Assembly: GCA_012517355.1 (NCBI GenBank)
Contig: JAAYVD010000067.1
Span: forward strand, 1-37,950
Direction: 5' to 3'
Source: Candidatus Rifleibacteriota bacterium
GTDB lineage: Bacteria > Muiribacteriota > Ozemobacteria > Ozemobacterales > Ozemobacteraceae
Length of the DNA: 37,950 bases
Within the stretch, counting starts at the first letter, position 1, and each line of letters starts with the position of its first letter. Positions 1 through 37,950 of this stretch are shown here, piece by piece. Below the pieces are notes generated by a model. It did not search any database. It was not told where the DNA came from and was given only the letters and a program-made list of their open reading frames with translations. The position numbers and the translations under genes were made by a program.

Positions 1-4
1 CGGC

Positions 5-1384
5 ATGGTCTACGTCTGCCAGAGTTGCGGGCAGAGCTTCCCCAAGTGGCAGGGAAACTGCTCCGCCTGCGGGGAATGGAACACCCTCGCCCAGGAACCG
101 CTGGCCGGCGTGGCGACCGGGCCCGGCGGCGGCATCTCCTTCCGTTCCGGCAGCGCCAACCTGTCGTTGTGCCAGCCCCTGGCCGAGGTGCAGTGCGAGC
201 GCATGCCCCGCCTGCAGACCGGGCTCGACACCTTCGACGAACTGATCGGCGGCGGCATCGTGCCGGGGGCGGTCACCCTGATCGGGGGCGAGCCCGGGGT
301 GGGGAAATCGACCTTCATGCTGCAGCTCAGCTCGCGGCTGGGGGTCAACGTCAAGCCCATCGTCTACGTCTCGGGCGAGGAGTCGCCGCTGCAGATCAAG
401 CTGCGCGCCGACCGCCTGAAGATCGGCAACGACCGCGACATCTTCCTGGTGGCCGAGCAGAACCTCGAATCCTCGCTCGGCTGCATCCTGTCCTACCTGC
501 CGAAGCTGCTGATCGTCGACTCGATCCAGACCGTCTTCTCGCCGCAACTCGAAGCGACGCCCGGCTCGGTCGCCCAGATCCGCGAATGCGCCGCGGTGCT
601 GACCAAGTTCGGCAAGGACCGCGGCCTGCCCGTCTTCATCGTCGGCCACGTCACCAAGGAAGGCGCCATCGCCGGCCCCAAGATCCTCGAGCACATCGTC
701 GACACCGTGCTCTACTTCGAGGGCGAGGTCAACAGCAACTACCGCATCCTGCGCGTGTTCAAGAACCGCTTCGGCGCCAGCGGCGAGGTCGCCGTCTTCC
801 AGATGACCGCCGCCGGCCTGATGCCGGTGCTCAACCCCTCCGACTTCTTCGTCAACCGCAACCGCCTCGAGTCGCCCGGCGTCGTGGTCGTGCCGCTGCT
901 CGAGGGAACCCGCTGCATCCTGGCCGAGCTGCAGGCCCTGGTCACCCATTCCTTCCTGTCGATGCCCCGGCGCGTCGTCTCCGGCCTCGACACCAACCGC
1001 CTCAACCTCGTGCTGGCCGTGCTCGAGAAACACGCCGGCATGAAGTTCTACAACAAGGACGTGTTCGCCAACGTCGCCGGCGGCCTGCGCATGACCGAAC
1101 CGGGCGGCGACCTCGGCCTCGCCATGGCCCTCGTCGGCAGTGCCTGGGACCGCCCCCTCCCCTCCGACCTGCTGCTGGCGGGCGAACTCACCCTGTCGGG
1201 CGAGATCCGCCCCGTCGGCCAGATCGAGCGCCGCATCAACGAAGGCCGCCGCTTCGGCTTCCGTCGCTTCCTGGTCTCGGGCGGCGGGGAAGCCCCCGCC
1301 GGCCCCGACATCCTGCGCGCCCGCACCGTGCGCGAGGCGGTCGGCCTCGTCTTCCCCGGCCGCGGCGCCTCCGGCGGGGACTGA
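5..1384 (+). CDS. radA: DNA repair protein RadA/Sms (probably 5' partial)
   Basis: RadA is a RecA-like ATPase/helicase that promotes branch migration during recombinational repair. The protein opens with a four-cysteine zinc finger (C5, C8, C19, C22), followed by a Walker A motif GGEPGVGKST (about 94-103), a Walker B LLIVDS (about 168-173) and the RadA signature KNRFG (about 253-257). A Lon-like C-terminal domain follows. The family normally has several residues before the first cysteine pair, and the frame is open to the window edge, so the true start is probably upstream and this ATG may be internal. It ends just before a repeat-rich gap and has no visible operon partner here. Identification is firm from motifs and order of domains. 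Confidence 0.96.
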   Translation: MVYVCQSCGQSFPKWQGNCSACGEWNTLAQEPLAGVATGPGGGISFRSGSANLSLCQPLAEVQCERMPRLQTGLDTFDELIGGGIVPGAVTLIGGEPGVGKSTFMLQLSSRLGVNVKPIVYVSGEESPLQIKLRADRLKIGNDRDIFLVAEQNLESSLGCILSYLPKLLIVDSIQTVFSPQLEATPGSVAQIRECAAVLTKFGKDRGLPVFIVGHVTKEGAIAGPKILEHIVDTVLYFEGEVNSNYRILRVFKNRFGASGEVAVFQMTAAGLMPVLNPSDFFVNRNRLESPGVVVVPLLEGTRCILAELQALVTHSFLSMPRRVVSGLDTNRLNLVLAVLEKHAGMKFYNKDVFANVAGGLRMTEPGGDLGLAMALVGSAWDRPLPSDLLLAGELTLSGEIRPVGQIERRINEGRRFGFRRFLVSGGGEAPAGPDILRARTVREAVGLVFPGRGASGGD

Positions 1385-1390
1385 CCGGAC

Positions 1391-1552
1391 GGCCCCTTGG
1401 CGGGGCGCGAAACCCGCGTTCCCCTCCGCCTGCGGCGGCGGCGAAGGGAAAGCCCTTCCGACGGCGCGTCAGTCAACCCCTTTGCGGGGCGCGAAACCCA
1501 CCTTGCGCACCGCCATCCGTGGCGGCAAAGGGGTATGTCCGACGTTGTGTCC
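1391..1552. repeat. Two tandem copies of a dispersed ~75-bp GC-rich repeat (family R1)
   Basis: Two related units lie head to tail at about 1391-1470 and 1477-1552. Each begins CCCCTT(T/G)GCGGGGCGCGAAAC and ends in a segment with a TCCGACG core; the second has inverted ends (CCCCTTTGC and GGCAAAGGGG). A third copy lies in reverse orientation inside a coding sequence at about 4855-4928. The gap from 1385 to 1751 holds no gene I can support; beyond these repeats I see only GC-rich sequence up to 1751. The form resembles REP or MITE-like non-autonomous elements. Confidence 0.75.
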
Positions 1553-1751
1553 ATCGGCTCCCGGGAAAACCCCCCGCCGTTCAGGCCATCCCCCTTCCCG
1601 GTCCCGGCGCCCCCCCCAAACCGCCCGGCCCGCCCGCCGCACCACGTTCGGGCCTGGCATCTCGCGATCGGAGCGGTCCCGAAAACCGTCCATTCGGTGG
1701 GGACCCCACCGGTGCGTGGGGTGGGACAGATCCGGGCTCCGGGGTCGACCG

Positions 1752-2180
1752 TCAGGCGGGGAGATTGTCCAGGTCGGCAGGGACACGAAGGGGAAGGAAC
1801 CCTTCCGCGGCGAAGTGCTGGTCATAGGCGAAGGCCGGTGTGATGCCGGCATCCTCCATGAAGACGAAACTCGCCGAATCGACCAGGCTGATGTCACGCC
1901 GGTTCCGAAGCTCGAGCCGCCGGAAGGCCCTGTCGTGCAGCATCTCGTCGATCCACCGGATGCGGAGCAAAGGGGCAAATTCGTGATGGAACCGTCGGGC
2001 GGAGGCCAGGCTGACCCGGGCCTGCAACAGCGCTTCCGTCTCGAGGAGCACGTAACTCGTGGTATGGAACTCCGCGTTCCGTTCCAGCAGAGCCCGGAAG
2101 GTGTTTCCCGCCCGGACGGCCATGGCATCGTTCTCCACCAGGACGGCGAACAGCGCCGAGGTGTCGACGAACACTCTCAT
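1752..2180 (-). CDS. PIN-domain toxin (VapC-like ribonuclease)
   Basis: This 142-residue protein has the PIN-domain layout: an N-terminal VDTSAL strand with D6, an acidic residue in YVLLETEA (E47), D101 in the SLVDSAS segment and D120 near the end. PIN toxins are Mg-dependent endoribonucleases that cleave tRNA or mRNA. The start is the ATG at 2180, which overlaps the TGA of the upstream antitoxin gene in an ATGA arrangement, so the two are translationally coupled. A longer open frame upstream overlaps the antitoxin and is not needed. The target RNA cannot be told from sequence. Confidence 0.85.
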   Translation of the reverse strand: MRVFVDTSALFAVLVENDAMAVRAGNTFRALLERNAEFHTTSYVLLETEALLQARVSLASARRFHHEFAPLLRIRWIDEMLHDRAFRRLELRNRRDISLVDSASFVFMEDAGITPAFAYDQHFAAEGFLPLRVPADLDNLPA

Positions 2181-2455
2181 CGACGCGTTCTCCGTCCCCG
2201 GCGGGTGACGGGAGCGGGTTCGGGCTCGGGTTCCGCCCTCCACAGGATCTCGTCGTGCCGGACGGAGATGTCGGTCCGGTCCGCCTGGAAAGCGCCGATC
2301 AGGCCGAGAACCCTCCGGTTGGGAGGCTCCTCCTGCGAGCGCAGGCGGTCGACGGCCCGCCGGATGATGGAGGAGAGCGATTCCCCCGTCTGCCGGGAAT
2401 AGTCGGTGAGGAAGCGGTATTGCTCCTCGGTCAGGGTGATCTGGGTCCGCGTCAT
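2177..2455 (-). CDS. Ribbon-helix-helix antitoxin, partner of the PIN toxin
   Basis: This is a 92-residue protein. Its N-terminal region (TRTQITLTEEQYRFL...SLSSIIRRAV) has the strand-helix-helix pattern of CopG/RHH DNA-binding antitoxins, in which the first strand pairs in the dimer and contacts operator DNA. The C-terminal half, rich in Arg, Pro and Glu, probably wraps the toxin. It sits first in a two-gene operon and its TGA overlaps the ATG of the PIN gene by four bases. Such antitoxins usually repress their own promoter; I did not find an obvious operator in the roughly 290-bp upstream gap. Confidence 0.8.
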   Translation of the reverse strand: MTRTQITLTEEQYRFLTDYSRQTGESLSSIIRRAVDRLRSQEEPPNRRVLGLIGAFQADRTDISVRHDEILWRAEPEPEPAPVTRRGRRTRR

Positions 2456-2560
2456 CGGCGACCTCCATTTTTACATCATGACACTTACAACATTACATCC
2501 AAGAGGCAAAGGTGTCCAGCCGTTCGCGCGGGCCCCCGCCTTTCTCCTCCATGGCCCCGG

Positions 2561-2646
2561 TGCCTTTCGGATGGATGCCGATTTCGACAGACCTTGCCCA
2601 GTTCCGGAAGTCGGACCGAAGCGGACCGGAACATCGTTCCTGCGCT
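2561..2646. repeat. Dispersed repeat family R2, copy 1
   Basis: About 85 bp (GGATGGATGCCGATTTCGAC ... GGACCGGAACATCGTTCC) align with a segment at about 8768-8853 (TGATGGATGGCGATTCCGGC ... AGACCGGAAAGCCGCTCC) at roughly 70% identity by eye. Both copies lie in intergenic DNA upstream of minus-strand or divergent genes. No coding potential is apparent. The rest of the gap 2456-2742 shows nothing recognisable. Confidence 0.55.
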
Positions 2647-2742
2647 CAAAGGGCGAACGGCGGAAACGGCCACCCCGATCGTTTCAAGGAAACGATCGGG
2701 TCGCGGCGGCCCCGAGGCCGGTGGCATTCGGAAGGCCACCGG

Positions 2743-5700
2743 TCAGGGCGTGACCGTTCCCGAACCCTGCCATCCCCCGGCCGCGTAGGCCTTCTGGAGC
2801 CGGTCGTAGTCGAGCAGCAGGGACCGCTGGCGTTCCTCGAACGCCCGCACTTCCCGGAGGCGGTCCCCGGTGACAGCCAGTTCCAGGGGCAGCGGCGCGG
2901 TGGCGAAATCGAGGGGCCCGGCGGCCGTCGCGGGGTTGGCCGCGTAGGCCTGGCCCGGGCCGGCCTCGGGCAGCCGCAGGAACCGGTCGGGAGTGAGGAC
3001 GGCCCGGTCCCCGAACGAGGAGACCAGGATGGGCCGCACGGACCCCGTGGCCAGCAGCGATCGCCCCTGGTACGGATGGCCGGCCGGCATCGGGATGTCG
3101 AGCGCATCGAGGATCGTCGGCATCAGGTCGATCTGCGACCCCGGCGTGGGGTCGCGGACGAAGGCGGTCCGGCCCGGTTCGAGCATCGCGCAGAAGATGT
3201 TGGTCAGGTCGGGCGTGGCGATGAACCCGTGGCCGAGCATTCCCTCCTCGCCCAGGGCCTCGCCGTGGTCGGCGACGAAGACCACCAGCGTCGAGTCGAG
3301 CAGGCCTTCCCGCTGCAGCCCGGCCAGCAGGTCGGCGAACAGGTCGTCCATGAAGACCAACTGGTTGAGATACCCGGCCCGCAGGTGCAGGCCCGCCGCC
3401 ACCTCGTCCACGGTGGGGGTGAAGACCCGGCGCGCCGGATCGAGCAGGGGGAACGGGTGGTGCGGCGTCAGGCTGCTGAAGATCACCGCGAACCGCTCGC
3501 CCCGCTCCCGGTGCCCGCGGCACCGCTCCAGGATGGCGTCTTTCAGGCACCGTTCGTCGAGCCCCCAACCGGTCTCGTGCCACCGCTCCCGGCCGGGCAT
3601 GTTCGCCTGGTCGAAGCAGCCCTCCAGCGGCTGCATGTTCAGCCAGCTGGCGAAGTTCCGGTACTGGCGTTCACCGGGGTAGTAGTAGCTGACCCGGTAG
3701 CCGTGGTCGGCCAGGACCCGCACCAGCGACGGGCATCCGAGGGTGGGGGCGAGATCGCCCATCGACTCGGCCGGCGGATGGAGGCCGTTGAGGATCGCGA
3801 AATTGGCGTTCTCGGTGGCGAGAAAGCTGCAATGGATGCGGGTGAACAGCCGCATGCGGGGCGAGAAGGAGGCCAGGGCCGGCTGGGTGGGGAAGGGGGC
3901 GCCGTAGAGCGAAAGGTAGCGCGTGTGCATCGATTCCGCCATCACCAGCAGGAGGTTGTGGCCGGTGGGGGGGCGGCTCTCGAGCACCTGTTGCGGGAAG
4001 GGAAGGACGGCGGCCAACTCGCGCAGGTGCTGCGCGGGGGGCAGGGCGGGGGCGGTCGCGCGGACCAGGCGTCCCGGCAGGGCGGCCGCCAGGTTCCACC
4101 AGGTCGGGGTGGCGAAATCCCGCAGGGCGGGTTGCAGGAGGCCCAGCAGCAGCAGGCTTCCCAGCCCGGTTCCCAGCAGGGCCGCCGCCCGGCCGCCGGT
4201 CGGGAACGGCGGCGGCGGCCCCAGCCGGACCGCGTCGCGCTGGCCGAGCCAGAAGACCAGAATGACCCCACCCACGAGCGAGGGGGTCAGGTAGGGCCGG
4301 ATCGAGGCGATGGCGATGCCCAGCTGCCCCGCGAAATCGAGCAGGGACCAGCTCAGCCGCACGCCGAGCAACCCGAACACCCGCGTGTCGACGAGGGTGG
4401 CGATCACGTACAGGGAAGCCAGCAAGCCCAGGCCGCGCCGCAGGATGGTCGCCGGCCAGGAAAGGGATGGGCTGCCACCCGCCCGCCCCTCGCCGGCGGC
4501 CGGCCCCAAGGATCCGGGCGAGCCGACCTCCAACCCACCGGCGAGGGCCGCTTCCCCTCGTTTCCCGCTCCCGTCGGGGAGGCGGCCGAAGACCCACCAC
4601 ACCGCCCAGACCAGCACCAGTTCGGGCAGGACCAGGGCGGGCAGGGCGAGGGCCCCGGTCAGCAGCCGGATCATGTCGCCAAAATGCTTCGGCAGATACC
4701 CGGCCAGTGCCAACGTCACGAAGGGAACCAGCCAGGTAAGATCATCCCCCGGCCACCCGCGCCCGACGCCCCCCGCCCCTTCCTCAACGGAAGGCGGGTG
4801 ACCGACGCCCGGTCCGTCCGTCTCCGGCGCCAGGCCTTCGCTTCCCGACCGACACGGGGTCGGAAGTGCCCCTTTGCCGCCATGGGTGGCGGCGGGAAAC
4901 GCGAGTTTCGCGCACCGCAAAGGGGCCGGTGGGGCCAGCAACCGGGCGATCAGCATGACGCCGAGGTTGAGCACCGCCAGGTAGCCCAGGAACACCGAAG
5001 CCCGGGGGAAGGCGGCGACCCCCGTCACCCACGGCACGGCCAGCAGCAGGGTCGGGGCGGCCTGCCCCCACCAGGGGAGCGGCCCCGGCTGCAGCAGCCA
5101 GGTCAGCAGCCCGGTGAGCACCACCACCAGCCGGAAGACGGCCGTCAGCCCGGCGGTCGGGAACAGGGCCGGCCCCGCCGCCAGGCAGGCCAGCCAGGCC
5201 AGGGGCGGCAGCCAGGGCAGCAGCCGGGGATGGTCGCGGCCGAGAGGCAGGGCCAGGAAGGGAACGGCGAAAGCCAGGGCCGGCCAGGGCGGATCGCCGA
5301 ACCGCAGGGCCAGGATGGCCAGCAGCTCGTCGGCCGGCAGCAGCCCGTACAGCCAGGCGGTCACCTGGTGCATCTGGCCGGTCTCGCCCGACCAGACGAT
5401 CACGAGGGCATACAGCCCGAGTCCGGCCAGGTGAGCCAGCAGCAGCAGCAGCCAGGAGGGAGGTCCGGCCGGCCGGCGGGCCAGGGTGGCGGCGGCCAGG
5501 AAAGCGAGGCCGGCCAGGGCGGTGGCGGCGGCGAGGTCCAGGGCGTGCAGAGGGGCCCACTCGAGCGAATCGATCCGGATGGAGGAAACGAAATACCGCG
5601 CGGGCTGGCTGGCCACCAACCCCCACCGCCCCAGGGCGAGCACCACCAGCAGCCAGGGCAGCCGCCGCCACCACGGGACAGCGGGGCCGCACCCGGCCTC

Positions 5701-5829
5701 CCGGGCGGCGGGGAAGGGCGGGCACACTAGACGGGACCTTCCTTGGGAAGCGGTGGGAGCCTGCCCGACGGCGGACCCGGGTTCGCCTTCCACTCCCTGG
5801 CATCGGCGACCATCGTTCCCGCATCCCAA
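2743..5829 (-). CDS. Polytopic membrane protein with C-terminal sulfatase-fold domain (LTA-synthase/phosphotransferase-like)
   Basis: The first ~600 residues contain 13-14 hydrophobic segments; the C-terminal part (about 620-930) has the alkaline phosphatase/sulfatase fold, with an initial LLLVMAES strand (nucleophile region), a TPHHPF segment and the metal-site motif VVFVADHGE near residue 850. This layout is seen in LtaS, OpgB/MdoB and lipid A or capsule phosphoethanolamine/phosphoglycerol transferases, which act on envelope glycans outside the inner membrane. Substrate is unknown. The start is uncertain: the N-terminal ~34 residues look non-natural and a GTG at 5727 is a good alternative. 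About 25 residues near 301-325 are encoded by an inserted R1 repeat, and the following low-complexity loop (to about 365) is Gly/Pro-rich. Confidence 0.8.
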   Translation of the reverse strand: MGCGNDGRRCQGVEGEPGSAVGQAPTASQGRSRLVCPPFPAAREAGCGPAVPWWRRLPWLLVVLALGRWGLVASQPARYFVSSIRIDSLEWAPLHALDLAAATALAGLAFLAAATLARRPAGPPSWLLLLLAHLAGLGLYALVIVWSGETGQMHQVTAWLYGLLPADELLAILALRFGDPPWPALAFAVPFLALPLGRDHPRLLPWLPPLAWLACLAAGPALFPTAGLTAVFRLVVVLTGLLTWLLQPGPLPWWGQAAPTLLLAVPWVTGVAAFPRASVFLGYLAVLNLGVMLIARLLAPPAPLRCAKLAFPAATHGGKGALPTPCRSGSEGLAPETDGPGVGHPPSVEEGAGGVGRGWPGDDLTWLVPFVTLALAGYLPKHFGDMIRLLTGALALPALVLPELVLVWAVWWVFGRLPDGSGKRGEAALAGGLEVGSPGSLGPAAGEGRAGGSPSLSWPATILRRGLGLLASLYVIATLVDTRVFGLLGVRLSWSLLDFAGQLGIAIASIRPYLTPSLVGGVILVFWLGQRDAVRLGPPPPFPTGGRAAALLGTGLGSLLLLGLLQPALRDFATPTWWNLAAALPGRLVRATAPALPPAQHLRELAAVLPFPQQVLESRPPTGHNLLLVMAESMHTRYLSLYGAPFPTQPALASFSPRMRLFTRIHCSFLATENANFAILNGLHPPAESMGDLAPTLGCPSLVRVLADHGYRVSYYYPGERQYRNFASWLNMQPLEGCFDQANMPGRERWHETGWGLDERCLKDAILERCRGHRERGERFAVIFSSLTPHHPFPLLDPARRVFTPTVDEVAAGLHLRAGYLNQLVFMDDLFADLLAGLQREGLLDSTLVVFVADHGEALGEEGMLGHGFIATPDLTNIFCAMLEPGRTAFVRDPTPGSQIDLMPTILDALDIPMPAGHPYQGRSLLATGSVRPILVSSFGDRAVLTPDRFLRLPEAGPGQAYAANPATAAGPLDFATAPLPLELAVTGDRLREVRAFEERQRSLLLDYDRLQKAYAAGGWQGSGTVTP
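4855..4928 (-). repeat. R1 repeat copy inserted in frame within the sulfatase-like gene
   Basis: Read on the minus strand this is CCCCTTTGCGGTGCGCGAAA ... GGCAAAGGGGCACTTCCGAC, the same unit as the two copies at 1391-1552. It lies in the open frame of the membrane sulfatase and adds a stretch that includes AATHGGKGALP, placed between two transmembrane segments. The reading frame is kept on both sides, so the host gene tolerates it. Confidence 0.75.
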
Positions 5830-5870
5830 GCCGGCCAGCGGGAACCAGCCCCGGCAAAAGCAACGGCCGG

Positions 5871-5912
5871 AAAACCGCCCCGGGCGGGGAGGGTCGGCCG
5901 ACCCCGCCCGAG
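5871..5912 (-). terminator. Candidate terminator of the saccharopine operon
   Basis: The inverted repeat CGGGCG(GGG)...CGCCCG, with an internal GGGTCGGCCGACCC palindrome, lies about 30 bp past the stop of the saccharopine dehydrogenase gene. On the minus strand it is followed by GGGCGGTTTT. The U-run is offset from the stem by a few bases, so strength is uncertain. Confidence 0.45.
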
Positions 5913-5941
5913 GGGGCCCTGGAGCGCCTGCGGCAGAAAGG

Positions 5942-7258
5942 CTACCGCCGGTGGTATTCCTCCACGCACTTGATCTTCAGCTCTTCGAGCTCGTCGAGCA
6001 CGGGGTTGTAGATCTCGGGGACCACGGGCGCATGCACCCCGGCCATCGAGAAGTCGCCGGCCAGGATGTGCCGCACGGCGATGGCGGCGGGCAGGCTGAC
6101 GGTGCGGCTCATCGCCGAATCGCCCTTGGGAACGCCGAAGTCGACCAGCGTCGAGGTGATGTATTCCTTCTTCTTCGGATACTCGGCCTCGAACTCGTGG
6201 AACAGCACGACCATGTCGCGCTCGCCTTCCTTCAGTTCGAGCTTCTTGATGAGGTGCGCGCACAGCGTGTCGAGCAGGTTGGGGGCCGAGGGAACCTTCT
6301 CGTCGCCCGCCAGCCCCAGCCACTTGATGCGCTTGATCTCGTCCGAGTCGGGGGTGACATCCCAGTGTTTGCCGAGATCCTCGAGCAGGTCGCCCTTGCC
6401 GGGCACCATCGGCCGCAGGATCTGCGCCCAGGTCTTGCCGGGCAGGTCGGTGCGGGGGGCGTCGTCCAGCCAGCCGAGCTGCGCCATCTTGTACCAGAAC
6501 CGGCACCAGCCGGGGTTGCGCAGGGTGCCGCGGAACATCGTCCGCACGTCCTGCAGCCCGTACTGCTCGCGATACGGCAGGGAATCGCGGTTGGGATACG
6601 CCTCGAACGTCCAGTAGCCGGGCACGTTCAGATACCAGTGGTGCTTGAACAGCTCGGGGCCGGGGATCTCCATCACCTTTCCGTCCTCGAGGTATTTCGC
6701 GTTGTTGCGGCCGGCCAGCAGCACCCCGCGCGGGCTCCAGCTGAACTTGTAGCCCATGCAGTTGTCGTTGGCGTCGGGCGCGGGCAGCCCCCCGCAATAC
6801 GACCGGAAGGAGGTGACCTTGCCGCCGTGCTTCTTGACGTGGTCGATGATCCGCATCGCCGACATGTGGTCGATGCCGGGATCGAGCCCGATCTCGTTCA
6901 GGATCAGGATTCCCGCATCGCGCGCGGCCTTGTCGAGGGCGCGCATGGCCGGGCTGATGTAGCTGGTGGTGACCATGTGCTTCTTGTGCTTGATGCACAG
7001 CTCGGCCACCGTCACGTGATGGATGTAGGGAACCAGGCTGATCGCGATGTCGCAGTCCTTGATGAGGGCTTCCAGGGACGCCTTGTCCTCGATGTTCAGA
7101 GGCTTCGCCGAGCCGCGCGCATAGCCGCGCACCAGGTCCTCGGCCTTGCTGACGGTGCGGCTGGCGCACACGACCTTGTGCTTCGTCTTCTCGAGCAGGT
7201 AATGGACCAGCGGCCGGGCCACCAGACCCGCGCCCAGCGCCAGGATGTTCTTCCCCAC
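5942..7258 (-). CDS. Saccharopine dehydrogenase (L-glutamate-forming type, LYS9/AASS-SDH-like)
   Basis: This is a 438-residue protein with an N-terminal Rossmann fold (NILALGAGLVARPLVHYL). It carries family segments also found in yeast Lys9 and the C-terminal half of human AASS: ISLVPY, MVTTSYISPAM, EIGLDPGIDHM, YCGGLPAP and YKFSWSPRGVLL. The enzyme interconverts saccharopine with aminoadipate semialdehyde plus glutamate using NAD(P). The start is a GTG at 7258 with AAGGAG eight bases upstream. It follows the lysine-ketoglutarate reductase gene by 82 bp on the same strand, so the two halves of AASS are encoded as neighbouring genes. Direction in vivo (biosynthesis or lysine breakdown) cannot be read from sequence; nearby homoaconitase-type genes favour synthesis. 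Confidence 0.9.
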   Translation of the reverse strand: MGKNILALGAGLVARPLVHYLLEKTKHKVVCASRTVSKAEDLVRGYARGSAKPLNIEDKASLEALIKDCDIAISLVPYIHHVTVAELCIKHKKHMVTTSYISPAMRALDKAARDAGILILNEIGLDPGIDHMSAMRIIDHVKKHGGKVTSFRSYCGGLPAPDANDNCMGYKFSWSPRGVLLAGRNNAKYLEDGKVMEIPGPELFKHHWYLNVPGYWTFEAYPNRDSLPYREQYGLQDVRTMFRGTLRNPGWCRFWYKMAQLGWLDDAPRTDLPGKTWAQILRPMVPGKGDLLEDLGKHWDVTPDSDEIKRIKWLGLAGDEKVPSAPNLLDTLCAHLIKKLELKEGERDMVVLFHEFEAEYPKKKEYITSTLVDFGVPKGDSAMSRTVSLPAAIAVRHILAGDFSMAGVHAPVVPEIYNPVLDELEELKIKCVEEYHRR

Positions 7259-7340
7259 GATGAATTCTCCTTTTCCTGATTCGATCTCGCCGACGGCGGC
7301 CGGCCCCGGGCGGAACGTCCGTCCGGCGCGGCCCGGCGGC

Positions 7341-8645
7341 TCAGAGAAACTTCTGCATGAACGCGTATTCTGCCGGGAACCGCCCGTGCCAGAGCAGCAC
7401 CGCCCGCCGCAGGGGCTCGGGGATCCGGCAATCGTCGAGGGCCGCCCGCGGGTCGAGGTGGGGGACCTGCTCGATGAAGGGCATCAACGCCGAGCTGAAC
7501 TCCTGCGACGACTCGGCCGACAGCTCGCAGGGCAGGTTGTCGACGGCCATGACGACCGGGCCGGGGCCCTCGACCCCGAACGTGATCTCGTGCCGGTCAG
7601 GGTTGTAGACGTAGACCGGGGCGTCGGGCATGGTCTCCTTCAACGTGAACTGGATGCCGCCCTCGATGTCGCAGCTGATGTCGCCGATCACCAAAAGCTT
7701 GGGCGAGCGCCCCTGCCCCCACAGCTCGCGCGACTCCTCGAGCGTGATCAGGCGCGGCGCGGCCGGCGACCAGAAGATGCAGTTGACCAGCACCGTCAGG
7801 TGGTCGAGATACGGCCGGAAGGCGCTCTCGTAGAGGGCCGGCGAGGAGAAGAACTCCTGCAGGTCGAAGCGGGCCCCGGCGGCGGCCGGCCGCACGGTAT
7901 GCTCCTCGCGGAACACCACCTTCACCAGCTCGTGGGCGACGTCGCCATCGATGCCGGCGACCAACTGGGCCGGGGTCACGACGCGGTGGGGCAGCAGGTC
8001 GAAGACCTCCTGCGCCCCTTTCGACACGTTGCCGTAGCCGGCAAAACCCACGGTCAGGGGCCGCAGGGCGGCGGGGATGCCGGTCTTGCGCAGTTCGGCC
8101 CCGATCGCCGCGAAGGCCTTCTTGACGGCGGGAAGGTCGGGGTACTCGTGGGCCATCTTCACCTGCGTGAAGGGGGTCTTCACTCCCTGGCTCTCGAGAC
8201 GGCGGCCGAGGGCCCAGAAGGTGTCGATCATGCCGGCCAGGCCGGCATACCGGCCGAAGAAGACCAGCCGGCGCCCCTTCTCGTCGACGATGCGCTCGTA
8301 GTCGAGGAGGCTGCAGCCGAGCCCCACCAGCTTGCGCAGCATGGCCATGTTGTGCTTCTGGCCCTTGATGGTATGCGAGAAAAACAGGTACATGCCGTCT
8401 TTCCGAAAGAAGGGTGACGGCATCTCCTTGACGCCCATCACCAGGTCGCAGGCCGCCAGGTCTTCGGCGATGACCGCCCCGGCCCTGGCGTAGTCGGCGT
8501 CGGGGAAGATGCGCAACGTCGAGGGCTGCATGGTCACCCGCAGGCCCAGCTCCCCGACCAGTTTCTGGACGGCCGACGGCACCAGCGGCACCCGTCGCTC
8601 CCAGCGGTTCTTGTCTTCGCGTCTGATACCGATGTGTCTGATCAT
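7341..8645 (-). CDS. Saccharopine dehydrogenase, lysine-forming / lysine-2-oxoglutarate reductase (LYS1/AASS-LKR-like)
   Basis: This 434-residue protein matches the LKR half of AASS from its first residues: GIRREDKNRWERRVPL, FFSHTIKGQKHNM, LLDYERIVDEKGRRLVFFG, YAGLAGMI, GYGNVSKGAQEVF and a CIFWSPAAPRLIT segment. LKR condenses lysine with 2-oxoglutarate to saccharopine; the fungal enzyme LYS1 runs the reverse as the last step of lysine synthesis. The domain order is AlaDH/PNT-type N-terminal followed by the NAD(P) domain. The ATG at 8645 is chosen because a GGGGTGG Shine-Dalgarno-like block lies just upstream and because similarity to AASS begins there. A much longer open frame continues upstream but has no homology. 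Confidence 0.9.
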   Translation of the reverse strand: MIRHIGIRREDKNRWERRVPLVPSAVQKLVGELGLRVTMQPSTLRIFPDADYARAGAVIAEDLAACDLVMGVKEMPSPFFRKDGMYLFFSHTIKGQKHNMAMLRKLVGLGCSLLDYERIVDEKGRRLVFFGRYAGLAGMIDTFWALGRRLESQGVKTPFTQVKMAHEYPDLPAVKKAFAAIGAELRKTGIPAALRPLTVGFAGYGNVSKGAQEVFDLLPHRVVTPAQLVAGIDGDVAHELVKVVFREEHTVRPAAAGARFDLQEFFSSPALYESAFRPYLDHLTVLVNCIFWSPAAPRLITLEESRELWGQGRSPKLLVIGDISCDIEGGIQFTLKETMPDAPVYVYNPDRHEITFGVEGPGPVVMAVDNLPCELSAESSQEFSSALMPFIEQVPHLDPRAALDDCRIPEPLRRAVLLWHGRFPAEYAFMQKFL

Positions 8646-8767
8646 GCTGCCACCCCGCTTCGGAACGTTGTACCAGTCAGCCTTCCGGCCGGCAAGGCGA
8701 GTATACTCCGGCCTCCGGGGGGTGTCAACCGCCGCGGCCCACGCCCAGCAATTCCCACTCAGCGTTC

Positions 8768-8853
8768 CGTGGCTTTCCTGATGGATGGCGATTCCGGCAG
8801 ACTCCGTCCCCATCGGAAAGGCAGACCGGAACAGACCGGAAAGCCGCTCCAGA
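8768..8853. repeat. Dispersed repeat family R2, copy 2
   Basis: This pairs with the copy at about 2561-2646. It lies in the 372-bp gap between the lysine-ketoglutarate reductase gene (minus) and the small membrane protein (plus), where both divergent transcripts must start. I see no convincing -10/-35 pair in this gap. Confidence 0.55.
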
Positions 8854-9017
8854 TCACATGATAGGAATGGGTGGTCCACGCCCGTCGTCCTCCCGGACCG
8901 GGCGTGAGGTCGGTGGGCGTTGGCGGGGTCTCCGCTTCCCACCATGGGTCTGCCGAAGCCCTCTGCATCGGCCGGAGCGTTGCCGCCAGGGGTGGGGTTG
9001 TGATACCATGGCGCGCG

Positions 9018-9239
9018 ATGGCTTACTATTACGTCATTCCCTTCTATCTCACCCTGGTGTTCCTGGTCTCCTACCAGATCGTCAACCTGATGCTGCGGGG
9101 CTTCGACGCCCTCAACATCCTGTGGGACGGGTGGGACGACCTGCGCCGCCTGTTCCCCCCGCTGATCGTCGGGGAATACGCCATCCTCCTGGGGCTCGTC
9201 TACTACATCGTGAAATGGGAGCTGTCGGGAACCCCCTGA
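9018..9239 (+). CDS. Small two-TM membrane protein, unknown function
   Basis: This 73-residue protein has two clear hydrophobic segments (about 4-25, YVIPFYLTLVFLVSYQIVNL, and about 48-66, VGEYAILLGLVYYIV) joined by an acidic/aromatic loop (DALNILWDGWDDLRRLF). The start is set at the ATG that opens the hydrophobic part; the frame continues upstream but that part is Gly/Arg/Pro-rich and unlike a protein. It lies 67 bp before the HD-domain gene and may be cotranscribed with it. I do not recognise a family. Confidence 0.6.
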   Translation: MAYYYVIPFYLTLVFLVSYQIVNLMLRGFDALNILWDGWDDLRRLFPPLIVGEYAILLGLVYYIVKWELSGTP

Positions 9240-9306
9240 ACCCCGGCCGCGGCCCCGCCACCACAAAGACAGACACGGACAGACACGGAAGGAAAGGAAG
9301 CGAAGC

Positions 9307-9840
9307 ATGAAGAAGGAACTGCTCGAGCTGATTCCCGAGTTCAACGAGATCAAGAACGCCGACCTGCGCGAGAAGACCGTCAAGGCCTGGGAAATGGCCA
9401 TGGACAAAGGCGGCTGGGTTCCGGCCGACCTCGCGAAGATCCCGTTCACCCTGCTGATCAAGGACACCCCGGTATCCTTCCTCGAACACACCCGCGCCGT
9501 CACCCAGATCTGCATGGGCATGGCCAAGGCCCTGGCCACCACCCTCGGCAACAAGCTCCCCATCAACTGGGATTTCCTCGTCGCGGGCGCCATCCTGCAC
9601 GACGTCGGCAAGCTGCTCGAATACAAGCGCGAAGGCCAGCAGTACGTCAAGAGCCAGTCCGGAAAGCTGCTTCGCCACCCGTTCAGCGGCGTCCAGATCG
9701 CCACCCTCGCCGGCCTGCCCGACGAGATCAGCCACATCATCGCCAACCACAGCCACGAAGGCGACCACGGCAAGCGCACCACCGAGGGCATCCTGCTCCA
9801 CCACGCCGACTTCACCAGTTTCGAACCCCTCAAACCCTGA
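9307..9840 (+). CDS. HD-domain metal-dependent phosphohydrolase
   Basis: This is a 177-residue soluble protein with the HD superfamily ligand set: FLEHTRAV, then AILHDVGKLLEY (the HD pair), a HPFSG histidine, IIANHSHEGD and LHHADF. These residues bind a divalent metal, and the family hydrolyses nucleotides or other phosphoesters. A good ribosome site (GGAAAGGAAG) lies just before the ATG. It stands 97 bp upstream of the homoaconitase-type genes on the same strand. The substrate cannot be inferred. Confidence 0.8.
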   Translation: MKKELLELIPEFNEIKNADLREKTVKAWEMAMDKGGWVPADLAKIPFTLLIKDTPVSFLEHTRAVTQICMGMAKALATTLGNKLPINWDFLVAGAILHDVGKLLEYKREGQQYVKSQSGKLLRHPFSGVQIATLAGLPDEISHIIANHSHEGDHGKRTTEGILLHHADFTSFEPLKP

Positions 9841-9937
9841 TCGCCCACCCGCCCCGGGACCCCGGGGGAGCCATCCCCCGGCCCCCGACGAGCCCGGCTG
9901 ACACCAGTACCGCCTGATTCGCAAAGGAGAACCATCA

Positions 9938-11191
9938 ATGGGCAAGACCATGGCCGAAAAGATCCTGGCCAAGGCCGCCGGCGTCAAGGAAGCATCCCCC
10001 GGCGACCTGCTCGACGTGTATCCCCACGTCGCCATGTCCCACGAAAACGCGGGGCTGGTCTCCAAGTCCTTCAAGGAGATCGGCACCGGCAAACTGTACG
10101 ACCCCGACCGCATCGTCATCATCTTCGACCACCGCGTCCCGGCCGAGACCGAGAAGACCGCCGAGGGCCACAAGACCGTGCGCGAGTTCGTCAAGAAGCA
10201 CGGCATCAAAAACTTCTTCGACATCAACACCGGCATCTGCCACCAGGTGCTGCCCGAGCAGGGGTTCTGTCGGCCCGGCGAAGTGCTGGTCGGCACCGAC
10301 TCGCACACCACCACCCACGGCGCGTTCGGCGTCTTCTCGACCGGCATCGGCGCCACCGAGATGGCCGCCGTCTGGGCCACCGGCAAGCTCTGGCTGATGG
10401 TTCCCGAAACCATCAAGGTCGTCGTGAAAGGGAAGTTCAAGCCCGGCGTCTATTCGAAAGACCTGATCCTGCACCTGATCGGGAAGCTGCGGGCCGACGG
10501 CGCCGACTACAAGTCGATCGAGTTCTTCGGCCAGGCCATCGACGAGATGACCATCGCCTCGCGCATGGTGCTGACCAACCTGTCGATGGAGGCGGGGGCC
10601 AAGTCGGCCATGATCCCGCCCGACCAGAAGACCGTCGACTACGTCAAGTCGGTGACCAACAAGCCGTTCGAGGTCATCAAACCCGACCCCGACGCCCACT
10701 ACTGCCAGACCGTCGAGATCGACCTCGACCAGCTGACCCCGCAGATCGCCTGCCCGCACGCCGTCGACAACGTGAAACCGCTGTCCGAGCTGGCCGGCAC
10801 CGTCATCAACCAGGCCCTGATCGGCTCCTGCACCAACGGCCGCCTCGAGGACCTCGAGGAGGGCGCCCGCCAACTGAAGGGCCGCAAGGTCCATCCCGAG
10901 GTGCGGATGCTGGTCATCCCCGCCTCCTGGAAGGTCTACCGGCAGGCCCTCGACAAGGGCCTGATCGCCGCCTACATCGACGCCGGCGCCGTGGTCCTCA
11001 ACCCCGGCTGCGGCCCCTGCCTGGGCGCCCACCAGGGCCTGATGGCCCCGGGCGAGCGCTGCATCAGCTCGACCAACCGGAACTTCCAGGGCCGCATGGG
11101 CAGCACCCAGTCCGAGGTCTACCTGGCCTCCCCCGCCGCGGTCGTGGCCTCGGCCGTGGCCGGCATGATCACCCTCCCGGAGGTGAAGTGA
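9938..11191 (+). CDS. Homoaconitase / 3-isopropylmalate dehydratase family, large subunit
   Basis: This 417-residue protein belongs to the LeuC/HacA branch of the aconitase superfamily. Iron-sulfur ligands are C298 (in GSCTNGR), C358 and C361 (in NPGCGPCLGAHQG), which hold the 4Fe-4S cluster. TDSHTTTHGAFGVFSTGIG is the substrate-side signature. The enzyme isomerises a 2-hydroxy tricarboxylate or malate derivative by dehydration and rehydration. Its length fits the archaeal/bacterial LeuC2-HacA type rather than the ~470-residue E. coli LeuC. It is one base away from the small-subunit gene. Because an isocitrate/homoisocitrate-type dehydrogenase follows and saccharopine genes diverge upstream, homoaconitase is my preferred role; isopropylmalate isomerase or a citrate-cycle role is possible. 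Confidence 0.85.
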   Translation: MGKTMAEKILAKAAGVKEASPGDLLDVYPHVAMSHENAGLVSKSFKEIGTGKLYDPDRIVIIFDHRVPAETEKTAEGHKTVREFVKKHGIKNFFDINTGICHQVLPEQGFCRPGEVLVGTDSHTTTHGAFGVFSTGIGATEMAAVWATGKLWLMVPETIKVVVKGKFKPGVYSKDLILHLIGKLRADGADYKSIEFFGQAIDEMTIASRMVLTNLSMEAGAKSAMIPPDQKTVDYVKSVTNKPFEVIKPDPDAHYCQTVEIDLDQLTPQIACPHAVDNVKPLSELAGTVINQALIGSCTNGRLEDLEEGARQLKGRKVHPEVRMLVIPASWKVYRQALDKGLIAAYIDAGAVVLNPGCGPCLGAHQGLMAPGERCISSTNRNFQGRMGSTQSEVYLASPAAVVASAVAGMITLPEVK

Positions 11192-11192
11192 G

Positions 11193-11690
11193 ATGAAGTT
11201 CAGCGGAACCGTCTTCAAATACGGCAACGACATCAACACCGACGTTATCTTCCCCGGCCGCTACCTCAAGGTCTGGGAGCCCGCCGAGATGGCGAAACTG
11301 GCCATGGAGGACCTCGACAAGGAGTTCGCGAAGAAGGTCCGGAAGGGCGACATCATCGTGGCCGGCAAGTATTTCGGCTGCGGCAGCTCGCGCGAGCAGG
11401 CGGCCACCTGCCTGAAGGCGGCCGGGGTCTCGGTGGTCATCGCCGAGAGCTTCGCCCGCATCTTCTACCGCAACGCCATCAACCTCGGCCTGGCCATCAT
11501 GGTCTGCCCGGAAATCGGCTCCATCGCCGAGGCCGGCGACCGGCTCGAGGTCGAGCCCACCACCGGCGAGGTGAAGAACCTGACCAACGGCAAGACCGCG
11601 AAGGCGAAGGTGCTGCCGCCCTTCATCCTCGAGATCCTGGGAGACGGGGGCCTGATCCCGCATCTCAAGAAGAAGATGGCCAAGGCCTGA
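11193..11690 (+). CDS. Homoaconitase / 3-isopropylmalate dehydratase family, small subunit
   Basis: This 165-residue protein is a swivel-domain subunit of the LeuD/HacB family, with [14 protein letters not shown] near the start, the [10 protein letters not shown] substrate-binding loop and [17 protein letters not shown]. It pairs with the large subunit encoded immediately upstream (one-base gap), so the two are certainly coexpressed. The specificity loop after PGR reads YLKV; from memory, methanogen homoaconitases carry YLRT here and isopropylmalate isomerases a hydrophobic pair, so the basic K26 fits a longer dicarboxylate substrate. This is suggestive only. The stop TGA overlaps the ATG of the next open frame. 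Confidence 0.85.
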
Positions 11691-12508
11691 TGCCTGCCGC
11701 CACGATCCGCTCCATCACCCGGCGCCGCGTCGCCTGGCACCCCTGGCGGGGCCCTCTCCCGCCGGTCCGCCACTTCACGGGCTCCCCGACCGGGCAGGCG
11801 GCCTCCGCTTTGCCGGACGACAGGATCGCCGGAGACCCATTGGTGCCCCCGCCCACCGCCCCCGTGCCGCCGGAACGCGCGGCCAACGACAGGACCAGGG
11901 CGCCGGGTGACCCCCAGGCCCCCGGTGCGCGGCCTGGCAACGAATGGATCGACGCATCCGTTCTGCCGCTCTCCTCTCCGACCGATCCGGGTCAGGGGGG
12001 AAGCGGTCCCTCCGGCGGCGGGGAGGCACTCCCCCCCTTCGCCGGCTCGGGGACGGCGGCCGACGGCAGCGGCCTTCCCGTGACAGCGCCATCGCGGGCA
12101 ACGGACCAGCCGGCCGACCCGGCGACCGCCCGCCCGGCTCACGATCCCGAGCGGCGGCACTCCCAGCGCTTGCCCGGCCCGTCGGCGGGCGGCGCGGGCG
12201 CCGGTCTCCCTGGAGCGGGGCTGTTCGAGGAACCCGCGGGAGGCCCGTCTTTCCCACCGCTCGCTTGTTCCTTCGAGTCTCCCGCTCCGGTTCCCACTGG
12301 CCCTGACCGTGACGAGGCCGCGGCCCCGCCCGCCGGTACGGCGGGCGTTCATGCCGCCCCCCGGCCGACCCTGGCGCCCGGCCGCATCACCTGGGAATCG
12401 GGGCGGGCCTGCCTGGCCGCCTGGGACCGCTGGCGGCGGCAGGCCGCCCGCCCCGCGACCGGCGTCGGGGCGGCCCTTCCCCTCGCGAACCCTTCCCGGA
12501 CACGATAG
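11690..12508 (+). CDS. Doubtful Pro/Ala/Gly-rich open frame filling the gap
   Basis: A 272-codon frame begins at an ATG overlapping the stop of the small-subunit gene (TGATG) and ends 45 bp before the dehydrogenase gene. Composition is extreme (mostly Pro, Ala, Gly, Arg, few Lys or Ile), with no domain, signal peptide or TM segment that I recognise. In DNA this GC-rich, long frames arise by chance. In its favour are the exact fit to the gap and the coupled start. If it is not a gene, the 860-bp gap between two enzymes of one pathway contains nothing recognisable. Confidence 0.25.
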   Translation: MPAATIRSITRRRVAWHPWRGPLPPVRHFTGSPTGQAASALPDDRIAGDPLVPPPTAPVPPERAANDRTRAPGDPQAPGARPGNEWIDASVLPLSSPTDPGQGGSGPSGGGEALPPFAGSGTAADGSGLPVTAPSRATDQPADPATARPAHDPERRHSQRLPGPSAGGAGAGLPGAGLFEEPAGGPSFPPLACSFESPAPVPTGPDRDEAAAPPAGTAGVHAAPRPTLAPGRITWESGRACLAAWDRWRRQAARPATGVGAALPLANPSRTR

Positions 12509-12553
12509 ACGAATTTCCTTTTTCCCCATTCAAAACCTCACAAGGAGCAGAAC

Positions 12554-13684
12554 ATGGCGAAGAAATACCGGATTGCGTGGTTGCCCGGCGACGGCGTGGG
12601 CGTGGATGTCATGGACGCGGCGCGCAAGGTCCTCGACGGCATCGGGTTCCAGGCCGAGTATATCCACGGCGACATCGGCTGGGAGTTCTGGTGCAAGGAG
12701 GGCAACCCGCTGCCCGAGCGCACCATCAAGACCCTGAAGGAAACCGACGTGGCGCTGTTCGGCGCCATCACCAGCAAGAACAAGGTCGACGCGGCGAAGG
12801 AGCTGGCCCCCGAGTTCAAGGACAAGGGCCTGGTCTACAAGTCGCCCATCGTCACCATGCGGCAGATGTTCGACCTGTACTCGTGCGTTCGGCCGTGCAA
12901 GTCCTTCCCCAAGAACCCGCTCAACTACAAGGAAAACATCGACATCACGGTGTTCCGCGAGAACACCGAGGGCCTGTACGCCGGCGTCGAGTTCTGCCCC
13001 ATCCCCGAGGACGTCCGCCAGGCCATCGAGAAGCACAACAAGGCCATGGCCCGGTTCAACAAGGTGGCCCCCGCCGACGTCGCCATGTCGACCCGCATCA
13101 TGACCCGGAACGGCTGCGAGCGCATCATCCGCAAGGCGTTCGAGTATGCCAAGGCCAACGGCAAGCCCAGCATCACCCTCGTCGAGAAGCCCAACGTGCT
13201 GCGCGAGACCGGCGGGCTGATGGTCGACTGCATGAAGAAGGTCGCGGCCGAGTATCCCTCGATCACCTGGAGCGAAGGGAACATCGACGCCATGTGCATG
13301 TGGCTGCTGAAGAACCCCGACCGCTACCACGTGCTGGTGGCCGAGAACATGTTCGGCGACATCATCTCCGACCTGTGCGCCCAGCTGGTCGGCGGCCTCG
13401 GCTTCGCCTACAGCGGCAACATCGGTGACAAGTACGGCGTCTTCGAGCCGACCCACGGCTCGGCCCCCAAATACGCCGGCCAGAACAAGGTCAACCCGCT
13501 CGCCACGATCCTCGCCGCGATGATGATGATCGAATGGCTCGGGGAAAAAGACAAGGCCGCTCTCATCCACGCCGGCGTCAGCAAGATCATCGCCGACGGC
13601 TCCGCCCGCACCTACGACATGGGCGGCAACACCACCACCTCCGGCATGGCCGACGCCGTGCTGGCTGCCATCAAGGCCCTGTAA
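12554..13684 (+). CDS. Isocitrate/homoisocitrate dehydrogenase family enzyme (NAD-type)
   Basis: This 376-residue beta-decarboxylating dehydrogenase has the early glycine motif PGDGVG, a substrate arginine in DLYSCVRPCKSF, the segment VFRENTEGLYAGVE, metal-site aspartates in NMFGDIISDL, and the nucleotide loop THGSAPKYAGQNKVNP. RENTEGLY is typical of isocitrate and homoisocitrate dehydrogenases; 3-isopropylmalate dehydrogenases have RELTGGIYFG there, so LeuB is unlikely. It converts homoisocitrate to 2-oxoadipate (or isocitrate to 2-oxoglutarate). An AAGGAG ribosome site precedes the ATG. Placement after the homoaconitase-type subunits makes a homoisocitrate role plausible; plain isocitrate dehydrogenase is the main alternative. 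Confidence 0.85.
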   Translation: MAKKYRIAWLPGDGVGVDVMDAARKVLDGIGFQAEYIHGDIGWEFWCKEGNPLPERTIKTLKETDVALFGAITSKNKVDAAKELAPEFKDKGLVYKSPIVTMRQMFDLYSCVRPCKSFPKNPLNYKENIDITVFRENTEGLYAGVEFCPIPEDVRQAIEKHNKAMARFNKVAPADVAMSTRIMTRNGCERIIRKAFEYAKANGKPSITLVEKPNVLRETGGLMVDCMKKVAAEYPSITWSEGNIDAMCMWLLKNPDRYHVLVAENMFGDIISDLCAQLVGGLGFAYSGNIGDKYGVFEPTHGSAPKYAGQNKVNPLATILAAMMMIEWLGEKDKAALIHAGVSKIIADGSARTYDMGGNTTTSGMADAVLAAIKAL

Positions 13685-13691
13685 CACCCTC

Positions 13692-13731
13692 CCCGTCGGG
13701 GCGGCCCGGTGGGCCGCCCCGACGGGATTTT
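13692..13731 (+). terminator. Strong intrinsic terminator after the dehydrogenase gene
   Basis: A perfect 16-bp stem (CCCGTCGGGGCGGCCC pairing with GGGCCGCCCCGACGGG) with a GGT loop is followed directly by ATTTTC, eight bases after the stop codon. It ends the plus-strand metabolic transcript. Confidence 0.9.
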
Positions 13732-13779
13732 CCCGCCCCACCATCCCTTTCCTCCCCCCTTCTCTCTCTTCCTTTTCTT

Positions 13780-13935
13780 CCCGCCATCTTTCCATCCTGG
13801 TTCGCTCCAATCTCCGCTCGCCCCGCCCCCCTCCCTCATCCCGCGCCCACCATCCTTTTGCTCCCCGTCCTCTTTCTCTTCCCTTTCTTTCCCGCCATCT
13901 TTCCATCCTGGTTCGCTCCAATCTCCGCTCGCCCC
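13780..13935. repeat. Two direct copies of a ~45-bp unit
   Basis: The segment CCCGCCATCTTTCCATCCTG continuing through TTCGCTCCAATCTCCGCTCG occurs at about 13780-13824 and again at about 13891-13935, without visible mismatches. The DNA between the copies is pyrimidine-rich on the plus strand. Confidence 0.85.
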
Positions 13936-13940
13936 TTCCC

Positions 13941-14106
13941 CTCCTTCTCCTTTTCCCCTACTCCTTCTTTTTCCTTCTTTTTCCTTCTTTTTCCTTCTCT
14001 TTCCTTCTTTTCCTTCTCTTTCCTTCTTTTCCTTCTCTTTCCTTCTTTTCCTTTTTTTTCCTCCATTTTCCTTCTTTCTTTCCCCCCTTTGCCAGTTTCT
14101 CCCTCC
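13941..14106. repeat. Homopyrimidine/homopurine tract (TTTTCCTTC-type repeats)
   Basis: About 165 bp are almost pure C/T on the plus strand, made of imperfect TTTTTCCTTC and TTTCCTTC units. Such tracts can form triplex (H-DNA) or slipped structures and vary in length by slippage. Frames running through it give Ser/Phe/Pro or Lys/Arg/Glu low-complexity peptides, which I regard as non-coding. It lies between a terminator and the next gene. Confidence 0.85.
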
Positions 14107-14199
14107 TCCCTCTCCCGTTCCCCACCGTTTCGGCCGACATTGGAAGAGAGGCCCCGCCTGTCCGCCGGGTCCTCCAGTTTCGCCGTCCGGAGGGAACGC

Positions 14200-15936
14200 G
14201 TGCTCGACCTGTGGGTGATCGGCGCCGTGATCGCCCTCGCCACCCTGGGCACCCTGGTGGGCCTGCTCGCCCCCCGCTACCTGGGCGGGGCGTCGCCACC
14301 CGGCTTCGCCCGCGGCCGCTACGTGGGCGGCTTGCCGGTCGTTCTGGCCACCCTGTTCCCCCTGCTGAACCCCGGCGTCCCCCTGACCCTGTCCGACCTG
14401 GCCATCCCGATCGCCGTCTGCCTCGCCGCCGGCCTGGGCCTGCTGCGCGACCTGCGCCTCCTCCGCCGGACCACCGGCCTCGTCGTCCTGATCGCCTTCT
14501 ACCTCGCCCGTGCCACCTTCGGCGGCGACGACCCCGCCTGGACCACCTGGGCCATCGAGGCGTGCTGGCCGCCCATCGTCATCCTGTCCCTGCTGCCGGC
14601 CTCCCTGGTGTTCGAAATGCCCCTGCTGCTCGCCGCGGTCTCGGGGGTCACCTTCCTGCTGTTCTTCCCCACCCAGCTGTCCACCCCGCCGTGGGCAGCC
14701 CTGTTCACCTTCCCGTTGATCCTGCCTCCCCTGGCCATGCTGGGCCTGTGGTTCGGCCTGGGAAAGATGCGCCACCTGGGCCACTCCGGCCTGTTCGCCA
14801 TCGGAGCCCTCCTGGCCGGCGTCTCGCTGCTGGGCCGTTCCAAGACCCTCCTGCTCTTCGGCCTGCTGGTGCCCGCCATGGCCACCCTCTTCCCCGTCGC
14901 CGCCGTCTGCGCCATCATCGTCGCCTCCTACCTGGGCAACGAGCTGTACCAGAACGACCCCGCCGGGCGCCAGCCGAGCCGGTCCTGGACCCTGACCCGC
15001 GAGAGCGTCGTGCTGCACTCGACGCTGGTGTTTCTGGCGGCCAACTTCGTCCTCCTCCTGTGGGTGGTCAACGCCCCGGGATGGGCGTGGGTCTCCCTGC
15101 TGGTGCTCCTCGCGGGAACGGTGGCCGGCTTCTGGCGCACCTTCGCCCGCCGCCGGCGACGGCGCGACATCAGCCCCGACCAGGTCCGCATCCTCGGGGT
15201 GGCCATCGACCCCGTCACCCCCGACCGCGTGCCCGACCGCATCGCCGCCTGGCTGGCCGGCCCCCCGGCCTTCCACCACGTGGTGACCGCCGACTCGCTG
15301 GCCGTGCTGCGCGCCCGGCGCGACCCGGGTTTCGCCCGCCTGCTGGAGAAGGCCTCCCTGACCGTGCCGGACGGGGCGGGCATCGTCTGGGCCGCCGATT
15401 TCCTGGGCTCGCCCCTCCCAGGCCGGGTGCCCGGAGTGGCCCTGGTGCAGGACCTCTCGGCCCGCGCCGCCCGCGAGGGCTGGCCCGTCTTTTTCCTGGG
15501 GGCCCGGCCCGGCGTCGCCCAGGCGGCGGCCGACACGTTGGCAGCCCGGTTCGCCGGCCTGCGGGTGGCCGGCGTCCGGCACGGCTACTTTCCCGCCGGG
15601 TCCGCCGAGGAACGGGAAGTCCTCGACCAGGTGCGGCAGGCCGGCCCTTCCATCGTCTTCGTGGCCATGGGGGTGCCGCGGCAGGAGGAGTTCATCGACC
15701 TCCTGCGCGAAGGCGAATGGCACCGGCCGGTCGTGGCGATCGGGGTGGGGGGAAGCTTCGACGTGCTGTCGGGGCAGGTTCCCCGGGCCCCCGTGCTGAT
15801 GCAGCGGTTCGCCCTGGAATGGCTGTTCCGCCTCTGGAAGGAGCCTTCCCGGCTCGACCGCATCGCCCGCATCCCCGGGTTCGTGATCCAGGTGTTGCGC
15901 GCCAAGTGGCGCTCCGGCCAGAAACGGCAGGGCTGA
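14200..15936 (+). CDS. Polytopic membrane domain fused to WecG/TagA/CpsF glycosyltransferase (GT26)
   Basis: This is a 578-residue fusion. Residues 1 to about 320 form around ten hydrophobic segments; after a basic RRRRRR linker, residues about 335-560 are a GT26 domain with HHVVTADSLAVL, VPDGAGIVWA, GRVPGVALVQDL, VFFLGARPG, VFVAMGVPRQEEF, GGSFDVLSGQVPRAP and EWLFRLWKEPSR. GT26 enzymes add ManNAcA or ManNAc to undecaprenyl-PP-GlcNAc in surface-glycan synthesis. The membrane part may derive from a WecA/MraY-like phosphoglycosyltransferase, but I do not see its catalytic Asp motifs. The start is the GTG with GGAGGG seven bases upstream; an in-frame extension runs back into the homopyrimidine tract and is rejected. 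Confidence 0.85.
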   Translation: MLDLWVIGAVIALATLGTLVGLLAPRYLGGASPPGFARGRYVGGLPVVLATLFPLLNPGVPLTLSDLAIPIAVCLAAGLGLLRDLRLLRRTTGLVVLIAFYLARATFGGDDPAWTTWAIEACWPPIVILSLLPASLVFEMPLLLAAVSGVTFLLFFPTQLSTPPWAALFTFPLILPPLAMLGLWFGLGKMRHLGHSGLFAIGALLAGVSLLGRSKTLLLFGLLVPAMATLFPVAAVCAIIVASYLGNELYQNDPAGRQPSRSWTLTRESVVLHSTLVFLAANFVLLLWVVNAPGWAWVSLLVLLAGTVAGFWRTFARRRRRRDISPDQVRILGVAIDPVTPDRVPDRIAAWLAGPPAFHHVVTADSLAVLRARRDPGFARLLEKASLTVPDGAGIVWAADFLGSPLPGRVPGVALVQDLSARAAREGWPVFFLGARPGVAQAAADTLAARFAGLRVAGVRHGYFPAGSAEEREVLDQVRQAGPSIVFVAMGVPRQEEFIDLLREGEWHRPVVAIGVGGSFDVLSGQVPRAPVLMQRFALEWLFRLWKEPSRLDRIARIPGFVIQVLRAKWRSGQKRQG

Positions 15937-16349
15937 ACAGGCTTCGGGCCGGAAACTCAACTCAACCCGCGGGCCAAGGCCCCTCCTGGATGAGCCCACC
16001 ATCCGAGCCCCTCAGGTGGCCTGTCACGATTGGGTTAACTCGACCCTGACCGAGACGAGACCGAAGTTCCAGAACCGGTTCAGCACTTTGGACAAGATCC
16101 TGGCGGAGAAAGAGGTCGAGATTCGCACGGGAAACTGTTCCGTCGTAGCCATGTTGGCATCTTGGAACGGCACCAGCCTCAACCCATTCCCGGAAGTTAC
16201 GGGGCTACGGGAGTTCCTGCAAGAACCCATCAAACGCGCTTCCAGTATCCCTTGTGCCACATTTTCGTCGGAAGCTTCCGTCTAGAGGCGCGTTGCATCC
16301 TGTCCGCGGACATCGTCCGGTCTGGAAGGCTCAGATCAGGGGGGCGGGA
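15937..16349. other. Gene-free gap of lower GC
   Basis: Between the glycosyltransferase gene and the convergent secreted-protein operon the sequence is noticeably less GC-rich from about 16020 to 16290. Short frames exist on both strands (about 80-90 codons) but none has a ribosome site, a motif or a family I recognise. It could be a remnant of acquired DNA. Confidence 0.4.
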
Positions 16350-17471
16350 TCACCACCAGCCGAACTGTTTCCGGAGCCGTTCGACGTGGGCGGGAGCGAT
16401 CAGGACCGCGACGATGCGGGCGGTCTGCGAGTCTCCGTCATGGGCGGTGAGACGCACGGACACCGTCTCCAGACCGAGAGTTCCGAAGGGGATGACCCGG
16501 CTGAATGACCGTGTGACTCCCGCCGGGTCCTCGCAGTTTTCGTCGAACATCATCTCTCCCTGGTTGGTTCCGCCAGCCCAGGTGCCCGTGACCTTGGCAC
16601 AGTATTGGGGAACCGGCTGGGCCGAACAGGCACCGGAAACCTGGACCTGGTTTCCGGAAACGACGAAATACAGGCTCTTGTCGGCATCGTAGGCGGTGTT
16701 GCCGGAATCCAGGTGCGCCAGGCGGGCTCCGGAAACCGCGAGCTGGACCTTGCAGGTGCCGATCACCACGACCTCACTGACCCCACCCTTGGCGGGGCCG
16801 ATGGGGCGCAGGTTGTTCAGCCGCGTGGCCTCCGCCCGCAGAGCCACGATCTCCCGGTCCAGACGCTGGACGATCTTGCCCGCCAGCTCCCGGATGATGT
16901 AGGTGCGGCGGGTGATCGTCTGCAGCCAGGTATCTTTCTTCCCGTCCGCAGGAGACCACCAGGCGCTGGTGAACCGGAACGGCTGGTTGTCGGAGTCGTA
17001 GCGGTCGAGGTTTTTGGTGGCCAAAACCTCCTGCATCACCACGAAGAGGTCGGACAGATCCGCGCAACGGACCGACAGATCCGGGGGCAGCCGGACCTGG
17101 ATGACCTCCTGGCGGGTGGCGTGACCCCAGGAGTTCTCCTCGAAAAGAAGCTTGTTGAGCAGGTCGGTGCCATGGTCGAGGAGGTTCTTCCCCGGCAGGC
17201 TCACCCAGTCGACGGTGTCGTAGGCTCCTTTGACCAGGCCCTTGAGGAGGTTTCCCTTGAGGTGCCGGGCGGCCTTCCCCTGGATCTCGGCCATCACGGT
17301 GCGGCTCTGTTGCAGGCCGGCGATCAGCGACTCGATCCGGGCCACCCGTTCGGCGGGATCAGGCGCGGAGGGGGGAACCGCACCGGCGGGGCCCATTCCA
17401 GGAAAGCCGGAAGTCAACGACAACCCCACGATCAGAGGGATCCAGAGAACGAAGCGTTGGCGGTGGTTCAT
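16350..17471 (-). CDS. Secreted protein of unknown function
   Basis: This 373-residue protein has an N-terminal signal peptide (RQRFVLWIPLIVGLSLTSGF followed by small residues to about 30). After it comes a helical region (ERVARIESLIAGLQQSR) and, from about residue 230, a beta-rich domain with cysteines in GTCKVQL, SGACSAQ, QYCAKVTG and DENCEDP, probably disulfide-linked outside the cytoplasm. The ATG has GAGAGG upstream. It lies 11 bp after the stop of the preceding secreted-protein gene, so the two form an operon. I do not recognise the family. Confidence 0.7.
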   Translation of the reverse strand: MNHRQRFVLWIPLIVGLSLTSGFPGMGPAGAVPPSAPDPAERVARIESLIAGLQQSRTVMAEIQGKAARHLKGNLLKGLVKGAYDTVDWVSLPGKNLLDHGTDLLNKLLFEENSWGHATRQEVIQVRLPPDLSVRCADLSDLFVVMQEVLATKNLDRYDSDNQPFRFTSAWWSPADGKKDTWLQTITRRTYIIRELAGKIVQRLDREIVALRAEATRLNNLRPIGPAKGGVSEVVVIGTCKVQLAVSGARLAHLDSGNTAYDADKSLYFVVSGNQVQVSGACSAQPVPQYCAKVTGTWAGGTNQGEMMFDENCEDPAGVTRSFSRVIPFGTLGLETVSVRLTAHDGDSQTARIVAVLIAPAHVERLRKQFGWW

Positions 17472-17482
17472 GGGTCTGCCTC

Positions 17483-18661
17483 TCAGTCGACCGGATTCCG
17501 GTCCAGGGGTTCACCCGGGCTCCAGGTGGTGGCTCCTGGCGGTTGGATGGAGAGCACGAGGGAACCGGTCGGGGTGGGAACCAGCCGGAGGCGGTGGGTG
17601 CCGACACGGCACCCGGCGCTGGCGGCGAAGGCCTGTTCATCCGCCTGGGCCAAGACCTCGGGGTAATCTGCCGGCTGGTTCAGGATGGCTTCGGCCACGG
17701 TAGCGGTCAGGATCGTGGTCGTCCCGTCCCTGCTCCGGCCGGTGATGGCGTAGGTCCAGGTCTGGCCGCCATAGGAACGCCGCAAGGTGCCCGCATTGAG
17801 GTCGATCTCCACGGGGCGGTTGCCGAGGTCATACCAGATTCCGTTCAGCGGTACTTCCTTGCCGGTGGGGGCAGATGAAACCGGTTGGACGCGATCCGCC
17901 GAACCCACGGTTTCCCCCGTCGGCGGCAGAGGCGGGGCGGCAGCCTCGGGGGCTGTCGCCTGCGACACCGCCACGGTTCCTTCCCGCGGGCGAAACTTGA
18001 GCGCCAGCAGGAACATCTTCTGGCCGACGATCTCGAATCCCATCGGCAGGTACTTCCGGGCGGTCGTCTGGGCGATGGTCCGGGCGATCCCACGGTCGTC
18101 GGCCCCGCCCGTGACCAGCTCACAATCGGCCAACGCGGTCGCGGAGGTCTTCATCATGCTGAACCAGGCCCGGGAACCGTCGATGAGCAGCCCCATCGGG
18201 ATCAACCCCTCCGCCACCCTGGTCCGGATGGTCCGGTTCAGACTCCGTTCGTCACTTCCCGACTCGATCAGGAACACGTCCTGGAATGCGAGCCCGGTCG
18301 CCATCCAGTTGACGTAGACCTTGCCGTCCCGGGTCGCCAGATCGTAGGGGAAGAACCCTTCCTTGGCCAGCAGCGGCATCGACGCCCGCACCTCGTCAAG
18401 ATCGGGATGTGCGTAAAAGTTGAATTTCTCGGCATCGACGCAGACCCGGGGCAGGAGAAGGGCGGTCAGCGACCGGCCGCGGCATCCCAGGCCGACGGGA
18501 ACCTCCTGTTTTTCCTGGAGAATGGCGACACAGCGTTCCTTGAGCTGTGGCAGATCCCGGTCATCGAGGATGGTCCAGGGAAGTTCCAATCCATGACCCG
18601 CCGAGGCCAGGGCGAGGCAGCCGAGAAGACACCAACCCGTCCAGAAATGTCGTCGCTGCAT
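17483..18661 (-). CDS. Secreted protein with internal repeats, unknown function
   Basis: This is a 392-residue protein with a signal peptide (FWTGWCLLGCLALASAGHG). Residues about 75-240 hold three related units of 65-70 residues, each ending in a similar strand pair: LLAKEGFFPYDLATRDGKVY, VAEGLIPMGLLIDGSRAWF and TARKYLPMGFEIVGQKMFL. A Pro/Ala linker leads to a C-terminal beta domain (GIWYDLGNRPVEIDLNAG). The ATG at 18661 is preferred over the longer frame because of AAAGGA just upstream and the signal peptide that follows. First gene of a two-gene operon; possibly the pair form an envelope or secreted complex, but this is inference. Confidence 0.72.
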   Translation of the reverse strand: MQRRHFWTGWCLLGCLALASAGHGLELPWTILDDRDLPQLKERCVAILQEKQEVPVGLGCRGRSLTALLLPRVCVDAEKFNFYAHPDLDEVRASMPLLAKEGFFPYDLATRDGKVYVNWMATGLAFQDVFLIESGSDERSLNRTIRTRVAEGLIPMGLLIDGSRAWFSMMKTSATALADCELVTGGADDRGIARTIAQTTARKYLPMGFEIVGQKMFLLALKFRPREGTVAVSQATAPEAAAPPLPPTGETVGSADRVQPVSSAPTGKEVPLNGIWYDLGNRPVEIDLNAGTLRRSYGGQTWTYAITGRSRDGTTTILTATVAEAILNQPADYPEVLAQADEQAFAASAGCRVGTHRLRLVPTPTGSLVLSIQPPGATTWSPGEPLDRNPVD

Positions 18662-18897
18662 GATCCGTCCTTTAGGGTGCTCGAGTGGCCGGGGCCACGG
18701 CCCGACTGCACCAGTGTACCTGCTTCGTGACTGGAAGGGAAGAGGGTGGTCCGGGGTTCCGGGGATGCTGAGACGAAAGAAGGAGCGGCTCCAGAGGTGA
18801 GCCACAAACCGGGAAGGGAAAAGGAGTCCCGGCAGAGTGCTTGTCGGGGGCTTGGAAACGGCTTCCCGGGAGAAAGAGCCGGACGCCCGCAGACGAC

Positions 18898-18929
18898 GAG
18901 CCGGGGCAGGTCGAAACCCGCCCCGGCTC
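18898..18929 (-). terminator. Stem-loop after the secreted alpha/beta protein gene
   Basis: A perfect 10-bp inverted repeat (GAGCCGGGGC / GCCCCGGCTC) with a 12-nt loop lies about 30 bp past the stop codon at 18960. No clear U-run follows on the minus strand, so it may be a weak or Rho-assisted terminator or an mRNA-stabilising hairpin. The remaining gap to 18661 shows nothing else. Confidence 0.5.
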
Positions 18930-18959
18930 GCTATTTCCAGGTCTTGAAAGGACCGGCGG

Positions 18960-19955
18960 TCACTTCCCCTTGGCGGGGGCCGGCTCCTTGGCAGGCTGGT
19001 TCAGCTGGGCCTGCACCTTCTTGATCAGCTCGTCGAGGGCGGGCTTCTCCATGGCGAGGGTCAGCTTCGCGGTGGTCTCGGCGCCGTCGATCACCGCGCC
19101 CTTGAGGGCCTTCGCCACGTCGGGGACGTCGTTGGCCCAGGCGGCCATGGCGTCGATCGTGTTCTTCAGGGCGTCCTTCACCTTGGCGGTCTCTTCCTTC
19201 TTCTCGACCTCACCGGCCAGCTCGAAGGCGAAGTTCTTGTCGTAGCTGAGGGTGAACAGGACGGCCTTGACCGCCCCGAAATTGGCGCTCACCGGGTTGT
19301 CGGCGGCTTCCTTCGCCCACTGCGGGGAGACGACGACCCCGCCCCACAGGCCCACTTCCGGGTTGGCCTGCTTCACCACCTTGGCGAAGGTGGGGTTGGC
19401 CATCAGGCCCTTGGCCTTCCCGCCCTTGACCTGGATCACGCTCTTGATGATGTCGGCATTGGCGATCAGGATGGTGTTCTTGTCGAGGAACACGCTGGTG
19501 CCCGTCTCGGCCTTCTTGCTCTTCACGGCGTCGAAGCCTTCGACCTTCTCCATGACCAGCTGGCCGGCCAGGTCCTTGTCGGCCTTCAGCAGCTCGAGGA
19601 TGTGGGCGGTGTCGTAGTCGCCCTCGAACAGGATGCCCGGCACCGGCTGGCCGGTCTTGCTGTCGGTCAGGGCGGTCAGGAAGAGCACGATCGACTTCAG
19701 GTTCTTCTTGGGGTCGATCCCGGTCTTCTCGATGAACTCCTTCATCGCCTTCTCGGCGTCGGCCGAGGTGGCTCCGAACTGGTCGAACACCTTCTGCGTC
19801 AGGTCGAGGTTGGCGACCTTCGCCATGTTGATCTGCATGACGAACTGGGCCTCGACGGGAACCAGGTCGACCAGGGCGCCGAACGCGGGCCCGAGCAGCA
19901 GGGCCTGGCACAACACGCCGGCAACGAGCAAAAACCGGATGGACTGGCGTTTCAT
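18960..19955 (-). CDS. Secreted/periplasmic protein of unknown function
   Basis: This is a 331-residue protein with a signal peptide (IRFLLVAGVLCQALLLGPAF GA). The mature part alternates strands and Lys/Asp-rich helices (VPVEAQFVMQINMAKVANLD, FDQFGATSADAEKAMKEF, VPGILFEGDYDTAHILELLK), like DUF3352-type periplasmic proteins, though I cannot confirm this assignment. It ends in a Lys/Pro/Ala tail. GGAGGAG lies ten bases upstream of the ATG, and a good promoter is present further upstream. The gene is divergent from the lipoprotein gene at 20135. Confidence 0.72.
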   Translation of the reverse strand: MKRQSIRFLLVAGVLCQALLLGPAFGALVDLVPVEAQFVMQINMAKVANLDLTQKVFDQFGATSADAEKAMKEFIEKTGIDPKKNLKSIVLFLTALTDSKTGQPVPGILFEGDYDTAHILELLKADKDLAGQLVMEKVEGFDAVKSKKAETGTSVFLDKNTILIANADIIKSVIQVKGGKAKGLMANPTFAKVVKQANPEVGLWGGVVVSPQWAKEAADNPVSANFGAVKAVLFTLSYDKNFAFELAGEVEKKEETAKVKDALKNTIDAMAAWANDVPDVAKALKGAVIDGAETTAKLTLAMEKPALDELIKKVQAQLNQPAKEPAPAKGK

Positions 19956-20051
19956 GGGTGTTTCTTCTCCTCCTCGATGTACTGCCTGCGGCGGGCCGGG
20001 GGGCCCGACCTTCCCTCAAACGGGTCCGCCCGTGGGCGGATTGGCGATTTC

Positions 20052-20081
20052 ATCATAGGATTCCCCGAACGCCAAAGTCAA
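20052..20081 (-). promoter_or_regulatory. Sigma70-type promoter for the secreted protein gene
   Basis: On the minus strand TTGACT (20081-20076) and TATGAT (20057-20052) are separated by 18 bp. The expected start is near 20045, giving a leader of about 90 nt before the ATG at 19955. Confidence 0.65.
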
Positions 20082-20103
20082 CGGGAAGCAGGTGGTGTAT
20101 AAT
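20075..20103 (+). promoter_or_regulatory. Candidate promoter for the lipoprotein gene
   Basis: A consensus TATAAT at 20098-20103 lies 31 bp before the lipoprotein ATG. The -35 position (AAGTCA at 20075-20080) is weak and overlaps the -35 of the divergent minus-strand promoter, so the two may compete. Confidence 0.5.
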
Positions 20104-20134
20104 GGGGGAACAATCTTTCCCGGAGGATTCAGCA

Positions 20135-21091
20135 ATGACCCGCTTTTCCGTCCTGGCCCTGCTCGTGGTTTCGCTCCTGGCCCTGACCGGCTGCGGCAAC
20201 GGCGACGATCCAGTCGCCCCCACGGTTCCCACCACCGTCACCACCGGCAACGTGGCGGTCACCCAGAACGTCGTCCTCCCGGCCGGCTCGGTGAGCACCG
20301 CCAGCCTGCGCGAGGCCACCTTCTGGCGTGAGTTCGCCCTCCGCATCGGCGCGACCGATTACGCCCCCACCTCCTACACGACAAACACCGACGGGTCGGT
20401 CACCCTCGTCTTCAGCCTGCTCCTCGCCAAGTCGACGCTCGGCAGCACCTGGACCGAGTCCACCAAGATCATCTCCAACGTCCAGCTGATCGAAGGTGGG
20501 CAGCCGATCCTGACCCTCGCCGGCCTGGTGGGCAACGACCAGGCGGCCACCCTCTCGACGACCCCCACCCCGAACAGCGTCACCATCGCCCTCTCGACCA
20601 ACACCGACGGCGGCATCACCTACACGGTCACGGCCGGCAGCAGCTACGTGACGGGGGTCACCAGCCCGATCACCGCCGCCAGCGACCTGCTCTACGTCGA
20701 GAAGATCACCTACCAGAAGGGTGCCGACTGGCTCACCCTGACGGCCAGCTCGACCGACGTCCCCTACAGCGGCACGACCTTCAAGGTGTATTTCAATACC
20801 GCCGTCGCCAATGCCACCACAAGCTGGGACATCTACGTCCTCAACACCGCCACCAACATGTATTTCAACCTGAACAGCACCAACAACTCCGCCCTGTTCA
20901 CGGTCACCGCCGCAACGGAAAGCGGAAAGACCGTGCTGACCGTGGTGGTGGTCGGCGATGCGACCCACAAGTTGCGCGCCAGCCAGCCCTACAAGGTCAC
21001 CCTCAAGGCCGGCAACTCGCTCACCCGCGCCGACAAGTCGACCGTCAAGCTCACCACCGACATCACCCGCACCTTCACGACCGGTTCCTGA
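20135..21091 (+). CDS. Lipoprotein with probable beta-sandwich domains, unknown function
   Basis: This 318-residue protein has a lipoprotein signal (FSVLALLVVSLLALTGC, lipobox LTGC), so it is lipidated at Cys19 or so. The mature part is Thr/Ser/Val-rich with alternating strands (TVTTGNVAVTQNVVLPAG, TYTVTAGSSYVTGVT) and ends with DITRTFTTGS, suggesting Ig-like or similar sandwich domains, possibly a bacterial Ig-like (BIG_5-type) fold near the C-terminus. CGGAGGA lies before the ATG at 20135. A strong terminator follows. Location is an outer or inner membrane leaflet; function unknown. Confidence 0.75.
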   Translation: MTRFSVLALLVVSLLALTGCGNGDDPVAPTVPTTVTTGNVAVTQNVVLPAGSVSTASLREATFWREFALRIGATDYAPTSYTTNTDGSVTLVFSLLLAKSTLGSTWTESTKIISNVQLIEGGQPILTLAGLVGNDQAATLSTTPTPNSVTIALSTNTDGGITYTVTAGSSYVTGVTSPITAASDLLYVEKITYQKGADWLTLTASSTDVPYSGTTFKVYFNTAVANATTSWDIYVLNTATNMYFNLNSTNNSALFTVTAATESGKTVLTVVVVGDATHKLRASQPYKVTLKAGNSLTRADKSTVKLTTDITRTFTTGS

Positions 21092-21113
21092 ACCGATCCC
21101 CCAAGCCTCCACC

Positions 21114-21150
21114 GCCGGCGGGCCTCCAGGTGAGGTCCCGCCGGCTTTTC
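21114..21150 (+). terminator. Intrinsic terminator after the lipoprotein gene
   Basis: A 9-bp perfect stem GCCGGCGGG / CCCGCCGGC, with additional pairing inside the loop (CCTCC with GGT/AGG), is followed by TTTTC, 23 bp past the stop. Confidence 0.85.
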
Positions 21151-21554
21151 GTTCGGCCACACGAACAGGGTCACCCCGAACGACCGGCCACCAAGCGCGT
21201 TCGCCAGCCATCCTGTTTCCTGCCTTGGACACCGCCACTCACCCGGCGGCTGGTTCCGGTTCCCATCAGCCCGACCGGCGCCCATCCGCGCTCATCAGCG
21301 GCCTGAGCTTCTTTGGCCCATTTGCATGCCGGCCCTGACCAGGCCTCTCCCGGCAGGACGGACGGGCGGAAGGGAGTTTCTCGCCAGGAATCGTCATCCT
21401 TTCCCCCCTTCCTGCCGAGGAAAGTGAAGAAATTCCCTTGCAAAATGCCACTCATTGAGGGTAAATGGAACTGTTTTTTTCGCCCACCCCCGTCCAGGTG
21501 GGGTTGATCAAGGTTTGTCCATCAAATCCCCAGAATTTTCGAGGAGTTGAACGC
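21151..21554. other. Intergenic stretch before the DcaP-like porin
   Basis: No gene is supported here. From about 21420 the sequence becomes AT-richer; TTGCAA at about 21436 followed 17 bp later by GTAAAT could be a weak promoter, and a T-run lies near 21472. The ribosome site GAGGAG at 21541-21546 belongs to the porin gene. Confidence 0.4.
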
Positions 21555-22976
21555 ATGAATCGTCCGTTCCTGTTGGTGATGGCCGTGGCCGTCCTGTTGT
21601 GTCACGCCGGGCCGGTCTGGGCCGGGTCCGACCCCGCTCCCCAGATCGAGGCGTTGCAGGCCGAAAACGCCCAGTTGCGCGACCGGGTCGATGCCCTGGA
21701 AAAGGCCCTGATGGAGATCAACGAGAAGTTGTCCGCCAGGCCGGAACCGGTCGCCCCAGCCCCGGTTGAGCCCGCCAAACCCGCCGAGCCCGCCAAACCC
21801 GCCGAGCCGGCCAAGCCCGCCGCTCCGGCCAAGCCCAGCCTGCAGACCAAGTACAACGTCGATCTGTACGGCTACCTGAAGCAGGACATGTCCTGGGACC
21901 GCTCCCGCACCGACACGGGCAACTTTGCGCGGTGGGCGCTTTCCGGCAGTGCCGCGCCCCTGAATGACCGCCACTTCAACCAGACGATCAACGCCTCCCG
22001 CTTCGGCTTCAACTTCAAGGGCCCCGAAGCCGGAAAGGCCAAGGTCAGCGGCCAGGTCGAATTCGACCTGTTCGGCGGCGCCGTCGAAAACAGCCCCATG
22101 ATCCGGACCCGCCACTGCTTTTTCCAGGTCGACTGGCCGGAGGATGTCTCCCTGCTGATGGGCCAGACCTGGGATCTCATCGGCCCCCAGAACCCCAACC
22201 AGCTGAACTACACCGTCGCCTGGCAGGCCGGCAACCTCGGCTTCCGCCATCCGCAACTGCGGCTCAGCAAGGCCTTTTCCGGCAAGAATTCGAAACTCCT
22301 GGTCCAGGTCGCGGCATCGCGCAAGGTCGGCGATGCCGTCGCCGGGCTCAGCAACAATCCCGACACCGGCGCCGATTCGGGCTCCCCCGCGTTCCAGGGG
22401 CGCATCGGCTACACTTTCCCCACCACCAGCGGCTTCAAAGGCACGGTCGGGTTCTGGGGACACACCGGCAACGACGAGTATGACTACAACGTGACCGGCA
22501 GCAAGGACGCCCCCCGGAGCTACTCCCGCGGCGTCGACGTGAACATTGCCTTCTCCAAGACCTTCGCGTTCAAGGGCGAACTATGGGAAGGCAAGAACCT
22601 CGACGAGTACATGGGCGGCATCGCGCAGGGCGTCGCCGTGACCAGCGCTTCCGGCACCGTCCTCAACGGCGCCGCGTTCGGCGGCCGGTTCATCAACGCC
22701 GCCGGCATCCGGAGCAAGGGCGGTTGGTTCGAGCTCAACATGGGGCCCTTCCAGAAGTGGCGCTACAACCTCGGCATGAGCGTCGACAACCCCGACAACG
22801 ACCAGCTCCAGAACGGCTGGCGCACCCTGAACCGCACCCGCTGGCTGAACGCCCTGTATGATCTCAACGAGGCGATCCAGATGGGCCTCGAATACATGCG
22901 CCTGGAGACCGATTACAAGAACCGCCTGGAAGGCGACGACACCCGCCTGCAGTCGAGCTTCATCTACAAGTTCTGA
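21555..22976 (+). CDS. DcaP-like outer-membrane porin with N-terminal coiled coil
   Basis: This is a 473-residue protein with a signal peptide (FLLVMAVAVLLCHAGPVWA), then a heptad coiled coil (IEALQAENAQLRDRVDALEK) and repeated PAKPAEPAKPAEP residues. From about residue 95 on (NVDLYGYLKQDMSWD) it is a beta barrel ending in FIYKF, the terminal aromatic being the outer-membrane assembly signal. This arrangement matches DcaP-type trimeric porins, whose periplasmic coiled coil trimerises; those take up negatively charged small molecules. GAGGAG lies nine bases upstream of the ATG at 21555. Single gene flanked by terminators. Confidence 0.85.
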   Translation: MNRPFLLVMAVAVLLCHAGPVWAGSDPAPQIEALQAENAQLRDRVDALEKALMEINEKLSARPEPVAPAPVEPAKPAEPAKPAEPAKPAAPAKPSLQTKYNVDLYGYLKQDMSWDRSRTDTGNFARWALSGSAAPLNDRHFNQTINASRFGFNFKGPEAGKAKVSGQVEFDLFGGAVENSPMIRTRHCFFQVDWPEDVSLLMGQTWDLIGPQNPNQLNYTVAWQAGNLGFRHPQLRLSKAFSGKNSKLLVQVAASRKVGDAVAGLSNNPDTGADSGSPAFQGRIGYTFPTTSGFKGTVGFWGHTGNDEYDYNVTGSKDAPRSYSRGVDVNIAFSKTFAFKGELWEGKNLDEYMGGIAQGVAVTSASGTVLNGAAFGGRFINAAGIRSKGGWFELNMGPFQKWRYNLGMSVDNPDNDQLQNGWRTLNRTRWLNALYDLNEAIQMGLEYMRLETDYKNRLEGDDTRLQSSFIYKF

Positions 22977-23057
22977 CCGCCGCCCGTCAGCGTCTGCCGG
23001 GGCCTTTCACCGGCCGGCAACACTGACGAAGCCGCTTCCGACCTCGTCTCAACCAAG

Positions 23058-23096
23058 GCCGGGCCTCCTTTCGGAGGCCCGGCTTCGTTATCTTTC
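23058..23096 (+). terminator. Intrinsic terminator after the porin gene
   Basis: A perfect 11-bp stem GCCGGGCCTCC / GGAGGCCCGGC with a TTTC tetraloop is followed by TTCGTTATCTTT. An additional imperfect hairpin (GTCAG...CTGAC with GCCGG/CCGGC inside) lies between the stop codon and this terminator. Confidence 0.88.
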
Positions 23097-23143
23097 CCCT
23101 CAGAACGCCAAGGGGCATGGTGTCCGGATTCGACCGGGTGAGG

Positions 23144-23383
23144 TCAGTCCTGGGCCGTCAGGTCATTGTCGGCCATGGCCCTCTCAAAGGTCTGATCGAG
23201 CTTCGCACATTCCTGAACCAACCTGGACACTTTCCGTCCCCTGTTGCTCAGTCGTTCGAGTATCTCGCGGACAGCATCCTGAATGACCTGGCTCCGATTG
23301 GCCATGCCATGCTTCCTGATGAACCGGTCCAGCAGGAAAAGGATCTTCTTCTCGATGCGGATGCTGAGCTTCTTCACTGGCAT
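23144..23383 (-). CDS. Ribbon-helix-helix (CopG-like) protein, probable antitoxin
   Basis: This 79-residue protein starts KKLSIRIEKKILFLLDRFIR, then SQVIQDAVREILERL, the strand-helix-turn-helix pattern of RHH repressors and antitoxins, with a basic linker and an acidic tail. The ATG at 23383 is preferred because GGGAGG lies just upstream and RHH similarity starts there. It follows the small gene at 23435-23647 by about 50 bp on the same strand; a toxin partner is not evident. Confidence 0.65.
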   Translation of the reverse strand: MPVKKLSIRIEKKILFLLDRFIRKHGMANRSQVIQDAVREILERLSNRGRKVSRLVQECAKLDQTFERAMADNDLTAQD

Positions 23384-23434
23384 CTTGAACCTCCCGGAGG
23401 GACATGCACCCATCCCCCGCCACCTGGAACCACC

Positions 23435-23647
23435 TCACGCTTCTTCTTCAGGCAGGGTGAACCTTTGAGGGTAGATCCGACAATCACGAAGGTCGCTGTT
23501 CCGGCGTGGGAGCTCTTCGAGAAACTCGAGATACTCTTCGAGCGGGACCAGTTTCCCCTTGGAAGGTGAAGCGGGCGGGGGCGCGGGTGACGGATCCCAG
23601 GGGAGATCCAGTTCGTCAGGGCCGGCCGGCGGCTTTGGTGACTTCAT
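23435..23647 (-). CDS. Small acidic, Pro-rich protein of unknown function
   Basis: This is a 70-residue frame, with ATG at 23647 and GAGGGG upstream. The N-terminal half is Pro-rich (ELDLPWDPSPAPPPASPSKG); the C-terminal half has LVPLEEYLEFLEELPRR and a CRIYPQRFTLPEEEA tail. It lies between hepT and the RHH gene and may belong to the same small-gene cluster. No family recognised; it could be half of a toxin-antitoxin pair with the RHH protein. Confidence 0.45.
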   Translation of the reverse strand: MKSPKPPAGPDELDLPWDPSPAPPPASPSKGKLVPLEEYLEFLEELPRRNSDLRDCRIYPQRFTLPEEEA

Positions 23648-23689
23648 CGAAAAACCCCTCGAAACCTTTTTGGACCACATCCGGCCCAC

Positions 23690-24031
23690 TCACGGCAATG
23701 CTTGCCGAACGGATTCCTTCAAGGCAGGGATACCATCGACGACGATCTCCCAGACAATCTCTGGATCGATGATATCGTAAGCGTGCACGATGATGTTGCG
23801 AAGGCCGATGATCTTCTTGTGATCCGGAAGGCGGGCGGCTTCGGCCGGAAACTGCCTGGCCAGATGGGAAACCGCTTCCCCGATGATACCGAGCTTCCGT
23901 TCTACGGCAGCCTGGACAAGGCCGTTCGCCAGGAACGCCTCCTTGTTGAGGCCATGGCAGAACCTCTCGATATCCTCGATGGCCATCCGGATATCGAGAA
24001 GGAGCTTTTCAGGCTTGTGAAGGGAAGACAT
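23690..24031 (-). CDS. hepT: HepT-like HEPN ribonuclease toxin (DUF86)
   Basis: This 113-residue helical protein has the DUF86/HepT signature: LVQAAVERKLGIIGEAV followed by LRNIIVHAYDIID, which holds the RNxxxH HEPN catalytic motif and the tyrosine that the antitoxin AMPylates in studied systems. HEPN toxins cleave RNA. The gene start overlaps the end of mntA by 23 bp, the usual arrangement. The start ATG at 24031 gives a normal family length. Confidence 0.87.
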   Translation of the reverse strand: MSSLHKPEKLLLDIRMAIEDIERFCHGLNKEAFLANGLVQAAVERKLGIIGEAVSHLARQFPAEAARLPDHKKIIGLRNIIVHAYDIIDPEIVWEIVVDGIPALKESVRQALP

Positions 24032-24314
24032 TGACGCGGGTTTTCTCGATTCCCTCGAGAAAGTAGGGGTTCCGGATTCCCTTGCGGGACACGAGGTCGA
24101 CTTTTCGGGCGAGAATGGCCTGAAGGCGTTCCTTCAACCCGAGGAACCTTCCCAGCAGGTCAGAGTGGCCAGGCTCGAACTCGACCAGGAAATCCAGGTC
24201 GCTGTCATCCCGGAACTCTTCGGTGGTTGCCGAACCGAAGAGGTCGAGAGTCGCCACGTGCAATTCGCGGCAAACGGTGGCGATCATGGCAGCCCGGGCT
24301 CGAATGTCGAACAT
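24009..24314 (-). CDS. mntA: MntA-like minimal nucleotidyltransferase antitoxin
   Basis: This 101-residue nucleotidyltransferase has the motif DLFGSATTEEF followed by DSDLDFLVEF, i.e. GSx10DxD, which binds metal and NTP. In characterised MntA-HepT pairs the antitoxin AMPylates HepT to silence it. The ATG at 24314 is preceded by GGAGG; an in-frame extension upstream lacks similarity. It overlaps hepT downstream. Confidence 0.87.
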   Translation of the reverse strand: MFDIRARAAMIATVCRELHVATLDLFGSATTEEFRDDSDLDFLVEFEPGHSDLLGRFLGLKERLQAILARKVDLVSRKGIRNPYFLEGIEKTRVNVFPSQA

Positions 24315-24419
24315 TGTCAGCCTCCAACCCCTCCATTCTATCCCCGGACGAAGGCCAAAACAAGAGGGTCCCCGGACGGGAAACCTCTTCAAATAAGGGC
24401 TTGGAGAAAATTGGCGCTA

Positions 24420-24845
24420 TCAGGCAACCTTTTCGACGGCTACGGCCAAGCGCAAGCCGAGGGCGTGGAGGGCTTCTTCGATCCGGTCCAGGCGGGAGGG
24501 ATGGTCCAGGTTGAGCAACCGCCTGACCTGCCGCGGCGAGCAGCCAAGACGCCGGGCCAATTCCCCGGGAGCAACTCCCAGGTCTTTCATCCCTTGAAAT
24601 ACGGCGAGCTTCATGGCCACACGCCAGGGGATCTCGACGGCCTTTTGCCCCCGTCCGAGGGTACTCGGCCGCGGGATATCATCTCCGTCCTGAATGCAGG
24701 CGGCCAGAACCGTCAACAGGCAGTCACGGGCCATCTCCATGGCATGCGTTTCATCCCGACCGCAGGTGATCGCGCCGGGGATATCGGCGAAGGAAACCTG
24801 GACTCCACCGTTTCTGAGTTTCGAAAGATGAACGGGAAAAATCAT
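24420..24845 (-). CDS. hicB: HicB-type antitoxin with C-terminal helix-turn-helix
   Basis: This 141-residue protein has an N-terminal HicB fold (VHLSKLRNGGVQVSFADIPG, then DETHAMEMARDCLLTVLAA). The C-terminal HTH domain (LGVAPGELARRLGCSPRQVRRLL) would bind the operator. It sequesters HicA. The start is the ATG at 24845, where similarity begins; it follows hicA by 13 bp. An additional short HicB-like gene lies upstream of hicA, so the toxin is flanked by two candidate antitoxins. Confidence 0.85.
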   Translation of the reverse strand: MIFPVHLSKLRNGGVQVSFADIPGAITCGRDETHAMEMARDCLLTVLAACIQDGDDIPRPSTLGRGQKAVEIPWRVAMKLAVFQGMKDLGVAPGELARRLGCSPRQVRRLLNLDHPSRLDRIEEALHALGLRLAVAVEKVA

Positions 24846-24858
24846 TAGGCTGCTCCTG

Positions 24859-25062
24859 TCACGGGACGATTTCCCTGGGGTCGAGGCCAAGGTGCTTGCA
24901 GATTTCCCGTAGGAACTGGTCATCGTAGTCCTGGCCTTCGTGCACCGGAACCGGAGTCTTTCTCTGCCCGCGGTAAGCCATGTGGTGACTGCTTCCACTC
25001 CGATGGGCAACAAAGGTGACTCCAGCCCGTTTCAATCTCCGAATGAATTCCTTGATCTTCAT
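24859..25062 (-). CDS. hicA: HicA mRNA interferase toxin
   Basis: This 67-residue protein has the dsRBD-like HicA fold: KIKEFIRRLKRAGVTFVAHR, GSSHHMAYRG with the catalytic histidine, then a PVHEGQDYDDQFLREICKHLGL ending helix (given in part). HicA cleaves mRNA. Length and motif order are normal, so the toxin is probably intact. It is preceded by a HicB-like gene (32-bp gap) and followed by the HTH-type hicB. Confidence 0.85.
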   Translation of the reverse strand: MKIKEFIRRLKRAGVTFVAHRSGSSHHMAYRGQRKTPVPVHEGQDYDDQFLREICKHLGLDPREIVP

Positions 25063-25094
25063 TCAAACCCGTTCGGGGATGAAGGTCTTTCGCT

Positions 25095-25328
25095 TCAAAC
25101 CTGGACAGCCAGGTCCTTGGTCTTGAAATTGGTGGTAGGGAGAGGGGCTTCTTCAGCGATCATCAACCCATAGGCATCCCGGATGTTCTCTTCGAGCTCC
25201 TTCAGGGTTTCTCCCTGCGAGAAAACCCCCGGGATCTCCCGGATTCGCCCGACGTACCACTCTTCGTCCTTCCAGTATTCCAGGGTGAAATGCCGTTCCA
25301 AAGGTGCCTCCATCGCCATTTCTTTCAT
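25095..25328 (-). CDS. HicB-family short protein
   Basis: This 77-residue protein has a single HicB-like domain: FTLEYWKDEEWYVGRIREIP, GVFSQGETLKELEENIRDAY, then a short tail. It lacks a DNA-binding part. It precedes hicA on the same strand with a 32-bp gap, the order seen in single-domain hicB-hicA pairs (as also at 30.5-30.8 kb). Which of the two HicB proteins neutralises HicA here is open. Confidence 0.8.
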   Translation of the reverse strand: MKEMAMEAPLERHFTLEYWKDEEWYVGRIREIPGVFSQGETLKELEENIRDAYGLMIAEEAPLPTTNFKTKDLAVQV

Positions 25329-25354
25329 TTTACGACAGATCTTCCAGGCAAGAC

Positions 25355-25382
25355 AAGAGGGCCCCCTTGCGGGGGCCCTCTT
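25355..25382 (-). terminator. Hairpin terminator between the SLH porin and hicB-like gene
   Basis: A perfect 12-bp stem AAGAGGGCCCCC / GGGGGCCCTCTT with a TTGC/GCAA loop lies 26 bp past the stop of the SLH porin gene. On the minus strand the stem ends in CTCTT followed by GTCTTGCC, a poor U-run, but the stem is very strong. Confidence 0.75.
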
Positions 25383-25407
25383 CAGATCAGGACTTGGGGT
25401 CTACGAC

Positions 25408-27423
25408 TTAGAAGCGGCTGTAGAGCTCGGCCCAGAACATGTTGTAGTCGTAGTCGCCGGCGATCCCACGGCCAGCGTCGTAGCCACGGAAGGTGGCGGC
25501 GGCGCCGCCGAGGACGTTGCGACCAGCGGTGACCGCGTTGCCGTCCATGTCAAACATGGTGTAGCCCACGCGGATCCGGGTGTTTTCGGCCAGCTGATAG
25601 CGATATTCGAAGGTCAGGACGATCGCGGAGGGATCATTCGTGCCGAAGTTGTTCCACTGGTCATACACGGTGTTGGTCTTGGTGCGGCCAGCGACATTGC
25701 AGAAGTCGTTGAAGGAAGCGGGCATCCCGGCGAGGCCGTTGGCCATGCCATAGGCAACGCGGGAGGCGTCGTTGGAAACGGTGTCCTTCAGCTCATCCAG
25801 CCAGTCGCCGACGAGGCGGAAGTAGTGCTTGGTGTTCCGGGGGCGGTATTCGACCTGCAGCTTGAGGTCATACATGTTCATCAGACCGTTGCGGAAGTAC
25901 AGGTTGCCGCGGCTGATGTCTTCGTAGGGGGTCTCGATGCCGTCGTCGTAGCGACGATCGTTGTCGAGGCCGAGACCGCCGACGTTCTCGTCGGTGCCGA
26001 AGGTGTAAGCCAGTTTCGCAGCCCATTCCTTCTTGCTGTCCCACTTCACAGCGGCATGGCCCATCCAGCCCTGCATGTCGATGTTCTGGAAGTTGGTGGC
26101 GACGGTGCCGCCCTTGACGATGTCAGCTTCGTAGTTGGTGTAGGCGAAGCCGAGGTCGTAGTCCCAGTGACCGGACTTGCCGATGGGGCCCTTGGAACCG
26201 AATTCCACGTCCCACATCTGATCGGAAGACTGGCAGCCGGCGTTGGCAACGGCGTTGCCAGCGAGGGCGAGGGTGCCGAGCGTGGGGGCGGCGAAGGTAA
26301 CGGCGGTCAGACCCTGACCGGCATCACCGGAGATCCATTTGCCGGAGAGGAGGCGATTGTAGCGATTGGGCTCGTCCTGGCCGAAGAAGTTCAAGTACAG
26401 GTCGTGATCGCGATACTTGGTGCCGAGGGTGAGGGCCCAGACATCGCGCTCGGTGTTGATGGTCGCGTTGTCCTTGTAGGAGCCGATGTGGTCGTCATAG
26501 ATCACCATGACGCCGACGTCGACATCTCCGGAGCGCTTGTAGTATTTGGCAGCATCGACGTAGTCGCTCAGGACGAGGCTGTGGCCGGTCGCGTAGAAGT
26601 TGCGGCCGAAGGTGAAGTCGCCACCGAAGCGGAACATGTCTTTGATGTGCAAGTAGGCGAGGTCGATGTCATTACCGGCGCCACCGAAGTTCTCGCTGCC
26701 ACCGATCAAGCCATTGTTCCAGAGGGAAGTGGCGTTGGTGTCAGCGAAGGGGCCGGTCTTGCCGCGCTCGACCATGTGCCAGCGGGCCACAGCGGTGATG
26801 TTCTCGTCGATGTTGGCCTTGAACTGGAACCGGAGCTGGGTGGTGGTCTCAGCATTGTTGTAGTTGCCGGTGACGGCGCGAGGATTGTTCCAGGGAGCGC
26901 CGCTGAAGACGTTCCAGTCACGGTTGTGGATCATGGAGGTGTGGCGAACGAGCATGTCGCCGGAGAGCTTGACCTTCTCCATGCCGCCCTTGGCCATGTA
27001 GTCCTTGATGCCCTCGACATCCTTCTTCAGGGTGCTGACATCTTCCTTCACGACCTGCATGTCGTCTTCGAGAGCGGTGACCTTCACGCCGAGCAGAGCG
27101 AGCTCGTCGGCGAACTCGACGGTCAGTTTCTCGAGGGTCTGGAGGTCGGACTTGGTGACCAGGTTGGTCCCGATGCCCTTTTCCATCATCTGCTCGACGT
27201 TGGCGAGCATCTTGGCAACGACCATGGCGAAGGCATAGCGGGTGACGGACTTGTCGCCCTTGTAGGTGCCATCAGGATAGCCCATCAGGATGCCCTTGGC
27301 GGCCAGGGTGTTGACCGCATCATAGGCCCAGTGGCTGAGAGGAACGTCGGAGAACGGATTGGCGCTGGCGGCCACGGTGGTGAACAGCATGGCGGCGATC
27401 AGCAGGATAGAGAAACGCTTCAT
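25408..27423 (-). CDS. SLH-domain outer-membrane porin-like protein
   Basis: This 671-residue protein has a signal peptide (FSILLIAAMLFTTVAASA), then one SLH domain (about 22-80: FSDVPLSHWAYDAVNTLAAK, GYPDGTYKGDKSVTRYAFA), a coiled coil (about 90-140: VTALEDDMQVVKEDVSTLKK) and a long beta barrel of alternating aromatic strands ending in YSRF. SLH porins (Slp/Omp-alpha-beta type) anchor the outer membrane to the cell wall of diderms that lack the usual tethers. Codon use is less GC-extreme than neighbours, as is usual for a highly expressed gene. AAGGGGG precedes the ATG; a consensus promoter and long leader lie upstream. Confidence 0.87.
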   Translation of the reverse strand: MKRFSILLIAAMLFTTVAASANPFSDVPLSHWAYDAVNTLAAKGILMGYPDGTYKGDKSVTRYAFAMVVAKMLANVEQMMEKGIGTNLVTKSDLQTLEKLTVEFADELALLGVKVTALEDDMQVVKEDVSTLKKDVEGIKDYMAKGGMEKVKLSGDMLVRHTSMIHNRDWNVFSGAPWNNPRAVTGNYNNAETTTQLRFQFKANIDENITAVARWHMVERGKTGPFADTNATSLWNNGLIGGSENFGGAGNDIDLAYLHIKDMFRFGGDFTFGRNFYATGHSLVLSDYVDAAKYYKRSGDVDVGVMVIYDDHIGSYKDNATINTERDVWALTLGTKYRDHDLYLNFFGQDEPNRYNRLLSGKWISGDAGQGLTAVTFAAPTLGTLALAGNAVANAGCQSSDQMWDVEFGSKGPIGKSGHWDYDLGFAYTNYEADIVKGGTVATNFQNIDMQGWMGHAAVKWDSKKEWAAKLAYTFGTDENVGGLGLDNDRRYDDGIETPYEDISRGNLYFRNGLMNMYDLKLQVEYRPRNTKHYFRLVGDWLDELKDTVSNDASRVAYGMANGLAGMPASFNDFCNVAGRTKTNTVYDQWNNFGTNDPSAIVLTFEYRYQLAENTRIRVGYTMFDMDGNAVTAGRNVLGGAAATFRGYDAGRGIAGDYDYNMFWAELYSRF

Positions 27424-27680
27424 GAAATTTCCCCCTTCAGGTATTTTTGGTTGAGATTTTTGGATGTTTTGGGGGGCTCTGTCGGTTCTCTGCCTTCGAA
27501 GTTCTTCGGTTCCACTGAAGTGTCCACGTTTCCTTTAGCTTTCCCTTACGAACTCTTCGGACTTCGGACCTCGGGAGACCTCCCCGGTGAGGCTTCGGCT
27601 CATCTGGCTTGGGCTACCTTTAAGGTTTCCACCTCCTTTCGTCGTACCCAGGCGATGCGATAAAACTGCTTAGACCTCGG
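27424..27680 (-). promoter_or_regulatory. Long (~255 nt) structured 5' leader of the SLH porin mRNA
   Basis: Between the promoter and the ATG the transcript would contain several short inverted repeats: AGGT-GGAA-ACCT, ACCTTAAAGGT, GGGAGGTCTCCC, and two CCGAAGTCCGAAG-type repeats. No known riboswitch consensus fits by eye. It could be a regulatory or stabilising leader. Confidence 0.4.
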
Positions 27681-27686
27681 GGCAAG

Positions 27687-27715
27687 AGTATATTGGAGCA
27701 TCCATTCAAAGTCAA
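27687..27715 (-). promoter_or_regulatory. Strong sigma70-type promoter of the SLH porin gene
   Basis: On the minus strand TTGACT (27715-27710) and TATACT (27692-27687) are spaced by exactly 17 bp. This is the best promoter in the window and fits a highly expressed porin. The start would be near 27680. Confidence 0.8.
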
Positions 27716-27862
27716 GAATTTTTTATCGGGCCGGCCGAGCCCCCACGAACGGGCCAGCCAAGCCATTTTGCACATGCCAAGAAAATCTGTCATGTCCGAT
27801 CCGGTACAAATTTCTCCACACTGGCAGCAACCATCTTCGCCGGCGACCCATTCTTCAGTCTT

Positions 27863-27959
27863 GCAATTCCGGGGACATGATACGGAATTCCGGGGAATTC
27901 CGAGTTCCGGGGACATGATACGGAACTCCGCGGAGTTCCGTATCATGTCCCCGGAACTC
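27863..27959. repeat. Palindromic element PE, copy A (half-copy plus full palindrome)
   Basis: A 58-bp perfect palindrome occupies 27902-27959; each 28-bp arm contains CCGGGGACATGATACGG. Directly left (27863-27901) is a broken copy that matches the left arm and centre of copy B (GCAATTCC... form). The palindrome overlaps the 3' end of the YqgF-like gene and supplies its stop codon. The gap 27716-27862 holds nothing recognisable. Confidence 0.95.
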
Positions 27960-28410
27960 CCCGTATCTCTGTTGCCAGGCCGTTGGTGCGGAGGTAGCGC
28001 TCGGCGATGATCACTGCGGCGTAGTCGTCGACCGGGCGGGGCGGCAGTTGCAGGCCCAGCGGCACCAGCCGCCACAGGCCGGTGGGCGGGTGGTCGGCGA
28101 AGTAGCGGCGCCGGGCTTCCTCGGTCGTCTTGTACTCGTCGCCGATCCGCACCGGCAACTCGACCTGCAGGTCGCGCAGCACCTTCATGACCAGGGCGCC
28201 GGCGGTTCCGGCCCCCATCACCATGATCTCGGGCCGCCGCTCGGCGATGACCCGCTTGACCACGCGATGAAACTCGGATACAAAGGCGATCCCCTGCTCG
28301 TGCACCCGCAGGTCGTACCCGACCACGGCCCACCCGATCTTGTCCGTACCAGGATCGACGGCCAGGACCACAGGCGCGGGCACGGGAACGGGGACGGGCA
28401 CGTCGGCCAT
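27943..28410 (-). CDS. YqgF/RuvX-like RNase H-fold protein, copy 1
   Basis: This 155-residue protein has an RNase H-like fold: VVLAVDPGTDKIGWAVVGYD (first catalytic Asp), a middle EIMVMGAGTAGALVMKVL with RIGDEYKTTEEARRRYF, and a final PVDDYAAVIIAERYL carrying the last acidic residue. It resembles YqgF/RuvX-type putative nucleases (pre-16S rRNA processing or resolvase-like), though neither role is established for this branch. The last residues (VPGT-stop) are encoded by palindrome copy A. A TTGACA hexamer at 28470-28465 lies upstream. The gene and 126 bp of upstream DNA are duplicated at 30930-31465. Confidence 0.75.
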   Translation of the reverse strand: MADVPVPVPVPAPVVLAVDPGTDKIGWAVVGYDLRVHEQGIAFVSEFHRVVKRVIAERRPEIMVMGAGTAGALVMKVLRDLQVELPVRIGDEYKTTEEARRRYFADHPPTGLWRLVPLGLQLPPRPVDDYAAVIIAERYLRTNGLATEIRGVPGT

Positions 28411-28506
28411 GTCAGGGATGATCCTCCACTACCAGACGAATCTGTTTCCAAAACGGTACATGGTTGTCAATGAACCAGAGATCCTCTCTCCCAGTATCGG
28501 CACCCC
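27971..28506. repeat. Segmental duplication, left copy of YqgF block
   Basis: These 536 bp match 30930-31465 with few substitutions and no indels (constant offset of 2959 bp). The block begins 11 bp after palindrome A and ends at the CAGTATCGGCACCCC boundary upstream of the YqgF start. Beyond that point the two copies carry different genes. Confidence 0.92.
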
Positions 28507-28536
28507 TGCCAGGCCCCATTAGAAGTTCTTGTCCTA

Positions 28537-28917
28537 TCAGGGGCGGCCCTCAGGCTGATTGAGGCCCCGCCGCCGTACTCGGAGTCCTGATCCAGACACC
28601 ACCGTAAATGACCCAGCCAGCTCACGGGAATGGTCCGCGATGCACATCTGGAAAACCCGGACCTTTTCGACCATGGCCAACCCTCCCAACCGGACCAAAA
28701 TTACCCCTGCGGCAACCATCCGTTTCCGAAAAACCAGTTCTCCAAAATCCTTGTCAGCGGTGACAAGGATCAGCCCTTCCGCATTGGCCCGATTCAACAC
28801 TTCTTCGTCCACCAACCCCGGTTCGGTCTCGACAACACACCGGACCGGATACCCCAGGGAGCGAAGGGCCTCCGCCAAAGGTTGGTCGACGCTTTCATCG
28901 ACAAAAAAGCCGATCAC
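28537..28917 (-). CDS. DUF5615 PIN-like toxin
   Basis: This 126-residue protein has GFFVDESVDQPLAEALRSLG at the start (first acidic residues), LNRANAEGLILVTADKDFGE in the middle and VILVRLGG later, the pattern of Mut7-C/DUF5615 PIN-like ribonucleases. Such genes pair with DUF433 antitoxins. The start overlaps the DUF433 stop by four bases (28914-28917). The C-terminal ~20 residues (SGSGLRVRRRGLNQPEGRP) look atypical and might result from the nearby recombination junction. Confidence 0.82.
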   Translation of the reverse strand: MIGFFVDESVDQPLAEALRSLGYPVRCVVETEPGLVDEEVLNRANAEGLILVTADKDFGELVFRKRMVAAGVILVRLGGLAMVEKVRVFQMCIADHSRELAGSFTVVSGSGLRVRRRGLNQPEGRP

Positions 28918-29147
28918 GCCGTCTTCCGAACCGGGTAAACAACGTCCGCACGCATGGCTTCCGCCGCAAATTGAAGGGCTGCCAGGATTCCTTCACGGGT
29001 CAACCTCGGGTGAGCCGCCAGGAGATCTTCGATGGTCTCACCTGCACCTAGTTTTTCGAGAATCAGTTCAACCGTGATCCTGGTGCCAGCAATGACAGGT
29101 TTTCCCATCATGATGCCCGGGTCGGAAACGATAATTGGCTGGTTCAT
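28914..29147 (-). CDS. DUF433 antitoxin, copy 1
   Basis: This 77-residue protein contains the DUF433 pattern IMMGKPVIAGTRITVELILE, then GETIEDLLAAHPRLTREGI, a winged-helix-like DNA-binding domain found in antitoxins. It is coupled with the DUF5615 toxin gene by an ATGA overlap. GGAGGG precedes the ATG. A second copy at 31881-32093 shares the first two thirds nearly identically and has a different tail. Confidence 0.82.
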   Translation of the reverse strand: MNQPIIVSDPGIMMGKPVIAGTRITVELILEKLGAGETIEDLLAAHPRLTREGILAALQFAAEAMRADVVYPVRKTA

Positions 29148-29169
29148 ACAACCCTCCGAAACGGGTGTT

Positions 29170-29415
29170 TCATTTTCCTAAGCCGAAACGGCCCTTTCCA
29201 AGATGTGGTCCACAGACAACACCATCGTGACACTCGGCAAAATCAACCGGGCCTTCGATCTGGATGCCAGCAACCTTTTCGAGAAACCCAGGTTTCTTTC
29301 CTTCACGCTTCGCCCGGACGATGTTCTTTATCACTTCATAGATCTTCTTCAAATCGGAATCTTCAAGGCCTTCCAGAGCTTTGAGCACCCTCTGCCTGGT
29401 CGTCACGGCGTTCAC
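29170..29415 (-). CDS. Small antitoxin-like protein, possibly frameshifted at the end
   Basis: This is an 81-residue frame: TTRQRVLKALEGLEDSDLKK, IYEVIKNIVRAKREGKKPGF, then a tail FAECHDGVVCGPHLGKGRFG. The helical Lys/Glu-rich first part resembles small antitoxins of VapB/RelB type, but I cannot name a family. After PVDFAE an alternative frame would read VTMVLSVDHILERAVSA-stop, which looks more protein-like, so a small frameshift is possible. This gene is absent from the second module, where DUF433 is separated from mobB by only about 50 bp. Confidence 0.4.
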   Translation of the reverse strand: MNAVTTRQRVLKALEGLEDSDLKKIYEVIKNIVRAKREGKKPGFLEKVAGIQIEGPVDFAECHDGVVCGPHLGKGRFGLGK

Positions 29416-29490
29416 CTCCTGAACAACGGGCCCAGATGGTCAGCTGGCTCAGATAACCGCTTGGCCCCTCGTTTTCTCCATTATCCCAGA

Positions 29491-29961
29491 TCAGGAACGG
29501 GGGGGCAAGGTGGCGAGGAGGGTGCGAACGCTGGCCAGCAGGTCTTCCGAAGCCTCGGGGCGGGGGGGAAGGGAGAGCAGGATCTGCCCCGCGACGGCGC
29601 CGGGGGGCAGGTCGCCGAGCAGGATGGTGGGAAGGTCAGCCTCGCGGGCTCCTTCCACGATGACCAGGTCGACCTTCCCGGCGAAGAAGCCAACCACCTC
29701 GTCGAGGCCGAAGGCCGGATCGCGCAAAAATGCTTCGGCATACCCGGGCGACAGACCGACGCTGGCCACCGCCCCCGCGGCGAAGTGCAAAGCGGTGTCC
29801 TTCGCTGTTTGCGGAGGGCTCATGGATGTGCGGGAATGTTTGACGACGGCAACGGACCAACCGGTACAAATCCGGACAAGCGCATCGATGAACGTGGTCT
29901 TCCCCGACCCCGACCGCCCGAGAACGCGAACCACCCGCGTGACACGGGAAGCGTCAGCCAT
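29491..29961 (-). CDS. mobB: MobB, molybdopterin-guanine dinucleotide biosynthesis adaptor, copy 1
   Basis: This 156-residue GTP-binding protein has the P-loop RVLGRSGSGKTTFIDALV, then AVVKHSRTSM and DLVIVEGAREADLPTI. MobB assists MobA in adding GMP to molybdopterin or delivers the cofactor. The ATG at 29961 overlaps the stop of a small remnant frame (TAATG), the same arrangement as in the second copy. This copy has a normal N-terminus (MADASRVTRVVRVLG). Neighbouring MOSC and MoaC sequences also belong to molybdenum cofactor metabolism. Confidence 0.85.
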   Translation of the reverse strand: MADASRVTRVVRVLGRSGSGKTTFIDALVRICTGWSVAVVKHSRTSMSPPQTAKDTALHFAAGAVASVGLSPGYAEAFLRDPAFGLDEVVGFFAGKVDLVIVEGAREADLPTILLGDLPPGAVAGQILLSLPPRPEASEDLLASVRTLLATLPPRS

Positions 29962-30050
29962 TACGACTTGGAAGCCATCCACCCCAGCCTGGCAAACAAC
30001 CCCGGACTCACATGGCAAATGGCCTCGAGGATGGGCGGTTTGGCGGTCAT
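29961..30050 (-). pseudogene. Remnant joining start of MNT gene to end of HEPN gene
   Basis: The 29-codon frame starts MTAKPPILEAI, matching the first residues of the nucleotidyltransferase at 33413 (VTTKPPILEAI). It then continues HVSPGLFARLGWMASKS, matching the last residues of the HEPN protein ending at 32683 (RLNPGLFSRPGWMTTQS). The intact pair in the second module has the 17-bp direct repeat TCCTCGAGGCCATCCAC at both positions. The remnant therefore results from deletion of about 600 bp between them. Confidence 0.85.
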
Positions 30051-30351
30051 GGCCGATTCCCCGACTGGGCCGGGGAGGCCGCAGGGACGGGGATGGCCAG
30101 CAGGGGGTCGCCGGTGCGCAGGCGGCCGCCGGCCAGCACGCGGCCGAAGATGCCTTCGCGGGGCATGACGCAGTCGCCGGCCTGGTGATAGACGGCGCAC
30201 CGGGTGTGGCATTCCTTGCCGATCTGGGTGACCTCGAGCACGACCCCCTCGCCGCCGAACAGCAGCGTGCCGAGCGGCAGTTCGAACAACCGGATGCCCG
30301 ACGTGGCCACGTTCTCGGCGAACGAGCCGAAATCGACCGAGAGGCCCTTGT
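30047..30351 (-). pseudogene. Truncated MOSC domain, 3' remnant of a MoaC-MOSC gene
   Basis: About 100 residues (KGLSVDFGSFAENVATSGI through GGRLRTGDPLLAIP) are nearly identical to the C-terminal MOSC part of the MoaC-MOSC protein encoded at 33410-34354. The similarity ends exactly at palindrome B, which has replaced MoaC and the first part of MOSC. An open frame continues through the palindrome (reading NSGDMIRNS and EFRIMSPEL) to about 30472, so a hybrid peptide could be made, but no function is expected. Confidence 0.85.
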
Positions 30352-30425
30352 GCAATTCCGGGGACATGATACGGAATTCCGGGGAATTCCGTATCATGTC
30401 CCCGGAATTGCGCCCCGGAATTGCG
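30352..30425. repeat. Palindromic element PE, copy B
   Basis: Two 29-bp arms (30352-30380 and 30383-30411) with a GG centre contain CCGGGGACATGATACGG and its complement. A further broken arm end (CCCCGGAATTGCG) lies at about 30413-30425. The element forms the boundary of the truncated MOSC sequence. Confidence 0.95.
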
Positions 30426-30468
30426 AATTTGCCGCACATCCCGCCACCGGCTTTCCCTTTTCCCAAGC

Positions 30469-30648
30469 TCACTCACCGAGAAGATCACGGAGGATTTTCC
30501 GGGCCAACCGCTCGTCGATCTCGGCATGCCGCGGCACCGGCTGGGCTACCCCCGTCTTCGGGTTCCGGTATCAATCGTGTTTTCCACCATGGCGGACGAG
30601 CCTGGCACCACCATCGGTCAGTCGCTTGACCAGCTCCCGACGCTTCAT
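30469..30648 (-). pseudogene. hicA: hicA with an internal stop codon
   Basis: The frame begins KRRELVKRLTDGGARLVRHG and GKHD, then meets TGA at 30573-30571 where HicA proteins normally have Trp (D-W-Y). It continues in the same frame as YRNPKTGVAQPVPRHAEIDE and ARKILRDLLGE to a TGA at 30469. The reconstructed length (59 residues) is normal for HicA, so this looks like a single TGG-to-TGA nonsense change in a recently active toxin. Its start overlaps the stop of the hicB-like gene (ATGA). Confidence 0.8.
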
Positions 30649-30830
30649 GCCACTTTCAGGAGGGCTTTCTTCCTGATGCCGGGAATCTCCCCCGAAACCA
30701 GATCTTTGTAGAGGTCCCGGAGATGGTCTTTGAGATCCTCGAGCGATTCGCCCTGGGTCTGGTAATCGGGATAGTCTTCGAAATACCCCACCCAGAACTT
30801 CTCCTCTTTCCAAAACACATACTTCGCCAT
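30645..30830 (-). CDS. hicB: HicB-like antitoxin paired with a broken hicA
   Basis: This 61-residue protein has the single-domain HicB pattern: KYVFWKEEKFWVGYFEDYPD, then TQGESLEDLKDHLRDLYKDL. The ATG at 30830 or the one codon earlier can serve as start; AAGGG lies upstream. The downstream hicA is interrupted by a stop, so the antitoxin would be an orphan. The gene lies between the two duplicated modules, bounded by palindromes B and C. Confidence 0.75.
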   Translation of the reverse strand: MAKYVFWKEEKFWVGYFEDYPDYQTQGESLEDLKDHLRDLYKDLVSGEIPGIRKKALLKVA

Positions 30831-30851
30831 CATAAACCCTTCTCCTCAGCG

Positions 30852-30928
30852 GAATTCCGGGGACATGATACGGAATTCCGAGGAATTCCGTATCATGTCC
30901 CCGGAATTCATCATGTCCCCGGAATTCG
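30852..30928. repeat. Palindromic element PE, copy C
   Basis: A 58-bp palindrome (30852-30909) with a GA centre has arms containing CCGGGGACATGATACGG, followed by a broken arm ATCATGTCCCCGGAATTC (30911-30928). As with copy A, it abuts and supplies the stop codon of the YqgF-like gene. Confidence 0.95.
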
Positions 30929-31369
30929 CGTTGCCAGGCCGTTGGTGCGCAGGTAGCGTTCGGCGATGATCACGGCGGCGTAGTCGTCGACCGGGCGGGG
31001 CGGCAGTTGCAGGCCCAGTGGCACCAGCCGCCACAGGCCGGTGGGCGGGTGGTCGGCGAAGTAGCGGCGCCGCGCCTCCTCGGTCGTCTTGTACTCGTCC
31101 CCGATCCGCACCGGCAACTCGACCTGCAGGTCGCACAGCACCTTCATGACCAGGGCGCCCGCCGTGCCGGCACCCATCACCATGATCTCGGGCCGCCGCT
31201 CGGCGATGACCCGCTTGACCACCCGATGGAACTCGGACACGAAGGCGATCCCCTGTTCGTGCACCCGCAAGTCATAACCGACCACGGCCCACCCGATCTT
31301 GTCCGTGCCAGGATCGACGGCCAGGACCACAGGCGCGGGCACGGGAATGGGATCGGGGACGTCGGCCAT
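30911..31369 (-). CDS. YqgF/RuvX-like RNase H-fold protein, copy 2
   Basis: This 152-residue protein is nearly identical to the one encoded at 27943-28410; the differences I see are a few residues (PDPIPVPAP versus PVPVPVPAP, VLCDLQ versus VLRDLQ) and the last residues. The acidic RNase H-type residues are kept, so both copies may be active. The end (RIPGT-stop) is read from the broken arm of palindrome C. The shared upstream block contains TTGACA at 31429-31424. Confidence 0.75.
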   Translation of the reverse strand: MADVPDPIPVPAPVVLAVDPGTDKIGWAVVGYDLRVHEQGIAFVSEFHRVVKRVIAERRPEIMVMGAGTAGALVMKVLCDLQVELPVRIGDEYKTTEEARRRYFADHPPTGLWRLVPLGLQLPPRPVDDYAAVIIAERYLRTNGLATRIPGT

Positions 31370-31465
31370 GTCAGGGATGATCCTCCACTACCAGACGAAT
31401 CTGTTTCCAAAACGGTACATGGTTGTCAATGAACCAGAGATCCTCTCTCCCAGTATCGGCACCCC
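30930..31465. repeat. Segmental duplication, right copy of YqgF block
   Basis: This is the partner of 27971-28506 at a constant offset of 2959 bp. It begins two bases after the broken arm of palindrome C and ends at the same CAGTATCGGCACCCC boundary. Confidence 0.92.
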
Positions 31466-31477
31466 ATCCCTGGGGAA

Positions 31478-31753
31478 TTAGCCCTCAGGGGGAGGAACCT
31501 TTGATTTAAGCGGATATTTCTCCGGATTCACCAAATTGTCCAATTCGAGATCGATGTCAAGCTCAGGCCAATACAGATGGTCGCCGTGGAGAACCTGGAC
31601 GTTCTGCACCGCCCCGATGGTCTGGTTCCGGAAATATGGAAACTCCTCGAAATCGAGGAAAAACTCCTGATCCCGGACCAGCAACCAAAGGCCGAACCGG
31701 GAAATAGCCTCAACGCTGGCCGAAGTGCTTATGCCAAGCTTTGATGATCTCAT
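31478..31753 (-). CDS. DUF2442-like protein
   Basis: This is a 91-residue protein: STSASVEAISRFGLWLLVRD, QEFFLDFEEFPYFRNQTIGA, then YWPELDIDLELDNLVNPEKYP. The WPxLDxDL motif is characteristic of DUF2442-type proteins, which are frequently found next to DUF4160 genes in toxin-antitoxin-like pairs. The ATG at 31753 has GGAGGAG just upstream and overlaps the end of the broken DUF4160 gene. It occupies the position that the DUF5615 toxin holds in module 1. Confidence 0.7.
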   Translation of the reverse strand: MRSSKLGISTSASVEAISRFGLWLLVRDQEFFLDFEEFPYFRNQTIGAVQNVQVLHGDHLYWPELDIDLELDNLVNPEKYPLKSKVPPPEG

Positions 31754-31884
31754 CGCGATGCTCCTCCACCAATCCCTGGTTTTCCCTCCCCCCGTTCGCA
31801 GGTAACATGCACATGCATGCGTGGCTCTTCGTTCGAGAGAAAGAAGAACCGATACCCCTTGGCCCGAAAAATGGTTGGACTCAT
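31710..31884 (-). pseudogene. DUF4160 gene with internal deletion and frameshift
   Basis: From the ATG at 31884 the frame reads SPTIFRAKGYRFFFLSNEEP and RMHVHVTCERGEGK, the DUF4160 N-terminus, then stops at about 31750. The typical C-terminus, LVEEHRDEIIKAWHKHFGQR, follows immediately in another frame and ends with TGA at 31710-31712. The middle of the domain (about 20-25 residues) is missing. The start overlaps the DUF433 stop (ATGA), so it was the coupled partner of DUF433. Confidence 0.75.
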
Positions 31885-32093
31885 CGGGGCATTCGAAACA
31901 GGGAACAGCCGTGGAATGCCCGCGCGGCAGCAATGCTTTCCCGGGTCAATCTCGGGTGAGCCCCCAAGAGGTCGTGGATGGTCTCGCCTGCCCCAAGTTT
32001 TTCGAGAATCAGTTCAACCGTGATCCTGGTGCCGGCAATGACAGGCTTTCCCATCATGATGCCAGGCTCGGAAACGATGACCGGCTGGTTCAC
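31881..32093 (-). CDS. DUF433 antitoxin, copy 2
   Basis: This 70-residue protein starts at GTG (32093) with GGAGGGG upstream. It reads NQPVIVSEPGIMMGKPVIAG, TRITVELILEKLGAGETIHD, LLGAHPRLTRES, almost the same as copy 1 at 29147. The tail (IAAARAFHGCSLFRMPR) differs from copy 1. Its stop overlaps the start of the broken DUF4160 gene. Confidence 0.75.
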   Translation of the reverse strand: MNQPVIVSEPGIMMGKPVIAGTRITVELILEKLGAGETIHDLLGAHPRLTRESIAAARAFHGCSLFRMPR

Positions 32094-32146
32094 ACACCCC
32101 TCCGTAACAGTGCCACTGGGAGTTTCGCTCACTCCACTATGCCAGA

Positions 32147-32683
32147 TCAGATGCGGGGGGGCAAGGTGGCGAGGAGGGCGCGGACCCTGGCCAGCAGGTC
32201 TTCCGAAGCCTCGGGGCGGGGGGGAAGGGAGAGCAGGATCTGCCCCGCGACCGCGCCGGGCGGCTGGTCGCCGAGCAGGATGGTGGGGAGGTCGGCCTCG
32301 CGGGCACCTTCCACGATGATCAGGTCGACCTTTCCGGCGAAGAAGGCGAGCACCTCGTCGAGGCCGAAAGCCGGGTCGCGCAGGAAGGCTTCGGCATACC
32401 CGGGCGACAAACCGACGCTGGCCACCGCCCCCGCGGCGAAGTGCAAAGCCGTGTCCTTCCCTGTTTGCGGAGGGCTCATGGATGTCCGCGAATGTTTGAC
32501 CACGGCAACGGACCAGCCGGTACAAAACCGGACAAGCGCATCGATGAACGTGGTCTTCCCCGACCCCGACCGCCCGAGAACGCGAACCACCCGCGTGGCG
32601 CAGCCGAATTCCGGGGACACGAATTCCGGGGACATGATACGGAATTCCTCGGAATTCCGTATCATGTCCCCGGAATTCCCCAT
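32147..32683 (-). CDS. mobB: MobB copy 2 with palindrome-encoded N-terminal extension
   Basis: This 178-residue frame starts at the same ATG position as copy 1 (TAATG after the preceding gene). It then runs in frame through palindrome D, giving GNSGDMIRNSEEFRIMSPEF plus VSPEFGC, before joining the normal MobB sequence at TRVVRVLGRSGSGKTTF. From there it is nearly identical to copy 1, including VKHSRTSM and IVEGAREADLP. About 15 bp of the original start were replaced. Whether the extended protein folds, or whether an internal start is used, is unknown. Confidence 0.8.
   Translation of the reverse strand: MGNSGDMIRNSEEFRIMSPEFVSPEFGCATRVVRVLGRSGSGKTTFIDALVRFCTGWSVAVVKHSRTSMSPPQTGKDTALHFAAGAVASVGLSPGYAEAFLRDPAFGLDEVLAFFAGKVDLIIVEGAREADLPTILLGDQPPGAVAGQILLSLPPRPEASEDLLARVRALLATLPPRI
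32606..32678. repeat. Palindromic element PE, copy D
   Basis: A 58-bp palindrome (32621-32678, TC centre) carries CCGGGGACATGATACGG arms, with a broken arm GAATTCCGGGGACAC at 32606-32620. It lies entirely inside the open frame of mobB copy 2 and keeps the frame. It marks the right end of the YqgF-to-mobB segment in module 2. Confidence 0.95.
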
Positions 32684-33093
32684 TACGACTGGGTGGTCAT
32701 CCAACCCGGCCTGGAAAACAACCCAGGGTTCAAGCGGTGGATGGCCTCGAGGACTTCCCTGGCTGTATGCAAAAATGCCGTGGCCTCGTCTGGGGAGATG
32801 TTGTCAAGAATGCCGTAATCGCCCACCTGCCGGGCTTTTCGCAATGTCCGGAAATTCTCGGCGAAGGTCTTGGGAAGAATTCCCGGTTTGACCAGGTCTC
32901 GATGAAGGGCTATTTCGGCCCCATCATGCGAGGTGAAAAAAAACCCCTTGGCTGCAAACCAGGCAGAAACAGCATAAAAAGCGGCATAATACGCACGGGA
33001 TGCCGAAGCATTGGGATTGAAGGGCAATTCCCGCTCGGCACTGCCCACCGCATCGAGAGCTCGCTGCCAGAAGGCCGCATCTTCGCCCGTCAC
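32683..33093 (-). CDS. HEPN-domain protein (toxin of an MNT/HEPN pair)
   Basis: This 136-residue helical HEPN protein reads AAFWQRALDAVGSAERELPF, SASRAYYAAFYAVSAWFAAK, then helices rich in Arg and Glu. The YYAAFYA pattern is typical of the PF05168-type HEPN family, which pairs with minimal nucleotidyltransferases. The start is the GTG at 33093, overlapping the upstream TGA (GTGA). Its stop overlaps the ATG of mobB copy 2 (TAATG). Confidence 0.8.
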   Translation of the reverse strand: MTGEDAAFWQRALDAVGSAERELPFNPNASASRAYYAAFYAVSAWFAAKGFFFTSHDGAEIALHRDLVKPGILPKTFAENFRTLRKARQVGDYGILDNISPDEATAFLHTAREVLEAIHRLNPGLFSRPGWMTTQS

Positions 33094-33413
33094 GCCGCAA
33101 TTCCTTCTTTCTTGGCGGTTCGGTACAAGGCCCACTTTCCGGCAAGGAAATCTTCGTAGGGAACCGGCGTGGCATCGATGATCCGAGGCGGCACCAAGGT
33201 TTCTTCCAGGGGAAGGACCACCCGGGCGATTGCCTTCATGTCGTGGAACAGGCAGACTTTTCCGTCCAGCAATACCAGCACGTCGATATCACTGTCCGAA
33301 CGGGCAGTTCCCCGGGCCTCGGACCCGAACAGGATCACCCCCCGCAGCCGGGGCCCGAAGGCTTCCGCCAGGGCGGCGTGGATGGCCTCGAGGATGGGCG
33401 GTTTGGTCGTCAC
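33090..33413 (-). CDS. Minimal nucleotidyltransferase (antitoxin of an MNT/HEPN pair)
   Basis: This 107-residue protein has VILFGSEARGTARSDSDIDV, i.e. the GSx10DxD nucleotidyltransferase motif. The start GTG (33413) overlaps the stop of the MoaC-MOSC gene and the end overlaps the HEPN start, both as GTGA. In known MNT/HEPN pairs the nucleotidyltransferase modifies the HEPN toxin. Translational coupling to a molybdenum cofactor gene is unusual for a toxin-antitoxin pair. Confidence 0.83.
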   Translation of the reverse strand: MTTKPPILEAIHAALAEAFGPRLRGVILFGSEARGTARSDSDIDVLVLLDGKVCLFHDMKAIARVVLPLEETLVPPRIIDATPVPYEDFLAGKWALYRTAKKEGIAA

Positions 33414-34354
33414 GCCTTGTTCCCTGGGGGGCCCGGAGGGCCGGGGATGGCCAGGAGCGGGTCGCCGGTGCGGAGGCGGCCGCCGGCCAGCACGCGGCCG
33501 AAGATGCCCTCGCGGGGCATGACGCAGTCGCCGGCCTTGTGATAGACGGCGCACCGGGTGTGGCATTCCTTGCCGATCTGGGTGACCTCGAGCACGACCC
33601 CCTCGCCGCCGAACAGCAGCGTGCCGAGCGGCAGCTCGAACAGCCGGATGCCCGACGTGGCGACGTTCTCGGCGAACGACCCGAAATCGACCGTCAGCCC
33701 CTTTTCCTGCATGGAACGGATGCTCTCGAGCCCCAACAGCGAGACCTGCCGGTGCCAGTCCCCCCCGTGGGCGTCCCCTGCCACCCCGAAGCCGGGAACG
33801 ATCTCGACCTCGTCGCAGGGGTCCTTCGGCGTGCCTTTCGCCTTGCTCAGGGCGAGCTTCTCGATGCGGCCGGCCGCCACCCCCTCGCCCAGCCAGTCGC
33901 CGCTCTTGCCGCCGGTCTTGCGCACCAGCCGCACCCCCTCGAGCCGCGCCCCGCGCGCCACCGCCTTGACCATGTCGTAGACGTTCAAAAGGGCCACGCT
34001 GGCGGCGGTCATCGCCTCCATCTCGACCCCAGTGCGGTCGGTGGCCCGCGCCTCGGCCAGCACGCCGAGCCGCTCCGCCCCGAGCGGGAAGAAATGCACC
34101 CCGACCGCGTCGAGCCGGATCGGATGGGTGAGCGGGATCAGCTCCGACGTGCGCTTGGCAGCCATGATGCCGGCAACCCGCGAGGCGGCCAGGGCATCGC
34201 CCTTGGCCAGCTTCCCGCCCAGCAGCAGCCCGAGCGGTTCCGCCCCCAGCCAGGCGCTGCCAAACGTCACCGCCCACCGCGCCGTGACCGGCTTCTCGCC
34301 GACATCGACCATCTTGACGCGCCCCGCGACATCCAGGTGGGTCAGGTTTTTCAC
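33410..34354 (-). CDS. moaC: MoaC-MOSC fusion, molybdenum cofactor biosynthesis
   Basis: This is a 314-residue fusion. Residues about 1-155 are MoaC, which forms cyclic pyranopterin monophosphate: VKMVDVGEKPVTARWA, IMAAKRTSELIPLTHPI, GVEMEAMTAASVALLNVYDM and RKTGGKSG carry the conserved active-site Lys, His, Glu and Asp. Residues about 165-305 are a MOSC domain (EVEIVPGFGVAGDAHGG, FAENVATSG, ECHTRCAVY), a sulfur-carrier or cofactor-binding module. The start is a GTG overlapping the upstream nucleotidyltransferase stop (GTGA). MobB nearby acts in the same pathway. Confidence 0.88.
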   Translation of the reverse strand: MKNLTHLDVAGRVKMVDVGEKPVTARWAVTFGSAWLGAEPLGLLLGGKLAKGDALAASRVAGIMAAKRTSELIPLTHPIRLDAVGVHFFPLGAERLGVLAEARATDRTGVEMEAMTAASVALLNVYDMVKAVARGARLEGVRLVRKTGGKSGDWLGEGVAAGRIEKLALSKAKGTPKDPCDEVEIVPGFGVAGDAHGGDWHRQVSLLGLESIRSMQEKGLTVDFGSFAENVATSGIRLFELPLGTLLFGGEGVVLEVTQIGKECHTRCAVYHKAGDCVMPREGIFGRVLAGGRLRTGDPLLAIPGPPGPPGNKA

Positions 34355-34794
34355 TCGAGATTCTCCAAGTCGTCAAGGTCTTTGTGACGTCCCGCCGCCC
34401 GTTTGTTGATCCGCAGATGTTCGAGATCGATGACATTCACCGTGACCCCGTCAATCTGATCGACGATCCTGGCGGCAAAGCACTCGGCGAATGCCACCCC
34501 ATCAATGGACGTCAACAACTCGATCCGCAAGGGGGAGATCCCCATCCGGATGATCTGATCGTCTTTCACCAGGCTCTCCTTCCGGAGGGTGGCGCCGCCG
34601 AACCCGAAGCGCGCCAGCACGGCCATGACCCGGTCGGCATTGTCAGGCTCCGGCTCGATCCAGATATCCAGGTCGCCCGTCGATCGGACATATCCATGGT
34701 ATCCGACGGCATACCCACCGACGAGCAGGTATCTAACCTCGTTTTCGTTCAACAACTTCAAGAAGTCTTTGAAGTCGGGGGGAATCTTCATCAT
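34351..34794 (-). CDS. Nucleotidyltransferase-fold protein (AbiEii/DUF6036-like)
   Basis: This is a 147-residue protein: DFLKLLNENEVRYLLVGGYA, VGYHGYVRSTGDLDIWIEPE, then a C-terminal VNVIDLEHLRINKRAAGRHK. The GGYAVxxHG...RxTxDLD pattern is that of AbiEii-type and DUF6036 nucleotidyltransferases, used as toxins in some abortive-infection systems. It overlaps the small gene upstream by 62 bp in another frame and is coupled to moaC downstream. The role in this operon is unknown. Confidence 0.8.
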   Translation of the reverse strand: MMKIPPDFKDFLKLLNENEVRYLLVGGYAVGYHGYVRSTGDLDIWIEPEPDNADRVMAVLARFGFGGATLRKESLVKDDQIIRMGISPLRIELLTSIDGVAFAECFAARIVDQIDGVTVNVIDLEHLRINKRAAGRHKDLDDLENLE

Positions 34795-34927
34795 AGCCAA
34801 AATTCATCCGTCGCAGGTATTCCATCGCGGCGAACCTTTCCTCGGGGGTTTTCGACAGCCAGTAGGCCCGGTCGCTCTTGCGTTCGTGCAGGTTTCCGAC
34901 CTCGATCCTGCCCTTGTCGAGTTTCAC
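34733..34927 (-). CDS. Small companion protein of the nucleotidyltransferase
   Basis: This 64-residue protein starts at GTG: KLDKGRIEVGNLHERKSDRA, YWLSKTPEERFAAMEYLRRM, then YDEDSPRLQRLLEVVERKRG. The TPEERFAAMEYLRRMNFGYD pattern recurs in small genes that precede and overlap nucleotidyltransferase-fold genes, so it is probably the antitoxin or partner. The two reading frames overlap by 62 bp, which supports tight coupling. Confidence 0.7.
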   Translation of the reverse strand: MKLDKGRIEVGNLHERKSDRAYWLSKTPEERFAAMEYLRRMNFGYDEDSPRLQRLLEVVERKRG

Positions 34928-34943
34928 CCGGGGCCTCTCTTCC

Positions 34944-35888
34944 TCACTTGGCCGGCACGGCCAGGCGGTAGAGGTCGCAGCCCAGCTGCCGGATGCGGGC
35001 GGCGTCCTCGAGGGGGCGCAGCCACTTTTCGGAAATCGAGGAGAGGCCGTTGAAAGCGCCGAAGACGGCGCCGGCCATGGCGGCGATCGCGTCGGAGTCG
35101 CCGCCCACGTTGGCGGCGCCGACGATCATGTCGTCGAACCGGCGCGGGTGGCGGAAGAACCAGTACAAGGCCGCCGGCACGCCGTCGAAGCAGAAGCCGG
35201 TGTTGCCGAGCTGTTCCATGGCGGCGGGCGGGTCGAGCCGCAGCACGTCGCGCAGGGTCTTGAGCCGCTTGACGATCTCGGGCGAATAGCCCTGGGCCTT
35301 CTCGATGGCGGCGTTGACCAGCACGTCGGGGGCCGGTTCCCCACCCTCCAGGCCGAGGCGGATGGCGGTGGCCAGGGTCATGGCGGCCGCCACCGCGCGC
35401 GGGTCGGTGTGGGTCATGCGGCAGGACTTTTCGATGGCGTCCCGCAGCAGGGCGGGGGTGCGCCAGAAGGCGAGCGCAATGGGGACGGTGCGGGCGGTGG
35501 CGATGACCCCCGCCGACGGGAAGCCGGCCTGGTTCCAGGGGACGCCCGAAGCCAGCTTGCGGCAGGCCTTCATCATGGTGTTGCTGGGGAACCGCCAGGC
35601 GCTGCGCGACTTCTGGCCCTGGAACCAGTCGACGAAGCGGTTGGCCAGGTCCTCGATGGAGAACCCACGCGCGGCGACCAGGCTCTCGGCGACCACCAGC
35701 ATGATCTGCGTCTCGTCGGAGTACTGTCCCGGCTCGAGGTGGCTGACCGGGTGCGAGGGGAAGGCCCGGACATACTCGGTGATCAGCTTGGGTCCTTCGA
35801 ACGAATCGCGGATGACGTCCTCGATGGGAGCGGCGAGGGCGTCACCGATGGCGTAACCCAGCAGGGAGGCCTGGAACTTGTCGATCAT
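34944..35888 (-). CDS. ADP-ribosylglycohydrolase (DraG/ARH family)
   Basis: This 314-residue all-helical protein has ASLLGYAIGDALAAPIED at the start, YSDETQIMLVVAESL (the metal-binding acidic motif, normally T/S-D-D/E-T) and the late signature VGGDSDAIAAMAGAVFGAFN with further metal ligands. The family removes ADP-ribose from proteins, nucleic acids or small molecules. It lies 16 bp upstream of the nucleotidyltransferase/MoaC operon on the same strand and could be its first gene. The upstream stop of the MBL/cNMP gene is 27 bp away. Confidence 0.88.
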   Translation of the reverse strand: MIDKFQASLLGYAIGDALAAPIEDVIRDSFEGPKLITEYVRAFPSHPVSHLEPGQYSDETQIMLVVAESLVAARGFSIEDLANRFVDWFQGQKSRSAWRFPSNTMMKACRKLASGVPWNQAGFPSAGVIATARTVPIALAFWRTPALLRDAIEKSCRMTHTDPRAVAAAMTLATAIRLGLEGGEPAPDVLVNAAIEKAQGYSPEIVKRLKTLRDVLRLDPPAAMEQLGNTGFCFDGVPAALYWFFRHPRRFDDMIVGAANVGGDSDAIAAMAGAVFGAFNGLSSISEKWLRPLEDAARIRQLGCDLYRLAVPAK

Positions 35889-35915
35889 GGCAGGTGCCTT
35901 TCCGTCTGGTGGTGG

Positions 35916-37950
35916 TCAGTCTTCCCAGCAGATCTGCTGCCGGATGCGCGATTCCCGCAGCAGCAGGAAGACGCCCGGGTTCCGCTCGAGGAACCGGTAG
36001 AATTCGAACACGTCGATGCCGTAGACCACCGTGATGCTGGTGGTGGTCAGGGTGAAGCGGTGCTTGCCGCGCACCGGATTGGCGTAGATCTTGGCGAACA
36101 GGCTCCCGCGGCCGGCCTGTCCGAGCTGTTTGCCGCGCCGGGTGAGCCGGATCGACCCCGAGTCGAGCAGGAAGAACCCCTCGCGGTCGATGCCTTCGCG
36201 GGCCAGGGTCTTGCCGGCCGGGAACTCGAGCCGGGTCATGATGCCCTGCATCTGGGTGCGCTGGGTGGGTGACAGGCCCTTCAGCGTCGGGCTGTCGTCG
36301 AACAACTGCCAGGTGTTGTACTCGCGGTTCTCGGCGATGATCTTCATCTGCCGCGCGATCTCGGAGCCGCGGATGAAGTACAGGAAGTCGTACTTGTCCA
36401 TCACCAGGACCTTCAGGTCGCTTTCCGCGATCACGTCCGCGTTGCGCGGGGCATTGAGGATCATCGAGGTCTCGCCGATGTAGTCGTTGTTCGTGTAGGT
36501 CTTCAGCAGCTGCCCGTCGCGCACCACGTTGGCCCGGCCGTTGACGATCATGAAGAACCGGTCGCCGATGCTGCCCTTCTTGATCACCACGTCGCCGGCG
36601 CTGAACCGCTCGACCTTGACCAGGGTCAAAAACTCGCGCGCCTTCTCGATGGGCAGCCCCGAGAACAGGTCGATGTGGTTCATCACGTCGAGGTATTCGA
36701 GCGCCTCGTTGGTGGTCGGCGGCTTGACGGGGATGATGATCGTCTCGTCGGGACCGTCGGGGGCCTTGCGCATGCGGCTGTTGGGGGGAATGGCCTTCTC
36801 GGAGACGTGGATCAGATACAGGCGCTCCTGCACCGCGTCGGGCAGGTCGGCCAGGTTCTTGATCGGGGTGTGCAGCGGCGGGATGCCCGCCTCGTGGAAG
36901 ATGACCGTATGGTGCCAGGGGAAGTTGACCAGCTCGATCATCCGATACCGGTTGATCGACCCCATCTCGTAGAGTTTGCGCACGCTGGGCGAGTCGTAGA
37001 GCGAATCGGACGAGTAGACGAAACTCTTGCCCTGGAAGTAGACCTCGATGCCGATGGTCGGCACCGAGTGCAGCGTGTAGAAGAACCGGAACTCGCCGCC
37101 GTGGATGCGGATCGGCACCCCGAGCGTCACCGGATGGAAATGGAACAGCCCCATGAAGGTCTTCTGCGTCAGCCCGGTCAGGCAACGGTACTTGCGCAGG
37201 AAGCTCTCCATGATGGTCTCGGTCGAGTAGAGGTTGATCTTCTTCTCCTCGAGCAGCTTCTGCAGGATGCCCGAGTCGTGGTCGGCGTGACAATGGGTCA
37301 GGATGCAGTCGTCGATCAGGCGGGGGTTGATGTCCATCGCCTTCAGCCACAGGGTCGAGTCGACCGGCGGATCGACCAGCACGCCGCGCCGGTTGATCCA
37401 GAGGATGAACCCGCTGGTCATCTCCTTGGGATCGAAGCCCGACCCGGACCCGATCACCGTGACCCCGAAGAGGGGCGGCTCGAAGGGCTTCTGGCGCTGT
37501 GGGAACTCGCGGGGGGGGCCGAAGGTGACGTCGAGGGGAACCTCGGCCAGCACGTTGGCCCCTTCCACCACCCGCACCATGCCCTTGGCGGTGCGCTCCA
37601 GGGCCAGGCCGCCGAGCGGCACCCGGTTGGAGGGCCCCCAGGGGAGGCCCACCGCCATGTCGGACATCTCCATCTTGCGCAGACCCGATGGGTCCTTGGC
37701 CCGCAGGAAATCCATCTCGGCGCGCAGGTCGGGGATCAGGTCGTGATTGGTGCCGTAGGGGAACTCGCGGGCGACGTTGACCAGGTCTGGCCCGAAGACC
37801 GCTTCCTTCAGGACCCCGAGGATGGTCTCGATCTGGTGGGTCTGCCCGATCACCTTGATGGCGCGCTTCTTCAGGAAGAAGTTGTAGTAGGCGGGGAACT
37901 CGAGGTCGGCCAGCGACACCCCGCGTTCGGCGCTGAACAGCTTGTTGGGA
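35916..37950 (-). CDS. Metallo-beta-lactamase-fold enzyme with cyclic-nucleotide-binding domains (5' partial)
   Basis: At least 677 residues are in the window. The frame is open to the right edge and reads naturally before the GTG at 37919 (PNKLFSAERG), so the start is outside. Around residues 160-350 (counted from that GTG) is an MBL fold with the metal motif THCHADHDSG and a later FPWHHTVIFHEAG. C-terminal are two cNMP-binding-like domains (FSAGDVVIKKGSIGDRFFMI and FPAGKTLAREGIDREGFFLL). This matches enzymes annotated as cAMP/cGMP-regulated 3',5'-cyclic nucleotide phosphodiesterases; that function is inferred from family memory. Confidence 0.8.
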   Translation of the reverse strand, partial: PNKLFSAERGVSLADLEFPAYYNFFLKKRAIKVIGQTHQIETILGVLKEAVFGPDLVNVAREFPYGTNHDLIPDLRAEMDFLRAKDPSGLRKMEMSDMAVGLPWGPSNRVPLGGLALERTAKGMVRVVEGANVLAEVPLDVTFGPPREFPQRQKPFEPPLFGVTVIGSGSGFDPKEMTSGFILWINRRGVLVDPPVDSTLWLKAMDINPRLIDDCILTHCHADHDSGILQKLLEEKKINLYSTETIMESFLRKYRCLTGLTQKTFMGLFHFHPVTLGVPIRIHGGEFRFFYTLHSVPTIGIEVYFQGKSFVYSSDSLYDSPSVRKLYEMGSINRYRMIELVNFPWHHTVIFHEAGIPPLHTPIKNLADLPDAVQERLYLIHVSEKAIPPNSRMRKAPDGPDETIIIPVKPPTTNEALEYLDVMNHIDLFSGLPIEKAREFLTLVKVERFSAGDVVIKKGSIGDRFFMIVNGRANVVRDGQLLKTYTNNDYIGETSMILNAPRNADVIAESDLKVLVMDKYDFLYFIRGSEIARQMKIIAENREYNTWQLFDDSPTLKGLSPTQRTQMQGIMTRLEFPAGKTLAREGIDREGFFLLDSGSIRLTRRGKQLGQAGRGSLFAKIYANPVRGKHRFTLTTTSITVVYGIDVFEFYRFLERNPGVFLLLRESRIRQQICWED

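Follow-up and report, generated by a model that had tools for sequence, protein, structure and literature searches.

The window, a stretch of 37,950 nucleotides, is contig C145 of a host genome of 7.11 Mb in 184 contigs (G000). An ATPase gene (5-1384, Pfam), which we take to be radA-like, lies at its left end, and 2 nt past the stop codon of this gene stands the hexamer GGACGG, directly followed by a head-to-tail pair of units of a short palindromic repeat, R1. A further R1 unit lies on the opposite strand, within a gene for a membrane sulfatase that presumably resembles LTA synthases. Just past the tandem pair are a PIN-domain gene and an adjoining ribbon-helix-helix gene (1752-2455), likely a toxin-antitoxin pair, and a long pyrimidine tract with TTCC-type repeats at about 10-nt spacing occupies 13859-14090. 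The features that concern the repeats are these:

1387..1392, (+): target hexamer GGACGG, 5′ of the tandem R1 pair (sequence and motif statistics)
1394..1474, (+): R1 unit, first of the head-to-tail pair, more diverged (nhmmer E 3.8e-8)
1477..1560, (+): R1 unit, second of the head-to-tail pair (nhmmer E 8.7e-21)
2743..5727, (-): membrane sulfatase gene, PF00884 (Pfam and codon-model gene call; the open frame extends to 5829)
4465..4581, (-): second lineage-specific sulfatase insert, about 39 residues (417-455), absent from two congeners (alignment)
4740..4842, (-): remainder of the insert not in homologues, with no recognisable R1 copy (alignment)
4843..4924, (-): R1 unit, 81-nt class, CACTT linker, in frame in the sulfatase gene, sense, frame S1 (nhmmer E 1.7e-21)
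4926..4931, (-): 5′ flank of the sulfatase R1 copy, CACCGG, a poor fit to the target GG[AT][CG]GG (flank listing)
27864-32683: R2, a REPIN-type inverted pair

An earlier note, made from the sequence of the window, had described a repeat that stands twice in tandem and once in frame within a sulfatase-like membrane protein. Both locations are borne out by the profile matches, and the open frame around the second carries PF00884 (residues 625-912, Pfam). The span first given for the genic copy, 4855-4928, was 12 nt short at its low end and 4 nt long at its high end. A covariance model places the same copy at 4840-4925 with 94.5 bits, and a repeat search of the window pairs 1477-1557 with 4845-4925 as inverted copies of 81 nt that are 79% complementary. 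The encoded peptide covers approximately residues 302-330, between hydropathy spans 276-302 and 383-417, in agreement with the proposed site between transmembrane segments.

Comparison with homologues of the membrane protein, the check that the earlier note had proposed, shows the R1-encoded residues to be absent from 4/4 homologues aligned over the site, two of them from congeners and two from other genera of the family; the insert is missing from L032 and L033 (congeners G001 and G002) and from L138 and L139. Homologues include those of Candidatus Ozemobacter sibiricus BY5 and of a Candidatus Ozemobacteraceae MAG, whose loci match G001 and G002 in tests with 600-nt pieces. Both are classed in the same genus as G000, which places the host in Riflebacteria, in Ozemobacter or near that genus. 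The match to a further homologue, L140, begins at residue 598, short of the insert site, and is left out of this count. The catalytic motifs are retained, with AESMHT, ADHGE and GHGF common to the homologues and at most one change in each. The R1 unit makes up about half of the insert; the best match of the remainder elsewhere in the genome sample described below is 37 nt long (E 0.004). The second sulfatase insert, which is not R1, has two short, weak matches in that sample (E 0.002). That the residues at 302-330 are native and resemble the repeat by chance has next to no probability: the open reading frame does run uninterrupted through R1, but this reading is ruled out by the homologues examined, and R1 DNA is also found in intergenic regions. 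As the homologues lack the residues and the unit also occurs in unrelated genes, the sequence comparison supports an insertion of the repeat in frame.

The earlier note had further argued from a second palindromic family inserted in frame in the window. This argument fails for the window, as R2 shows: 0/10 of its half-units there lie inside a called gene, with 7 intergenic and 3 overlapping a gene edge. The stretch 27940-33710 contains modules duplicated about 3 kb apart, with R2 copies between them; these modules include two RuvX-like genes (27943-28410 and 30911-31369, Pfam just below cut-off), and the duplication also holds a fragment with 94% identity to a section of a MoaC-MOSC gene.

The R1 family and its fold

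Copy number in the host genome was assessed in a sample of 16 contigs (1.931 Mb, three of them partial), picked for length or known R1 matches, in which two profiles were used to count non-overlapping matches at E<1e-3. The sample contains 247 R1 units, 240 of the 81-nt class and 7 of the 60-nt class, while the reversed sample sequence used as a control gives no R1 match at E<=1. This density of 128 per Mb corresponds to about 910 units genome-wide by extrapolation from the sample so chosen. The covariance model finds at least 150 copies in the host genome: the best 150 of 10031 first-look candidates were scored, and 150/150 passed. The units form 192 arrays (146 single, 38 double, 7 triple and 1 quadruple), and their lengths of 81, 84 and 60 nt are each divisible by three. 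Single units lie on average 17.5% from the consensus, a wide decay of copies. Exact matches of a 24-nt R1 signature in viral contigs number 0. R1-family units also stand at contig ends of the host assembly (C30:5-90, C29:22-86, C168:43-167 and C61:6-66), and the repeat therefore probably breaks assembly.

The consensus folds into an outer stem, two inner hairpins and a 3′ hairpin that is followed by GGTCGG, and the 5′ end is paired to the interior of the unit rather than to the opposite end. As single-stranded DNA, the sulfatase copy and the second and the diverged first tandem copies have fold z-scores of -3.5, -2.7 and -1.4, respectively. An 81-nt model finds matches in 4/56 relatives, the host genome included, and a second model, for which 60-nt units were taken from four genomes, finds the family at a cut-off of E<=0.001 in 4/39 genomes of the phylum, with 93 matches in G000 (of 134 candidates scored), 39 in G002, 9 in G004 and 3 in G010. 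The congener G001 has no R1 match with the 60-nt-based model.

Across 20 sequences, the two R1 helices contain 6 pairs that are changed on both sides, compared with a shuffled mean of 2.4 and 0/500 shuffles that reach 6, and versions of the helices that are slid out of register score lower on every covariation measure. The 3′ hairpins of G004 and G010 have different arms that are still complementary, and in this comparison the ACTTCC before the hairpin and the GGTCGG after it are nearly constant. Single copies in these other genomes can carry a stop (G010) or be 59 nt long (G004). Within the 81-nt subfamily alone, 1/24 pairs is changed on both sides and the covariation term is unfavourable, as expected of recently spread copies. 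Pairing is thus kept between species through compensatory changes, which, as far as a comparison of sequences goes, shows that the folded single strand of R1, be it DNA or RNA, matters.

Insertion target, arrays and genes

The 5′ flanks were analysed for 85 units of the 81-nt class that stand first in their array and have a clean 5′ end, taken from the 192 arrays after truncated, low-score and 60-nt units were dropped. GGNNGG stands directly upstream of 55/85 of these units against a background of 1.7%, with a preference for A at position three (51%) and C at position four (67%), and 5/6 of the 60-nt units with listed flanks fit the target as well. The remaining 30/85 flanks do not match GGNNGG, and the flank of the sulfatase copy itself is CACCGG. 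The right end of R1, GGTCGG, itself fits the target pattern, and some GGTCGG flanks could be the tails of older units that escaped recognition. In 67 arrays, the 5′ hexamer and the 6 nt past the right end have an identity of 0.358, against 0.339 +/- 0.016 when shuffled, and thus give no sign of a target duplication; 10/67 arrays share 2 or 5 nt between their flanks, near what GC-rich flanks may give. Position three of the target is mostly A, whereas the right end of R1 has T. The hexamer on the 5′ side is therefore read as the target, and that on the 3′ side is assigned to R1, with target and insertion point both deduced from filled sites.

Since the end of R1 fits its own target, arrays should grow head-to-tail by fresh insertions. 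Neighbouring units are oriented head-to-tail in 55 pairs and opposite in 2, and the period is 81 in 27/50 and 84 in 11/50 neighbour pairs. In 38/41 neighbour pairs, the actual neighbour is equalled or surpassed in similarity by more than 5% of random partners matched for divergence, and for these a local tandem duplication as the origin of the array is not supported; the other 3/41 pairs are exceptionally similar, perhaps through local duplication. Units of 81 and 60 nt occur within one array, and linker subtype shows no pattern with position in the arrays. Orientation is weakly correlated with GC skew over the 192 arrays (r 0.14); a bias towards the lagging strand, as expected for IS200/IS605 elements, is not clearly seen.

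Genes called with a codon-usage gene caller cover 86% of the sample. Counted within and outside them, as the earlier note had suggested, 59/192 arrays lie inside called genes, 123 are intergenic and 10 lie at edges, whereas 11303/13503 (84%) of the GG[AT][CG]GG hexamers are genic; among the 59, at least one call (C22 81212-86059) appears to be a false ORF and many show hardly any coding signal to one side, while 44 units have coding signal on both sides. A Pfam domain is present in 15/20 R1-bearing ORFs (7/10 at E<=1e-3 and 8/10 at E<=1e-5). In these 15 ORFs, 19/22 arrays lie outside the best-matched domain stretches, and in a NadB-like protein R1 lies between its two domains. The 3/22 arrays inside domains are in the GAF domain of a 2247-residue kinase, ATP-grasp_3 and YdjC; in the GlcNAc_2-epim and UvrA-like proteins, whose domain match is partial, the inserts may also be inside the domain. 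Because genic arrays are fewer than the targets would give and lie mostly outside recognised domains, tolerance of R1 insertion in genes is supported.

Two insertions can be followed in homologues of other proteins. A YdjC-family gene with one R1 unit encodes, between flanking residues that match, 35 residues where the closest homologue, from G001, has 8, a gain of 27 that equals one 81-nt unit; the more distant G003 homologue has 12 residues at the site, and the insert is absent in 2/2 homologues. In a pseudouridine synthase (L175:11339-12508), R1 lies within a longer insert that is absent from 3/3 homologues (G001, G002 and G004), and a C-terminal extension contains two more units. The G002 homologue of this synthase has its own long insert at another place.

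Among units with coding signal on both sides, the sense frames are S2 in 19, S1 in 2 (the sulfatase copy is one of the two) and S0 in 2, and the antisense frames of the 81-nt class are A2 in 11, A0 in 9 and A1 in 0, A0 being also the frame of one 60-nt unit; within an array, units are not independent of each other in these counts. The positions of GG[AT][CG]GG in genes predict 66% S2, 23% S1 and 11% S0 in sense, and 64% A0, 30% A2 and 6% A1 in antisense. The sense pattern is near this prediction and the antisense pattern shares the empty class A1, but A2 is in excess (11/20 against 30%). Selection for one reading frame is accordingly mostly explained away by target positions, although the A2 excess remains. 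Among the 102 intergenic arrays with a 3′ neighbour, 41 lie within 30 nt of a stop codon, and 29/41 of these are antisense against the 76% expected from target hexamers (p 0.46). A smaller sample, with 26/33 antisense arrays, had suggested selection on orientation behind stops; in the larger sample, the orientation agrees with the distribution of targets.

Stop codons are absent from all six frames of the 81- and 60-nt consensuses, which alone is weak evidence, as 14-19% of random genome stretches of 81 nt and 22-27% of those of 60 nt are equally open. For units with both ends present, the departure in length from the model is 0 or a multiple of three in 48/48 genic units, a figure partly built in by calling open frames, and in 81/98 others. 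Units of the +3 length class have a linker in common and seem to be a single subfamily rather than repeated events. Stop-free units are equally common in genes (41/64) and outside (87/131), which speaks against copy-by-copy selection. As the orientation behind stops and the greater part of the frame bias follow from target position, the data neither require nor support selection for the inserted peptide. The suggestion that such insertions are tolerated or selected therefore stands in its first half, on genic depletion and the location mostly outside domains, and gives way in its second.

Mechanism and alternative readings

R1 is very probably a mobile element, and it is likely to be a non-autonomous, strand-specific miniature one of 81 nt, with subfamilies of 84 and 60 nt and the target rule described here. 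The sequences show a preference of R1 for sites 3′ of GG[AT][CG]GG and no target-site duplication, and its GGTCGG end is a target of that kind, which allows fresh insertions behind older units and thereby head-to-tail arrays. With a length divisible by three and a stop-free consensus, a genic insertion can add 27 codons and leave the frame intact. The mover would act in trans on folded single-stranded DNA, and the insertion rule may point to a Y1/HUH enzyme. In the logic of the IS200/IS605 family, the target is kept 5′ of the element, a similar site lies at the 3′ end, no duplication arises and hairpins stand near the ends. Given the same combination in R1, we tentatively propose a Y1/HUH transposase of the IS200/IS605 or RAYT type as its mover. 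Twelve right-end-like sites outside units in the sample, inspected as sequence for an autonomous partner with a lone R1 right end, contain no clear candidate. A further step, rather doubtful at present, would make R1 a selfish element adapted to genes: most targets lie in coding DNA, so other forms would be purged along with the host gene, and the 60-, 81- and 84-nt lineages would have been kept three-fold and stop-free in six frames as self-stacking, frame-neutral units moved by a putative single-strand recombinase.

The genome's one detected Y1_Tnp (RAYT) gene (L031, G000:C109) might move R1 as an unusual client, R2 being its own repeat. The distribution of the gene fits to a degree, with one also in the R1-carrying G002 and none found in G001, the congener without R1. 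In the stretches read around them, both RAYT genes are, however, flanked by R2-type repeats and not by R1, with R2 half-units on both sides in G000 and similar repeats beside the G002 gene (L209); within the initial 20 kb of contig C109, the closest R1 is about 6.6 kb away, and no Y1_Tnp was seen in the R1-carrying G004 and G010, which are only 79% and 67% complete. This relationship is thus unlikely. The 28 R2 half-units in the sample at E<0.1 are distributed as 23 intergenic, 3 at edges and 2 inside a gene.

Two other readings give R1 a function in the host. It could be a structured RNA or a terminator-like element behind genes, with genic copies as by-products, as the compensatory changes in two helices and the 41/102 arrays close to a stop codon would allow. 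The orientation of these arrays is nevertheless close to the target expectation, no match to an Rfam family in the window attains the gathering score, and one congener has no match while copies decay widely, so that we consider a functional RNA quite improbable. Selection of the R1 peptides as useful linkers in proteins could account for the single frame of 19/23 well supported sense units, but target positions alone would already place 66% in that frame; with genic insertions depleted and stop-free units as common outside genes as inside, a useful linker is very improbable. For R1 as a mobile element, the target hexamer and the length divisible by three account for most frames, orientations and arrays. 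The family provides, in proteins whose domains are known, dozens of natural insertions some 27 residues long, points to a putative enzyme that moves folded single strands, and is a warning for annotation that some odd linkers in these proteomes are mobile-element remnants.

Comparison with known systems

In-frame palindromic insertion is best known from Rickettsia. A search of the literature on Rickettsia and REPIN/RAYT repeats, Riflebacteria, Ozemobacter and in-frame dispersed repeats found no description of the R1 family. Bacterial MITEs share with R1 a short length and the lack of genes; unlike them, R1 shows no target duplication and no terminal inverted repeats, its 5′ end pairing internally. 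The likeness to IS200/IS605 elements lies in the 5′ target, the similar 3′ end, the hairpins near the ends and the absence of a duplication, with target and duplication judged from filled R1 sites. Unlike these elements, R1 has no enzyme-bearing relative among the sequences found, and its target is a GC-rich hexamer.

REP sequences, in the part of a survey drawn on here, are 20-40 bp long, carry GTAG or CGTC tags and form mainly head-to-head dimers with few head-to-tail, and the CGTC repeats are described there as having no linked transposase gene (PMC3733652). R1 resembles REP/REPIN repeats in its high copy number, hairpins and mostly intergenic location, and, within that part of the survey, the CGTC class in being without an associated transposase gene (PMC3733652). 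In contrast to head-to-head dimers, R1 is arranged head-to-tail (55 vs 2) and has several hairpins per unit. Neither a GTAG nor a CGTC tag, found at the hairpin foot in REP/REPIN, is fixed at the flank or right end of R1 on inspection, and the RAYT genes of G000 and G002 have R2-type repeats beside them in the stretches read.

Rickettsia palindromic elements are described, in the part used here of a review of prokaryotic MITEs, as inserted in frame in genes, with similar processes elsewhere held to be conceivable (PMC10969869). On that partial description, R1 is like them in being short and palindromic and in lying both between genes and in frame in unrelated genes (PMC10969869, PMC3733652), and for three such genes the homologues are without the insert. 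It differs in its units of 81, 84 or 60 nt against about 150 bp, a comparison made on published descriptions, and in its head-to-tail arrays, its preferred 5′ target hexamer, its use of several frames and its different phylum. R1 behaves like the Rickettsia palindromic elements, yet with an architecture of its own.
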